DNA of 64,000 nucleotides from Candidatus Gallionella acididurans (lineage in GTDB: Bacteria; Pseudomonadota; Gammaproteobacteria; Burkholderiales; Gallionellaceae): the NCBI GenBank assembly GCA_001577345.1, contig LSLI01000004.1, positions 1 through 64,000 on the forward strand, given 5' to 3'. Below, one piece after another: positions 1-64,000 of the stretch (the stretch's first letter is position 1; the number at the start of each line of letters is the position of its first letter). A program made the position numbers and the translations under genes. The notes below the pieces were generated by a model. That model worked only from the letters and a program-made list of their open reading frames with translations. It had not been told where the DNA came from and did no database searches.

Positions 1-307
1 TTTCAAGGCGCGCTTCCCGCACATCCCGACCAAGTCCGGCCTGATGCTGGGCCTGGGCGAAACCGACGAGGAGGTGCTGGAGGTGATGCGCGACCTGCGC
101 GCGCACGACGTGAACATGCTGACGATAGGCCAGTATCTGCAGCCCTCAGATGGCCATCTGCCGGTGTTGCGCTATGCGCCGCTGGCATCCTTCTCTATGT
201 TCGAGCAGGCCGCGAAGGAGATGGGCTTCAGCCACGCCGCCTGCGGCCCGATGGTGCGCAGCAGTTATTTTGCCGACGAACAGGCCCATCAGGCCGGGGT
301 CATCTGA
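1..307 (+). CDS. lipA: Lipoyl synthase, C-terminal part (5' end outside window)
   Basis: Translation '[44 protein letters not shown]...' matches the conserved LipA C-terminus; stop TGA at 305-307. Confidence 0.95.
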
Positions 308-444
308 GCAGGCCCGCCTAAACCGCAGGTTATCAGTTCAGCCTATTCCTTCCGGGTTCCCGGTCTGCACATCGGGAGTATTGATTTGCGTCCCCATAAA
401 ATATATTGTGTATACATATATGATTTTTACCTTGGGAGACTGTT

Positions 445-765
445 ATGAAGATTCGTTATTTGATGTGCATGCTAGCCGGGCTGTCTGTTTCCGCCACTGC
501 GTTTGCAGCGGGTGATGCCGAGGCCCTTTTTATCAAAAGCAAGTGCAATGCATGCCACATGGAGGACAAGAGACTCCTCGGGCCGAAATTGAAAGATATC
601 GCCGCCAGGTATGCCGGGGATCCGGGCGCTCAAGCCATGCTGGAAAAAAAGGTGCGCTCCGGCGGATCAGGCGCGTGGGGCACGATGCCCATGCCACGCG
701 TGTCCAACTGGGTCAGCGATGCAGATATCAAGACTTTGGTGGCCTGGATATTGTCGCAAAAATAA
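445..765 (+). CDS. Class I cytochrome c (c551/c552-like), periplasmic
   Basis: Signal peptide, CNACH heme motif and C-terminal MPMPRVSNWVSDADIKTLVAWIL typical of cytochrome c551/552. Confidence 0.9.
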   Translation: MKIRYLMCMLAGLSVSATAFAAGDAEALFIKSKCNACHMEDKRLLGPKLKDIAARYAGDPGAQAMLEKKVRSGGSGAWGTMPMPRVSNWVSDADIKTLVAWILSQK

Positions 766-787
766 ACGTCTTTCCCGCCTGAACGAC

Positions 788-825
788 AAGGCCGGCTTGA
801 AGCCGGCCTTGGTGTTTGATTTTTC
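788..825 (+). terminator. Rho-independent terminator after the cytochrome c gene
   Basis: Stem aaggccggc-ttgaa-gccggcctt followed by T-rich ggtgtttgattttt. Confidence 0.6.
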
Positions 826-966
826 GTGCCACATGCGCACTGCCCGGATGGAACGCTGTTCCCGCCAAGTCGGCATAGCGTTGCATCCTGACAACCCGAA
901 ACCGGAGCTTGAGGCTTACCTCTTCCGGCAGAGTATAATTGCGTCACTTTTTTCGCCTCATCCCCA

Positions 967-3003
967 ATGAATATTCTTTACGAAGAAGACGGCAGTTTCA
1001 AGGTCGGCAGCATCATGGCCGACAACACCACATCGCTCCAGATCGAAAGCCTGTCCGGCAAACGCAGCAAGGTGAAGGCTGCCAATGTGATGCTGCGCTT
1101 CACCCAGCCCGCGCTGTCCGAATTCATGGCCCAAGCCGATTCGCTGGCTGAAACCATCGAGGTGGATTTTCTCTGGGAATGCTGCCCGCCGGACGAGTTC
1201 GGTTCGGAGCAGATCGCCGCGGAATATTTCGGCCATGCGCCGAGTTCGCTGGAAGCCGCCGCGACGCTGATACGCCTGCATGGCGCGCCGATCTATTTCC
1301 ACAAGAAGGGCAAGGGCCGCTATCGCGCCGCGCCCCCCGAAGTGCTCAAGGCGGCATTGGCCGGGGCCGAGAAGAAGCGCCAGCAACTGGCATTGCAGGC
1401 GAGCATGACCGAGCAGCTCACCCGCTTCGAATTGCCCGCCGGGTTCGCCGAACATCTCACATATCTGCTGCCCCGACACGGTGGGGCGCAGCCCTCTGGT
1501 GCGGGAGGGGCAGCAAAGCAGATGCTCCCGCAATCGGCTGGCTTCGCCAGTAACGTGTCGCATCTGCTCTACAAGCCGGACCGCAACACCCTGGAAGTGA
1601 AAGCGCTGGAGGCAGCCTGCGCCGCGACGCATCTTTCCGCCGCGCACCTGCTGCAGCGCTGCGGCGCCCTGCCTTCCACGCAGGATTACCATCTGCAAAA
1701 ATTCCTGTTCGAGCATTTTCCCAAAGGCACCGGTTTCCCGCACGTCGAGCTGAGCGCGTGGGACGAATTGCCGCTGGCCACCGCGAGCGCCTTCAGCATC
1801 GACGACGCGACCACCACGGAAATCGACGACGCGTTTTCGGTCGAAAAGCTGGCCAATGGCAACTGGCGTATCGGCGTGCATATCGCCGCGCCCGCGCTTG
1901 GGATGCCGCGCGATTCGGACGGCGACAAGATCGCCTCACAGCGTCTCTCCACGGTATACATGCCCGGCGCCAAGATCACGATGCTGCCGGACAGCGTGGT
2001 GCAGGCTTTTACGCTGTGCGCTGATCGCGTGTGTCCTGCGCTGTCGATGTACAACGAGATAGACGCCGAAACGCTGGCGATACTGAGCCACGAGAGCCGC
2101 GTCGAGCGCATCCACATCGCGGCGAACCTGCGCCATGACACGCTGGAGCCACTGTTCAACGAGGAGACGCTGGCGGCCGGCAAGCTCGATTATCCCTATG
2201 CGGACGAACTGGCCGTGCTGTGGAAGCTGGTGCAGAAACTGGAAGAAGGTCGCGGCAAGTCGTCCGACAACAACGCGCAGCAGGTGGACTACAACTTCCA
2301 CATCGAGAATGACCCCTCCAGCGAGGATGCCAGGGTCAGCATCACCCAGAGACGGCGCGGTTCGCCGATCGACAAGGTGGTCTCCGAACTGATGATCCTG
2401 GTGAACAGCGAATGGGGAAAACACCTGGTCGAGCACGGCTTTGTCGGGATCTATCGCACCCAGCAGAACGGCAAGGTGAAGATGAGCACGGTCGCCGCGC
2501 CGCATCAGGGCCTGGGCGTGGCGCAATACATGTGGTCGAGTTCGCCGCTGCGCCGCTACGTGGACATGGTGAACCAGCGCCAGATCATCGCGATGCTGCG
2601 CGACGAGGAGCCGGCCTACCCCAGGAACGATCCGGCGCTGTACGCGACGATGCGCGACTTCGATACCATGTACACGGTCTATGGCGAATTCCAGAAGGGC
2701 ATGGAGCGTTACTGGTGCCTGCGCTGGCTGCTGCAGGAGCGCGAAAAGCTGGTTGCCCTCTCCCCAACCCTCTCCCGCGTTGCGGGCGAGGGGGCAAACG
2801 AATCGCTGCGCGAGTTTCTCGTTGATGCTGTCGTGCTGCGCGAAAACCTGGTCAAGCTCACCGGCATTCCGCTGGTGTTCCGTGTGCCTTCCCTGCCGGA
2901 ATTGCCTGCCAATACCCGCGTGCAGCTGGCTGTCGGCGAGATCGACCTGCTTGATCTGGACATACAATCGCGCTTCGTCGCGGCTATAGAGGTTGCTGCT
3001 TGA
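967..3003 (+). CDS. RNase II/RNB-family exoribonuclease with two apparent in-frame insertions
   Basis: RNB motifs (SIDDATTTEIDDAFSVE, SPLRRYVDMVNQRQI). Extra segments around 1471-1551 and 2755-2797. Confidence 0.9.
   Translation: MNILYEEDGSFKVGSIMADNTTSLQIESLSGKRSKVKAANVMLRFTQPALSEFMAQADSLAETIEVDFLWECCPPDEFGSEQIAAEYFGHAPSSLEAAATLIRLHGAPIYFHKKGKGRYRAAPPEVLKAALAGAEKKRQQLALQASMTEQLTRFELPAGFAEHLTYLLPRHGGAQPSGAGGAAKQMLPQSAGFASNVSHLLYKPDRNTLEVKALEAACAATHLSAAHLLQRCGALPSTQDYHLQKFLFEHFPKGTGFPHVELSAWDELPLATASAFSIDDATTTEIDDAFSVEKLANGNWRIGVHIAAPALGMPRDSDGDKIASQRLSTVYMPGAKITMLPDSVVQAFTLCADRVCPALSMYNEIDAETLAILSHESRVERIHIAANLRHDTLEPLFNEETLAAGKLDYPYADELAVLWKLVQKLEEGRGKSSDNNAQQVDYNFHIENDPSSEDARVSITQRRRGSPIDKVVSELMILVNSEWGKHLVEHGFVGIYRTQQNGKVKMSTVAAPHQGLGVAQYMWSSSPLRRYVDMVNQRQIIAMLRDEEPAYPRNDPALYATMRDFDTMYTVYGEFQKGMERYWCLRWLLQEREKLVALSPTLSRVAGEGANESLREFLVDAVVLRENLVKLTGIPLVFRVPSLPELPANTRVQLAVGEIDLLDLDIQSRFVAAIEVAA
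2755..2797. repeat. GC-rich palindromic repeat inside RNase II-family CDS
   Basis: ccctctccccaaccctctcccgcgttgcgggcgagggggca, translated in frame as LSPTLSRVAGEGA. Confidence 0.8.
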
Positions 3004-3884
3004 AATACGCGGCAAAATCAGGTTTATCGGCAGTCTTGCCGGGCTTCCGGACGAGAATATCCTTTTCGATGATGTTTTCGATCCTGCTGCACGCTTTCCT
3101 GATATTCGGCATTGCACTGGTGCTGCCGGATCCGCGCAGCGCCGCAAATTTCCTGCAACCGCTGCAAGTGGTGCTGGTCAACAGCAAGTCAAAATTCAGG
3201 CCCGTCCACGCCGATGCGCTGGCCCAGCACGATCTGGACGGCGGCGGGAATACTGCCGAAGCCCGCCGCGCCAAAAGCCCGTTGCCCGCGATCAGCGACG
3301 ACCGGAAGTTCACTCCCGAACAGCAAACCCGGCGCGTCGCGGCACTGGAAGAAGAATCCAAGCGCATGCTAACCAGACTCAAGAGCGACTACACGGCGGT
3401 GCAACCGGAACCCCAAAAGAAAAAAAGCGACTCGGACGACAACGGCGAAGAGCTGATGGAGAAATCACTGGAAATCGCCCGCCTCGAAGCGCAAATCGAC
3501 AAGAATTGGGATGCCTACCAAAAATTGCCTCGACGCAAGTTCGTCGGCGCGCGCACCCAGGAATACCGCTTTGCGCAGTACATAGAGGATTGGCGGATAA
3601 AGGTGGAACGCATAGGCAACCTTAATTACCCGGAACAGGCGCGCCGCCAGCATATCTTCGGCAAACTGCAACTCAGTGTTTCAATAAACAAGGATGGCAG
3701 CCTGGAAAGCGTGGAGGTGAACAAGCCCTCGGGATACCCCTTGCTTGATGCGGCAGCGTTGCGTATCGTCAAGCTGGCCGCCCCCTACTCCCCACTGCCA
3801 CCCAACATCACCAAGGATGTCGACATACTGACCATCACGCGCACCTGGTCGTTTACCCCGTCCGACACGCTGCGTAGTGAATAG
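3000..3884 (+). CDS. TonB-family energy transducer protein
   Basis: N-terminal TM segment and C-terminal TonB domain (YPEQARRQHIFGKLQLSVSINKDGSLESVEVNKPSGYPLLDAAALRIVKLAAPYSPLP). Overlaps the upstream stop; TTG start. Confidence 0.85.
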   Translation: MKYAAKSGLSAVLPGFRTRISFSMMFSILLHAFLIFGIALVLPDPRSAANFLQPLQVVLVNSKSKFRPVHADALAQHDLDGGGNTAEARRAKSPLPAISDDRKFTPEQQTRRVAALEEESKRMLTRLKSDYTAVQPEPQKKKSDSDDNGEELMEKSLEIARLEAQIDKNWDAYQKLPRRKFVGARTQEYRFAQYIEDWRIKVERIGNLNYPEQARRQHIFGKLQLSVSINKDGSLESVEVNKPSGYPLLDAAALRIVKLAAPYSPLPPNITKDVDILTITRTWSFTPSDTLRSE

Positions 3885-3967
3885 GGTCCGCCGATGAATT
3901 CGGGAAAGCCCGGCTGATTTTCTTTAAAATGCGCCTAAATTTGCGCGCATTCAGGGTGCCTCTAAAA

Positions 3968-4774
3968 ATGACAGACAAATACGCCGTGATCGGCAACCCC
4001 ATCGCACACAGCAAGTCGCCGCAGATACACAGGATGTTTGCGGAGCAAGCCGGGCAGGACATCAGCTATGAAGCCATTCTTGCGCCGCCGGATGGCTTCG
4101 CTTCCGTTGTTGAACGCTTGCGCAAGGAAGGATACAAGGGCTGCAACGTCACGGTGCCGTTCAAGCAAAACGCCTATCAATTATCGAATCAGAAGCAATA
4201 TCTGTCCTACGACGTCGTTCACGCACACGCGGCAAACACTCTTGTGTTCAAGAGCGATGGTGTTCACCTCCACAACACTGATGGCATAGGACTGATACGC
4301 GATATACAGGATAATCTCGGCGTACTTTTACGCGGCAAGCGGGTGCTACTCATGGGTGCCGGTGGCGCGGCCAGAGGAGTACTTTCACCATTACGCGATG
4401 CTGGCGCAAATATCACCGTTGCCAACCGCACGGTAGACAAGGCAATTATTCTTGCCGAGCGATTCGTTGTGTCCAGTTGCAGTTACGAAGAACTTGCGGG
4501 CAAACAGTTCGATGTCGTCATCAACGCCACTTCCAGCGGCCTGTCCGGTGAAATGCCGCCGCTGCCGCCCGGCATCTTCGCTCCCGGCGCATTCGCCTAC
4601 GACATGATGTACGGGCGCGAAACGCCGTTCATGGCTTTTGCCCGCGCACACGGCGCTGCCGCGGTTTCCGACGGCCTCGGCATGCTGGTCGAGCAAGCCG
4701 CCGAATCATTCTTCATCTGGCGCGGCGTCCGCCCCGAGACCCGGCCGGTCATCGCTGCGCTGCGCCTGTCCTGA
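3968..4774 (+). CDS. aroE: Shikimate dehydrogenase
   Basis: MTDKYAVIGNPIAHSKSPQIHRMFAEQAGQ..., GAGGAARGV motif. Confidence 0.95.
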   Translation: MTDKYAVIGNPIAHSKSPQIHRMFAEQAGQDISYEAILAPPDGFASVVERLRKEGYKGCNVTVPFKQNAYQLSNQKQYLSYDVVHAHAANTLVFKSDGVHLHNTDGIGLIRDIQDNLGVLLRGKRVLLMGAGGAARGVLSPLRDAGANITVANRTVDKAIILAERFVVSSCSYEELAGKQFDVVINATSSGLSGEMPPLPPGIFAPGAFAYDMMYGRETPFMAFARAHGAAAVSDGLGMLVEQAAESFFIWRGVRPETRPVIAALRLS

Positions 4775-4796
4775 GCATGTCGAAGGGAAAGCAATA

Positions 4797-5504
4797 ATGG
4801 GAAAATCCCGCAGCTGGCTGTTGCGTTGGGCCTGGCGCGGGGTGATGATATTGTTCGCCTTGCTGGTCCTGTACCAGGTGTGGCTGTTCGCCCATATCTG
4901 CTGGTGGGTGAAATTCAATCCTTCCAGCAGCGCGTTCATGGATACCCGCCTTGAACTGATGCAGAGCAAGAATCCGGATGCGACGCTCCAGCACCAGTGG
5001 GTTCCATACTCGAGAATTTCCGACAACCTGAAGCGCGCATTGGTCGCCTCCGAGGACGCGAATTTTGTCGACCATGAAGGTTTCGACTGGGAAGGCATAC
5101 ACAAGGCTTACGAAAAGAATCTCAGGAAGGGGAAAATCGTCGCCGGCGGTTCCACTATCAGCCAGCAGCTTGCCAAGAACCTGTTTCTTTCCACCAAGCG
5201 CACGCCCTGGCGAAAAATCGAGGAGGCGGCCATCACGCTGATGCTGGAGTCGGTGATGGACAAGCAGCGGATATTCGAAATCTACCTGAACGTCATCGAA
5301 TGGGGAAACGGTGTGTTCGGCGCGGAAGCGGCAGCGCGGCATTACTACCAGACGAGTGCGGCCCAGCTCACCGCGGAACAGGCAGCCAGGCTTGCCGCAA
5401 TGGTGCCCAACCCGCGCTACTACGACAGGCACCGTGAAGCACGCGGCCTGCAACTCAAGACAGCCATCATTCTGGAACGCATGAACGATGCGGAAATCCC
5501 CTGA
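4797..5504 (+). CDS. mtgA: Monofunctional biosynthetic peptidoglycan transglycosylase
   Basis: GT51 motifs EDANFVDHEGFDWEGI, GGSTISQQLAKNLFLS, EIYLNVIEWG. Confidence 0.95.
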   Translation: MGKSRSWLLRWAWRGVMILFALLVLYQVWLFAHICWWVKFNPSSSAFMDTRLELMQSKNPDATLQHQWVPYSRISDNLKRALVASEDANFVDHEGFDWEGIHKAYEKNLRKGKIVAGGSTISQQLAKNLFLSTKRTPWRKIEEAAITLMLESVMDKQRIFEIYLNVIEWGNGVFGAEAAARHYYQTSAAQLTAEQAARLAAMVPNPRYYDRHREARGLQLKTAIILERMNDAEIP

Positions 5505-5558
5505 GCGACGGAACAATGATATCTTTGCATTAACACGCGAATTTCACTTCACTGCGCG

Positions 5559-7013
5559 ATGACCGATACCAGCCAAGACCGCCATTACACCGAGAATGTT
5601 CAGAACAAACTCAAACAGGTTGAATCACTGCTGAACAAACTCGCCCTGCTGGAAAAAATAATTCACCGGCAGGACTTACCCCGCGAAGACCGTCATTCGC
5701 TGGTTGATACCCTTGCGCACAGGCAACACCTGGCCGCGCTGCGGCTTAAACTCGACAGCCTGCACCCGGCTGACATCGCTTACATACTGGAAGCCCTGCC
5801 TATCGAACGGCGCCTGCAGGTCTGGGACCTGGTCAAGACCGAACGCGACGGAAAGATACTGGTCGAGGTGTCCGAACCGGTGCGGGAGTCCCTGATCACC
5901 AGCATGAACCGGGAAGAACTAGACGCTGCCGCGGGCCGGCTGGATACCGACGAGATTGCCGACTTGGCACCTGATCTGCCGCACGACGTGATGCACGATG
6001 TGTTCAAGTCTCTGTCCATTGAAGAGCGTGAACAGTTGCACGCCGCGATCTCCTACTCCGGGGATTCTGTCGGCGCGCTGATGGATTTCAACATGATCCA
6101 TATCCGCGATGATGCCACGCTCGAATTGGTGTCGCGCTATTTGCGCCGCTTCGACGAACTTCCCGATCACACCGACCAGCTTTTTGTGGTCGACCGCGAT
6201 GATTGCTTCAAGGGTGTACTTCCGCTCAACCGGATTGTGGTGAACGAGCCGGAAGTTGCCGTCGGCAAGCTGATTATCACGGACACCCTTCAGTTGCACC
6301 CCGATGAAAAAGCCGAACAGGCAGCCCTGGCCTTTGAGCGCTACGGTCTCGTTTCTGCCCCGGTAGTGGACGAGGACGGCAAACTGGTCGGACGGGTGAC
6401 GGTGGACGTTGTACTGGACTTCATCCGCACCGGAACAGAAAACGACTTGTTGAACCAGGCCGGCTTGCGCGAGAAAGAGGATATCTTCGCCCCGGTTTGG
6501 GAAAGTGCGAAAAATCGCTGGACCTGGCTGGCACTGAATCTTTGCACAGTCTTCTTCGCCTCGCGCGTGATCGGAAGTTTTGAGGGCACGATTGTGAAAT
6601 TCGTCGCGCTGGCCACACTGTTGCCTATTGTTGCCGGTATTGCCAGAAATTCGGCGAACCAGACCACCGCCATCATCTTGCGCTCGCTGTCCATGGGGCA
6701 GATCACCCGGGATAATGCGCGCAGATTATTGCTGAAGGAACTTGCCATCGGCGTTTTGAACGGATTGGTATGGGGGGGTGTCTCCGGGCTGTTCGCTTAC
6801 TTCCTGTATCACAGCGTATCGCTGGGCATCGTGATGACAAGTGCGATGCTGCTCAACCTGATGGTGGGCGCAACCGCCAGCGTGGCCATTCCGCTCATCA
6901 TGCAAAAGCTGGGGCGAAACCCGGCTATCGGCTCAAGCGTATTGATCACCGCCATTACTGATAGCGGGGGATTCTTCATTTTTCTGGGATTGGCGACAAT
7001 CTTCCTGACTTAA
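5559..7013 (+). CDS. mgtE: Magnesium transporter MgtE (MgtE_N, CBS pair, membrane domain)
   Basis: LHPADIAYILEALPIERRLQVW..., CBS region, C-terminal membrane domain with ITDSGGFFIFLGLAT. Confidence 0.95.
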   Translation: MTDTSQDRHYTENVQNKLKQVESLLNKLALLEKIIHRQDLPREDRHSLVDTLAHRQHLAALRLKLDSLHPADIAYILEALPIERRLQVWDLVKTERDGKILVEVSEPVRESLITSMNREELDAAAGRLDTDEIADLAPDLPHDVMHDVFKSLSIEEREQLHAAISYSGDSVGALMDFNMIHIRDDATLELVSRYLRRFDELPDHTDQLFVVDRDDCFKGVLPLNRIVVNEPEVAVGKLIITDTLQLHPDEKAEQAALAFERYGLVSAPVVDEDGKLVGRVTVDVVLDFIRTGTENDLLNQAGLREKEDIFAPVWESAKNRWTWLALNLCTVFFASRVIGSFEGTIVKFVALATLLPIVAGIARNSANQTTAIILRSLSMGQITRDNARRLLLKELAIGVLNGLVWGGVSGLFAYFLYHSVSLGIVMTSAMLLNLMVGATASVAIPLIMQKLGRNPAIGSSVLITAITDSGGFFIFLGLATIFLT

Positions 7014-7260
7014 GGATTATCCGTGATGCCGGAATTGAAGACGCCGACCTAGGATGAGGCCGGACCGATCGGCAATGGCTTGGATCTTTACGCCGGGTGG
7101 CGTGGTCACCCGCGGCCGTAAAATAAAACCGCGGATCTATACAATCCCATTCAAGAGAAGCATGAACTGCGGCCCGCGCCGAAACTCGGGGTCGGGTGAA
7201 AGTTTCCGGGAAAACTGAAAATGGCGGGGAGCAAAGCTCCCGCGCCACTTGCAGGGTAAA

Positions 7261-7659
7261 CTATGCTCCCAGAATGCCCTTGCCGGCTTTCTTGGCTGCC
7301 GGCTTCTTGGCTACAGCCTTTTTTGCAGCCGGCTTTTTGGCGGCAACTTTCTTGGCTGCCGGTTTCTTGGCTACTGCTTTTTTTGCTGCCGGCTTCTTGG
7401 CGGCGACTTTCTTGGCTGCCGGTTTCTTGGCTACTGCTTTTTTTGCAGCCGGCTTTTTGGCGGTGACTTTCTTGGCTGCCGGCTTCTTGGCTACTATTTT
7501 TTTGCTGCCGGCTTTTTGGCGGCGACTTTTTTTGCTGCCGGTTTCTTGGCTGCCGGTTTCTTGGCTACTGCTTTTTTTGCTGCTGGTTTTGCGGCTGTTT
7601 TTTTCGCTACAGGCTTTTTTGTTGCGGGCGTCTTTGATGTTGCCATTTTCATTCTCCAT
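7261..7659 (-). CDS. Histone H1-like Lys/Ala/Pro-rich DNA-binding protein
   Basis: Tandem [20 protein letters not shown] repeats; basic low-complexity protein typical of bacterial H1-like proteins. Confidence 0.85.
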
Positions 7660-7801
7660 TAAATTTTAGAACTTTCACGATGACTCACTACACACCCAAA
7701 CGCACTGTTTCAGCGATAGACGCTTGCGGCATCGGTACTGTATCCACGTTTAAAAAATCGCGCAACAAATTTCGTGAGAATTTTCATTAAATCCGCAACA
7801 C

Positions 7802-9105
7802 TCACACAACCACGCTTTCGCCCGAGTACAGCTGCTCGACCTCCTCGCGTTTGCGCACCAGGTGCATGACTTTACCCTCGACCATCACCTCGGCGGCGCG
7901 CGGCCTGGTGTTGTAATTGGAGCTCATGCTCATCCCGTATGCACCCGCGGAAAGCACAGCCAGCAAGGATTGCGGGGCGATTGACAGACTTCTGGCATGG
8001 CCGATGAAATCACCGGTTTCACAGATAGGTCCGACCACTTCGTATATTGAAGAGGTGCTTTTCTCGATTGCTCCCTCCCCCGCATGCGGGGGAGGGTTGG
8101 GGAGAGGGGCGGCATGGTTCTCAAGCCTGACCGGCACTATGTTGTGGAAGGCATCGTACAGGGCGGGACGCATCAAGTCGTTCATCGCCGCATCCACAAT
8201 GGCAAAATTCTTCTCTTCACCATGCTTGAGGTATTCCACCCGGGTCAGTAAAACGCCCGCATTGCCGACCAGAATGCGCCCGGGCTCGAGGATCAGTTTT
8301 TCGCCGCGTCCGCGCAGCGCGGCCAGCAGCTCGGCCACATAATCGCCAATTGCCGGGGGTGTTTCATCGTCATAGCAGATGCCCAGCCCCCCGCCCAGAT
8401 CGAGATGTTCCAGATGAATACCCTCGGCGGCCAATACGTCAACCAGCGCCAATATCTTCTTCGCTGCGGCGATGAACGGGCTGGTTTCGGTGAGTTGCGA
8501 GCCGATGTGGCAGTCCATGCCGGTGATGCGCAGATGCGGCAGTTTCGCGGCTTTGCGGTATAACCCGACGGCTTCCGTATAAGCCACGCCGAATTTGTTC
8601 TGCTTCAGCCCGGTGGAGATATAAGGATGTGTTTTTGCATCCACATCCGGGTTCACGCGCAGGCTGACCGGGGCAACCTTGCCCATGCCCGCAGCCACCT
8701 GGTTCAAACGTTCCAGCTCTGCGGCGGACTCGACGTTGAAGCACAGAATATCCGCTTCCAGCGCCAGGCGTATTTCAGCCACGGTCTTGCCGACTCCCGA
8801 GAACACCACTTTTCGCGCATCGCCGCCCGCCGCCAGCACGCGCTTCAACTCTCCGCCGGACACGATGTCGAAACCCGCTCCCAGCCGCGCAAACACGTTC
8901 AGGATTGCCAGACTGGAATTGGCTTTTACCGCATAGCAAATCAGATGATCGCGTCCCTGCAGGGCGTTTGCGAACTGGAGAAAACTGTCAGTCAGGGCGG
9001 CACGTGAATACACATAGCAAGGCGTGCCGAACCGGGCCGCGATGTCCTCAAGCGGCACCTGCTCTGCATAAAGCTCGCCATTCTGGTAATGGAAATAATC
9101 GCTCA
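7802..9105 (-). CDS. lysA: Diaminopimelate decarboxylase with small in-frame palindromic insertion
   Basis: MSDYFHYQNGELYAEQVPLEDIAARFGTPCYVYSRAAL..., CYAVKANSSLAIL. Unusual APLPNPPPHAGEGAIEK segment before YEVVGPICETGDF. Confidence 0.95.
8068..8112. repeat. GC-rich palindromic repeat inside lysA
   Basis: gctccctcccccgcatgcgggggagggttggggagaggggcggc, translated on the minus strand as APLPNPPPHAGEGA. Confidence 0.8.
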
Positions 9106-9330
9106 TGGCTGTTTGGCCGGCGTGCCAGGGTTTTGCGCATCGGGTACAGGCTGGCTTGTTGCCGAAACCTGTGATGCCGCAGCCTGGGAAGCCGCAGCTT
9201 GGGCTGCTGCAGCCTGGGATGCCGCAAGCTGCGATGGTGACAGCATGAGCGGGGCTTTGTGCCCGCAGCCCTGCAACATTAATATTGCAGTGACGGCCAT
9301 GAGTTTGGCCGGAATATTGGAATCGAACAT
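9103..9330 (-). CDS. Small lipoprotein (LptM/YifL-like position upstream of lysA) with Ala/Gln/Ser repeats
   Basis: LMAVTAILMLQGCGHKAPL lipobox; AASQAAAAQAAASQAAASQ repeats; start/stop overlap with lysA. Confidence 0.75.
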   Translation of the reverse strand: MFDSNIPAKLMAVTAILMLQGCGHKAPLMLSPSQLAASQAAAAQAAASQAAASQVSATSQPVPDAQNPGTPAKQP

Positions 9331-9442
9331 GATTGCACCTCGGGTAATTTGGCAAGCCGATTATATAGGCTGGCCATGGCCGAAAGCCACCAGGGATCAA
9401 ATCGGATCCTGTTGGCATACGGGTGGACGACAAACAATATTT

Positions 9443-10174
9443 CTACAGCGCAATAGCCTTGAGCTCGCTGCGCAAGCGCGCATAATCGGGGCACACGCTT
9501 TCCACCAGGCGCCAGAACGCTGCCGAATGATTCAGCTCGCGCAGATGGGCCAGCTCATGCGCCACCACGTAGTCGATCAGGCGCAGCGGCAATTTGATCA
9601 GCTGCACATTCAGCCGGACAGTACCTTCGGCCGTACAGCTTCCCCATTGTGATCTGGCCGCAGTAAGCTTGATCGCGGATGGCGCGACATTCAACAGGCG
9701 CGCGTAAATCCCGGCGCGTTGCTCAAACAGCCGTTGCGCCTCTTCCCGGTACCAGGAGGACACTTTTTGCTCTATGGATGCTACATCCCCGACACCATCA
9801 ACGAACACCCACAACTCGTTCCCGCGCCGTTCCAGCGGCGAGACGAACAGACTCTGCAACACGCGCAACACCAGCACTTCACCCAGGTAATCTATCGTCC
9901 CACCATCCCGCCACAGAATTTCTACCGGTGCCCGCGCTTGCCATCCTTCCAGTTTTTCGACTACCCATCCAGCCTTGTCCTGCAACACGCTGTGCAGCCA
10001 TTTTTCAGATGCGCGCAGCGGCATGCTCACAGTCAGGCCGCGGTCATCGATGCGCAGGCCGATACTGCGGCGCTTGCCGCTGCGCTTCAGGGTATAGGTG
10101 ATGTGCTTGCCGGAGAGTGTTGCGGCACGCTGTTCAACGCCGGGGATTGGCGGATTGCGCAATCGGTTGAACAT
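9443..10174 (-). CDS. YgjP/DUF45-family metal-dependent hydrolase (M48-like)
   Basis: VVAHELAHLRELNHSAAFW HExxH motif; SQWGSCTAEGTVRLNVQLIKLP. Confidence 0.9.
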   Translation of the reverse strand: MFNRLRNPPIPGVEQRAATLSGKHITYTLKRSGKRRSIGLRIDDRGLTVSMPLRASEKWLHSVLQDKAGWVVEKLEGWQARAPVEILWRDGGTIDYLGEVLVLRVLQSLFVSPLERRGNELWVFVDGVGDVASIEQKVSSWYREEAQRLFEQRAGIYARLLNVAPSAIKLTAARSQWGSCTAEGTVRLNVQLIKLPLRLIDYVVAHELAHLRELNHSAAFWRLVESVCPDYARLRSELKAIAL

Positions 10175-10881
10175 CAATGTTCCAAATTCTGGATTTCCTG
10201 CTCGATCCATGCCTCGACGCGCGCATTGATCTGTTCCGCCTTCAATCCCTTGGTCTCGATAGGCGCACCGATACTCATCGTGATCAGGCCGGGATGTTTG
10301 CTGAACGCGTTGCGGCCCCACAGTCGACCTGCATTATGCGCCACCGGAATCACCGGCACGCCGCTGCTGGCGGCGAGCAGCGCACCGCCGATCTTGTATT
10401 TGCCGCGCTGGCCAAACGGAATGCGCGTGCCTTCGGGAAAGATCACGACGCAAAAACCCTGTGCCAGGCGTTCTTTTCCCTGCCTCAGCAACTGCTTCAT
10501 TGCGCCGGTCCCATCGCTGCGCTTGATCGCGATGGGACTGGTCAGCGCCAGCGCCCAGCCGAAAAAAGGAATCCACAACAGCTCGCGCTTCAACACCCAG
10601 ACCTGCGGCGGAAAGACCACCTGCAACGCCAGCGTCTCCCATGCCGACTGGTGCTTGCACAATATGACGCATGGCTGTTTGGGCAAATTCTCAATGCCCT
10701 TGACCTCATGGCGTATGCCGCATACCGCATGCAATATCGGCAGCATCATTTTTGCCCACAGCGAGATAAAGCGGTAGCGCGTCAGCCGGCCAAACGGAAA
10801 AGACAATAGCGCCAGTGCCGAAAAAACCGGCGTGATGATGATTTGCAGCAGCAAAAAAACCAGTGAGCGTATCAAAAGCAT
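10174..10881 (-). CDS. plsC: 1-acyl-sn-glycerol-3-phosphate acyltransferase
   Basis: CKHQSAWETLAL (HX4D-like) and FPEGTRIPFG motifs. Confidence 0.92.
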   Translation of the reverse strand: MLLIRSLVFLLLQIIITPVFSALALLSFPFGRLTRYRFISLWAKMMLPILHAVCGIRHEVKGIENLPKQPCVILCKHQSAWETLALQVVFPPQVWVLKRELLWIPFFGWALALTSPIAIKRSDGTGAMKQLLRQGKERLAQGFCVVIFPEGTRIPFGQRGKYKIGGALLAASSGVPVIPVAHNAGRLWGRNAFSKHPGLITMSIGAPIETKGLKAEQINARVEAWIEQEIQNLEH

Positions 10882-10917
10882 ATCAATTCATATTGCGGGG
10901 ACGGTTAATCATTTGTG

Positions 10918-11448
10918 CTACACCAATTCCGCGGCCAGGGCCGACAGGCTCGCAAACACTTGCGTGCCTTCCGGCAAGCCGCCGGCCGCCTGGGTCTTGA
11001 ATCCCTTGCCGGTCAGGACCAGATAGGGTTGCGCGCCCATCGTTGCGGCCGATTGCAAGTCGCGCAACGAATCGCCCACCGATGGGACTCCGGCAAGGCC
11101 GATGTTATAACGCGCCGCGATCTCCTCCAGCATGCCCGTCTTGGGCTTGCGGCACAGGCAATGACTATCGGCGGTGTGCGGGCAATAAAACACCGCATCG
11201 ATACGCGCGCCGACCAACGCGCAGGCCTTGTGCATCTTGTCGTGTATCGCGTTCAGCATCGGCATGTCGAACAGGCCGCGCCCGATGCCGGACTGATTGG
11301 TCGCCACCACCGCCCGGTACCCGGCCTGGTTCAAGCGAGCTATCGCTTCCAGGCTGCCCGGTATGGGCTTCCATTCTTCCGGGTTCTTGATAAACTGGTC
11401 CGAATCAAAGTTGATCACGCCGTCGCGGTCGAGAATGATAAGTTGCAT
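10918..11448 (-). CDS. gmhB: D-glycero-beta-D-manno-heptose 1,7-bisphosphate 7-phosphatase
   Basis: LDRDGVINFDSDQFIKNPEEW..., CLCRKPKTGML, VGDSLRDLQSA (HAD). Confidence 0.93.
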   Translation of the reverse strand: MQLIILDRDGVINFDSDQFIKNPEEWKPIPGSLEAIARLNQAGYRAVVATNQSGIGRGLFDMPMLNAIHDKMHKACALVGARIDAVFYCPHTADSHCLCRKPKTGMLEEIAARYNIGLAGVPSVGDSLRDLQSAATMGAQPYLVLTGKGFKTQAAGGLPEGTQVFASLSALAAELV

Positions 11449-11469
11449 GGCTGATTTATCCCGAGGTCT

Positions 11470-13791
11470 CTAGGTTGCCAGTTTGGAAATGTCGGCGACG
11501 CGGTTCATCGCCTGGTACAACTGCGCCAACAATGCGAGGCGGTTGGTGCGCAATGCCGCATCTTCGGCGTTCACCATCACGCTGTCGAAAAACGCATCCA
11601 CCGGCGCGCGCAACGCGGCCAGAGCTTGCAAAGATGCGGTGTAGTCGCCTGCCGTGAATGCCGCATCGGCCTTGGGTGCGATCTGGAGCAATGCCTGATG
11701 CAGGGTCTGCTCGGCGGGTTCTTGCAGCAGCTTGCTATTTACTGCATCAACTTTCTCCCCCATTCCTTCCTTCTTGAGGATGTTGCCAACGCGTTTGTTG
11801 GCAGCGGCCAGTGCAGCGGCTTCGGGTAAAGCAGCGAAGGCACGCACGGCATCAAGGCGTTTAGGTACTTCGTTTAGCAATTGGGGGCGTAAAGACAGTA
11901 CCGAATCCACCTCTAGCGCATTAAAGCCCTGTTCGCGTAATAAACCGGAAAATCGGTCAAAAATAAACTGCTGCAAATCTTTATGCCAATTATTTACAAA
12001 AGCTAGAGTCGAAGTCTCGATACTAATTTCTTTGACTTTTGCTTCTTCGCTTGCATGCCTCAAAACTTTTTCTAAAAGATCACTGGCAGCCCTATCTGCC
12101 AAGCCGGGATCTTCCAGCATGGTTTGGGCATTTTTAATCAACTTATCCAATGCCAGAGAAATATCGCATTCAGTCAAAATTCTAATTACGCCCAATGCTT
12201 GGCGGCGTAAAGCGAATGGGTCTTTATCCCCAGTCGGTTTTTCGCCAATTCCAAACATTCCAACCAGTATTTCAAATTTATCTGCTAGAGCAACGGCGAT
12301 GCCAACCTGGTTTCGTGGCAATGAATCCCCCGCGAACCGAGGTTTGTAATGATCTTCAATGGCGAAGGGTATATCCTCAGAAAAATATTTTTCGTAATAG
12401 GATTTCTGTGGGAAAACGCTAGGTATGCTTGCGAAATACTCCATGTCATGTTGTGCGTAGTATCGTCCCATGATGCCTTGCAATTCCGGGAATTCGCCTA
12501 CCATGGCAGTGAGCAAGTCAGCCTTTGCGAGACCAGCAGCCAGCCCTGCTTGTTTCCCTAGAAGCTCTCCGCCCAGCCAATTACCAATTACCTGTGCTCC
12601 TTCACTGACTCTTACAACCCGACTGAGCATGTCATTGGCAACCCCAAGTTTATTGTGATACACAACCTTGGCAAAGCTGGGGAGACGAGAACCGAGAGCT
12701 TTCTTGCGATCCTGGTCGTAAAAGAATTTCGCATCGGCCAAGCGCGGGCGCACCACGCGCTCATTGCCGCCGATCACCAGGCTTGGATCATCCGGATTGA
12801 TGTTGGACACGATCAAAAATTTGTTGGTGAGTTTTCCATTGCTATCCAGCAGCGGAAAATATTTCTGGTTGGCCTTCATCGTCAGGATCAGGCATTCCTG
12901 CGGCACTTCCAGATATTCGGACTCAAACTTGCCGACCAGCACATTGGGTCGCTCGACCAGCGCGGTCACTTCGTCCAGCAGCGCATCGTCCTCAATCGGC
13001 TTAACTCCACCGCCTACTTTTGCAGCGGCCTCCGCCAACTGGCGCACAATCTCGGCACGACGTTTTTCAAAACTTGGAATTATTGCACCTTCGTTTTCCA
13101 TCTGCGTTTCGTAGCTGTCGGCACTGCGGATTTCCAGCGCCTCACTGGCCGCTTCGAAGCGATGGCCTTGGGTAATTCGCCCCGCAGCTAAACCAAGCAC
13201 TTCTACCGGCCCTGTTACACTCTGCACCACATCATTGCCGTGCAAAACCACCAGCCGATGCGCTGGTCGGACGAACTGCACACTGCTCCAACCGTCGGCG
13301 AGTTGATACGTCATCACCTTGGGGATGGGTAACTTAGCAATAACCTGAGAAAGCGTCATTTGGAGGCCAATCCCCAATGAAAGTCCTGCTGCAACATCGG
13401 TGTGAAAAAGCGACTCTGTTTTGCCATCGCTCTCTCGCGAAATACGCTCTCCCCAAACCGACCGATCGATCGACAAAGGATCTTCATAACCAAGACTCTG
13501 GAGCTTTTTAATTAACGCTGGGGTTGGATTGTTGTTTGAGTCCATCGCCACAGACACGGGCATTAATTTAATTTTTTTCGGTTTCTGGGCGCCCTCTGAC
13601 ATAACATTGGTGATATGCGCGGCCAATCGTCGCGGTGAAGCAAAAGTAGTTAGCTTCGCTCCATCATCAAGGCAATATGCATTTTGAATTCCTGTGAACA
13701 ACAACTCTCCGAACGCCTCGCCCAGTTTTTTCAGCGCTTTCGGTGGCAGTTCTTCGACGAACAGTTCAACCAATAAATTTTGACTGGTCAT
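11470..13791 (-). CDS. glyS: Glycyl-tRNA synthetase beta subunit
   Basis: LLVELFVEELPPKALKKLGEAF, FASPRRLA, LVERPNVLVGKFESEYLEVPQECLILTMKANQKYFPL. Confidence 0.95.
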   Translation of the reverse strand: MTSQNLLVELFVEELPPKALKKLGEAFGELLFTGIQNAYCLDDGAKLTTFASPRRLAAHITNVMSEGAQKPKKIKLMPVSVAMDSNNNPTPALIKKLQSLGYEDPLSIDRSVWGERISRESDGKTESLFHTDVAAGLSLGIGLQMTLSQVIAKLPIPKVMTYQLADGWSSVQFVRPAHRLVVLHGNDVVQSVTGPVEVLGLAAGRITQGHRFEAASEALEIRSADSYETQMENEGAIIPSFEKRRAEIVRQLAEAAAKVGGGVKPIEDDALLDEVTALVERPNVLVGKFESEYLEVPQECLILTMKANQKYFPLLDSNGKLTNKFLIVSNINPDDPSLVIGGNERVVRPRLADAKFFYDQDRKKALGSRLPSFAKVVYHNKLGVANDMLSRVVRVSEGAQVIGNWLGGELLGKQAGLAAGLAKADLLTAMVGEFPELQGIMGRYYAQHDMEYFASIPSVFPQKSYYEKYFSEDIPFAIEDHYKPRFAGDSLPRNQVGIAVALADKFEILVGMFGIGEKPTGDKDPFALRRQALGVIRILTECDISLALDKLIKNAQTMLEDPGLADRAASDLLEKVLRHASEEAKVKEISIETSTLAFVNNWHKDLQQFIFDRFSGLLREQGFNALEVDSVLSLRPQLLNEVPKRLDAVRAFAALPEAAALAAANKRVGNILKKEGMGEKVDAVNSKLLQEPAEQTLHQALLQIAPKADAAFTAGDYTASLQALAALRAPVDAFFDSVMVNAEDAALRTNRLALLAQLYQAMNRVADISKLAT

Positions 13792-13800
13792 GCTAAAACC

Positions 13801-13929
13801 CCGTCATTCCCGCGCAGGCGGGAATCCAGTTGATTGAACAATCCCCGCGTAGCGGGACAGAGAACCAAGACATTGTCCGCTTCGCGGAACGATTTCCTCG
13901 CTGGATTCCCGCCTGCGCGGGAATGACGG
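13801..13929. repeat. Long inverted repeat in the glyQ-glyS intergenic region
   Basis: Perfect 29-bp arms ccgtcattcccgcgcaggcgggaatccag (13801-13829) and ctggattcccgcctgcgcgggaatgacgg (13901-13929) with a structured 71-bp centre. Confidence 0.95.
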
Positions 13930-13947
13930 TATAAGTAGTTTTCATGT

Positions 13948-14868
13948 TCATGCTGCCGCTTTCTTTTCTATCTGCGCCAACACCTCATTCGCCCACTCGC
14001 GCGGAGCCATCGGAAAACCGAGACGCGCTCGGCTGTCGAAATAGCTTTTTGCAACGCTGCGCGCCAAGTTGCGGATACGGCCAATGTAAGCAGCGCGTTC
14101 GGTCACCGATATCGCGCCGCGCGCATCCAGCAGGTTGAAGGTGTGCGCGGCTTTCAGCACCTGCTCATACGCGGGCAGCGCGAGCTGCTGTTCCATCAGA
14201 TGCTTCGCCTGTTTCTCATGGCTGCCGAATGCGCCGAGCAAAAATTCCACATCGCTGTGCTCGAAGTTATAGGCAGATTGCTCGACCTCGTTCTGGTGAT
14301 ACACGTCGCGGTAAGTCACGCCCGCGGTCCAGGTCAGGTCGAACACGTTTTCCACGCCCTGCAGATACATCGCCAGCCGTTCCAGCCCGTAAGTGATCTC
14401 GCCGGTGATCGGCTTGCAGTCTATGCCGCCGACCTGCTGGAAGTAGGTGAATTGCGTGACTTCCATGCCGTTCAGCCACACTTCCCAGCCCAGGCCCCAG
14501 GCGCCCAGCGTGGGGTTTTCCCAGTCGTCTTCGACGAAGCGGACATCATTTTTTTTCAGATCGAAACCGAGCTCTTTCAGCGAGCCGAGATACAACTCCA
14601 GAATATTTGCCGGTGCGGGTTTCAGCACCACCTGGAACTGGTAGTAATGCTGCAGGCGGTTCGGGTTCTCGCCGTAGCGGCCGTCCTTGGGACGGCGCGA
14701 TGGTTGCACGTACGCGGCCTTCCAAGGTTCCGGGCCGAGCGCGCGCAAAAATGTCGCGGTATGCGAAGTACCCGCGCCGACCTCCATGTCGTAGGGTTGC
14801 AGCAAGGCGCAACCCTGTTTGTCCCAGTAATTCTGTAGTGTCAGGATGATTTGCTGAAAGGTAAGCAT
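13948..14868 (-). CDS. glyQ: Glycyl-tRNA synthetase alpha subunit
   Basis: [49 protein letters not shown]. Confidence 0.97.
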
Positions 14869-15088
14869 CGTGGGTCTTGTGCAATTGCAAACGCGCGCAT
14901 TTTACTGGTTTTCCGCTGTCGTCGCCTGCACAACCTTACCGCCATGGTGAAAATGGCGTTTTATAGCCCGCAGTATTCCATTCCTGTCTCTTGCGCATTT
15001 CTGCAACCGGAAAGATTTTCCATCCTGTCCTTGCGCCGGGGAAAGGCCGGGGAAAGAAAGCGAGCGGGATGGTTCCATCCGCGCCTTG

Positions 15089-15337
15089 TCACCCGGCTGA
15101 CCCTATCAATGCCAATTTATCCGGACGCTTGAGACTTTTTATTTGCAATTCCCGTTTCAGCGCAGCCGACCTGTCGGCGCAATTCTCCACGAACACCACC
15201 TCCACAGGGATACGCGTTTTCGTGTACTTAGCCGCCGTGCCCGCGTTATGCGCCGCCAGGCGTTTTGACAGGTCGTTGGTAATACCGGTGTAGAGCGTAT
15301 CGTCTGCACAGCGCAGGATGTAGCACGACCAGGTCAT
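15089..15337 (-). CDS. GIY-YIG nuclease superfamily protein (YhbQ/UPF0213-like)
   Basis: WSCYILRCADDTLYTGITNDLSKRLAAHNAGTAAKYTKTRIPVEVVFVE. Confidence 0.92.
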   Translation of the reverse strand: MTWSCYILRCADDTLYTGITNDLSKRLAAHNAGTAAKYTKTRIPVEVVFVENCADRSAALKRELQIKSLKRPDKLALIGSAG

Positions 15338-16923
15338 CGTCTTGCCGCGACCCATGATCCCGCCAGCATCAATGCGATCAACACCAGCACTGCGGCATTC
15401 CCCCAGCGCACATAGGGCGTGGTGCCCTGATAGCCCTGAGCCATGCCGAGCAGGACAGCTTCCCGGTGCTGCGGCAACTGTTGCAACACCCTGCCATACG
15501 GGCCGATGATGGAAGTCACACCGGTGTTGGTGGCGCGCAACATCATGCGGCCGGTTTCCAGCGCGCGCATTTGCGAAATCTGGTTGTGCTGCGCGGCTGC
15601 CTGGGAATGTCCATACCATGCATCGTTGGTAACATTTACCAGCAGGGTGGCCTGTGGCAGGGCGCGGATGATTTCTTCGCCGAACGCATCTTCGTAACAG
15701 ATATTGACCGCGACATGCTGTCCGATGATATCAAGCGGCGCCTGCAACCGACCCCCGCTCGTCAGGTCACCCATAGGGATGTCCAGCACCCCGTTGATGA
15801 ACCAGCCGAGCACTGGCCGCAGCGGGATAAATTCTCCCAGTGGGACCAGATGCTGCTTGCGGTAATGCTGTTCGGCATCAGTTCCCAGTGTGAACACGCT
15901 GTTGTAATAATTTCCGTTGTCCCGCTCGAACACCCCGATCAGCGCGTCGCCATTATTTTGTATGGCGTGATCGCGCAAACGCTGCACATAATTTTCCGGC
16001 ACGTCACGGCGCAGCAATGGCAACGCGGTCTCCGGCAGCACGATAAGGCGCGCCGGACTTTGCGTAACCAGCCGCCGGTAAGTTTCCAGCGTGCCCGCCA
16101 CCGCATCTTCGTGAAACTTCAGGCTCTCTGCTATATTGCCTTGTACCAGTGCCACCGTGAACGGCTCGCCATGCGGCTGCGTCCATGCGACCGTGCGCAG
16201 CAGCGCGCCGCCCAACCACAGCAAAGCCAGTATCAACAATGCCGAACGGACACCTCGAGAAACCGTTGCGAGTGAGCCGATAGCAAGGCGCGCGGAACGC
16301 AGCGACCAAGACATATCATTTGGATAGGCGCCGGAGCGAGTACTGTGCAACGCAGCTATCGGCTCACGCAGTAGGTTTATCGAGATGTACGCCAGCAGCC
16401 CCGCGCTGATCGCCGCCACCAGCGAAACACCATATACGCCCAGGATGGGCGCATAGCCTGCCAGCGGACTGTCGCTGTGCGCATAGCCCAGGGTCAGCCA
16501 TGGGAATCCGGTGAATATCATGCCGCGCAACCACTCGACCGACACCCATGCCGCGGGCATCACCAGCACCATGCGCAGGGCATTCGCAGCGGGAATGCGT
16601 GCCTGGAGATAACCGGCCAATGCCGTGAACAGGGCGAGGAATGCGCAGAACAGCATGGTGGCCGGCAGAGCGAGCAGCATAGCCATGTCACCGTAATCAT
16701 GCAGCGCGACATAGATCCAGCTTATGCCCGCGCCAAACAGACCCAGACCAAAAGCAAAGCCCAGATGTGCCGCGCCACGGGGCGTGTCCGCGCGCTGCCA
16801 AAGGGCAAACAGGATCGCGAGTGCCAGTACCGGTATCGGGTAAATCCCGAACGGAGCAAAACCGAACAGGCAGGCCGAACCGGCAAGCAATGCCCATCCA
16901 TATTTGTTTTTCAATAAGTCCAT
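15334..16923 (-). CDS. lnt: Apolipoprotein N-acyltransferase
   Basis: GISWIYVALHDYG, WLRGMIFTGFPWL, VLPETALPLL, NICYEDAFGEEI, NVTNDAWYGHSQAAAQH. Confidence 0.95.
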   Translation of the reverse strand: MDLLKNKYGWALLAGSACLFGFAPFGIYPIPVLALAILFALWQRADTPRGAAHLGFAFGLGLFGAGISWIYVALHDYGDMAMLLALPATMLFCAFLALFTALAGYLQARIPAANALRMVLVMPAAWVSVEWLRGMIFTGFPWLTLGYAHSDSPLAGYAPILGVYGVSLVAAISAGLLAYISINLLREPIAALHSTRSGAYPNDMSWSLRSARLAIGSLATVSRGVRSALLILALLWLGGALLRTVAWTQPHGEPFTVALVQGNIAESLKFHEDAVAGTLETYRRLVTQSPARLIVLPETALPLLRRDVPENYVQRLRDHAIQNNGDALIGVFERDNGNYYNSVFTLGTDAEQHYRKQHLVPLGEFIPLRPVLGWFINGVLDIPMGDLTSGGRLQAPLDIIGQHVAVNICYEDAFGEEIIRALPQATLLVNVTNDAWYGHSQAAAQHNQISQMRALETGRMMLRATNTGVTSIIGPYGRVLQQLPQHREAVLLGMAQGYQGTTPYVRWGNAAVLVLIALMLAGSWVAARR

Positions 16924-17098
16924 ACGGGAATCCATTGCCGGATGTGTTGCAAAACCCGCGCAGCATAACCGATTCGCTGCACACACTGCCATCCAGTCGA
17001 ACCTCTCCGGCAATTGCGGGTGCGGCAATATGCCGCAGGGGGTGAACGGCAGCACCCTATATAATTTTCACAGTCATCAATCAGCAGACAGTAACGGC

Positions 17099-18166
17099 AT
17101 GAACACCGCACAGACTCCCTCCCATATCCGCCCATACCCGGCAATATTCATGGCCGCTGCAGTGACCATACTGGCGCTCACCACAATGAACAACGCCCTT
17201 GCCTGCGCCTCTTGCGGAGACACCTTGTCCACGGACTGGGGCAGCCAGGGTGTCAGCACGATGTCCGGCTTGTCTGCCGATCTGTCCTACACCTACATCA
17301 ACCAGAACACCATGATATATGGCAGCGGCAAACCTTCTTCCGCGCTGATCAACACCCTGTATGCCAACGGCCAGGAAATCGAGACCGATACCAAAACACA
17401 AATCGCCATCGCATCGTTCAACTATAACAGCGAAGCATGGGGGGTCAGCTTCCAGATCCCCTACCTGGCCCGCAACCACAGCACCAACGGTCAGCTCAAC
17501 CCCGTCACCGACACCCCGGCCACGGTGCCCCAGGGCAGCAACGGCGCAACCTCTTCCGACAACGGCATCGGCGACGTGCGCATCATCGGCCACTACAGCG
17601 GTCTTTCTGCGGATGGAAGCGCCGGCCTGATTGCCGGTATCAAGCTGCCTACCGGAAGCACCAATGCCAATTTCACCGGGGGCCCCGGCGCCGGCGCTCC
17701 ACTGGACGCAGGCCTGCAACTCGGCACCGGCTCAACCGACATTATCTTGGGCGGATACACTTCAGGCCTGTTCAGCACATATGGATGGTTCGTCCAGGGC
17801 ACTGTGCAGCACGCCATTTCACCCTTGGTGGACGAAGGGCTGGGCGGAACCTATCGCCCGGGCGACGCCTATTCGCTGAATACCGGCATACGTTATGCCG
17901 GCTTCGGCGCCAGGGTCTCGCCGATGCTGCAACTCAACATCATCCGCCGGAACAGCGACCAGGGCACCGGTGTATTTACCGATGTGCTGACCGGCGCCTC
18001 CATCAGCGGCGGCACGCTGGCTTATCTGGCCCCGGGCGCAACGGTACGCCTCGGCGGCGGCACTTCAGTCTATGGTTTCATCCAGCTGCCCGTCTACCAG
18101 AATGTCAGCTCGCTGCAACTCGTGCCACAATATGTCCTGACGCTGGGTGTACACCAAACCTTCTGA
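17099..18166 (+). CDS. Outer-membrane beta-barrel-like protein with N-terminal CASCG motif
   Basis: Signal peptide then CASCGDTLSTDWGSQG; alternating amphipathic beta-strands ending in F (VLTLGVHQTF). Confidence 0.65.
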   Translation: MNTAQTPSHIRPYPAIFMAAAVTILALTTMNNALACASCGDTLSTDWGSQGVSTMSGLSADLSYTYINQNTMIYGSGKPSSALINTLYANGQEIETDTKTQIAIASFNYNSEAWGVSFQIPYLARNHSTNGQLNPVTDTPATVPQGSNGATSSDNGIGDVRIIGHYSGLSADGSAGLIAGIKLPTGSTNANFTGGPGAGAPLDAGLQLGTGSTDIILGGYTSGLFSTYGWFVQGTVQHAISPLVDEGLGGTYRPGDAYSLNTGIRYAGFGARVSPMLQLNIIRRNSDQGTGVFTDVLTGASISGGTLAYLAPGATVRLGGGTSVYGFIQLPVYQNVSSLQLVPQYVLTLGVHQTF

Positions 18167-18174
18167 CCTGCCCC

Positions 18175-18681
18175 ATGAACCACGCACACAACAAGCGCAT
18201 CTTGCACAAGGCAACACTGCTCGCCGCGCTCCTTTTATTCTTGCCGGTGTCCATTGCCCTGGCCGACGGCTGGTCGCTCAAGGACAAGGACGGCGCGCAT
18301 TACACGCTTTCGGGCCTGCAAGGACGGTGGGTGCTGGTCAACTTCTGGGCGCCGTGGTGCGAGCCCTGTCTACAGGAAATGCCCGACCTCGTTGCATTGC
18401 AACAACAGCACAAGGATATGCAGGTGCTCGGGGTGGCGGTGATGTATCAAAGCCGCCAAAAAGTGACGGATGTAGTCAACAAACTATCCATTTCCTATCC
18501 CATCGTGTTCGGCAATGAAGATACTGCCGCTGATTTCGGCGGGCTGGTTGGCTTGCCGACCAGTTTTCTTTACTCGCCTTCCGGCAAGCTGGTCGGACAT
18601 CACCAGGGCATCCTGACCAAAAAAGAAATCGAACAGGCCATGGAGCAAAAGCCGGACGCTGCGGGCCTGTTCAGCCGATAA
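18175..18681 (+). CDS. TlpA/thioredoxin-family periplasmic protein
   Basis: Signal peptide; VLVNFWAPWCEPCLQEMPDLVAL (WCEPC) and GLPTSFLYSPSGKLVGHHQG. Confidence 0.9.
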   Translation: MNHAHNKRILHKATLLAALLLFLPVSIALADGWSLKDKDGAHYTLSGLQGRWVLVNFWAPWCEPCLQEMPDLVALQQQHKDMQVLGVAVMYQSRQKVTDVVNKLSISYPIVFGNEDTAADFGGLVGLPTSFLYSPSGKLVGHHQGILTKKEIEQAMEQKPDAAGLFSR

Positions 18682-18825
18682 CACTACAGCGCGTATATCC
18701 GGCCATTTGAGGTTCCAGCAGCGCTGAAAGCACAGCCTTGCACCGCGTAATTTCGCATTATTATGCTCCGCGCACCCGGCTTTATGCTTAAATCGCGCCT
18801 CAGGTAAAACGCTGGCAAATATTCC

Positions 18826-19557
18826 ATGGAAAAAATCCGCCTCTCCAAACGCATGTCCGAACTCGGCCTTTGTTCCCGTCGCGAGGCGGATGGCTATATC
18901 GAAAAAGGCTGGGTGGAAGTCGACGGAATAATCGTCGACGAACTGGGCAGCAAGGTCTATCCAGACCAGCAGGTAAAATTACGCAGCCCCGCACAAAATA
19001 CCCAGCAGCAGCGTGTGACGATTTTGCTCAACAAACCCGTGGGCTACGTTTCCGGCCAGGCCGAACACAACTACAAACCGGCGGTCACTTTGCTGGATAG
19101 CGCGACACGCTGGGCGGAGGATCAATCGCCGTTGCGCTTTCACCGCAGCCAGTTGCTGGGGCTTGCTCCGGCAGGCCGCCTGGATATTGATTCACAGGGA
19201 CTGCTGGTGCTCACCCAGGACGGGCGCATCGCGAAACAACTGATAGGCGAAGATTCCAAGGTGGACAAGGAATATCTGGTGCGGGTACAGGGAAAACTGG
19301 AAGACAGCGGGCTGGCTTTGCTCAGCCGGGGACTTAAACTGGACGGGGAATATCTCAAGCCTGCCAAGGTAAGCTGGCAAAATGAAGACCAGTTGCGTTT
19401 CGTGCTACAGGAAGGAAAAAAGCGCCAGATCCGGCGCATGTGCGAACTGGTCGGGTTGAACGTAACCGGACTGAAACGCATACGTATCGGCAGGGTAAAA
19501 CTCGGTAATCTGCCGGTGGGGCAATGGCGCTACCTGGGCCCTGAAGAAACATTCTGA
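18826..19557 (+). CDS. RsuA/RluF-family rRNA pseudouridine synthase
   Basis: S4 domain ([30 protein letters not shown]), [33 protein letters not shown]; closest by eye to RluF. Confidence 0.9.
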
Positions 19558-19569
19558 GGCCGGACAGCC

Positions 19570-20772
19570 CTAGCTGCTGTCGGGCTTTGCATAACGAAGT
19601 GCCAATTCCTGCAACGTGGCGGGCCTGCCGAAATACCATCCCTGGCCGAAGTCGCACTTCATTTCCAGGAGCTTTTCCCTCAACCCTTCGGTTTCGACAC
19701 TTTCAGCAATCACCGTCATGCCCAGCGAATGTGCCAGGGCAATAGATGACCGGACGATTTCCCGGCTCTGGGCTGACTGCAACATGGGTTCGACGAACGT
19801 GCCATCGAGCTTCAGCGTGGTGAGCGGGTATTGCTGGAGATGTTTGAGCCCGGAATGACCCGCGCCGTAATCATCGAGTACTAGGCCGCACCCCAGCTTG
19901 ATAAGCCTGCGCATGATCTTCAGCGCAGACTCGGGGTGCTCGACCATGGCTGTTTCTGTCAATTCCAGCTTCAATTCGGCGGCATTCAGATTCTGCCCGG
20001 CGATGATAGCCTCGACATCTTCCACAAACATTTCGTTGTTTAACTGGGAGGCCGATATATTCACATTGATAAACGGGAATTGGTAATCGGTGAATTTCCT
20101 CAGTGTTGGCCAGTCCCTGCTGGTGCGCTTGAGCGCCCAAAGGCCGATTTCATGTATCAAGCCGGTCTGCTCGGCAATCCACAGGAAATCCTTGGGCTGC
20201 ATCACGCCGTCAGACGGATGATGCCAGCGGATCAACTCCTCGAATCCGGCGATACGCCCGTCGGCAAGATTGCAAATCGGCTGGTAATAAAGCCTGAATT
20301 CTTCGTGGGTCAGGGCGCGTTTCAGCCCGTGCGCGAGCGAAAGCTTTTGTGTCGCCTCGCCCCTCACAATGCTGTGGCGTTTTGACTGCTCGGGGGGAAT
20401 TGTGGTGCCGGTTTCCGGCAACATCGAATTGTTGTTTCTATGCCTGAAACGTTCAAGTATGACCAGCAGCAAGTGGCGCAGGATCGGGTCGCTTTTCTCC
20501 AGCAGCCCCTCCATCATCTTGCGCGGGATGGGCACCAGCACTGTTCTCTCAAGCGCTTTTACGGTTGCAGTGCGCGGCCGATAGTCAATCAGGGACACCT
20601 CGCCGAACAACTCGCCCTTGCCGATCGATCTTATCCGCTGTTCACCGCCATCCTTGGTAACCAGGACTTCTACCGAGCCTTCCTCGATAAGATAGGCGCA
20701 ATCACCCATGTCGCCATATTTGAAAATCAGCTGACCGCCGGTAAAAATCTCCCGATCAAATTCATCAAACAT
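19570..20772 (-). CDS. Cyclic nucleotide-binding domain plus EAL (c-di-GMP phosphodiesterase) protein
   Basis: N-terminal cNMP fold (IFKYGDMGDCAYLIEEGSVEVLV) and EAL-type domain with the motif as EELIRWHHP; DDYGAGHSGLKHL. Confidence 0.9.
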   Translation of the reverse strand: MFDEFDREIFTGGQLIFKYGDMGDCAYLIEEGSVEVLVTKDGGEQRIRSIGKGELFGEVSLIDYRPRTATVKALERTVLVPIPRKMMEGLLEKSDPILRHLLLVILERFRHRNNNSMLPETGTTIPPEQSKRHSIVRGEATQKLSLAHGLKRALTHEEFRLYYQPICNLADGRIAGFEELIRWHHPSDGVMQPKDFLWIAEQTGLIHEIGLWALKRTSRDWPTLRKFTDYQFPFINVNISASQLNNEMFVEDVEAIIAGQNLNAAELKLELTETAMVEHPESALKIMRRLIKLGCGLVLDDYGAGHSGLKHLQQYPLTTLKLDGTFVEPMLQSAQSREIVRSSIALAHSLGMTVIAESVETEGLREKLLEMKCDFGQGWYFGRPATLQELALRYAKPDSS

Positions 20773-20917
20773 GGTCTCCCCCAGTGATGTATATATGCCC
20801 AGACGTGCTCTTGCCGCGCAAGATATACCAAATCCGGTGATTCAGCCACTTGAACTATGGCAATTGCAACTATACTGCGGAAGGAACAGCCCGGCGAAAG
20901 CAGGGGCGGAATCGGGT

Positions 20918-21760
20918 TCAGAAAATTTCTGCAGGGGCTTTTTTGCGTTCGACCAGCAATGAATATAGCCTGCGACTGTCCGCCCTGAGCACGGTAAACA
21001 TCAGTTCACCCAGCTGTATCCGGTCTCCGCGTTTGGGCAGCTGTCCCGCAACCTTCAGCACCAGCCCCCCCACCGTGTCGTACTCTTCATCGCTGAATTC
21101 CGTGCCGAGTACAGCATTGAAATCGGCGATCTCGGTATCGGCCTTGACACGATACTGGCCGGAGCTGTCCGCGATTATGTTGTCTTCGTCGTCGTCAAAA
21201 TCGTATTCATCCTCGATATCGCCGACTATTTGCTCGAGCACATCCTCGATGGTCACCATCCCCGATATCCCCCCGTATTCGTCCGCCACCATCGCGATGT
21301 GGTTGCGGTTGCTGCGAAAATCGCGCAACAGGACATTGAGACGTTTTGCCTCGGGAACGAATACGGCGGGGCGCAGCATATCGCGCACATTGAATTCTTC
21401 CCCGGCGTAGTAGCGCAGCAGATCCTTCGCCAGCAGCACGCCGATGATGTTGTCTTTGTCGCCATCGATCACCGGGAAGCGCGAGTGCGCGGTTTCGATC
21501 ACGAATGGGATGAATTTTTCGGGCGGTTCGCTGATGTCGATGACATCCATTTGCGCGCGGGGAATCATGATTTCACGCACCTGCCGTTCGGAAACCTGCA
21601 TTACCCCTTCCATCATCGACAGCGCATCGGCGTCCAGCAGGTTGCGTTCGAAAGCCGAATGCAAAAGGGCGACCAGTTGCTCGCGGTCTTCCGGTTCACG
21701 CAGCAACATCGTGGAAAGCCGCTCCAACAAACTGGGCTTGTTACTCTCTGAGTCGTCCAT
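20918..21760 (-). CDS. corC: CorC/HlyC-family CBS-domain protein
   Basis: REIMIPRAQMDVIDI, HSRFPVIDGDKDNIIGVLLAKDLL, ADEYGGISGMVTIEDVLEQIVGDIEDEYD. Confidence 0.93.
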   Translation of the reverse strand: MDDSESNKPSLLERLSTMLLREPEDREQLVALLHSAFERNLLDADALSMMEGVMQVSERQVREIMIPRAQMDVIDISEPPEKFIPFVIETAHSRFPVIDGDKDNIIGVLLAKDLLRYYAGEEFNVRDMLRPAVFVPEAKRLNVLLRDFRSNRNHIAMVADEYGGISGMVTIEDVLEQIVGDIEDEYDFDDDEDNIIADSSGQYRVKADTEIADFNAVLGTEFSDEEYDTVGGLVLKVAGQLPKRGDRIQLGELMFTVLRADSRRLYSLLVERKKAPAEIF

Positions 21761-21761
21761 T

Positions 21762-22223
21762 TTAGTTCTGGCTTGCCTGATAAGGATCGGGGTAGTTCAA
21801 TTTTAGCATTAGTGCGGTTTCCAGTGTTTCCATGGCTGCAGCCTCGCCATCGCTTTCATGCAGGTAACCCTGCAGGTGCAAAATCGCATGTATGGTCAGA
21901 TGCGCATAATGCGCCAATATATTCTTTTTCTGCGCGCAAGCTTCCTTCATCACAACCGGCGCGCAAATCACCACATCCCCCGACAGCGGGCCGGAATCGC
22001 CGGACCCGGCCCCATCGTAAAAAAAAGTCAGCACGTTGGTGGCGTAATCCTTGCCGCGATAATTTTTGTTCAGCTCGCGCCCCTCTGCCTCGTCGACGAC
22101 GCGCAAAGTAACAACCAGGTCGCGTTGCAGCGCGATTTTTACCCAGCGCCGGAATTGCGCGCGGGTCGGCAACTCCGCGACCGCGCTCGCATATTGCACC
22201 GCCAGCGTAAGCCTGTTGCTCAT
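21762..22223 (-). CDS. ybeY: Endoribonuclease YbeY (rRNA maturation)
   Basis: [19 protein letters not shown] and [28 protein letters not shown]; the usual HGxLHLxGYDH is varied here. Confidence 0.9.
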
Positions 22224-23554
22224 CCCGCGTCTGCAACCAGTTCACCGCGCAAGGTATGGCGCACCACCTGCGTGATCTTCACTTCGACGAACCTGCCTAT
22301 CATGCCTGGGGGGCCGCTGAAGTTCACGACACGATTGTTGTCGGTGCGCGCCGCCAGTTCTGACGCGTCCTTTTTTGACATGCCCTCGACCAGCGCGCGC
22401 TGGGTCGTGTTCAGCATCGAGCGGGCCACCGCATCCTCCTGTTCGGCGATGCGATCCTGCAGGCGTTTCAGACGTCCGGCCTTCACTTCGTGGGGAGTGT
22501 CATCGCGCAGTTCGGCGGCGGGTGTGCCGGGGCGCGGGCTGTACAAATAGCTGAAGCTGTTATCGAAACCTATCTCGTCGATCAGCTTCATGGTCGCCTC
22601 GAAATCCTGCTCCGTCTCGCCGGGAAACCCGACGATGAAATCCGAGGTGATGCAGATACCGGGGCGTGCCGCGCGCACCCGGCGGATGATGGATTTGTAT
22701 TCCAGCACGGTGTGGCCGCGTTTCATCGCGGCCAGGATGCGGTCCGAACCGGACTGCACCGGCAGATGCAAATGGCTGACCAGCTTGGGCGTGGTCGCAT
22801 ACACATCGATCAGCCGCTGCGCCATGTCCCGGGGATGCGAAGTGGTGTAGCGGATGCGCGCAATTCCGTCCAGTGCGGCGATGGCCTGCAATAAAAATGC
22901 GAAATCCACCGTGTCGCCGTCTTCGCTGACGCCCCGATAGGCATTCACATTCTGCCCGAGCAGGGTCACTTCTTTCACCCCTTGCCCGACCAGCTCCCGC
23001 ACATCACGCATCACGTCAGCCTGGGGCCGCGAAACTTCTTCGCCGCGCGTGTAGGGCACGACGCAGAACGTGCAGTATTTACTGCAGCCTTCCATGATGG
23101 ACACGTAGGCAGAACTGGAGACTGTGGTGGGCGCGGGCAGGTGGTCGAACTTTTCGATTTCGGGAAAACTGATATCCACTTGCGCGCGTCCGGTGGCGCG
23201 GCGCGCCTCCAGCAACTGCGGCAACCGGTGCAGCGTCTGCGGGCCGAACACCACATCGACATAGGGCGCGCGCTTCAGGATTGCCGCGCCTTCCTGGCTG
23301 GCCACGCAACCGCCCACGGCGATCAGCAGATCCGGGTTGTCCAGTTTCAGGGGGCGCACCCGTCCCAAGTCGGAAAAAACTTTTTCTTCGGCTTTCTCGC
23401 GAATTGAGCAGGTGTTGAACAGGATGACGTCAGCTTCCGCCGGATCGCCGGTCTGTTCCATACCCCCCCAGGCGCGCAGCAAGTCCGCCATTTTCTCCGA
23501 GTCATACTCGTTCATTTGGCAACCGAAGGTTTTTATGTGGAATTTTCCTGGCAC
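22220..23554 (-). CDS. miaB: tRNA-2-methylthio-N6-dimethylallyladenosine synthase (GTG start)
   Basis: [59 protein letters not shown] domain. GTG at 23552-23554 avoids overlap with the tRNA. Confidence 0.93.
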
Positions 23555-23596
23555 GGCACTCTGGATCGCAATGTAACCACATTGGAGCGAATTGTT

Positions 23597-23673
23597 TGGT
23601 GGTGATAGGTGGATTTGAACCACCGACCTCAGCGTTATGAGTGCTGCGCTCTAACCACCTGAGCTATATCACC
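23597..23673 (-). tRNA. tRNA with CAT anticodon, probably elongator tRNA-Met (Ile2 not excluded)
   Basis: Reverse complement GGTGATATAGCTCAGGTGGTTAGAGCGCAGCACTCATAACGCTGAGGTCGGTGGTTCAAATCCACCTATCACCACCA folds as a cloverleaf with encoded CCA. Confidence 0.95.
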
Positions 23674-23704
23674 GCGAAGAGCGCGGCATTCTCCAGATTT
23701 AGGC

Positions 23705-24472
23705 CTATCTTGTCAATGCGCAGGGAACTTCCTTCAGCTCGCTGCCGGGGAAATCTTTTTGCATGGCGGTCAATTTTGCCGCTGTCACGGCATCCACCAT
23801 GCCCAATTTGAATATGGTTTCTTTAACCTTGCTGACGCGTGCGCCAACTTTCGCGGTGTGCACACCCCTGGTGCGCAGGTAATTGAGATAGTTTTGCGCG
23901 GCATCACGTGTTTTGAACACGCCCAGAGAAATGGCGTTGTGCCAGGGGCCCGCGGCCAGGACTATAAAATACTCACTGACACCCAGCGCCTTGAGTTCAG
24001 CGACTTTCCTGTTGGCCGAAGCCCTGCTTTTGAGCGGGGAAATATATACCCAGTAACCAATGTCCCGTTCAACCTGGCGCCTGCTTAATTTAACGCCAGA
24101 TTGCATGCCCGAGAGTGCGGCGGCGGCACGTGCCAGATCCGGGCCCGAAAATTCACCCCACTCCATACAGGCCTGGGCATTGCGGGATTGGACAGACTTG
24201 CCCAATGCCCCTGCCTGACCGGGAGAAAGTGCAGGGGCGGTTGCGTGCGCTGCCTTGACCTGGACGGGTGCCGATGCCGGCATATTAAGCTGGGCGGACG
24301 CGGGTGGATTCTTTGCCGGAACGTTTTGCGCAGAATCCAGCAAGCGGATCTTTTCCCGGTTCAACGCGGGTTGCGCCTGGGGTTCTTGATCCCCCCATCC
24401 CATCCATCCGCGCTGCATTGCCGCAAACAGAACCACATTGCCCAGCAACAATATCCAGAACAGCTTTCTCAT
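23705..24472 (-). CDS. SPOR-domain-containing membrane protein
   Basis: N-terminal TM, then YWVYISPLKSRASANRKVAELKALGVSEYFIV...ISLGVFKTRDAAQNYLNYLRTRGV (SPOR). Confidence 0.8.
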   Translation of the reverse strand: MRKLFWILLLGNVVLFAAMQRGWMGWGDQEPQAQPALNREKIRLLDSAQNVPAKNPPASAQLNMPASAPVQVKAAHATAPALSPGQAGALGKSVQSRNAQACMEWGEFSGPDLARAAAALSGMQSGVKLSRRQVERDIGYWVYISPLKSRASANRKVAELKALGVSEYFIVLAAGPWHNAISLGVFKTRDAAQNYLNYLRTRGVHTAKVGARVSKVKETIFKLGMVDAVTAAKLTAMQKDFPGSELKEVPCALTR

Positions 24473-25218
24473 TTGTTATCCGCCTCACCGGCGATCAGCA
24501 ACAGTCCCTGCAGGACAAGATTATCAACCACCCTCAGCGGCAGCTTGATATTTTCCCGCAACATCCCCGCCGCTCCGCCGCCCAGAACCACCGGCGCACT
24601 ATCATCGCCAAGCAATGCATATTGCCGTTCAATCGCGCCGCAACAGGCCTGAACCGCCCCGCTGAACAGCGCATCCGCGGTGTTCAAGGGGAATGCGGCG
24701 TACTTGCCCTGCTCCATTTTCAATTGATTTGTTGCGCCGACCAGGCTGCGTTGCATCAAATCCGGGCCGGGCAAAATCAGTCCGCCGAGAAACTCCCCCT
24801 GCCCGGACAAAGTATCGACCGTGATTGCCGTGCCGCAATCCACCACCAGGCAGTTCCGCTGCTCCAGATTCCATGCCGCAATCAATGCCGCCCACCTGTC
24901 GCTGCCAAGCTGGCCGGTATCGGAGTAGTTGTTGTGCACGCCACACTGCCGTTCCCGCGCCGCGATGAAATGGATCAAGCCCGGCTGGACGGCCTTGATC
25001 TCCTGAATGCGCCGGGCGACCTCTTCACCTGCGACATTGCTCACCCAGATCTGCCGTATATCGCGCGGCACGGCCCCGGTCTTGTCCAGCCATCCGGCAA
25101 AAGTGCGGGGCAGTTCATCTGCCCGGCCGACCGGCAGCGCGCCATTGCCCACCCAATCGCCGTCATTCACCAGGGCCCACTTGATGAGCGTATTGCCTGC
25201 ATCGATCAGAAGTCGCAT
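24469..25218 (-). CDS. coaX: Type III pantothenate kinase
   Basis: MRLLIDAGNTLIKWALV, GSDRWAALIAAW, VVDCGTAITVDTL, GGLILPGPDLMQRSL. Confidence 0.95.
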   Translation of the reverse strand: MRLLIDAGNTLIKWALVNDGDWVGNGALPVGRADELPRTFAGWLDKTGAVPRDIRQIWVSNVAGEEVARRIQEIKAVQPGLIHFIAARERQCGVHNNYSDTGQLGSDRWAALIAAWNLEQRNCLVVDCGTAITVDTLSGQGEFLGGLILPGPDLMQRSLVGATNQLKMEQGKYAAFPLNTADALFSGAVQACCGAIERQYALLGDDSAPVVLGGGAAGMLRENIKLPLRVVDNLVLQGLLLIAGEADNK

Positions 25219-26201
25219 CGCTGCACCTGTAATTCCCCTGAATTAATATGCTTCAATCCCTGCGCGGTTTCCAGGCACAACTCCCCGCTGTCGTTGACTC
25301 CGCGGACTATTCCGCTGACCAATGAGCCATCCGGCATGTGCAATTGCACCGCCTTGTGCTGATGCATGTTGCATTGCTCCCATTCGGCGCGCAAAGCCGG
25401 GAAGCCGCCCTGCCCAAACCCCTGCAGCACCAATCGCAGCTCCCGCAACAACACGGCCAGCAACTGGTTGCGCGCGGGCATCACTGCGCACACTTCATCA
25501 AGCGCGGATGCCGGTTGGCCGATCTGTGGCGCCAGGCTGGCCGGCAAGCTGCAATTCAGGCCGATGCCGATCACCACCGCGCTGGGGCCGAGCATATCGC
25601 CCTGGGCCTCGATCAGCACCCCGCCCAGTTTTCCCTGCGCGGTCAAAATATCATTGGGCCACTTCAGCCGGACTCCCTGAGCACCCAATTTGTTCAATGC
25701 CCTCACTATCGCAATACCTGCCGCCAGGCTCAATCCCGTCAACGCATTCAACCCGCAATCAAACCGCCACAGCAGCGAAAAGGTCAGCGAGCTGCCCAGG
25801 CTCGAATGCCAGGTCCGGCCCATCCTGCCGCGCCCCGCGGTTTGCAGTTCCGCCGCCAGAACCTTGCCTTGCGGTGCCCCGGTCACGGCGCGTTGCAGCA
25901 ACAATGTGTTGGTGGATGTCGCTTGCGGCAATATCTCAATGTCGAAATGTTCGGCATCCGCGCCCAGCCAGCGCAAAACTTCCCCGCGCTCCAATCTTTG
26001 CCAGGGATGCGCCAGGCGATAGCCGCGGCCGCGAATTCGCTGCAAATCAACGCCAAAGTCGGCGGCGCCGGTCAATGCATTGAACACACTGGCACGGGTC
26101 ACACCCAGCTGGGCGGCCAGCACTTCACCGGAATGAAATTCGCCGTCCGCCAACAGATTCAGCACCCGCCAGGTTCGCTCGCTGGATGAACCGGTTTTCA
26201 T
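25206..26201 (-). CDS. birA: Biotin-[acetyl-CoA-carboxylase] ligase / biotin operon repressor
   Basis: HTH N-terminus; AAELQTAGRGRMGRTWHSSLGSSLTFSLLWRF; LKWPNDILTAQGKLGGVLIE. Confidence 0.94.
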   Translation of the reverse strand: MKTGSSSERTWRVLNLLADGEFHSGEVLAAQLGVTRASVFNALTGAADFGVDLQRIRGRGYRLAHPWQRLERGEVLRWLGADAEHFDIEILPQATSTNTLLLQRAVTGAPQGKVLAAELQTAGRGRMGRTWHSSLGSSLTFSLLWRFDCGLNALTGLSLAAGIAIVRALNKLGAQGVRLKWPNDILTAQGKLGGVLIEAQGDMLGPSAVVIGIGLNCSLPASLAPQIGQPASALDEVCAVMPARNQLLAVLLRELRLVLQGFGQGGFPALRAEWEQCNMHQHKAVQLHMPDGSLVSGIVRGVNDSGELCLETAQGLKHINSGELQVQRCDF

Positions 26202-27352
26202 TCAGGCATCTCTGCGCCGGGCTGCTCGAGAAAGCGAAGGATTTCGTCGCGCCTGTTCAACGTGTCCTGATAACCCAGATCGATCAGCGCACGGGTGTAT
26301 TTGCTTTCGGAAAGCAGATAACTCAGCAATATCCCCCCGCTCTGTCTTGCTCCGACCAGGCGCAACAGCAGACGTATCGTCCAGGGCATTTCCGAGGCAT
26401 ACCGCTCGGCGATCTTTTCCAGCGGCTGGCTGGGCGAAACAACCAGCACATCGACATGCCTGAGATTGGCGCGCGCGCGCATCTCTTCCGGCATGATGGC
26501 GACCAGGTCATTGATCTTTTTTACCCTCTCCAGATCGACTTCCATGCTGTCAAGAAAAATACTGTTGAGGGCATGTCCTGCGATCCTGGCCAGGGTGGGG
26601 TAATCGCCTATAGTGCCGCGGTCAGGATATTCGGCGTAGCCGTTGAGCGTCACGCCGATCACCAGCACCCGCGTTGCTCCCAGATGCAGCGCGGGGCTGA
26701 GCGGCGCGATCTGGCGCATCGAGCCGTCGCCGAAATATTCACGATTGATCAGTTTCGCCTGAAAAATGAACGGCAGCGCGGCGGACGCCAGCAGGTGCTT
26801 GATCTCGATCTGTGTCGGCGTACCCACCCGCCCGGTGCGCCGCCACGGCACCAGCTGCTTCACGCCCTGATAAAAAGTCACCGATTGCCCGGAGCCATAG
26901 CCGGATGCAGTGATGCTGAGTGCGTGCAAAAAACCCGCATCGATATTTTTCTGGATGTTTTCATAGGGCACCATATCTTCCAGGAGTTCAACCAGCGGTG
27001 AATTGTCCAGCAGCGAGACACGGTTAAGCTTGTTGATATTGAACGCGCTGAATACCATGCCGGCAAGCCATAACATGGAATTGCTGAACACTCCGATAAA
27101 GTCGGTGCGATATACCCGGTTGGCGTGAAAGCCCCTCCAGGTATTGGCCAGATACTGGGTGGCCTTGCGAAAATTTTGCGCATTCGCCGCGAGCGCGGCG
27201 GCATTCAGCGCGCCGGCCGAAGTGCCGCAAATGATGGGAAAAGGACTGCGCGCGCCGCGCGGCATCGAGTCAGCGATGGCCTTGAGGACGCCGACCTGAT
27301 AGGCGGCCCGTGCCCCGCCGCCGGTAAGTATCAAACCCAGCCGATTCTGCAT
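26198..27352 (-). CDS. Patatin-like phospholipase family protein
   Basis: LGLILTGGGARAAYQVGVLKAI, GTSAGALNA, FGDGSMRQIAPLSPALHLGA. Confidence 0.93.
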   Translation of the reverse strand: MQNRLGLILTGGGARAAYQVGVLKAIADSMPRGARSPFPIICGTSAGALNAAALAANAQNFRKATQYLANTWRGFHANRVYRTDFIGVFSNSMLWLAGMVFSAFNINKLNRVSLLDNSPLVELLEDMVPYENIQKNIDAGFLHALSITASGYGSGQSVTFYQGVKQLVPWRRTGRVGTPTQIEIKHLLASAALPFIFQAKLINREYFGDGSMRQIAPLSPALHLGATRVLVIGVTLNGYAEYPDRGTIGDYPTLARIAGHALNSIFLDSMEVDLERVKKINDLVAIMPEEMRARANLRHVDVLVVSPSQPLEKIAERYASEMPWTIRLLLRLVGARQSGGILLSYLLSESKYTRALIDLGYQDTLNRRDEILRFLEQPGAEMPE

Positions 27353-27359
27353 CGATGTT

Positions 27360-27599
27360 TTATCCGGCCTCGGCCTGCACCGCCTCCAACGCGTCCTTGA
27401 GCGTTTCTTCGGGCAGGGCATTCAGCGTTTCCGAAAGCATCTCGGCGGCATCCATAGTCTCGTCGCGCAAGGATTCCGGGTCGGTATTCGCCACCAGCAC
27501 CGCCGCCGCGCCCACCACCTTGAGCAACCTGGTGCGCTCCTGCATCAGCATCTCGATCTCTTCGCGCAGCATCGCGGCTTCCTGTTTGTTCATTGCCAT
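27360..27599 (-). CDS. Small conserved hypothetical protein
   Basis: 79-aa acidic helical ORF between patatin and maeB, same strand, tight spacing. Confidence 0.6.
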   Translation of the reverse strand: MAMNKQEAAMLREEIEMLMQERTRLLKVVGAAAVLVANTDPESLRDETMDAAEMLSETLNALPEETLKDALEAVQAEAG

Positions 27600-27609
27600 A
27601 CTCTTCCCC

Positions 27610-29880
27610 CTAGTGTTTTTTCACGCCGGCAACCGCCAGCGCGCTCATGTTCACGATACGCCGCACCGTCGCTGTAGAAGTCAGGATATGCACCGACTTG
27701 TTCGCCCCCAACAAAATCGAGCCTATCGTGACACCGTCTCCGGCCGCCATCTTCAACAGATTATAGGCAATATTGGCCGCATCCAGATTGGGCATGATGA
27801 GCAGGTTCGCGGCGCCCTTAAACCGCGCGGAAGGAAACGTCTCCGTACGCAGGCTTTCCGACAACGCGGCATCGCCGTGCATCTCGCCTTCAACTTCCAG
27901 CCCCGGGGCAAGCTGTTCAAGCAACTCGCGCGCGCGGCCCATCTTGCGCGCCGAGGCGTCAGGATGGCTGCCGAAATTGGAATGCGACAACAACGCGACT
28001 TTCGGCAACAAGCCGAAACGGCGCACTTCCTCGGCAGCCAGCATGGTCATCTCGGCGATCTGCTCGGCACTCGGATCAAGGTTGACGTGGGTGTCGCAAA
28101 TGAACAGCGTGTGCCTGGGCAGCATCAGGATATTCATTGCCGCATAAACGTTCATGCCCGGGCCGTGCCCGATCACCTCGTCGATATAACGCAGATGCCT
28201 GAGCGGTTGCGACACCGTCCCGCACAGCATCGCATCCGCCGCGCCTTTGTGCACCAGCATCGCGGCGATCAGGGTATTGCGCCTGCGCAATTCGCGTTTT
28301 GCCAAATCCGGCGTGACCCCGTGGCGCTGCATCAGGCGGTGATACTCGCTCCAGTATTCGCGGTAGCGCGAGTCGCTCTCGGGATTGACCAGCTCGAAAT
28401 CCTCCCCGGCGCGGATGCGCAAACCGAGCTTCGCGATGCGCTGCGCTATCACCTCGGGGCGTCCCACCAGGATCGGATAGGCGATGCCCTCGTCCACCAC
28501 GGTCTGCACGGCGTGCAGCACGCGGAACTCCTCTCCCTCTGCGTACACCAGTCGCTGCGGGGCACGCTTGGCGGCCTCGAACACCGGCTTCATCAGCATG
28601 TTGGAGTGGTATACAAAGGTGTCGAGTTGCTCGCGATAGGCCGCCATATTGGCAATCGGCCGCTCCGCCACGCCGCTGTCCATCGCGGCCTGCGCCACGG
28701 CGGGCGCGATACGCGTGATCAGGCGCGTGTCGAACGGTTTCGGGATCAGGTGATCCGCGCCAAAAGTCAGATTTTCCTCGCCATAGACTTCCTCCATCGC
28801 ATCCGACTGTTCGGCCTGGGCCAGCTCCGCGATCGCATGCACGGCGGCGTGCTTCATCGCTTCATTGATCGTGGAAGCGCCGACATCCAGCGCGCCCCTG
28901 AAAATATAAGGGAAGCACAGCGCATTGTTGACCTGATTCGGATAATCGGAGCGCCCGGTCGCCAGGATCGCGTCGGGGCGCGCCGCTTTTGCGATATCCG
29001 GCAGAATCTCCGGCGTGGGATTGGCCAGCGCAAAGATCAACGGCCTGTCGCCCATTTGCCTGATCATTTCCGGTTTCAAGACTCCGCCCGCGGACAAGCC
29101 GAGGAACACGTCTGCCCCGCCGAGCACTTCGGCCAGACTGCGCGCCGATGTCTGCACCGCATAGCGCGCCTTGTTGTCATCCATCTCTTCGGTGCGCCCC
29201 GTGTAGACCACGCCCTTGATGTCGGTGACGATGATGTTCTCCATGCGCACACCGAGGCTGACCAGCATATCCAGGCAGGCCAGCGCAGCGGCGCCGGCTC
29301 CGGATACCACCAGTTTTATTTTTGCGATGTCCTTGCCGACCACCTTGAGTCCGTTCAGCAAAGCCGCGCCGACGATGATCGCCGTGCCGTGCTGGTCATC
29401 GTGGAATACCGGGATCTTCATGCGCTCGCGCAGCTTGCGCTCGATATAAAAACATTCAGGCGCCTTGATATCTTCCAGGTTGATACCGCCGAAAGTCGGT
29501 TCCAGCGCGGCGATAATGTCCACCAGCTTGTCGGGATCGCGCTCGTTTATCTCCAGGTCGAACACATCGATGCCGGCAAATTTCTTGAACAGCACCGCCT
29601 TGCCTTCCATCACCGGCTTGGCGGCCAGCGGGCCGATCGCGCCCAGGCCCAGCACCGCCGTGCCGTTGGTGACCACAGCCACCAGATTTCCGCGCGCGGT
29701 CAAATTGCGCGCTTCCGCCGGATTTGCCACGATGGCTTCGCAAGCCGCCGCCACCCCCGGCGTATACGCCAGGGCGAGATCGCGCTGGGTGATCATCGGC
29801 TTGCTCGGGGTAACGGTAATCTTGCCCGCCGGGGATTGGCGGTGATACTGCAGCGCAGCCTCGCGCAGTTGCTCGTCCAT
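27610..29880 (-). CDS. maeB: NADP-dependent malic enzyme (malic domain fused to phosphotransacetylase-like domain)
   Basis: [47 protein letters not shown]..., [21 protein letters not shown]-terminal PTA-like region. Confidence 0.95.
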
Positions 29881-30004
29881 GATTTCTTTCAAATATACAC
29901 TTGAAGTACCCGCGGGATTATACCGCAGCGCACGGTAATACCGGTGTTGCTCGACACAGCGCGCATTTTGACGGCGCTGATGCCGGCTTCCTTTCCGCGC
30001 CTGC

Positions 30005-30271
30005 ATGCTTAAATGGCAGGGACAACGTAGAATGGCGCGAACCCGGACTGATTTAATTGGCCGCGGTGTACGCGACGCGATTGATTCGTTCAATCCGAGC
30101 GCAACAGTATCAAAACCAAAACCTGACCAACGGAGATTTATTTTGGCCGACAATTCCGATGAAAACCTTTTTGCCCAGTACAAAAAAAGGTCTGAGCAAA
30201 AAATGAAATTTGTGGTTATATTCCTGGCCGGAGCACTTCTGCTGGTGCTGTACTTTCTTGTTTACGGCTGA
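30005..30271 (+). CDS. Small single-TM hypothetical protein
   Basis: C-terminal MKFVVIFLAGALLLVLYFLVYG TM segment; start codon uncertain. Confidence 0.4.
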   Translation: MLKWQGQRRMARTRTDLIGRGVRDAIDSFNPSATVSKPKPDQRRFILADNSDENLFAQYKKRSEQKMKFVVIFLAGALLLVLYFLVYG

Positions 30272-30574
30272 ACCCGCCCCCGGCCAGCATGGCGCAGAGC
30301 CCGGCCCGAATTCGGAACATGCAGGAAGTATCGCTCCCGGGATTTGAATGGCGGCTGGTTTCCCGCCGCATCCCCACGGCCAGTATCGAATACAGGAATC
30401 TCGGGGTGAACCTGCTGATTGTGCCCAGTTACCAGAACAGGTTGTACGGAGCGCTTTCCCTGCAGTTCAAACTCAGGGTATTCTGACCGGGACAAATGCA
30501 ATTTGAATCACGGCAGGATGCAAATGCAATCCTTCCGCAATGCGCATCATCAAATCTGCCACCGGCGAAACGGC

Positions 30575-31174
30575 TTATTTTTTCACCCATCCCTTGCGGA
30601 TCAAACCGGAAAATATCGCCAGATAAGCAGGCAGCAACAAATCCATCAACACCGCAACCAGCCTCCGTTCCACCCGGGAGATGAGCCAGACGCTGCCCAG
30701 TGCCACCAGCGCCGCGCCCAGGAAATCCAGCGGGAAATGCACCCCCAGATAAATACGTGCCCAGGCAACCGGTATTCCCAGCAGGGCCAGCACCCATCCC
30801 GCAAACCGGGTTTGCGCATGCATCAACAGACAGAATGCAACGGCCCAGATCAAGGTCAGATGGTCGCTCGGAAACGAGCTGTCACGGGCATGGGGAATCA
30901 GCGTCTGGCCGATTCCGGCCTCGAAAGGCCGGGGGTGATACCAGGCCAAACCGATCAACTGGTTGATAAACAAACCCGCCAATCCCGAAACCGTTGCGGC
31001 AACCAAAATCTGCCGGACAGCCGAACTGCCCCGCAACCAGCCGATGACCAGCCCCGCAGGCACCAGCCAGATCACGCCTTCCGCCAAAAACCTGGCAATG
31101 CCGACCGCGGCAGCCGGGGCGCCGGGCGCGGCGTTGAGCAGCATGAATAATGTGTAATTCAGATGTTCCATCAT
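30575..31174 (-). CDS. PAP2-family membrane phosphatase (undecaprenyl-PP phosphatase-like)
   Basis: IPHARDSSFPSDHLTLIWAVAF...ARIYLGVHFPLDFLGA (PAP2 signature). Confidence 0.9.
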   Translation of the reverse strand: MMEHLNYTLFMLLNAAPGAPAAAVGIARFLAEGVIWLVPAGLVIGWLRGSSAVRQILVAATVSGLAGLFINQLIGLAWYHPRPFEAGIGQTLIPHARDSSFPSDHLTLIWAVAFCLLMHAQTRFAGWVLALLGIPVAWARIYLGVHFPLDFLGAALVALGSVWLISRVERRLVAVLMDLLLPAYLAIFSGLIRKGWVKK

Positions 31175-31351
31175 CGCTCCAGGTCAATCCGGCCATCAGC
31201 ATCGCTGCGCAGATGGCCGGGCATATTCATTCGGCAGTCGGCCGGATATCCGCCCGACTGCCGGGATACCACCGGTGAAAATAATGTCTGCCGGGGTATT
31301 CATCGTCAACTGTTTCCCGCCAATCAAATTTAGCGCGGCCAAGATACTTCG

Positions 31352-34300
31352 CTAATTCCTGATCCCCGCCAGCATCTTCTCCAGCCGTTTCACAGAAACG
31401 ATCACCGGCGTTTTGAGTTCCTGCGCGAACAGCGACACGCGCAGTTCCTGCAACATCCAGGCAAATTCTTCCACGCGCGGATCGCTGTTGCCCTGCTGAA
31501 CCTGGCGCAACTTCTGCCAGGCCTGGGTCAGCGGCTGCATCTGCGCGATACACTGCGCATCGCGCGCCGGATTGGCGCGCAATTTTTCGATGCGCAAATT
31601 GATCGCCTTGAGATAGCGCGGCACATGCTGCAGGCGTTCATACGGTGTGTCGGCGATGAAGCGCTTGTGCAGCAGCCATTCAAGTTGCGCACGCACATCT
31701 TGCGATGCTTGCGCGTGCGCCTTGAGCTGGGGCAGGTTTTTTTGCACGGCCTGATATTCGGTCAGCACATTGCCGACCAGCCGTGCGAGTTCCTGCGCGA
31801 TCAGCAGCAGGCGGTTCTTCGCCTCCTTGCCGCGCGCGGTGAATTCCGCCTCGTTCGCCGGCAAGGGATCGTTCAGGCAACAACGCTCGAAGGTCATCGC
31901 CAGTATCTGTTGCTGCAATTCCTGCTGCGTGCCGCTAAACGGGGAATTGGGCGCCATGAACAGCATGCCCAGCCGCTGCGCGTCGGGCAGATTCTTTTCC
32001 AGATACTTCACCTGCTCTTTCAACAGCAGCATGAACAGGCGGCGCAAGCCGCCACGGTGCGCGGCCTGCGCAGCATCGCGGGTATCGAAGGCGCGCAGCA
32101 CCACCGCGTCGCCATCGTCCACCAGCGCGTTGAACAGCGTCACGGACTGTCCGGCGCGCTTCACTACGCTGGTCTCGGCGAAAACGCCAAAACTCCACGA
32201 GGTGTAGCGTTGTTCTGAAAGCGCCTCTCCCTTTTTCTCGGTCGCGGCAACGATCGTTGGCGCGGCGTGCGGCGCAAGTTCGCCATGCAATTGGGCAAAG
32301 TTGCGCGACATGCCGAGTTGGCGGCCATGCTCGTCGACGATGCGAAAATTCATCAGCAAATGCGGCGGCAACTGTTCCGGGCGGAACGCATCCAGCGGCA
32401 CATCGATCTGTTTCTGCTCGCGGATGTAGCGTGCCAGCGCCTGGAGCAGCGGCGCACCGGATGGCTGCACTTCACGGCAGAACGCCGCCGCGAATTCCGG
32501 CACCGGCACCAGATTGCGGCGCAGTTTTTGCGGCAGTGTCTTGACCAGTTGCGCCACCTTCTCCGCCAGGATACCCGGGATCAGCCATTCACAGCGCGCC
32601 GCGACCACCTGGTTGATCAGCGCGAGCGGCACGGTGAGCGTGATGCCGTCATCGTTCCTGCCCGGCGAAAAGTTGTAGCCCAGCGCGAAGCTGACGTTGT
32701 CCATGTTCAGCTGCGGCGGATACTGGTCGGTGGTGATGCCCGCCGCCTCGTGGCGCATCAGATCGTCCTTTTTCAGGTAGAGCAACTTCGGATCTTTGTG
32801 CTCCGCCTCCTTGCGCCACGCTTCGAAAGTCGCGCCGTTGTGGAGGCCATGCCCTGAGAAATGGCTGGGGATGCGGCTGTCGTAGAACGCGAAGATCAGC
32901 TCTTCGTCCACCAGCACATCGGGACGGCGCGATTTGTGCTCCAGTGCCTCGATGTCTGCGATCAGCTTCTGGTTATGCGCGAAAAATGGAGCGCGCGTCT
33001 CGAACTCGCCGCCGACCAGCGCCTGGCGTATGAACACCTCGCGCGACTCCGCCACATTCATCGGACCGTAATTCACGCGCTTTTTGGCATTGAGCAACAG
33101 GCCGTGCAGCGTGCTGCGCTCGTAGGCCACGACCTGCGCGGCTTTTTTTTCCCAATGCGGGTCGTAATAATGCCGCTTGATCAGATGACTGCCGACCTCT
33201 TCCAGCCACTCCGGTTCGATGCGCGCGACGCAACGCGCGTACAAACGGTGCGTCTCTATCAGTTCGCCCGCCATCACCCATTTCGTGCCTTTTTTTGCCA
33301 GCACCGAATTCGGCGCGATGAAGAACTTGATGCCGCGCGCGCCCAGGTACTCGTTGCTTTCCACGCTCTTCATGCCGATGTTGCCGAGCAGCCCGCACAA
33401 CAGGGCCTTGTGGATCTGCTCGTAGGTGGCGGGTTGCGCCCCCTCCCCAACCCCTCCCCCGAGGGGAGAGGGGCTAACCCCATGCACTCCGCCAGACTGT
33501 TCCCTCTCCCCTCGGGGAAGGGCTAGGGAGGGGGTGCTTGTAGATGATTTTTCACACAGCCAGTCAAACAAACTTTGCAGCACCCCCTCAGTATTCGTCA
33601 GCACCTCATTGTTCCAAAAACGCAGCACCTTGATCCCCTGCGCTTCCAGCCAGTCACTACGTTTATCATCGTGCGCACGTTGCGCTTCCTCGGCATGTTG
33701 CCCCCCATCCAGCTCAATCGCCAGCTTTGCCTGATGACAATAAAAGTCCAGAATATATGAACCTGCCGGATGCTGGCGTCGAAAATCGTATCCGAGAATC
33801 TGATTTCTACGCAACAACTGCCAAAGCAGATTTTCGGCGTCCGTTGCATTTTTTCGCAGTTCGCGCGCGCGGGTCAGAAGCGCTTCAGGCAACGCGGAAT
33901 GACGCAAAGGACTCTCCCCCTCCCCAGCCCTCCCCCGGTGAGAGAGGGAGTTTTTTAGCATCCCCATTTCCGCAACCTGCCCGTGCAGCTGCTGGTGCAG
34001 CTCGCGCCACTCGCGCAGCCGTAGCGGCGACAGGAAATTCCTGCGGCACTCTTCAGCTAGCAGGCGATTGGACTTTTTATCCGCCAGCGCCTGCTCGAAC
34101 CATGCCCATATCTTCGGGTAGGCGAGAAAATCCGAACGCTCGTCGGCAAACCGCTTGTGCGCCGCGTCCGCCGCTTCCTGTCTGTCCAGCGGACGTTCAC
34201 GCGGGTCCTGCACTGACAGCGCGCTGGCGATGATCAGGATCTCCGTCAGGCAGTGATATTGCCGCCCCGCCAGCAGCAGGCGTGCGATCTTCGGGTCGAG

Positions 34301-35695
34301 CGGCAATTTTGCGAGTTCATGGCCCAACTGGGTGAGTTGGCGTGACTCGTCTATCGCGCCGAGTTCGGCGAGCAACTGGTAGCCGTCCGCGATCATGCGC
34401 GGGGTGGGCGGTTCGATAAATGGAAATTCTGAAATTTCCCCGAGTTCAAGCGCGCTCATGCGCAGGATCACGGTCGCCAGAGACACGCGGAAAATTTCCG
34501 GGTCGGTGAATTCCACGCGCTGCAAAAAATCCGCCTCGTCGTACAAGCGCACGCACACGCCGCTCATCACGCGACCGCAACGCCCGGCACGCTGGTTCGC
34601 GGCGGCGCGCGAGATCTTCTCGATGTGCAGCTGCTCAACCTTCTGCCGGATGCTGTAGCGGTTCACCCGCGCCAAGCCGCAGTCGATCACGTAACCGATA
34701 TTGGGCACGGTCAGCGAGGTTTCCGCGACGTTGGTCGCCAGCACCACGCGCCGCTGAGCACCGGTCTTGAACACCCTGTCCTGTTCCGCCGCCGACAGCC
34801 GTGCGAACAGCGGCAGCACCTCTATTCCTTTCGGGTGGTGCTTGCGCAAGGCTTCCGCGGTGTCGCGTATCTCGCGCTCTCCGGGCAGGAATACCAGCAC
34901 GTCGCCGCGCAAGCCCCCCGCCGCGAGTTCAACCAGCGCGCTGCTCACCGCCTGCGGCACATCCTGCGCCTCCCCCTCCTCGCTGATCTGCAGCGGGCGA
35001 TAGCGTGTCTCGACCGGATAACTGCGCCCGGACACTTCGATCACCAATGCATTGAAATGCCTGGAGAAGCGGTCGGCGTCCAGCGTCGCGGAAGTGATGA
35101 TCAGCTTGAGATCCGGGCGGCGCGGCAACAGCTGCTTGAGGTAGCCGAGCAGGAAATCGATGTTCAGGCTGCGCTCGTGCGCCTCGTCGATGATCAGCGT
35201 GTCGTAATTCCTGAGCAGCGGGTCGCTGTGGATCTCGGCCAGCAGGATGCCGTCGGTCATCAGCTTGACGCTGGTGTCCTGCGACACCTTGTCGTGGAAG
35301 CGCACCTTGTAGCCGACCGCGCCGCCCAGCTCGGTCTTCAACTCGAACGCGATGCGCGTCGCAACGGTGCGCGCCGCCACCCGTCGCGGCTGAGTATGGC
35401 CGATGCAGCCCAGCACCCCGCGCCCCAGCGTCAGGCAGATCTTAGGCAACTGCGTGGTCTTGCCCGAGCCGGTTTCGCCGCACACGATCACCACCTGGTT
35501 ATCGGCAATGGCGCGCGCCAGGTCCTCGCGCTTCTGCACCACCGGCAGGTCGGCCGGAAATTCTATCGCGGCAAGGGAATCAAGGCGCGCCTTGCGGCGC
35601 AGGGCAGCCGGAGATAAAACAGCATTCACGTTCTGTACCAGAAAAACAGCAGGAATCGGCGCGGGGCCATCTCTGCAGGAAGGATAGAAATTCAA
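31352..35695 (-). CDS. hrpA: ATP-dependent RNA helicase HrpA carrying an in-frame DUF559 endonuclease-domain insertion
   Basis: GETGSGKTTQ, DEAHERSLNIDFLLGYL, QRAGRCGR. The helicase is continuous on both sides of a ~520-bp in-frame insert at ~33437-33957. Start codon uncertain. Confidence 0.93.
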   Translation of the reverse strand: MNFYPSCRDGPAPIPAVFLVQNVNAVLSPAALRRKARLDSLAAIEFPADLPVVQKREDLARAIADNQVVIVCGETGSGKTTQLPKICLTLGRGVLGCIGHTQPRRVAARTVATRIAFELKTELGGAVGYKVRFHDKVSQDTSVKLMTDGILLAEIHSDPLLRNYDTLIIDEAHERSLNIDFLLGYLKQLLPRRPDLKLIITSATLDADRFSRHFNALVIEVSGRSYPVETRYRPLQISEEGEAQDVPQAVSSALVELAAGGLRGDVLVFLPGEREIRDTAEALRKHHPKGIEVLPLFARLSAAEQDRVFKTGAQRRVVLATNVAETSLTVPNIGYVIDCGLARVNRYSIRQKVEQLHIEKISRAAANQRAGRCGRVMSGVCVRLYDEADFLQRVEFTDPEIFRVSLATVILRMSALELGEISEFPFIEPPTPRMIADGYQLLAELGAIDESRQLTQLGHELAKLPLDPKIARLLLAGRQYHCLTEILIIASALSVQDPRERPLDRQEAADAAHKRFADERSDFLAYPKIWAWFEQALADKKSNRLLAEECRRNFLSPLRLREWRELHQQLHGQVAEMGMLKNSLSHRGRAGEGESPLRHSALPEALLTRARELRKNATDAENLLWQLLRRNQILGYDFRRQHPAGSYILDFYCHQAKLAIELDGGQHAEEAQRAHDDKRSDWLEAQGIKVLRFWNNEVLTNTEGVLQSLFDWLCEKSSTSTPSLALPRGEREQSGGVHGVSPSPLGGGVGEGAQPATYEQIHKALLCGLLGNIGMKSVESNEYLGARGIKFFIAPNSVLAKKGTKWVMAGELIETHRLYARCVARIEPEWLEEVGSHLIKRHYYDPHWEKKAAQVVAYERSTLHGLLLNAKKRVNYGPMNVAESREVFIRQALVGGEFETRAPFFAHNQKLIADIEALEHKSRRPDVLVDEELIFAFYDSRIPSHFSGHGLHNGATFEAWRKEAEHKDPKLLYLKKDDLMRHEAAGITTDQYPPQLNMDNVSFALGYNFSPGRNDDGITLTVPLALINQVVAARCEWLIPGILAEKVAQLVKTLPQKLRRNLVPVPEFAAAFCREVQPSGAPLLQALARYIREQKQIDVPLDAFRPEQLPPHLLMNFRIVDEHGRQLGMSRNFAQLHGELAPHAAPTIVAATEKKGEALSEQRYTSWSFGVFAETSVVKRAGQSVTLFNALVDDGDAVVLRAFDTRDAAQAAHRGGLRRLFMLLLKEQVKYLEKNLPDAQRLGMLFMAPNSPFSGTQQELQQQILAMTFERCCLNDPLPANEAEFTARGKEAKNRLLLIAQELARLVGNVLTEYQAVQKNLPQLKAHAQASQDVRAQLEWLLHKRFIADTPYERLQHVPRYLKAINLRIEKLRANPARDAQCIAQMQPLTQAWQKLRQVQQGNSDPRVEEFAWMLQELRVSLFAQELKTPVIVSVKRLEKMLAGIRN
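33437..33957 (-). mobile_element. Candidate palindrome-flanked DUF559 cassette inserted in hrpA
   Basis: LLTRARELRKNATDAENLLWQLLRRNQILGYDFRRQHPAGSYILDFYCHQAKLAIELDGGQHAEEAQRAHDDKRSDWLEAQGIKVLRFWNNEVLTNTEGVLQSL = DUF559; flanked by GC-rich palindromes at 33441-33480, 33503-33540 and 33911-33952. Confidence 0.75.
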
Positions 35696-35916
35696 AACAC
35701 CGGGGATTCATTCTCAGCGCCGCTTGAGGCGGCACACCCTATCTTACCGAAAGCGCGGCCATAGGAAAAGCGGACTGCGTCTGGCTATCGATTCAAACCG
35801 TCCGCGTCCCCAAGACGCCAACAGTTGCCTGGCAATAATCAGGATTGCGGTATGATGCGCCGCGGTGCAAATCAGGATTTATTTACTCATTACTGATCTT
35901 TCCGTTATTCATTACA

Positions 35917-35986
35917 CCGTTCGCCCTGAGGTATCGAAGGGTGTAGACCGCCTGGTGATTGGGCTTCGATACCTCAGCCCGAACGG
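35917..35986. repeat. Inverted repeat (CCGTTCGSCCTGAGGTATCGAAG family)
   Basis: Arms 35917-35939 and 35964-35986 are inverted copies with one mismatch in 23. Confidence 0.9.
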
Positions 35987-36120
35987 CATGTTTGTCGCTA
36001 ATTATGGAATGCTCAATAAGATCGATCAACCCGCAAAAGCTGAACCACTGCCCCATTGTTTGGTCTCAGTCCGGCTTGAAATATATTTCAACATTTTTAT
36101 TCCATCGTAAGGAGACCGCT

Positions 36121-36849
36121 TTGAAAACCCAATTGCACAAACTGCTCGCCTATACCGCAACCATCCTGGTGGTCGCGACAGCCCTCACCGTGATGACAGG
36201 CTGCTCACAAAAACCAAGCGCCGAAGAAAGCGCCGCGCAAACCCAGGCAATAGTCGACAAGGCCGTCGCGGAAGCCAAGCAGCAGATCCTTGCCGACCAG
36301 GCCGCGGAAAAAGCCAGGCAGGATGCTGCCGCAGCAGCCCAGGCCGAGGAAAATGCCAAGGCAAAAACCGAACATGAAGCCGCCATTGCCGCCGCGAAGA
36401 AGGAACTCCTCGCCGAACAGCGTGCCGCCGCGAAAAAACCGCGCAGCGCCGAACAACAGGCGGCCGCGAATGGCGCTTATCCGCCACCACCACCCCCGCC
36501 CGGCTATAGAACAGTGTGCGCCAATTGCGGGGTGGTCACTTCCATCAACGCGGTTGAATCAGAAGGCCAGGGATCGGGTTTGGGCGCCATTGCAGGCGGA
36601 CTGGCGGGCGGTTTGCTGGGCAACCAGGTCGGCAATGGAACCGGGCGTGACTTGACGACCATCGCCGGCGCAGTGGGCGGCGCATTTGCCGGCAACAAGA
36701 TCGAGAAAACCGCGAAGAAGACCACGGGTTACGACATTGTCATCAGAATGGATACGGGCACGCAGCATACCGTTCATCAGAATACCGTCCCCGGACTTGC
36801 GATCGGACAGAGGGTCAAAATTGAAAATGGCGTGGCCGTTGCAAATTGA
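36121..36849 (+). CDS. Glycine-zipper 2TM outer-membrane lipoprotein (SlyB-like C-terminus)
   Basis: Lipobox VMTGCSQK, Ala-rich coiled coil, GLGAIAGGLAGGLLGNQVGNGTGRDLTTIAGAVGGAFAGNKIE; TTG start. Confidence 0.85.
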   Translation: MKTQLHKLLAYTATILVVATALTVMTGCSQKPSAEESAAQTQAIVDKAVAEAKQQILADQAAEKARQDAAAAAQAEENAKAKTEHEAAIAAAKKELLAEQRAAAKKPRSAEQQAAANGAYPPPPPPPGYRTVCANCGVVTSINAVESEGQGSGLGAIAGGLAGGLLGNQVGNGTGRDLTTIAGAVGGAFAGNKIEKTAKKTTGYDIVIRMDTGTQHTVHQNTVPGLAIGQRVKIENGVAVAN

Positions 36850-36919
36850 CAGCCTGAATATTGGGGTGCGTTACTTGGTGCCGGCTTTGCAAGCGGCTTG
36901 ATGTTTCGCAGCATGGGCG

Positions 36920-36955
36920 GCGCGCCGGTTGATAGCCGGCGCGCTGTTTTTTTCA
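36920..36955 (+). terminator. Rho-independent terminator
   Basis: gcgcgccgg-ttgatag-ccggcgcgc-tgtttttttc. Confidence 0.8.
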
Positions 36956-36982
36956 GGCTGCTGCGGCCCCGATCAGCCCCGC

Positions 36983-37327
36983 TTATTCCGTCACCAGTGT
37001 AACCCTGGTTTCCGCGGTCGCCTTGTCGATATCCAGGCGGATTTCACAGTATTCGGTGTTTTCGCTGACCGGGGTGGGGTCGTCCGCGCAACTGCATCCG
37101 CCTATCACGCCGCTGTACAGGATTCCCGCCCTGACACGGATCAGGTCTTCCGACTCTGCAATGTTATTGATCATCACCGTGATGGGTTCGGCTGTCACAT
37201 GGCTGCTGATCGACAAGCCCTGCTGCAAAGGCAGCCGGTCGGCGCCCAGCAGCTCGATTTCCCGTTTCAGGATATCCCCGAATCCGGGCGTGCCCCAGGC
37301 GCTCAATGCCTTATGAAGTTGAATCAT
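36983..37327 (-). CDS. Conserved hypothetical protein
   Basis: 114-aa ORF with GCSCADDPTP motif; downstream of and convergent with the glycine-zipper gene terminator. Confidence 0.6.
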   Translation of the reverse strand: MIQLHKALSAWGTPGFGDILKREIELLGADRLPLQQGLSISSHVTAEPITVMINNIAESEDLIRVRAGILYSGVIGGCSCADDPTPVSENTEYCEIRLDIDKATAETRVTLVTE

Positions 37328-37344
37328 CTTGAAAACACTGATTC

Positions 37345-37455
37345 GCCACAGAGAACACAGAGAGGAAACAATTGGTTGCCGTAAATATTGATATCACCCA
37401 TCAGGTGAACCGGAAAATCAACTGGAACCCGCTTCATCTCTGTGTTCTCTGTGGC
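37345..37455. repeat. Inverted repeat gccacagagaacacagaga ... tctctgtgttctctgtggc
   Basis: Perfect 19-bp arms at 37345-37363 and 37437-37455. Confidence 0.95.
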
Positions 37456-37684
37456 TTGAATTGTGGTTTTTAGGATCATGGTATCGTCACCTGCATGCTT
37501 GCCGCTGACAGACATCGCGGCAGCGATGGAGCAATTTTACCGGTATCCCGTTGGTTCTGGATATAACAGAATCACCGGGTTTTTGTCTCCCGGGCTACAG
37601 CCCGCTTGATCAAGAAGCGCCGGTGCCGGGCGATGAATCGATTCTGCTGCCTTCCCCTTAACAAGTCACGTGTATCATCACCCC

Positions 37685-38545
37685 ATGAAAATCCCCAAAA
37701 GAATCGAACCGCTTGTCGAGGACGGCGTGGTTGACAGCGTCCTGCGCCAGCTGATGAGCGGAAAGGAAGCCATGGTCTATGTCGTCCAGTGCGGCGGCGA
37801 GATACGTTGCGCAAAGGTATACAAGGAAGCCAACCAGCGCGGCTTCCACCAAGCCGTCCACTATACCGAAGGCCGCAAGGTCAAGAACAGCCGCCAGGCG
37901 CGCGCGATGGAAAAAGGCTCCCGCTATGGCCGCAAGGAACAGGAATCGGCCTGGCAGCGATCCGAGGTTGACGCCCTGTACAAACTCGCCGCAGCCGGAG
38001 TGCGCGTGCCGCACCCCTACGGATTTTACGAGGGCGTGCTGCTGATGGAACTGGTGTCGGACGAAAATGGCGCGCCGGCTCCCAGGCTCAACGACCTGGA
38101 GCTCTCTGAACAGCAAGCCCGGGAATTTCATGCCACGCTGATCCGGCAGGTGGTGTTGATGCTGTGCGCAGGCATCGTTCACGGTGACCTGTCCGAATTC
38201 AACATACTCGTCGACAGCCATGGTCCGGTCATCATCGACCTGCCCCAGGCGGTGGATGCCTCCGCAAACAACAATGCCAGCCGCATGCTGGAACGGGACG
38301 TCGACAACCTGGCAAATTACTTCGGCCAATTTGTCCCGGAACTGAAAGCCACACAGTACGGCAAGGAAATATGGGCGCTCTACCAGCGCGGCGAATTGTT
38401 TCCCGACACACCGTTGACCGGCAGTTTCAAGCTGGACGAAAAAACGGCTGACGTGCGTGCCGTGATGCGCGAGATAGATTCCGCGCGCGACGATCATGCG
38501 GCCAAACTGCGCTACCAGCAGCTCAAGAGAGAAGAAGGCCGTTAA
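37685..38545 (+). CDS. RIO1-like serine/threonine protein kinase
   Basis: MKIPKRIEPLVEDGVVDSVLRQLMSGKEAMVYVV..., IVHGDLSEFNILV, VIIDLPQAVD. Confidence 0.92.
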   Translation: MKIPKRIEPLVEDGVVDSVLRQLMSGKEAMVYVVQCGGEIRCAKVYKEANQRGFHQAVHYTEGRKVKNSRQARAMEKGSRYGRKEQESAWQRSEVDALYKLAAAGVRVPHPYGFYEGVLLMELVSDENGAPAPRLNDLELSEQQAREFHATLIRQVVLMLCAGIVHGDLSEFNILVDSHGPVIIDLPQAVDASANNNASRMLERDVDNLANYFGQFVPELKATQYGKEIWALYQRGELFPDTPLTGSFKLDEKTADVRAVMREIDSARDDHAAKLRYQQLKREEGR

Positions 38546-38588
38546 GCTGTGCGCGTCCCTTCGGTCACCCTGATCTTTTTCCGCTGAT

Positions 38589-39485
38589 TCACAAGCCCAT
38601 CAGCAGCAGCCACAGCGGCAACGTCAGCGCGGACAGCAGCGTACTCAGCATCACCTGCGCGGCGATCGTGTCGCCGTCGCCGCCCATGCGTTTCGCCAGC
38701 ACATAAGCCACCGTGGACACCGGCAGCGCCGCCAGCAATACGACGATGTGAAAATACACGCCGCTCAGTCCGAATGCCCTGGCCAGCCCCCATGCAATCG
38801 CGGGCAACACCAGCAGCTTCACTGTCACGCCATACCACAGCGTGCCGGCATGCCTGTTCAGCCCCTGCATGCGCAGTCCCGCACCGACGACGACCAGACC
38901 CAGCGGCAGCGAGGCTTGCGACAGCAATCCCAGCATCGCGTCCAGCATGCCCGGCAAATGCCAGCCGCAGAGACTGAACGTGATACCGCCCGCGGTCGCG
39001 ACGATCAGCGGGTTGAGCAGGATCTCCTTGAGCCAGTGGCTCTCGCTGTGGCGCGCCAGCATCAGCACCGCGGCAACGTTGGCGAGGGGCACCATGAAGC
39101 CGATCAATATCCCGATCGCGGCGAGCCCCGCGTGCCCGTGCAACCCACCCGCGATCGCAAGGCCTACATAGCTGTTGAAACGGAATGAAGTCTGGAAAGT
39201 CGCCGAGTACACTTTCGGCGGAGCATGAACCAGGTATTTCGCGGAGTAGCCGAGCACGATGCCCGAACACATGAACAGCGCGGCGACGGACAGCATCGGC
39301 GTCGCCGCACCCAGATCGACCTCGAAATGTGAAAGCGTGCTGAACAGCAGCGCGGGGAAAAACACGTGGTAGACCAGCCGGTCCATCTGCGGCCAGAAAT
39401 CCTCGCGCAAACCAAACCAGCGGCGCATGGACACGCCCAGCAGGATAAGCAGGAAGATCGGAACAATGATACGCGCGACAAACAT
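38589..39485 (-). CDS. AEC-family (auxin efflux carrier-like) transporter
   Basis: Polytopic protein with RFNSYVGLAIAG and NPLIVATAGGITFSLCGWHLP motifs. Confidence 0.85.
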   Translation of the reverse strand: MFVARIIVPIFLLILLGVSMRRWFGLREDFWPQMDRLVYHVFFPALLFSTLSHFEVDLGAATPMLSVAALFMCSGIVLGYSAKYLVHAPPKVYSATFQTSFRFNSYVGLAIAGGLHGHAGLAAIGILIGFMVPLANVAAVLMLARHSESHWLKEILLNPLIVATAGGITFSLCGWHLPGMLDAMLGLLSQASLPLGLVVVGAGLRMQGLNRHAGTLWYGVTVKLLVLPAIAWGLARAFGLSGVYFHIVVLLAALPVSTVAYVLAKRMGGDGDTIAAQVMLSTLLSALTLPLWLLLMGL

Positions 39486-39507
39486 GATTATTCAGCACCC
39501 CTTATAT

Positions 39508-39747
39508 TCATTTTATATTTGCCGCCCGCCCCGCCAGCACATTCAGCGCCGCCTCGTCGAAAGGCCAATCAAGCTCCGCCCCGCTGTCAGCACGCCGCAC
39601 CACGGGAATGCGCATGCCGTATTTTTCAAGCAGCGCCTCATCTTCCGCAATGTCGATATATTCGGTCGTCAACCCTGCAGCATGAAGCACCGCCCCGGCC
39701 TGTTCGCACAAATGGCAGTATCGGGTTCCGTATAGCAACAGTTTCAT
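39508..39747 (-). CDS. Glutaredoxin-like family protein
   Basis: MKLLLYGTRYCHLCEQAGAVL...YGMRIPVVRRADSGAELDWPFD. Confidence 0.9.
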   Translation of the reverse strand: MKLLLYGTRYCHLCEQAGAVLHAAGLTTEYIDIAEDEALLEKYGMRIPVVRRADSGAELDWPFDEAALNVLAGRAANIK

Positions 39748-39924
39748 TTCCGCCTCTGCATGCACGGGAGTTGTTCCAGCCGGCCGAGACTCCCGGCCCC
39801 GCGCAACACCAGCATGATCAGCCATGCCGCTGACTGCACGGGAATGCGCTTGTCGTGGCGGCATGAAAAGTTGGGGGAGTTTTGCCCGGTGCACCGGCTC
39901 TCATCGTAGCGCTGTCGGCCATTG

Positions 39925-41121
39925 CTATTCCTTGGTCCAGTAGGCGGTGGCGATCCCCTCGCCAAGATCGGCCTCGACCAGACGGCGGCGCACCTCAAGC
40001 AGGTGCGCGATCAATGCGGGTTCGTGCCTGGCGTAGGCTTCGGCATCCGGGACGCGGTTCACCACGACACCGAGCAGCTCGGTGATCGCGTTGCCGATGG
40101 AGTTCTGGCTAATGGTCACGATCAGTTTTCCGGCATCATTGCGGTAGATAAGCTGCTTGAATGCGGGTTGCCAGCGTATCGCATTCGCATATTTTGCATC
40201 CACGATGCACAGGTCGCGCACCTTCTTCGCCGTCTTCATGAAATCATTGTTGAATAGCAGCACGCTTTCCACCTGTTCCGGAAAATAGACATCAGGCAGC
40301 ATAGCCGCGTTGTGCGTGGAAACCTGGGAAAAGAAGCTGCGATAAAAATCTATGAAACCTTTCAGCACCTCGTCGTATTCCCTCCAGAAATGCACGTCCC
40401 TGAGCGCACCCGCCCCGCCCTGTATCTCCCAGCTGGGCAAGCCCTGCGGATATCCGGTCAGGGCGATGCGGGCATCCGCCCCGCTGGCAGGCTTGAGGAT
40501 GCGCAGGTTCAGCGCCCTGTCGAAGAACTCGCGGTACACGTCGCGCATGTATGCCTGAAACAGGCTGTGCTGGCCGCCGTCGGTCAGGTTGGGATTGCCG
40601 GCATCGGCCGGCCTGGCGTTGCGCAATGCCTCCATCGGAAAAACGACAAAGTGGTTGTGCAGCATGCGGATGCTGGGCACGCCGGCAGAAGTCAGCGGCC
40701 AGGTCGCATCCAGGCTCGCTTCACCGGCCAGGATCAGCGCCTCCCCGGGATCGGGATACTGTTCCAGCATGTAATCGATGATAATCTGGTTCATCCTGTT
40801 CCACACATGCTTGACGTTGTCCGCCACCTGCGTGCGCCGCACCGGCCGTCCCAGCGGATTGAGTATGGTCTTGGACGTGTTGTAGATGATGGAGCAATCG
40901 AACTCGGTGCTGTGTCCCAGCGCCTTGCGATACAACAGCAGGTTTTCCGGATTGGTCAGCAGGCCGTTGTTGTTCGCCAGGTCGTTCAGGTTTTCCGTGC
41001 TGTTGAAAAACTCGTTGTGTTTCATCCCCTCGGGGACTTCCAGCGGGATAGCCCTGAAAGGTGTGACTATTTCGCGCGGGCCGGTTTGCATCATGTCACT
41101 CCTGTCTTGTATTGTTGTCAC
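39925..41121 (-). CDS. Uncharacterised 398-aa protein, possibly HIT/nucleotidyltransferase-like
   Basis: Long ORF with coherent coding character; HNHFVVFPMEAL motif; no family confidently recognised. Confidence 0.7.
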   Translation of the reverse strand: MTTIQDRSDMMQTGPREIVTPFRAIPLEVPEGMKHNEFFNSTENLNDLANNNGLLTNPENLLLYRKALGHSTEFDCSIIYNTSKTILNPLGRPVRRTQVADNVKHVWNRMNQIIIDYMLEQYPDPGEALILAGEASLDATWPLTSAGVPSIRMLHNHFVVFPMEALRNARPADAGNPNLTDGGQHSLFQAYMRDVYREFFDRALNLRILKPASGADARIALTGYPQGLPSWEIQGGAGALRDVHFWREYDEVLKGFIDFYRSFFSQVSTHNAAMLPDVYFPEQVESVLLFNNDFMKTAKKVRDLCIVDAKYANAIRWQPAFKQLIYRNDAGKLIVTISQNSIGNAITELLGVVVNRVPDAEAYARHEPALIAHLLEVRRRLVEADLGEGIATAYWTKE

Positions 41122-41173
41122 GGGATACGCCGGGATTTCTGCCCTGGATTTCTGCCCTGGATTCCGCCAGGAC

Positions 41174-42643
41174 CTAAGCCTTCGCCATTGTTTTCAACAC
41201 TGCCTTGAGCAATTGCCAGCAGCGCCCGACGGATTCAATTTCCACGCTTTCGCCGGGCGCGTGCGCGCCGCGAATGTCGGGGCCGAACGAGATCATGTCC
41301 AGATGCGGGTGGCTGGCAGCGAGCAGGCCGCATTCCAGCCCGGCATGGATCACCTGCAACGATGCGGGCCGGCCGAATTGTTCCCGGTACACCTGCTGGC
41401 ACAGCCCGAGCAGGGATGATGACGGGTCCGGCGTCCAGCCCGGATACGCGCCGTCCTTATAGGCCTGCAAACCGTGAGCAGTGGCATAGGAGACCAGCTT
41501 GTCGGCCAGCGCATCCGCGCGCGCGTCCTGCAGCGAACGCACCTTGAAGGTCGCGCGGAACGCGCCGTGCTCCAGCGCAACCACGCCGAGATTGGATGAG
41601 GTATCCGTCACGCCGGGAAAGTCACCGCTGATACTCGCGACTCCGTTGACGGCGCTGTCGAGGAAGGCGAGCAGGCTATCCTGTTCGGTGCGCGGGATGG
41701 AGTTGTCCGGTGGCGTGTCGTAGTGCTCGCACGCAAACGACACGTTCGCATCCGTCTCGGCGAACCGCGCCCGCCATGCCTGATGCCGATGCCGTACCCA
41801 CTCGTCGATATTCGATGCGAAGACGATGGGCAGTGCGCACACGGCGCGGGCCTCGCGCGGGATCGCGTTGCGCGCGGTGCCGCCTTTCAATGCGATCAGG
41901 CACACGTCGGTGTGCGCGGACAGGTCGCGCAGCGCCTCCGCCAGCAGCTTGATCGCATTGCCGCGCCCGAGATGAATGTCGATGCCGGAATGGCCGCCGC
42001 GCAGGCCGGACACTTCAAACTGCAGCAGCGCATAATCCGCCGGCAAGTATTGCTGTGTGCATTCGTGGCGCACTTCCACATCCACGCCGCCCGCGCAGCC
42101 CAGATAGAAATGTCCCCACTCCTCGGTGTCGAGGTTGATCAGCGTCTTGCCCAGCAAGGCGCCGGGCGCCAGCCCGCGCGCACCATCCATGCCGGATTCC
42201 TCGTTGACGGTAAGCAGCACCTCCAGCGGCGGATGGATCAGGCCGGTCTCTTCCAGCGCGGCCAGCGCGAGCGCGACCCCGATGCCGTTGTCAGCGCCCA
42301 GTGTGGTGTCCTGCGCCACCACCCAGCCATCGCGCACCACGGTGTTTATCGGGTCGCGCTCGAAGTCATGCGGAGTCCCGGCATTGACCTGGCACACCAT
42401 GTCGAGGTGGCCCTGCAGTATCACGCCGGGCACGGACTCGCAGCCGGGACTCGCGGGCTTCTTCAGGATCAGGTTGCCCGCGCCATCAACGATGGCTTCA
42501 ATGCCGCGCCCCTGCGCCCATGCGACCAGATGCTCGCGCAGCGCGGCCTCGCGATACGAGGCACGCGGTATCGCGCACAGCGTGGCGAAGTGCGCCCAGA
42601 CGGAAGCCGGTTGCAGGTTTGCAAGGTTGCTGGTCGTTACCAT
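41174..42643 (-). CDS. pepD: Aminoacyl-histidine dipeptidase (cytosol nonspecific dipeptidase)
   Basis: ILQGHLDMVCQVN, TTLGADNGIGVALALAALEE, LTVNEESGMDGARGL. Confidence 0.95.
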   Translation of the reverse strand: MVTTSNLANLQPASVWAHFATLCAIPRASYREAALREHLVAWAQGRGIEAIVDGAGNLILKKPASPGCESVPGVILQGHLDMVCQVNAGTPHDFERDPINTVVRDGWVVAQDTTLGADNGIGVALALAALEETGLIHPPLEVLLTVNEESGMDGARGLAPGALLGKTLINLDTEEWGHFYLGCAGGVDVEVRHECTQQYLPADYALLQFEVSGLRGGHSGIDIHLGRGNAIKLLAEALRDLSAHTDVCLIALKGGTARNAIPREARAVCALPIVFASNIDEWVRHRHQAWRARFAETDANVSFACEHYDTPPDNSIPRTEQDSLLAFLDSAVNGVASISGDFPGVTDTSSNLGVVALEHGAFRATFKVRSLQDARADALADKLVSYATAHGLQAYKDGAYPGWTPDPSSSLLGLCQQVYREQFGRPASLQVIHAGLECGLLAASHPHLDMISFGPDIRGAHAPGESVEIESVGRCWQLLKAVLKTMAKA

Positions 42644-42928
42644 GGAAGAATTAGCGTGTATCGCCTGAGCGGTGTTGTGTAGACTCAACGCGTATTCTAG
42701 CTCAGCATCGCATTCTGGAATGAACCTTGAAACGGTTATGGGCGACGGCAGGGATTCCTGAAAATTTTTCCATGAGCCCAAAAGTCATATCGAATGATTT
42801 CTGCAAACCACACGGCTCCAGGCCTGCCGGCAAACAGTTGTTTGGCGATACCCGGCGTGATTGTTGGCTTTGTTGCGTTAACGTGCTATTTTTTCAGTAT
42901 CCCGGGTGGATTCCCAAACTGCGCACTC

Positions 42929-44176
42929 ATGCAAAACATTCACAAAAAAATCGTCAAGCGCCTGCTGCTGGGGTGGTTATCGCTGTCCCTGATAATCAGC
43001 GGAGCGGTGTTCTACCTGAAAATGAACGGGGTGGACGAGCTGGTGCTTGGCCTGGCGGTGAAAGAATCGCGATCCTTTACCGCCGGATTTGACCGGGCCG
43101 GAGCCGGTCAGGTGGAAATGCTGAAACGAAAAGCCGACGAATTCCTCAAGGGGCATTTTATTGTTCTCGATCTCTACGATGAACACAAAAAATTAATTCT
43201 GCGGGAAGCAAGCCCGGGCAGGGAGATGGTCGAGCAAAGGCTCGAACAGTATGTTCACCATTTCCCGATGGAGAACACCCGCTATTACAAAAAACTCTGG
43301 ATCGACAGGCAATTGTTCCTGCAGGTGCTGTTGCCTCTCCAGGATAAACGCGGAGATCTGGTCGGTTATTTCGAGGGTGTCTACCAGGTTGATGCCGAAA
43401 CCCTGCACAATATCGAAGCCGATATCATCCGCACCCTGCTCCTGGTGGTGGTGGTGGTCCTCATCACCGCCATCATGCTCTACCCCATTATCATTTCCCT
43501 CAACCGCGGGCTGATCAATCTCGCCACCGACCTGCTTAAAAGCCATATCGAGTTGATGGATGTGCTGGGCAGCGCCATCGCCGAACGGGATTCCGACACC
43601 AACAGCCACAATTACCGGGTCACCCTTTACGCGATTCGCCTCGCCGAGACGCTGGGGCTGTCCAGCCCGCAGATACGCAACCTGATTGCCGGCGCATTCC
43701 TGCACGACGTGGGCAAAATCGGTATTCGCGACAATATCCTGCTCAAGCCCGCCAGCCTGTCCGATACGGAATTTGAAGTGATGCGCGGTCATGTGCTGCT
43801 GGGAGTGGATATCATCAGCAAATCCAACTGGCTGGCCGGGGCGAGGGAGGTGGTAGAGTTCCACCACGAAAAATTCGATGGCAGCGGCTATATGAAGGGG
43901 CTGAAGGGGAAGGAAATTCCCCTGAACGCCCGTATCTTCGCGATTGTCGACGTGTTCGACGCGCTCACTTCTAAGCGTCCGTACAAGGAACCCTTCGGTT
44001 TCGGGGAAACAATGGACACCCTGCAACGCGACAGCGGCAGTCGCTTCGATCCCGAACTGTTATCCACCTTCTGCGGCATTGCCTATCCCCTTTACCAGGA
44101 GATCAGCCGCGCCGACGACAGCACGCTGAAGGCATTGCTGAACCGGTCGGTCAGCAAACATTTCCTCAACGGTTGA
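42929..44176 (+). CDS. HD-GYP domain c-di-GMP phosphodiesterase-like membrane protein
   Basis: Two TM segments, AFLHDVGKIGIRDNILLKPASL, FHHEKFDGSGYMKGLKGKEIPLNARIFAIVDVFDAL. Confidence 0.93.
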   Translation: MQNIHKKIVKRLLLGWLSLSLIISGAVFYLKMNGVDELVLGLAVKESRSFTAGFDRAGAGQVEMLKRKADEFLKGHFIVLDLYDEHKKLILREASPGREMVEQRLEQYVHHFPMENTRYYKKLWIDRQLFLQVLLPLQDKRGDLVGYFEGVYQVDAETLHNIEADIIRTLLLVVVVVLITAIMLYPIIISLNRGLINLATDLLKSHIELMDVLGSAIAERDSDTNSHNYRVTLYAIRLAETLGLSSPQIRNLIAGAFLHDVGKIGIRDNILLKPASLSDTEFEVMRGHVLLGVDIISKSNWLAGAREVVEFHHEKFDGSGYMKGLKGKEIPLNARIFAIVDVFDALTSKRPYKEPFGFGETMDTLQRDSGSRFDPELLSTFCGIAYPLYQEISRADDSTLKALLNRSVSKHFLNG

Positions 44177-44294
44177 CGGGGCCGTTTCACATCACAACAA
44201 GGGGTCGCATGACTTTGAGGCTCGTGCGGCCTGGCTGGCTGAATTTCCGCGCAGTTTCAGTGTTGTGTGTTTAAACGCACCCCGTCCGGATGCG

Positions 44295-44852
44295 TTACTT
44301 GTCATAAACGCCTGTTATTGTCCCGCCAAGGGTGGAATCAAAATCGCGCAGGTCTTTGTCAGCATCCCAACCGTAAGCCGGACAAACAGTGTGGCCTATC
44401 CCGACACCCCCCATCCAGTAACATTTTTTGTCACCCGGCACAGAAGCGATTTCAATGACTCTGCCAAGCCCTCCCTTTTCCGCCTGCACCTTCAAAAATG
44501 TACACCCGCCGGATTCGATTCCATTGCATGGTTGAATTTGTTGGTCCTTTGGAATCAGGACTAAAATTTTGGCCATAGCCAACGCTTTTCTTTGCGGGTT
44601 GATAACACCCAAGACATAATCATCCTGGTGGGCGCATCGTTTATCGGCATTCTGAATCGCGTCGCAGGCAAATTTTACGGTATTGTCCGAAGCGGGCAGT
44701 TTGAGCAACGGGCCATAAAGAATCCCGCTATCATTTTTTGCCAGTTCTTGGCCGTAATCCGCGGTGCCGGCCGCGAGGCTGGATGAAAAGGTCGAACATC
44801 CTTCCAGTCCCGCCAGCGCCATTAGCATCGCCAGCAAATAAATTTTCCTCAT
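44295..44852 (-). CDS. Hypothetical lipoprotein
   Basis: LAMLMALAGLEGCSTFSSS lipobox; coherent 185-aa ORF. Confidence 0.7.
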   Translation of the reverse strand: MRKIYLLAMLMALAGLEGCSTFSSSLAAGTADYGQELAKNDSGILYGPLLKLPASDNTVKFACDAIQNADKRCAHQDDYVLGVINPQRKALAMAKILVLIPKDQQIQPCNGIESGGCTFLKVQAEKGGLGRVIEIASVPGDKKCYWMGGVGIGHTVCPAYGWDADKDLRDFDSTLGGTITGVYDK

Positions 44853-45066
44853 TTTCGCATCCTCATGTGATCAGCTGGCCCCGGTAATCCGGACAGAAAC
44901 TACGCATCCCGGAGGGTAAACCGCATCCCGGAACTACCCCCGTGTTCAGGCTGCCAGCGGTAATGCCCGGACACCATGTATATATGTGGTCAGGTGTTCC
45001 GTTATTCAAGCCCCGGCAAATGAGGGTGTCCCGGAATCACCCGCCCCGTCTGCTATCATCGCGCCC

Positions 45067-46914
45067 ATGCTCAATATCCAGAATCTGTCATACCTGCAAG
45101 GCGGCATTCCGCTGCTGCAAAATGTGAGCCTGCAGGCGTTCCCCGACCAGCGCATCGGCCTGGTCGGCAAGAACGGCTGCGGCAAATCCACGCTGTTCCG
45201 GCTGATACGCGGCGAAATCAAGCCCGACAGCGGCGAGATTTCCATGCAGTCCGGCAAGACCATCGCGTTCGTCGAACAGGAGATCGCCAGTTCCGACCAG
45301 CCCGCGCTGGAGTTCGTGCTCGACGGGGATGTGGAGCTGCGCCTGCTGGAGAAAACACTGGCGAAGGAAAATCACGATGCGGCATGGTTCGATGCGCAGC
45401 ACCGCTTTGAGGACATCGACGGCTATGGCGCCAGGGCGCGTGCCGCGCAACTGCTGAACGGGCTGGGCTTTGCCAACGACACGCTGGAACGCCCGGTGAC
45501 CAGTTTCTCCGGCGGCTGGCGCATGCGTTTGAATCTGGCGCGCGCGCTGATGCACCGCGCCGACCTGCTGTTGCTGGACGAGCCCACCAACCATCTCGAC
45601 CTCGAGGCGATCATCTGGCTGGAACAATACCTGGCGCGCTATCCCGGCAGCATCCTGCTGGTTTCGCACGACCGCGAATTCCTCAACGCCTGCGTCAACC
45701 GCATCGCCCATGTGCACGACCGGACCATAGACTGTTATACCGGCGACTACGACGACTTCGAGCGCGCCCGCGCGGAAAAGATCGCGCAGCAGAATCAGGC
45801 GTTCAACAAGCAGCAGGAAAAGATCGCGCACCTGGAAGATTTCGTGCGCCGCTTCCGCGCCCAGGCCACCAAGGCCAGGCAGGCGCAAAGCCGCATCAAG
45901 GCGCTGGACAGGATCACGCGCATCGCCGCCGTGCATGTCACCGACGGCCATTTCGAACTGGAGATCGAGGCGCCGGAGCGCAGCCCTGATTTATTGATGC
46001 GCGCGGAAAAGATGGGCTTCGCCTATGGCGACAAGACGCTGTTCAAGAACATCGAACTGGTGCTGCGTGCCGGCGCGCGCATCGCGCTGCTCGGTCCCAA
46101 CGGCGCGGGCAAATCCACTCTGATCAAGCTGCTGGTGGGCGAGTTGCAGCCCACCTCGGGCACGCTGGAGGTCACCCCCGACATCCGCATCGGCTACTTC
46201 GCCCAGCATCAGCTGGAAAATCTCGACAGCGCCGCCACGCCGTTGCAGCACATAGAACGGGTCGCACCCAAGGAAACCACGCTTGCGCTGCGCAGCTTCC
46301 TCGGCCGTTTCGGGCTGGCCGGGGATAGCGAGGACCGCCCGGTGGCGAGTTTCTCCGGCGGCGAGAAAAGCCGCCTTGCGTTGGCACTCCTGGCCTGGCA
46401 GAAGCCGCACCTGCTGCTGCTCGACGAACCCACCAACCACCTCGACCTGGACATGCGCGACGCGCTGACGATCGCGCTGGAGGAATACACCGGCGCCGTG
46501 GTGATCGTGTCGCACGACCGCAGCCTGATACGCGCCGTGGCCGACGATCTGTGGCTGGTCGCCGATGGCGAGGCAAAATTGTTCGATGGTGACCTGGAAG
46601 ACTACAAGAGCTGGATCGAAACCCGCCGCCCGCGCGAGGCCGTGCAAGCCAAACCGGTAAAGCCCAGCCTACCCGCCGCTCCCAAGCCCAACCGCAAGAC
46701 GCTGCAGTCCAAGCAAGGCAAACTCGAAACCGCGCTGGCCACCGCACAGGCGGAACTCGCCGCAGTCAACCGGCAACTCGCCGACCCCGCCACCTATGCC
46801 AGCCCCGACCGCGACAGGATCACCGAACTGAACGCGGCGCATGCGCGACTGGAAGCCAAAGTGGCGGAGCTGGAAGAAGGCTGGCTGGAACTGGAGATGG
46901 CGCTCGGGGAGTGA
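45067..46914 (+). CDS. ABC-F family ATPase (YheS-like)
   Basis: Two Walker A motifs (GLVGKNGCGKST, ALLGPNGAGKST), two signature motifs, C-terminal coiled coil. Confidence 0.94.
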   Translation: MLNIQNLSYLQGGIPLLQNVSLQAFPDQRIGLVGKNGCGKSTLFRLIRGEIKPDSGEISMQSGKTIAFVEQEIASSDQPALEFVLDGDVELRLLEKTLAKENHDAAWFDAQHRFEDIDGYGARARAAQLLNGLGFANDTLERPVTSFSGGWRMRLNLARALMHRADLLLLDEPTNHLDLEAIIWLEQYLARYPGSILLVSHDREFLNACVNRIAHVHDRTIDCYTGDYDDFERARAEKIAQQNQAFNKQQEKIAHLEDFVRRFRAQATKARQAQSRIKALDRITRIAAVHVTDGHFELEIEAPERSPDLLMRAEKMGFAYGDKTLFKNIELVLRAGARIALLGPNGAGKSTLIKLLVGELQPTSGTLEVTPDIRIGYFAQHQLENLDSAATPLQHIERVAPKETTLALRSFLGRFGLAGDSEDRPVASFSGGEKSRLALALLAWQKPHLLLLDEPTNHLDLDMRDALTIALEEYTGAVVIVSHDRSLIRAVADDLWLVADGEAKLFDGDLEDYKSWIETRRPREAVQAKPVKPSLPAAPKPNRKTLQSKQGKLETALATAQAELAAVNRQLADPATYASPDRDRITELNAAHARLEAKVAELEEGWLELEMALGE

Positions 46915-46999
46915 GGCTGAGTTCCTGCCGTCAGCGCGAGTGCGGGTCGGCGAAATGATTCATATTTTCTACCAGTCCTTAATTATTGATACCTCCATA

Positions 47000-47674
47000 A
47001 TTCACGACACCCTTGCCGTCATTGCGAACGAAGTGAAGCAATCCAGCAAGTCCAAGATGCTTTTTTTAAACCATCTGGATTGCCACGTCGGCTTTGCCTC
47101 TGCCGCGCTTCGCTCGCAGCTGAAGCCTTGTTGCAATGACGAGGCATTCTGAATTCCCCGAATTCGCGGGAATGACGTACCAGTTTTTTAATTTCCCCTT
47201 ACCGCAATCCGAAATTCACGACACCCTTGTCGTCATTGCGAACGAAGTGAATCAATCCAGCAAGACCAAGATGCATTTTTTGAACCATCTGGATTGCCAC
47301 GTCGGCTTTGCCTCGTCGCAATGACAGGTGTTTGTGCCATCGCTCACAGCTGAAGCCTTGTTGCAATGACGAGGCATTCCGGATTCCCCGAATTCGCGGG
47401 AATGACGTGCCAGTTTTTTAATTTCCCCTTACCGCATTTCGAAATTCACGACACCCTTTTCGTCATTGCGAACGAAGTGAAGCAATCCAGCAAGTCCAAG
47501 ATGCATTTTTTTAAACCATCTGGATTGCCACGTCGGCTTTGCCTCCTCGCAATGACAGGTGTTTGTGCCATCGCTCGCAGCTGAAGCCTTGTTGCAATGA
47601 CGAGGCATTCCGGATTCCCCGAATTCGCGGGAATGACGTGCCAGTTTTTTAATTTCCCCTGACTGCATTCCGAA
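47000..47674. repeat. Three tandem copies of a composite ~214-231-bp palindromic repeat
   Basis: Copies start at 47000, 47214 and 47444 with attcacgacaccctt; each holds gtcattgcgaacgaagtga..gcaatccag..ctggattgc..tcgcaatgac plus a second module ending cgcgggaatgacg. Confidence 0.95.
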
Positions 47675-47763
47675 AGATGTGTCATTGTCATCAAATATGA
47701 AAACCTCAATAGAAAAGCAAATGTGATATTGGCCCTGCTGTTCGCTCCCGGTTACCCCTGCTG

Positions 47764-48570
47764 TTAAGCCTTGATCGCGCGCGTCAGCAAATACTCGTGA
47801 CGAACAACATTGTCGTGCAGGTATTCGCCCAGCACCGCATCCATCTCGCTGCGCCACGCTGCAAGCCTTGCGGGCTCTTGCTGCAAAGCCTGCACGGTGC
47901 GGATGAAAGGGCCGGCCTTGGCTTCCTGGAACAGGCGCAAATGCCTGGGGCTGAGCGCCGGGATAGCCATCGTGCCCCGCTCAAAGTGCAGGCCTTTTAC
48001 GCTTTCCCCCAGCCGTTGCCGCACGACAGATACATCGCCCCACTGCAGCGGCGAAGCGACGCCCTGCGGCGGCGGAATATATTTCGCGATCAGGCTGAAC
48101 TGGCGGCCAATCAGTTGCTCGCCTGGCCAGGTGGCGAACGCGATGGTGCCGCCCGGCTTCAGCACGCGCAGCATCTCGCCCACCGCAACTTCGGGCCGCG
48201 GCGCGAATATATGCCCGAACTGGCTCAACACGACATCGAAAGATGCATCCGGAAAAGGCAGCGCCTCGGCATCGCCTTCATGCCAGGCGATATCGTCAAG
48301 CTCGGCCAGCGTGGCGCTTACCCTCGCATGCGCGAGCAGCGCCGGGGTCAGGTCAAGTCCGGTCACCCTGGCACCGATACGCCGCGCCGTGATCGCAACC
48401 ACGCCGGTTCCCGTACCCACATCCAGCACCGCCTGGCCGCCGCTCACCCCGGCGTAGCGCACCAGATGCCCGGCCACGGGTGTCGTGAAAACGGCCATGT
48501 CGCCGAAATTTCCCATCGTCCAGGTTTCGCGTTGTCTGGATTTGAATTCATTCATCGGGTCAATACTCAT
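47764..48570 (-). CDS. Class I SAM-dependent methyltransferase (UbiE/COQ5-like)
   Basis: VLDVGTGTGVVAITARRIGARVTGLDLTPALL..., EGDAEALPFPDASFDVVLSQFGHIF. Confidence 0.92.
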   Translation of the reverse strand: MSIDPMNEFKSRQRETWTMGNFGDMAVFTTPVAGHLVRYAGVSGGQAVLDVGTGTGVVAITARRIGARVTGLDLTPALLAHARVSATLAELDDIAWHEGDAEALPFPDASFDVVLSQFGHIFAPRPEVAVGEMLRVLKPGGTIAFATWPGEQLIGRQFSLIAKYIPPPQGVASPLQWGDVSVVRQRLGESVKGLHFERGTMAIPALSPRHLRLFQEAKAGPFIRTVQALQQEPARLAAWRSEMDAVLGEYLHDNVVRHEYLLTRAIKA

Positions 48571-48627
48571 GCTTTCCTCTCTCAAAAAACGAACGAATAA
48601 ATCCGGACAATCAAATTGCTGACATGA

Positions 48628-48924
48628 CTACTCTGGCTTACGGAATAATTCGTCGAGCGGATTCGCGGCTGCGCGGGAATTTCCGGAAACGCGCACGGCG
48701 GTGAACTCTTCCTCGATATTGTCGCGATAGAAACTCCATGCCGCGCCCGAGTTGCTGAACCGGCGCCAGGCTTCTTCGCCGACGCCGCTGTATTGCAGCG
48801 TGCTGCCGTCGTCGAGTTGCACCTGCAGCAGGCGGGCGCGCTTATCGTAGCCGATGGCGCGCAACCTGCCCGAATTGATCTTGATCATTTCCATGGCGCG
48901 CTCATTGTCCGTGGAATCCGGCAT
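48628..48924 (-). CDS. KTSC-domain protein
   Basis: SGRLRAIGYDKRARLLQVQLDDGSTLQYSGVGEEAWRRFSNSGAAWSFYRDNIEEEF. Confidence 0.88.
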   Translation of the reverse strand: MPDSTDNERAMEMIKINSGRLRAIGYDKRARLLQVQLDDGSTLQYSGVGEEAWRRFSNSGAAWSFYRDNIEEEFTAVRVSGNSRAAANPLDELFRKPE

Positions 48925-49444
48925 CGTGATCCGCCTCCGCACCGGCCTGCTGCTCAAGGTCTGTTGCGCGCTTGAACGCCTGGTCGGCGCCCGCCGCGTC
49001 GCCTTGCGACACGCGCGCCCGTGCTATCACCCGCCAGTTTTCGGCCTGCACGCGATATTGGCGTCCGGAGAAACTGTTCGACTTGCGGGCCAGCGTGATC
49101 GCCTGCGCATACTGGCCCTGGGCCAGGCGCAGCTGCGCAAGCTCAAACCATAACCAGGGATTGCGCGGTTCGATGCGCAGCGCGCGTTCCAGCGATGCCC
49201 CGGCCGCTTCACGCTGCCCGGCCTCGCTGTCGGTCTGCGCCCGGTCCAGCAGCGCGATCACGGCGCGGTTGCCCGAAATCGCCGATCTCGGTGCCGGCGC
49301 GACGGCGGCACCCGGTTGCTGCGCCGCGTGCGGAACAGTTGCGGGTGCGGCAGCAGGGATTGAAGGCCGTGTTGCCACGCCCGCGCATCCGGCAAGCAAC
49401 AGCAGCCATGCCGAAACAAAAAGCCAAACGAATCTGTTTTTCAA
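48902..49444 (-). CDS. TPR-containing lipoprotein
   Basis: LLLLAGCAGVA lipobox; ASLERALRIEPRNPWLWFELAQLRLAQGQYAQAITLARKS. Confidence 0.85.
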   Translation of the reverse strand: MKNRFVWLFVSAWLLLLAGCAGVATRPSIPAAAPATVPHAAQQPGAAVAPAPRSAISGNRAVIALLDRAQTDSEAGQREAAGASLERALRIEPRNPWLWFELAQLRLAQGQYAQAITLARKSNSFSGRQYRVQAENWRVIARARVSQGDAAGADQAFKRATDLEQQAGAEADHDAGFHGQ

Positions 49445-51816
49445 TTGAATAACCTCTGGAACCAGTTTTTCTTCCGGGTATCATGCTTGCCCCCGGATTT
49501 CACGTCGGGTTTCGCATCAACCCTGGGGGCGGCCACTGGCCCAGATGACGCAGGACAGGGCGACGTTAGCGCCGGTGCGGAACCCTTGATGAATGGCAGC
49601 GATATGCCCGCCTTGCAGCCTTCATCATAGCGCAGCCCGCTGACCGGATCGACATTGGCCATCTCGACGTCTTCCGGCATCGCCGGCTGCAGCGGCTCCG
49701 GCTGGATATTCTTCATCATCTCGCCCCAGACGGTCATCGCCCCCGAAGCACCGGTCAGTCCCGTGGTCTTGCTGTCATCGCGGCCTACCCATACCACCGC
49801 CACGCGGTCGCCGGTGTATCCGGCGAACCAGCTGTCGCGCAGGTCGTCGGTGGTGCCGGTCTTGCCTGCCACATTCATTTCGGCGGGCAGCCAATTGACC
49901 AATGATTGCGCGGTACCCTCGCGCACCACGCCCTGCAGGGCCGCGGTCAGCAGATACACCGGCCCCGGCGGGGCGACCGGTTCGACGTTCAGCGGAAAGC
50001 GCTGCAGCGGCTTGCCGTCCGCCGTGACGATGGTGCGGATCGCGCGCAACGGCGTGCGGAAGCCGCCGTCGGCAAAGGTCTGGTAAAGCTGTGACACCTC
50101 GACCGGCGACAGCCCGAACGCGCCGAGCAGCGACGAGGCGTAAGGCGGCGGCTGCCGTTCGATGCCATACAGGGGCAGCTTGCCGAGGATACGCTCAACG
50201 CCGAGTGCTATGCCGAGACGCGCGGTCGAAACGTTATAGGAATTGGCCAGCGCGGTGCGCAGCTGCACCTGCCCGTGGAACTGGCGATCGTAGTTCTTCG
50301 GCTTCCAGTCGGGGGTGCCCGGCTGGCTCCATAGCAGCGGGCTGTCATCCAGCGGCGTGATCAGCGTATAGCGCTGCGGGTCTTCAAGCGCGGTCAGGTA
50401 AATGATGGGCTTCACCAGCGATCCGATCTGGCGCTGCGCATCGATGGCGCGGTTGTATCCGGCGTAACGCGCATCGCGCCCGCCCACCATCGCCTGTATC
50501 TCGCCGGTCTGCGTGCTGCTGACCACCACGGCCCCCTCCAGCGTATTGGCGGGTATCCTGCGCGCCTTCTCGATCGCCGACAGGCGCGACTGCAAGGCCT
50601 GCTCGGCCTGGTGCTGGACGAACGGGTCCAGCGTGGTGAAGATGCGCAAGCCTTCGCTGCGCAGATCCTCCTCGCGATAATCGAGCTCCAGCTGGTGATG
50701 GACGAACTGCATGAAAGCCGGGTACGGCGAAGTGCCGATGGGTGCGCGCAACACCACACCCAGCGGCTTGCGGCGGGCCGCAAGGAATTGCGCCTGCGTG
50801 ATGACTTTCTGGTCCAGCATTTCCTGCAACACCACGTTGCGCCGCTTCATCGCCAGTTCCGGATGTTTGCGCGGGTCGTACACCGTCGGCCCCTTGACCA
50901 TGCCCACCAGGGTGGCCATCTCCTGCAGCTCCAGCCGGTCGAGCGGGCGATCGAAATAGAAATAGCTGGCCAGGCCAAAGCCGTGGATGGCGCGGCTGGA
51001 ATCCTGGCCGAGAAATATTTCGTTGAGATAGGTTTCGAGTATCTCATCCTTGCTGTAATGCATCTCCAGCAGCAGCGCCATCAGCACCTCGTTCGCCTTG
51101 CGCGTCAGCGTGCGTTGCGGAGTCAGGAAAAAATTCTTCACCAGCTGCTGGGTAAGCGTGCTGCCGCCCTCGATGCGCTGGCCGGTGACGGTCTTGTACA
51201 GCGCGCGCGCGATGCCGCGCGGATCAATGCCCCAGTGCGTATAGAATTTCCGGTCCTCGGTCGCGATCAGCGCGGCGATCAGCGGCTTGGGAACCTGGTC
51301 GAGCCTGACCAGCTCACGATCCTCGTTATGGCCGGGATAGATGCCGCCGATCAGCGGCGGCTCCATGCGCAAAAGGGGCAGATCGGCATCGGGGTTGCCG
51401 CGCACCTGCAGCAGCGAAACCTTGCCGTCGGCGAACTCGACGCGCAGATGCTGCGCAGGCTGCGGGCCATCCCCGAACGCAAAATCGCGGGTCGTGAATT
51501 CGACGCCATTCAGCGTGTTCTTGTAGGTCGCAGCCTCATCCGCCTGCGGGCTCTCGTGATAACCGAGAGACCTGAACTCATCGAGAAATTGCTCACGTGC
51601 CAGTTTCAGTCCCGGATACACCTCCAGCGCACGGCTGTAAACACGGGCCGGCAGGGCGAACTTGCGTCCGTCGAACGCATCGCGGATGGTAACGTCAAGA
51701 TAGTAGATATAGCCGGACAGCCCAAGCAACAGCAACAGCGCGATGAGTCGCACCGCCTTGCCGGGCGAGTTGAAGCTGAAACGGAATTTATTCCGGAGTG
51801 GGATTGAAAACATCAT
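49441..51816 (-). CDS. mrcB: Penicillin-binding protein 1B (bifunctional)
   Basis: UB2H-like N-terminus; EDRKFYTHWGIDPRGIARAL, GGSTLTQQLVKNFFLTPQRT; transpeptidase motifs (SLVK, KTGTT). Confidence 0.95.
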   Translation of the reverse strand: MMFSIPLRNKFRFSFNSPGKAVRLIALLLLLGLSGYIYYLDVTIRDAFDGRKFALPARVYSRALEVYPGLKLAREQFLDEFRSLGYHESPQADEAATYKNTLNGVEFTTRDFAFGDGPQPAQHLRVEFADGKVSLLQVRGNPDADLPLLRMEPPLIGGIYPGHNEDRELVRLDQVPKPLIAALIATEDRKFYTHWGIDPRGIARALYKTVTGQRIEGGSTLTQQLVKNFFLTPQRTLTRKANEVLMALLLEMHYSKDEILETYLNEIFLGQDSSRAIHGFGLASYFYFDRPLDRLELQEMATLVGMVKGPTVYDPRKHPELAMKRRNVVLQEMLDQKVITQAQFLAARRKPLGVVLRAPIGTSPYPAFMQFVHHQLELDYREEDLRSEGLRIFTTLDPFVQHQAEQALQSRLSAIEKARRIPANTLEGAVVVSSTQTGEIQAMVGGRDARYAGYNRAIDAQRQIGSLVKPIIYLTALEDPQRYTLITPLDDSPLLWSQPGTPDWKPKNYDRQFHGQVQLRTALANSYNVSTARLGIALGVERILGKLPLYGIERQPPPYASSLLGAFGLSPVEVSQLYQTFADGGFRTPLRAIRTIVTADGKPLQRFPLNVEPVAPPGPVYLLTAALQGVVREGTAQSLVNWLPAEMNVAGKTGTTDDLRDSWFAGYTGDRVAVVWVGRDDSKTTGLTGASGAMTVWGEMMKNIQPEPLQPAMPEDVEMANVDPVSGLRYDEGCKAGISLPFIKGSAPALTSPCPASSGPVAAPRVDAKPDVKSGGKHDTRKKNWFQRLFN

Positions 51817-51839
51817 TAATGATTACCTGCAATGGGAAG

Positions 51840-51905
51840 GCTGTGCATATCTTAGTCTATGGCGCGCAAGCTGCCCGGATTGATCTTGTTCATTTCCATC
51901 GCGGC
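51840..51905 (-). pseudogene. KTSC-gene 5' fragment (MEMNKINPGSLRAID*)
   Basis: Reverse complement ATGGAAATGAACAAGATCAATCCGGGCAGCTTGCGCGCCATAGAC TAA resembles the first codons of the KTSC core at 48900. Confidence 0.7.
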
Positions 51906-51995
51906 AGCCGAAACTGTCCGAACCGGGTTGCTCAAATTGCAGCGAACATACCATGCGATTCTCGTTCCGCAAGAATGTGCGCGGCGTTTCCGTTG

Positions 51996-53171
51996 TTACA
52001 CCTTTTCCCCGCCGAAGCACACCACCTTGTTGCGGCCGCTATGCTTGGCATCATAAAGCGCGGCATCGGCTTCCGCCAGAACCGTCTTGAGTTCGGGCGC
52101 GGCGTCTGGCCGGCAGCACGACACACCGATGCTGACTGACACGGATATTTCCCCGCATTCGGTGTTCAGCACCGTGGATGCGATGGTTTCCCGCAGGGAC
52201 TCGGCCAGCTCCAGCGCGCCGGCGGCGCCGGTGTCCGGCGCAACCACGCAGAATTCCTCGCCGCCGTAACGGCCCAGATAATCGTACCCGCGCAGCCGCC
52301 CCGCAAGCAGCACGGGAATTTTGGACAATACCTCGTCCCCTGTCTGGTGGCCGTGGGTATCGTTGATGAGCTTGAAGTGGTCCACGTCTATCATCAACAA
52401 CGCAAGCGGCAAACCGTTGCGCCTGGCCAGCGCATGCTGCGCGTAATCCATCAGCGCGCGCCGGTTGGGTATCTGGGTGAGACTGTCGGTCATCGCCAGC
52501 AGCATGACTTCACGGTCGGTGCGTTCCTTGACCAGGAGCACGAAACCGATCGAACCGAGCAGCGCGGTCGACATCGCGGCGATAAAGGCGATGATCTGGA
52601 TAGGCTGAACTCCCGCCGTATTTTGCGGTTGGGCGAAGTCGGTGTGGCCGGACAGGGCAACGGCACCGCGCAACCCCAGTACCAGAACAAGCATCACGAT
52701 CCCGCCGAACAGCAACCGCCATGCCTGGCCGGAACGGGTTTTCCGGTCGGATAGCAGAGCGCGCGCAATCAGCACCATCTGTAAGGCATAAATGACGCCG
52801 TCCCAAATGAAGCGGCTGCGTATGTTGTCCGGCAGGATCGCCGAAATCACCAGTATCAGCGCAACCGGGACCAGATACTGCCAGCGCGGCAATTGGCGTT
52901 GCTGAAATTCATGTATCGCAACCAGCATCAGCGCATACGACGCGGCCAGGAACCCGTTTGCGGCAATGACCGAAAGGAAATCGGGAATCGTGCCGCGCGC
53001 GGCAACCAGCCCCCAGGTCAGGGTTTGCAGGAACATCGCCGCCGCCCATTTGCCCATGCCATCGCGCGTTCTGCCACCGCTCCGGCAGGTGGCGGCAACG
53101 AACATGCCCAGCACCGACAAGCCGCAGGTCAGGATCAGCGAAAACAGCAGCGTGCGCGGGTCCAGGTTCAT
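51996..53171 (-). CDS. GGDEF-domain diguanylate cyclase with N-terminal membrane segments
   Basis: TDSLTQIPNRRALMDYAQHAL..., GRYGGEEFCVVAP. Confidence 0.93.
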   Translation of the reverse strand: MNLDPRTLLFSLILTCGLSVLGMFVAATCRSGGRTRDGMGKWAAAMFLQTLTWGLVAARGTIPDFLSVIAANGFLAASYALMLVAIHEFQQRQLPRWQYLVPVALILVISAILPDNIRSRFIWDGVIYALQMVLIARALLSDRKTRSGQAWRLLFGGIVMLVLVLGLRGAVALSGHTDFAQPQNTAGVQPIQIIAFIAAMSTALLGSIGFVLLVKERTDREVMLLAMTDSLTQIPNRRALMDYAQHALARRNGLPLALLMIDVDHFKLINDTHGHQTGDEVLSKIPVLLAGRLRGYDYLGRYGGEEFCVVAPDTGAAGALELAESLRETIASTVLNTECGEISVSVSIGVSCCRPDAAPELKTVLAEADAALYDAKHSGRNKVVCFGGEKV

Positions 53172-53383
53172 GGCATCAGGCGGAAACCATACGGATGAAA
53201 ATATTTATCGATGGCATCACCATCTGGCCAGCTTATACAGCGCAAAACTACCGGGGTGGGATCACTTTCCAGAAACATGAACCGGCCAAAAGGGGAATCA
53301 GCTCCGGTGCCATCCATGTCCTGCGGCATCCCGGAATCATTGCGCTGCCGTCTACTCTGATTTTTTTGCCGTCCGGTTTTCAC

Positions 53384-54244
53384 CTACTGCGACCTGCACA
53401 TCGTGCTGACTTTTTCCAGCGCACCCATCAGCCGTGCCTCATCGTCCTGTGTACTGACGATGTAAAGCACCCTGATCGTGTCGGTGTCATAGACTTCTGT
53501 GACATTATTGACGACGTCTATCGGATATCCATATCCGTCCACTATCCAGTAATAATCGCTGGGTCCCGACAGGGAGGCAGAATCCCCTTCTGATTGATAT
53601 TTTGTGTACTTGCCCTTGATCCCGAGCAGCACCGAAATCGAAATGCTGTTGCCGCCTTCGCGCTTGGGCTTTTCAAAATAGACCGCCACGCCGCTGAGAT
53701 CCCCGGCCCTGGAAGACACCTCTCCCATAGTGCCGAACGACTTGCGGGTGATCTTCCGGAAATCGATTGCGGAATCGATCCTGAAATCCTTCCGCGAGGT
53801 AATCATGTTGCCGAAGTCGATATGCAACTGCTCCTCGACAAGCAGGCGGCAGTCGTCGAATTTTGCGGCCCTTACTATGCCCTCAGGCTTCCTCGAAAGT
53901 GTCGCAGGCGCAACAGCCTTGTCCAATATATCCACAACCAGTTGCTCTGCCTGATCGAGCGTAAGATTGCCGGTCGGTTGAATCGCTGGTGCGGGCGCCA
54001 AGGCAGCCGGGGCTGGTGCAACGGCGGGTGCAGTCGCCGGAGCAAGCGCGCCTGCCGGTGCCGCTGGGGCAAGCTCTGCGCTCACCAGAGTTCCCCCTTC
54101 CGTGGCGCATGCATCTGCGGGAAGCTGCACCAGCGACCCGCCCCTGAGCCGGCAATAAGTCTCCATATCCGCTGCATGGCTAACGCCGAGCGGCGCGAGG
54201 GCCAGTGCTACAAGAATGGTGAGGCGAAAATGTTTCGTTGACAT
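53384..54244 (-). CDS. Hypothetical secreted protein with Ala/Pro-rich linker
   Basis: Signal peptide (LTILVALALAPLGVSHA); APAGALAPATAPAVAPAPAALAPAPA linker; globular C-terminus. Confidence 0.7.
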   Translation of the reverse strand: MSTKHFRLTILVALALAPLGVSHAADMETYCRLRGGSLVQLPADACATEGGTLVSAELAPAAPAGALAPATAPAVAPAPAALAPAPAIQPTGNLTLDQAEQLVVDILDKAVAPATLSRKPEGIVRAAKFDDCRLLVEEQLHIDFGNMITSRKDFRIDSAIDFRKITRKSFGTMGEVSSRAGDLSGVAVYFEKPKREGGNSISISVLLGIKGKYTKYQSEGDSASLSGPSDYYWIVDGYGYPIDVVNNVTEVYDTDTIRVLYIVSTQDDEARLMGALEKVSTMCRSQ

Positions 54245-54371
54245 GTTTGAACTCCCTGGTTTGTATTCATCGTGATTTCTGGAAATGCCGCGGTCCGACC
54301 GGTCTCATCAATCGGAATCAGCCCGGGCGAAGAAACCGCGGCCAGCCAATATTATATTTCCCCGCGAGCGT

Positions 54372-54857
54372 TCAATATCGACCCTGCGTCTTGTTGATGT
54401 AATTGGAAAGCTGCTGGGTTTCCTGGTTCATCCGCATCAGATTCGCGTGGGTGACGCGGAACAGCGCGCGCATCACCTTGTAAGCCAGGCGCGGGTGGGC
54501 ATCCACCACGGTATCGAAAGCCGCCGGGGTGAGCATGTAGACCGTGGCATCGCCGACCGCACGCAGGGTCGCCTTGCGCGATGACCTGTCGACAAACGCG
54601 CGGGTGCCGGCGCATTCGCCCGCTGTCATGGTGTGCACCAGATTCTGCGTGCCATCGGGAGCGGCGCTGATGACGCCGACCTTGCCGGAGGCAAGAATGT
54701 ACAGGGTCTGGTCGGCCTCGCCCTCGCTGACGATCAGTTCGCCATCCTTCAAATGGCGAACGCCCATGATCGCCGCCAAAGTCTTGGCTTCCTCCTCGCT
54801 AATTTCCGAACATACCGATGATTTGCCGATCAGTCTGTAGTCTGCTTTATTGCTCAT
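54372..54857 (-). CDS. Cyclic nucleotide-binding domain protein (no evident HTH)
   Basis: LKDGELIVSEGEADQTLYILASGKVGVISAAPDGTQNLVHTMTAGECAGTRAFVDRSSRKATLRAVGDATVYML. Confidence 0.88.
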   Translation of the reverse strand: MSNKADYRLIGKSSVCSEISEEEAKTLAAIMGVRHLKDGELIVSEGEADQTLYILASGKVGVISAAPDGTQNLVHTMTAGECAGTRAFVDRSSRKATLRAVGDATVYMLTPAAFDTVVDAHPRLAYKVMRALFRVTHANLMRMNQETQQLSNYINKTQGRY

Positions 54858-55116
54858 TTCAAGGTGCTCCTTTCCATGTCTGCCGTCGAACCAGAACTGC
54901 TGCCACATAAACCCCATTCACGAAGGGCATCATCTTAACGCGATAACGAAAAAAAATCCGCCGCTGCGATCGTCAGGCAAGCCGGGGCCAGCATCATACC
55001 GCCTGCCGCAGGCAATATTCTTAAACCAGTAGCTTGGCCGGTGGTAGTTTAGTTCGGCGCCCGTTAGAATGATGAAAGAAAAAACGATATGACCATTTTT
55101 ATTTGAGGAGCTTTGC

Positions 55117-55998
55117 ATGAAACACTGGAATACAAAATATCCTGAAAGATTCAACCTGGATTCGGGCGAAGATTATAAAAGATGGCGTGATGAAAAACTG
55201 GCTGTTTATCCGAGGAGCGTAGGCGAGCTGGTGGTCGAGCTGGGAGATATGACTGCAATAACAGAAACGGAAAAAGAAAAAATAAGGGAACTCGTGGAAT
55301 TGGCAAATATGTGCGTTTACACGGCGGGCTCTGCCGAACTGAGCATGGAGTCCCTGCTTGCGCTGGGCAGGCAACTCGGGGTTTCCGATACTGACAAAGC
55401 CAGGCGGCACTCCAACTCAGACGAATTGACGAACTCCGGCATTTTGAACAATGCCATACCATTCACGACGAGGCATGTCCGCTGGCATACGGATGCCACT
55501 TATTTCGGCTCCGACAAAACAATACAGGCCCTGTTTCTGCTGTGTAAGCGGCCGGCTGTTGAAGGGGGAAGCAACAAGGTGCTGGATCATGAAATCATGT
55601 ACATACTTCTTCGAGACAGAGATCCTGATGCACTCGGGGTGTTGATGAACAAGAATTGCTTCAAGTACAAGAACCCCAAGACCGGCGAAATTGCCGAGCA
55701 TCTCGGGGGCAAGGTGTTCTGGACAAATCCGGACGGAAACTTGTGCCACCGGTTTTCATTCAGGCAAATGGACATGGCCTGGTCTGAGGATGCTGATGTC
55801 AAAGCTGCCAGGGCAGTGCTGGAATCCATGATGCTGGCCGAGTCCGGGTACGTGATTGAAGGCAGGCTGGAATCCGGGCTGGGACTGGTTTCGAACAATG
55901 TGCTGCACACACGGGAAAAGCTTGTGGACAGCGAGGATGACGCTCAAAAGAGGCTGCTGTTCAGGACAAGATTTTATGACCGGGTCAATCTCCACTAA
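55117..55998 (+). CDS. TauD/TfdA-like Fe(II)/2-oxoglutarate dioxygenase
   Basis: WHTDATYFGSDKTIQALFLLCKRPAVEGGSN (HxD) and NNVLHTREKLVDSEDDAQKRLLFRTRFYDRV (distal H, R). Confidence 0.8.
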   Translation: MKHWNTKYPERFNLDSGEDYKRWRDEKLAVYPRSVGELVVELGDMTAITETEKEKIRELVELANMCVYTAGSAELSMESLLALGRQLGVSDTDKARRHSNSDELTNSGILNNAIPFTTRHVRWHTDATYFGSDKTIQALFLLCKRPAVEGGSNKVLDHEIMYILLRDRDPDALGVLMNKNCFKYKNPKTGEIAEHLGGKVFWTNPDGNLCHRFSFRQMDMAWSEDADVKAARAVLESMMLAESGYVIEGRLESGLGLVSNNVLHTREKLVDSEDDAQKRLLFRTRFYDRVNLH

Positions 55999-56150
55999 CC
56001 AGTCATAGGACACTGTTCCCGATTGTTCTACCGAGATTCAACCTGTTATCATCCCGTGAAGCCCGGTCACACAATTTCAAGGGTCAGCGTAATTCCACTG
56101 GCCCGCGCAATTCTGCCGACGCAAAACATAAATCCAATTCAGGCAAACGC

Positions 56151-56855
56151 ATGACCGAACAATTTATCAACGTTGACTCACTGATCAAGGACGCGAATGA
56201 CGGCCTGACAGCGGAGGAAATAGCCGGGCTGAAAATGCAGCTGACGGAAAAAATACAGCAGCTCGGCACGCTGGCTGACTCCGACCATTTGCTGCGCGCC
56301 CGGCTGCAAATGGACATCGCCGAAATCCTGAACACGCTGGAACGCAAGAAAGAGGCATGGGATATCGCACGCGAGGCATTTGCAATATCCATGCAACAAG
56401 GCTCATGGCAGGATGCCGTCGAGGCGTGCGACGTGCTTTATCAGGCCGGCCACGCAGATTCCATCGCGGTGCTGGGCATGGGCATCTGGCTTGCCATTAC
56501 CTTTCCGGTCGATCCGGAACTGACGGTGGCGATGCTGGTTCATGCGATCGACGCAATGCCGGATGATGCAGACGGCGCCGCAGTTGCTGCAATCACCGGA
56601 CGCTATGTGGTCGATCTGCGCGCGGAGGAGGACAAGCATGAGAGTCTGGGCTTCCTTGCCGACAATCTCATTGCAATGGTGGCGAAGCGCCACAGCCGGG
56701 TGCAGGACCAGAATGAGATGAACCTGTGGCTGGACAAGCTGGAGCTGCGCGACCCGCAGGCGTTCCTGCCGCGCATGGCGCTGGTTGTGGATACCATCGT
56801 CGGAGACAAATGGTGGTTTGATCGCGATGTATTGCGCGACAGATTGCCCGAATAA
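56151..56855 (+). CDS. Hypothetical TPR-like helical protein
   Basis: Coherent 234-aa ORF, helical repeat-like (ERKKEAWDIAREAFAISMQQGSWQDAVEACDVLYQAGHADS). Confidence 0.7.
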   Translation: MTEQFINVDSLIKDANDGLTAEEIAGLKMQLTEKIQQLGTLADSDHLLRARLQMDIAEILNTLERKKEAWDIAREAFAISMQQGSWQDAVEACDVLYQAGHADSIAVLGMGIWLAITFPVDPELTVAMLVHAIDAMPDDADGAAVAAITGRYVVDLRAEEDKHESLGFLADNLIAMVAKRHSRVQDQNEMNLWLDKLELRDPQAFLPRMALVVDTIVGDKWWFDRDVLRDRLPE

Positions 56856-56966
56856 GATAAGCCCGGCTTGAGCTGGCACACGCAAATATTAAAGCGATCA
56901 ATGGAGTCTGGTCCCATCCATTGCTTGCATATTTGAATCGCAACTATAACTAGCAGAGGAAATGTC

Positions 56967-58100
56967 ATGTCCGGTTTACTCCCCAACGTTGATCCCGATG
57001 GATTGCTTGAATTTTCGGTTGTATATACCGACCGATCCCTGAACCACATGTCCAAACAATTCCAGCAAATTGTTAAGGACATATCCGCCATCTTCAAGGA
57101 GGCTTACAACGCCCGCTCGGCGATCATCGTTCCCGGCAGCGGCACATTCGGCATGGAATCGGTTGCGCGCCAGTTCGCGCAGGATAAAAAATGCCTGATC
57201 ATACGCAATGGCTGGTTCAGTTATCGCTGGACCCAGATACTGGAAATGGGAAACATCACGAAGGATGCCCATGTGCTTAAAGCAAGGCAGGTCGACAGCT
57301 CCGCCACAGGCAGCTTCGCTCCGCCCCCGATCGGGGAAGTTATCGCCTTCATAAAAAAGGAAAAGCCGGCGGTCGTATTTGTTCCCCATGTTGAAACATC
57401 CTCCGGGATCATCCTGCCGGACGACTATGTGCAGGCGATCGGCGCAGCGGTTGAATCTGTCAACGGAATATTCGTCCTGGACTGCATCGCTTCGGGGGCA
57501 ATGTGGGTCGACATGAAAGAATGCAACGTCGACGTGCTGATCTCGGCTCCGCAAAAAGGATGGAGCAGTTCACCCTGCTGCGCAATGGTAGCCCTGGGCG
57601 AACGTGCGCGCGAGAAGATCGACCAGACACAAAGCAGCAGCTTTGCGATGGACCTGAAAAAATGGCTGCAAATCATCGAGGCTTACGAAAACGGCGGCCA
57701 TCTTTATCACGCGACCATGCCGACCGATGCCCTGAAGATATTGCGCGACAACATGAAAGAAACGCAGTCACTCGGCTTCCCCGCAACCAGGGAAAAACAG
57801 ATCGATCTGGGCAGGAAAATGCGTGCCCTGCTTGAGTCGAAAAACTTCACCTCCGTTGCGGCGCCGGGCTTTCAATCACCGGGGGTCGTGGTGAGCTACA
57901 CCTCCGATCCCGACATTCAGAACGGCAAGAAATTTCTCCAGAAGGGATTGCAGATCGCCGCGGGAGTGCCGCTGCAATGCGATGAAGGGCCCGACTTCCG
58001 GACATTCAGGTTGGGTTTGTTCGGCCTTGAAAAATTGCAGAATGTCGATCGAACCGTTGCCGGTTTCAAGAATGCGCTTGACCGTATTGACCACCATTAA
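56967..58100 (+). CDS. Class V PLP-dependent aminotransferase (alanine-glyoxylate/serine-pyruvate-like)
   Basis: VPGSGTFGMESVARQF, PHVETSSGIILPDDYVQAIGAAVESVNGIFVLDCIASGAM, SAPQKGWSSSP (PLP Lys). Confidence 0.9.
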   Translation: MSGLLPNVDPDGLLEFSVVYTDRSLNHMSKQFQQIVKDISAIFKEAYNARSAIIVPGSGTFGMESVARQFAQDKKCLIIRNGWFSYRWTQILEMGNITKDAHVLKARQVDSSATGSFAPPPIGEVIAFIKKEKPAVVFVPHVETSSGIILPDDYVQAIGAAVESVNGIFVLDCIASGAMWVDMKECNVDVLISAPQKGWSSSPCCAMVALGERAREKIDQTQSSSFAMDLKKWLQIIEAYENGGHLYHATMPTDALKILRDNMKETQSLGFPATREKQIDLGRKMRALLESKNFTSVAAPGFQSPGVVVSYTSDPDIQNGKKFLQKGLQIAAGVPLQCDEGPDFRTFRLGLFGLEKLQNVDRTVAGFKNALDRIDHH

Positions 58101-58212
58101 TTTTAGCGAATAGCCAAATGAGAAATTAAAGGGGGAGGCCTCGCAATTGTATTACCGGTACCGGTACTCGTTCATCTGACCATCTCAGAAAAGTATTGCG
58201 ATGCTGACACCT

Positions 58213-58923
58213 TTAACCTGCGAGAAACCGTGGTCTGCCCCCGATTGTTCCAACAAAATGGCGAATCATGAAGACGAGATAGAGCGAGAGTACGGCAGCG
58301 AAGAAGCACCAGACAGAGACGTAGGCATAGCTATAGGCCGCCGATGCCAACACCATAGACAAGGCAACCAGCCCCCCGAAGATCCTGATCAGCCTGTGGC
58401 TGGAGATGAGCAGCGGTATAAGGATAGTCAGGGCATAGAGCGCCGCCGCGTTGATCGGTATGTGGATGGGGCTGCGAAAGGAAACGGAAAATTCGTAGAG
58501 GATGGAATGTTCTCTCACCCCAACCGTCATCCACTCGGGATGGAAGACCATGACAGAATAGACCAGCGTGCCAGCGAAAGCGCCGAAAATGGCGCAGCCG
58601 CCCATGACCCTCTTGCGCAGCTTTTCGAGCTTGCTGGTTTGGCCGGGCTCGACAAGGTAGCAGCAGAGCGGAAACCACCACAACCACAGGAAATGCGAGA
58701 AGAAGTGAAACCCCAGCGCAAAGGATACCGCTGCACCGGCATTTCCCGCATCGAGTTCCTGCCATATCCGTCCCTCGAATGCCTGCTGTAAACCAAAGAA
58801 GACAGGTACCAGCGCCCACATCCAGTATGGGGGGTGCAGCCGCCTGGCCTGCTGGACGGCATACACTCCAGTCGTCACCAGCACGGCAGCGGCACTATAG
58901 CTAACTGATGCGGAAAAGCACAT
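58213..58923 (-). CDS. Polytopic membrane protein of the MCFSAxxS (DUF6629-like) type
   Basis: MCFSASVSYSAAAVLVTTGVYAVQQARR... seven-helix-like profile. Confidence 0.75.
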   Translation of the reverse strand: MCFSASVSYSAAAVLVTTGVYAVQQARRLHPPYWMWALVPVFFGLQQAFEGRIWQELDAGNAGAAVSFALGFHFFSHFLWLWWFPLCCYLVEPGQTSKLEKLRKRVMGGCAIFGAFAGTLVYSVMVFHPEWMTVGVREHSILYEFSVSFRSPIHIPINAAALYALTILIPLLISSHRLIRIFGGLVALSMVLASAAYSYAYVSVWCFFAAVLSLYLVFMIRHFVGTIGGRPRFLAG

Positions 58924-58954
58924 TGAACGAAAGTATCACCTGTAATTATTATTC

Positions 58955-59062
58955 TCGCCGACGCGAACGTCGTAGAGCTGCACTTGCTGCAACCGGGTTC
59001 GCGCATCGTAGACTATGGCGCGCAACCTGTCTGCATTGATCTTCTTCATTTCCCTCGTGGCA
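58955..59062 (-). pseudogene. KTSC-gene 5' fragment (MKKINADRLRAIVYDARTRLQQVQLYDVRVGEN...)
   Basis: Reverse-strand translation aligns with MEMIKINSGRLRAIGYDKRARLLQVQLDDGSTLQ at 48628-48924; lacks the rest of the domain. Confidence 0.75.
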
Positions 59063-59339
59063 TCCCGGAACTATTTCGATGCCAACCCATTGCGTTCAAC
59101 TGCATTCAGCGCAATAACGATTGCGTCCAACGTGAACTCCCCATTCAAACCGTGGCCTGTCCCCGATTATTCAATTATTCCAAAAACGCATCGTATCGTC
59201 CTATGTTAGTTAGCGAACATAAATACCAGCAAGATTGCGTTATAAAACACACACTCCGATATATTTTTGGAATCCCGACAGGAACACAATCGGGCGTTAC
59301 GCGCATTTAATCGGTCATAAACTTTCTGAAAACCCAGGC

Positions 59340-60074
59340 ATGCCAACACTAAAGACAATAGCACCCCACGATCCGAAACAAAATCGGATACTTGCATCCC
59401 TTCCTGCGCCGGATTACGAGCGAATGTTGCCAGACCTGGAATTCATAACGATGCCATTGGGATGGACGATGTCCGAGTCGGGAGACCATGTGAATTTCCT
59501 GCATTTCCCGACCGCCGGCATCGTCTCTTTGATATACGAATTGGAAAACGGTGCATCGAGTGAAATTGCGCTCGTAGGGAACGAGGGGCTGGTCGGTGTT
59601 TCCATTTTTATGGGGGGCGAAAGCATGCCGAGCAGCACGGAAGTTCAGAGTGCAGGCTACGCCTATCGGCTCAGCAGGAAAATCATGAAACGGGAATTCG
59701 CACTGGGAGGGCAACTACAACACCTTGCACTGCTTTATACCCAGGCATTGATTAGCCAGACGTCTCAAACTGCGGTGTGCAACCAGCACCATTCACTGGA
59801 CAAGCAACTTTCCCGCTGGCTGTTGATGAGCCTGGACCGAATGCATGATAATAAGCTGGTTGTAACGCAGGAATTGATTGCGAACTTATTGGGTGTGCGC
59901 CGTGAGAGCGTGACAATGGCTGCTGGCAAGTTGCAAAAAGATGGATTGATTACATACTCGCGCGGCATCATCAAGGTGCTTGATCGATCCAAGCTTGAAA
60001 TGCAGGTGTGCGAATGTTACGAGGTGGTAAAGAAAGAGTACGATCGCCTGTTGCCGACCCCAGATTCAAAATAG
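59340..60074 (+). CDS. Crp/Fnr-family transcriptional regulator
   Basis: cNMP-like fold and C-terminal HTH (VTQELIANLLGVRRESVTMAAGKLQKDGLITYSRGIIKVLDR). Confidence 0.92.
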   Translation: MPTLKTIAPHDPKQNRILASLPAPDYERMLPDLEFITMPLGWTMSESGDHVNFLHFPTAGIVSLIYELENGASSEIALVGNEGLVGVSIFMGGESMPSSTEVQSAGYAYRLSRKIMKREFALGGQLQHLALLYTQALISQTSQTAVCNQHHSLDKQLSRWLLMSLDRMHDNKLVVTQELIANLLGVRRESVTMAAGKLQKDGLITYSRGIIKVLDRSKLEMQVCECYEVVKKEYDRLLPTPDSK

Positions 60075-60153
60075 GTCAGGTTCAAACAATTTCAGTTGTT
60101 GACCAACAAATTGAACGAAATTAGACGGGAACAGACTGACCCCATTAGCTGGC

Positions 60154-60336
60154 TCACCGCGCTAATCGCCCTAGCAGCACCGCCTGCAAATTGCGCCGAC
60201 TGTCCAGTACTGCCATGATCAAGACCTGCCTATTCTCAACACGGTAAACGATGCGCCAAGGCGCGCTGACAAGTTCCCGGTACTGCGAGATGCCGGTATG
60301 CAACAACTCTGGCACGACGCGTCCGCGATTAGGCAA
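60154..60336 (-). pseudogene. ParE/RelE-family toxin, N-terminally truncated
   Basis: RGRVVPELLHTGISQYRELVSAPWRIVYRVENRQVLIMAVLDSRRNLQAVLLGRL is a ParE-like C-terminal half. Confidence 0.8.
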
Positions 60337-60353
60337 GGTGATCTGTGATTGCG

Positions 60354-60500
60354 CGCGGTGTCTTTACCTCAGTCCCTGACCTCAAAAGAAAGCTCATGCG
60401 CTATATCCGTCAGTACAACAAACAACCCAAGACCGTGAAGTGGAAATATTTCGATCCCTCACGCCGTATCACTCCCGAATCAATTGTTACAGTCCACTAG
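60354..60500 (+). mobile_element. IS630-family transposase C-terminal remnant
   Basis: RGVFTSVPDLKRKLMRYIRQYNKQPKTVKWKYFDPSRRITPESIVTVH*, typical IS630 transposase C-terminus. Confidence 0.8.
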
Positions 60501-60773
60501 CTGCCAGAATTCAACATCTTCACGAAAAACAATTTTATCGAGCCGCTCTTCCAAAACATCAATGGTGACGACTCCATGCTCTCTTGTTGCGAGGATAAAT
60601 GATGGCACTTCATCCTCATTCGCTCTGCCCAGATTTGTCAGGTGATAGGCTAAATATCCGTGACACGATGCTAGTTGTTCTTCAATTTTCTTCGCGATAA
60701 GCAGGTGAGTCGGCTTATTTTCGAGCTCTAGTGAGCCAGGCCAGAACTGGAAAGTCTTTATCTCAGTGTTCAT
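60480..60773 (-). CDS. Hypothetical protein or N-terminal remnant of a larger gene abutting the IS630 remnant
   Basis: 97-aa ORF MNTEIKTFQFWPGSLELENKPTHLLIAKKIEEQLASCHGYLAYHLTNLGRANEDE...; its end overlaps the IS630 remnant. Confidence 0.5.
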   Translation of the reverse strand: MNTEIKTFQFWPGSLELENKPTHLLIAKKIEEQLASCHGYLAYHLTNLGRANEDEVPSFILATREHGVVTIDVLEERLDKIVFREDVEFWQLVDCNN

Positions 60774-60790
60774 TGCGTTTCCTCTTACTG

Positions 60791-61111
60791 TTAAATGGGG
60801 ACAGACCACGTTTTGTTTTTACTGATTTCCTCATGCGTCCACAACGGATCGAGGTCTGCGCCATTCGGCCAAGTAAGTGCGCCGAGTTCAATGCTGACTT
60901 TCTGAAACAACTGAGCATCTTTGAGCGCCGCGTAAATCCCCGCACCAGGACTATTCACCAGCGCCGACATATCCACGATGCCGTTCGTGCCATCGTTGCA
61001 TGTGATTGAGAGACGATAATCGGGCAGCATGTTAACAGCGCGCACGCGCCAGGCTGCCGCCGCCCTTAATCCAACGGCGATATTTTCTTGGGCAACTGTT
61101 TCGCTTGACAT
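60791..61111 (-). CDS. DUF2442-type protein
   Basis: VRAVNMLPDYRLSITCNDGTNGIVDMSALV...LFQKVSIELGALTWPNGADLDPLW. Confidence 0.85.
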   Translation of the reverse strand: MSSETVAQENIAVGLRAAAAWRVRAVNMLPDYRLSITCNDGTNGIVDMSALVNSPGAGIYAALKDAQLFQKVSIELGALTWPNGADLDPLWTHEEISKNKTWSVPI

Positions 61112-61326
61112 AGATTCCAATCCTCCATTAACTCGGCACGATGTAGTGCCGCCCATTCGAGCACGAGAGCTTGCGCGCGTCTCGGCAAACTACCCCTGAT
61201 CACGTCCAGTGTCCGAATATCAATCAAGGCCTCATATTCGCCATACAGTGCATGAAAATGGGGCGGCGCATGCTCACGCCAGAACATCTGGATCACGATC
61301 CCGAAAAACTGACTGATGGTTGGCAT
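61066..61326 (-). CDS. DUF4160-type protein (partner of DUF2442)
   Basis: MPTISQFFGIVIQMFWREHAPPHFHALYGEYEALIDIRTLDVIRGSLPRRAQALVLEWAALHRAELMEDW. Confidence 0.9.
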   Translation of the reverse strand: MPTISQFFGIVIQMFWREHAPPHFHALYGEYEALIDIRTLDVIRGSLPRRAQALVLEWAALHRAELMEDWNLCQAKQLPKKISPLD

Positions 61327-61393
61327 GCACTCCCTCCTTATTGGCTAGTTTAGCAGCAACCCTACCCTTCGACAGGCTTAGGGCGAAAGGCTG

Positions 61394-61434
61394 CCCCCTC
61401 TCCCCTGCCCTCTCCCGCGAGGGGAGAGGGAGTG
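61394..61434. repeat. GC-rich palindromic repeat, intergenic copy
   Basis: ccccctctcccctgccctctcccgcgaggggagagggagtgcgg. Confidence 0.8.
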
Positions 61435-61481
61435 CGGTTAGCGACTGACCGGCTTGTACCAAATCCGCTTTGGCTTCGCTC

Positions 61482-61531
61482 CTAGCCATTCGACTAAGCG
61501 AGCATACGACGCTCGCTAAGTCGCTGGTTAT
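61482..61531. repeat. 50-bp palindromic element, copy A
   Basis: ctagccattcgactaagcgagcatacgacgctcgctaagtcgctggttat. Confidence 0.9.
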
Positions 61532-61618
61532 CACCCAGCCGCTTGCGCTTGTCCGCCTCGTATTCCTGATAGTTGCCGTCGAAAAAGTTTCAGTGCGAAT
61601 CACCTCCTGATGAAACCA

Positions 61619-61668
61619 CTAGCCATTCGACTAGGCCGCCACAATACAGCGACCAAGTCGCTGGATAC
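61619..61668. repeat. 50-bp palindromic element, copy B
   Basis: ctagccattcgactaggccgccacaatacagcgaccaagtcgctggatac. Confidence 0.9.
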
Positions 61669-61729
61669 GCCGCAAGGATGTGGGTGGCGATGCGGTCGAA
61701 CAACCAGCGGCGCGGGATGGGGACATCAC

Positions 61730-62017
61730 TTATCGCGCATTGGCTGCACTACTTTTGGTAGTACTACGTTTAATGGTCGTAGCACTTGCTGGCCGTTTTT
61801 TAATAACTGCCAAACGCGCAACACCCACCAGTGATTCAAGCGCCGAATTCACTGCCTCATTGGTCGGAAATATTTTTGCCAACTCTGGAGTGAGTAACAC
61901 CAGATTGCTGCCTTTCTGGAAGGCTGCGTGATGTTTGCCGCGGACGCCTTTTTCGAGGTCTTCGCGACGATATTCGGCGCGCATTTCTTCAGTCTTCTTC
62001 ATAAATTTTCCTTTCAC
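61730..62017 (-). CDS. Putative antitoxin partner of the BrnT-like toxin
   Basis: Short ORF downstream of and overlapping the brnT-like gene; KGSNLVLLTPELAKIFPTNEAVNSALESLVGVARLA resembles BrnA/CopG-like partners. Confidence 0.7.
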   Translation of the reverse strand: MKGKFMKKTEEMRAEYRREDLEKGVRGKHHAAFQKGSNLVLLTPELAKIFPTNEAVNSALESLVGVARLAVIKKRPASATTIKRSTTKSSAANAR

Positions 62018-62261
62018 GTTTAGTAGCTACTCGTGCACTGACCAAGCGAATCTTGCCCCGGCGCTCCGTGTATATCACTGCAAGAACTCGCCCTTTGCTG
62101 GACATACCAAACGACAACCAGCGCACCTCGCCCACTGAATGATCCGGATCGGGAAAAGCAAGCTCCATTGCATCCCCGAATACGGAAGCCGCTTTTTCGA
62201 AGCTGACTTTATGCTTCTTGAAGTTTTGCGCAGCTTTAACTGGATCGGCTTCAAACTCCAT
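61989..62261 (-). CDS. BrnT-family toxin
   Basis: MEFEADPVKAAQNFKKHKVSFEKAASVFGDAMELAFPDPDHSVGEVRWLSFGMSSKGRVLAVIYTERRGKIRLVSARVATKRERKIYEED. Confidence 0.92.
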   Translation of the reverse strand: MEFEADPVKAAQNFKKHKVSFEKAASVFGDAMELAFPDPDHSVGEVRWLSFGMSSKGRVLAVIYTERRGKIRLVSARVATKRERKIYEED

Positions 62262-62333
62262 GAGTCATTATTCCATGTGCTGAATTTGTTGTGTGGCTAA
62301 CTTCTCCCCCACCCAACCCTCTGGGTGAAACAA

Positions 62334-62382
62334 CTAGCCATTCGACTAGGCTGCAAACGACCGCAGCCAAGTCGCCGGTTAT
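62334..62382. repeat. Palindromic element, copy C
   Basis: ctagccattcgactaggctgcaaacgaccgcagccaagtcgccggttat; splits a GC-rich palindrome (62302-62330 / 62383-62402). Confidence 0.9.
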
Positions 62383-62463
62383 CCCGGAGGGAGAGGGGAT
62401 GAGAGCGGTTAGCGGCTGATCGGCTTGTACAGCATCCGCACGGCTTCGCCCTTTCTTCCATCT

Positions 62464-64000
<1,537 letters not shown>

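Follow-up and report, generated by a model that had tools for sequence, protein, structure and literature searches.

Three similar hairpins lie at positions 61482-61531, 61619-61668 and 62334-62382 of the window (the whole stretch of 64,000 nucleotides that was analysed), and they raise the question of whether they are copies of a mobile element and, if so, of what moves it. These coordinates match those given beforehand in an earlier note, which had described a recent, small structured insertion element of 50 bp with a covarying stem and had pointed to a RAYT/Y1 transposase. All three copies were present, and each was recovered in its own genome by a covariance model built from 35 copies (E values of 7.6e-13, 3.6e-14, and 3.8e-12). 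The sequence AGCCATTCGACTA had exactly three perfect matches across the window, all of them within these hairpins. The features of the locus are as follows.

61482..61531, + strand: copy 1, comprising CTAG, the hairpin and a TTAT end, with arms of subfamily A; model match at 61470-61531, 63.4 bits
61609..61668, + strand: copy 2, a complete 60-bp element, GATGAAACCACTAGCC...GGATAC; model match at 61607-61668, 68.3 bits
62323..62382, + strand: copy 3, element GGGTGAAACAACTAGCC...GGTTAT; model match at 62322-62382, 60.7 bits
61619..61622, + strand: copy 2, CTAG tetranucleotide at the foot of its hairpin, matching the REP/IS200 guide in position (by comparison with PMC8266576)
61482-61485 and 62334-62337: CTAG tetranucleotide in the other two window copies
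61430..61710, no strand assigned: ettA-tail pseudocopy broken by copies 1 and 2; intact counterpart at 62401-62632

When folded as single-stranded DNA, the two outer copies were far more stable than shuffled sequences (z of -4.2 and -4.5), and the middle copy folded less strongly relative to shuffles (z of -2.8) because its inner stem is imperfect. Copies 2 and 3 are each directly preceded by CT (61607-61608 and 62321-62322, respectively). The hairpin part of the unit described earlier stood, whereas its length of 50 bp did not: the real unit is approximately 60 bp and starts further upstream, at a leader that begins at 61609 in copy 2 and at 62323 in copy 3. Copy 1 has lost this leader, with the flank CTTCGCTC standing in its place. 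As had been claimed, the copies break older sequence, two of them in the ettA-tail pseudocopy and copy 3 in a GC-rich palindrome (CCCTCT|CCCGGAGGG), and the pseudocopy and the intact tail together provide a near-empty-site comparison for copies 1 and 2. That these insertions are recent was not borne out for the window copies, in view of the missing leader of copy 1 and the imperfect stem of copy 2.

The ettA-tail pseudocopy is separated from the intact tail by a BrnT toxin gene (PF04365) and a small partner gene that overlaps it, and genes for DUF4160 and DUF2442 proteins lie on the other side of the pseudocopy (window 60791-62261). The duplicated ettA tail suggests that a toxin-antitoxin segment was inserted at the 3' end of ettA.

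The usual unit, numbered from the first base behind the target CT, has a length of 60 nt and consists of a 10-nt leader, GATGAAACTA, followed by CTAG at positions 11-14 and by one bulged hairpin ending in GGTTAT; shorter forms of 54 and 59 nt are also present. The 5' side of the hairpin comprises the stem CCA, an internal loop (two bases versus one), CGACT, an A.A mismatch and seven variable stem pairs. The loop has seven bases, commonly AAANNAC, and the return arm ends in TTAT. Each 60 nt contains one hairpin, not a subterminal hairpin at each end. The foot tetranucleotide was CTAG in 228 of 281 copies, ATAG in 31, TTAG in 6 and GTAG in 1, and its fourth base, G, was invariant among 168 full-length 60-mers.

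Within the window, copies 1 and 3 carry the evidence for covariation of the stem, and across the genome this covariation is strong. Among 35 aligned copies, compensatory changes on both sides were found in 12 of 18 stem pairs, and the covariation score was 0.295, compared with 0.104 in shuffles and with far lower values in every slid register. Four arm types were distinguished (TTCGACTA/AAGTCGC, TCTGACTA/AAGTCAT, TTCCACTA/AAGTGGC, and TCCCACTA/AAGTGGT), and these were always matched, with zero cross-combination in 234 copies. Even the basal stem was swapped in one tandem unit (CTAAGTA..TACTTAT). Arm pairing is under strong structural constraint. The covariation, the matched arm types and the replaced basal stem therefore bear out the claim that the stem is kept as structure and not as sequence, and the leader, the tetranucleotide and the end are kept as sequence.

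A pattern search of the genome that allowed up to two mismatches yielded 50 sites, compared with 1 for the reversed control, and the covariance model gave approximately 86 matches in the 3.43-Mb genome at E < 0.01. Three different repeats exist with and without the element inside the same genome. The repeat GGCGAGGACT|GTCTGAG is filled in L006, L008, and L052 and empty in L382, L383, and L385; GCGAGCACT|GTTCGAG is filled in L007 and empty in L383 and L006; and CGCCTCCT|CGCAATGAC (generalised as CGCCTYCT|CGCAATGAC) is filled in L019, L020, and L030, with 35 uninterrupted matches. The joins of filled versus empty sites are exact, with neither duplication nor loss of the target. Moreover, 21 copies are nested within another copy, almost always at NACT|AGCC, and tandem copies share the junction GGTTAT|GATAGAAC, the outcome predicted for entry of a second copy into a CT that has already been used.

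The unit was directly preceded by CT in 186 of 229 copies (81%), compared with a background of 5.2% in the flanks. Approximately 20 copies were preceded by TT rather than CT, and most of the 12 copies scored as TG proved to be CTCT with an extra G. At its right end the unit has A|T rather than C|T. As its last base is T, there is a one-base ambiguity in where the cut falls, and a left cut at C|T with a right cut at A|T is equally possible. The further genome copies, the filled and empty sites of the three repeats and the nested insertions support the proposal of a small structured insertion element, which had been staked on the existence of such copies and empty sites. The element is mobile, with about 60 nt inserting seamlessly at CT without target duplication. 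A preference for hairpin-forming targets was rejected as a general rule, in that joined flanks folded no better than nearby CT controls (p = 0.10).

The nested copies in the organism's own genome (L018, L028, L037, L042, and L050) belong mostly to arm subfamilies B and D and lie within A or C, which suggests that B and D moved more recently.

These junctions also bear on other kinds of mobile hairpin. A reading as a MITE of a DDE transposon was rejected on junction sequence, given that comparison of empty with filled sites revealed no target duplication. Integron attC sites are bulged hairpins that are recombined as single strands, and the present hairpins, likewise bulged, might on that likeness be attC-like or other tyrosine-recombinase sites inserted at secondary sites. 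Inspection of the copies and junctions, however, showed that GTTRRRY/RYYYAAC boxes are missing from the expected positions, that the target is C|T rather than G|TT, and that the dispersed copies have no attached cassette. We therefore rejected the attC reading on junction sequence and regard it as barely conceivable.

Most copies lie beside gene ends (53 convergent, 50+37 co-directional, and 11 divergent). The frequent position at convergent gene ends, together with the strong covariation, would suit a conserved regulatory RNA hairpin or terminator that is kept by descent and copied by gene conversion rather than by transposition. The occurrence of filled and empty copies of unrelated repeats, nesting at an exact point and copies on phage contigs nevertheless require movement, and a search of Rfam with the element matched no family. 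Such an RNA origin is highly improbable, although the element, once inserted, could still have a role as a hairpin in RNA.

The mobile element is family-restricted and has spread through most of the Gallionellaceae, whose members oxidise iron. It was present in 35 of 36 sampled congeners and, across the family, in 103 of the 120 genomes and in all but one of 15 genera, with copy numbers ranging from 0 to approximately 90 per genome. A model scan of 24 genomes from other families of the same order found no copies, and among 273 other genomes of the class only one, G292, had the element, in a single copy. Named matches were nearly all from Gallionella, Sideroxydans, Ferrigenium or unnamed Gallionellaceae/Nitrosomonadales. 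A search of a literature library found no paper on palindromic repeats of Gallionellaceae. Two IMG/VR contigs (L320 and L321) carry copies among phage-like structural genes, and the element thus enters phage genomes as well; a search of plasmid and phage record collections gave no match.

Two closed genomes, one of them outside Gallionellaceae, contain a single high-scoring copy each (G138:C1:2075233 and G292:C1:1299731), and these are possibly recent arrivals. The copy on L266, a contig labelled Sulfuricaulis, sits in a CTCT palindrome just as the copy of Gallionella L249 does; the contig is probably misbinned, or the copy was transferred.

The top strand of the element was found on the lagging-strand template in a ratio of 82:46 among 128 full copies from five genomes (p = 0.0019), a skew carried mainly by the closed genome G064 (18:4), in which it is strongest, and by G007 (31:18). 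The two genomes added to this set gave, on their own, only 16:12 toward the lagging-strand template, and GC skew of 8-kb loci, used as a proxy for replication, revealed no significant strand skew. This lean is moderate; it fits the known habit of IS200/IS605 transposases, which favour the lagging-strand template (PMC6006769).

TnpA-REP cuts single-stranded REPs at C|T and joins them to the T, and in one system positions 3 and 4 (A3G4) of GTAG at the hairpin foot have been proposed to select C|T (PMC8266576). Changing GTAG to CTAG in the S. maltophilia system only lowered cleavage, whereas changes at positions 3 and 4 abolished it. The CTAG of the element has the same foot position and the same A3G4 as the GTAG of TnpA-REP systems. 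From the C|T junctions, this CTAG with A3G4 and the lagging-strand lean, we infer a Y1/HUH enzyme, a single-strand intermediate and guide pairing; the element is probably a non-autonomous single-hairpin REP-like unit that is moved as single-stranded DNA by such an enzyme in trans. The transposase (RAYT/TnpA-REP or IS200-like) would bind the hairpin on single-stranded DNA, largely that of the lagging-strand template, and the AG of CTAG would select the C|T site. Cuts would be made at C|TGATGAAAC on the left and at GGTTA|T on the right, and the excised strand would be joined into another C|T, with one hairpin serving both ends. There is about an even chance that the 60-nt hairpin with its CTAG guide is a two-ends-in-one transposon, a complete unit moved at C|T in trans that has spread through nearly the whole family.

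IS200/IS605 elements are known for inserting seamlessly behind a short fixed dinucleotide and for a lagging-strand bias (PMC6006769), and the organism's own genome encodes an IS200-type TnpA. The element might thus have arisen, as a fragment of one end or by deletion, from a two-ended IS200/IS605 element that is still somewhere in the family; this would predict a tnpA with CT|GATGAAAC as its left flank and ..GGTTAT| as its right flank. The unit, however, has one hairpin instead of two and combines an LE-like leader and an RE-like end within 60 nt, no autonomous copy was seen, and scanning of the IS200-type loci L199 and L200 with the model gave no significant match. We consider this derivation very unlikely.

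For the favoured reading of a single-hairpin unit moved in trans, the link to a RAYT or other Y1 enzyme drawn in the earlier note fits the junction chemistry, whereas the expected enrichment of a transposase near the copies was not found. None of 80 Y1/RAYT loci scanned with the model has the element as its own flanking repeat, and clustering of the gene neighbours of 232 copies revealed no gene family enriched beside them; no cognate transposase was found in either set. The organism's own genome contains four Y1 genes, one of which is a RAYT with GTCGGGTTA..TAACCCGAC repeats of its own on its flanks. RAYT count and element copy number were weakly correlated (rho = 0.34, p = 0.038), and G022 has 89 copies and no detected RAYT in a genome that is 83% complete.

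The weak correlation and the abundance of RAYTs in the genus accord with the element being simply the REP of a single resident RAYT (a REPtron), dispersed in the manner of known REPs, whose cognate RAYT was lost or is unassembled in the sampled genomes, as do the similar size class, the hairpin with a foot tetranucleotide, the C|T preference and the location mostly beside gene ends. Set against these similarities are the tetranucleotide CTAG instead of GT[AG]G, the 10-nt leader that travels with the hairpin, the different GTAG hairpin owned by each of the short RAYTs examined across the genus, and the absence, from the sampled loci, of any RAYT that has the element as its own flanking REP. An ordinary REPtron is therefore an unlikely source.

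Many RAYT genes are present in Gallionellaceae, each flanked by a different GTAG-type REP hairpin (L141-L164 and others), and these pairs constitute a rich set for the study of RAYT-REP specificity. A second, related hairpin family with a different leader, such as AGCTTTGCATAGCC, is embedded in REPs associated with RAYTs, in either the loop or an arm, and is arrayed in tandem in L044. Cousin hairpins of this kind were found near RAYTs at the following positions.

L142:8572-8919
L437:1630-1677
L438:2614-2660

Their location inside REPs accounts for this proximity to RAYTs without their being the cognate repeat.

Comparison with known systems shows that the element is neither a canonical GTAG REP nor a REPIN, and that it is no two-ended derivative of IS200/IS605. 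Like the REPs of REPtrons, it occurs in high copy number at gene ends as a short, bulged DNA hairpin whose 5' foot bears a tetranucleotide, and it shares with them the C|T dinucleotide, which is seen for the element at insertion junctions and is explained in REPs by A3G4. It differs from REPs in having CTAG rather than GT[AG]G, a conserved 10-nt leader that belongs to the unit, exact insertions with visible empty sites and no linked cognate RAYT. REPINs are likewise miniature, non-autonomous mobile repeats and are tied, as the element probably is, to Y1 chemistry, but they are inverted doublets, whereas the element inserts as a single hairpin with empty sites. With IS200/IS605 elements (IS608 and ISDra2) and their non-autonomous derivatives (PATEs), it shares the guide position at the hairpin foot and duplication-free insertion on the 3' side of a short fixed target, and its moderate lean toward the lagging-strand template would match their preference, but it is only about 60 nt long, has one hairpin rather than one per end and carries no gene. 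MITEs of DDE transposons are also short, non-autonomous and palindromic, and the element differs from them in its lack of target duplication and of terminal inverted repeats in the DDE sense.

Single REPs have been regarded as defunct or dead remnants (PMC3116915). REPs are cut and joined in vitro by TnpA-REP, and their dissemination pathway is, according to the authors of that work, still being worked out (PMC8266576). For the present single-hairpin unit, the boundaries, target rule, empty sites and nested insertions can be read directly from genomes, which defines precisely the substrates with which single-hairpin transposition could be tested biochemically. The range of copy numbers across Gallionellaceae is a natural one for finding the enzyme, and the element illustrates the spread of very short palindromic repeats.
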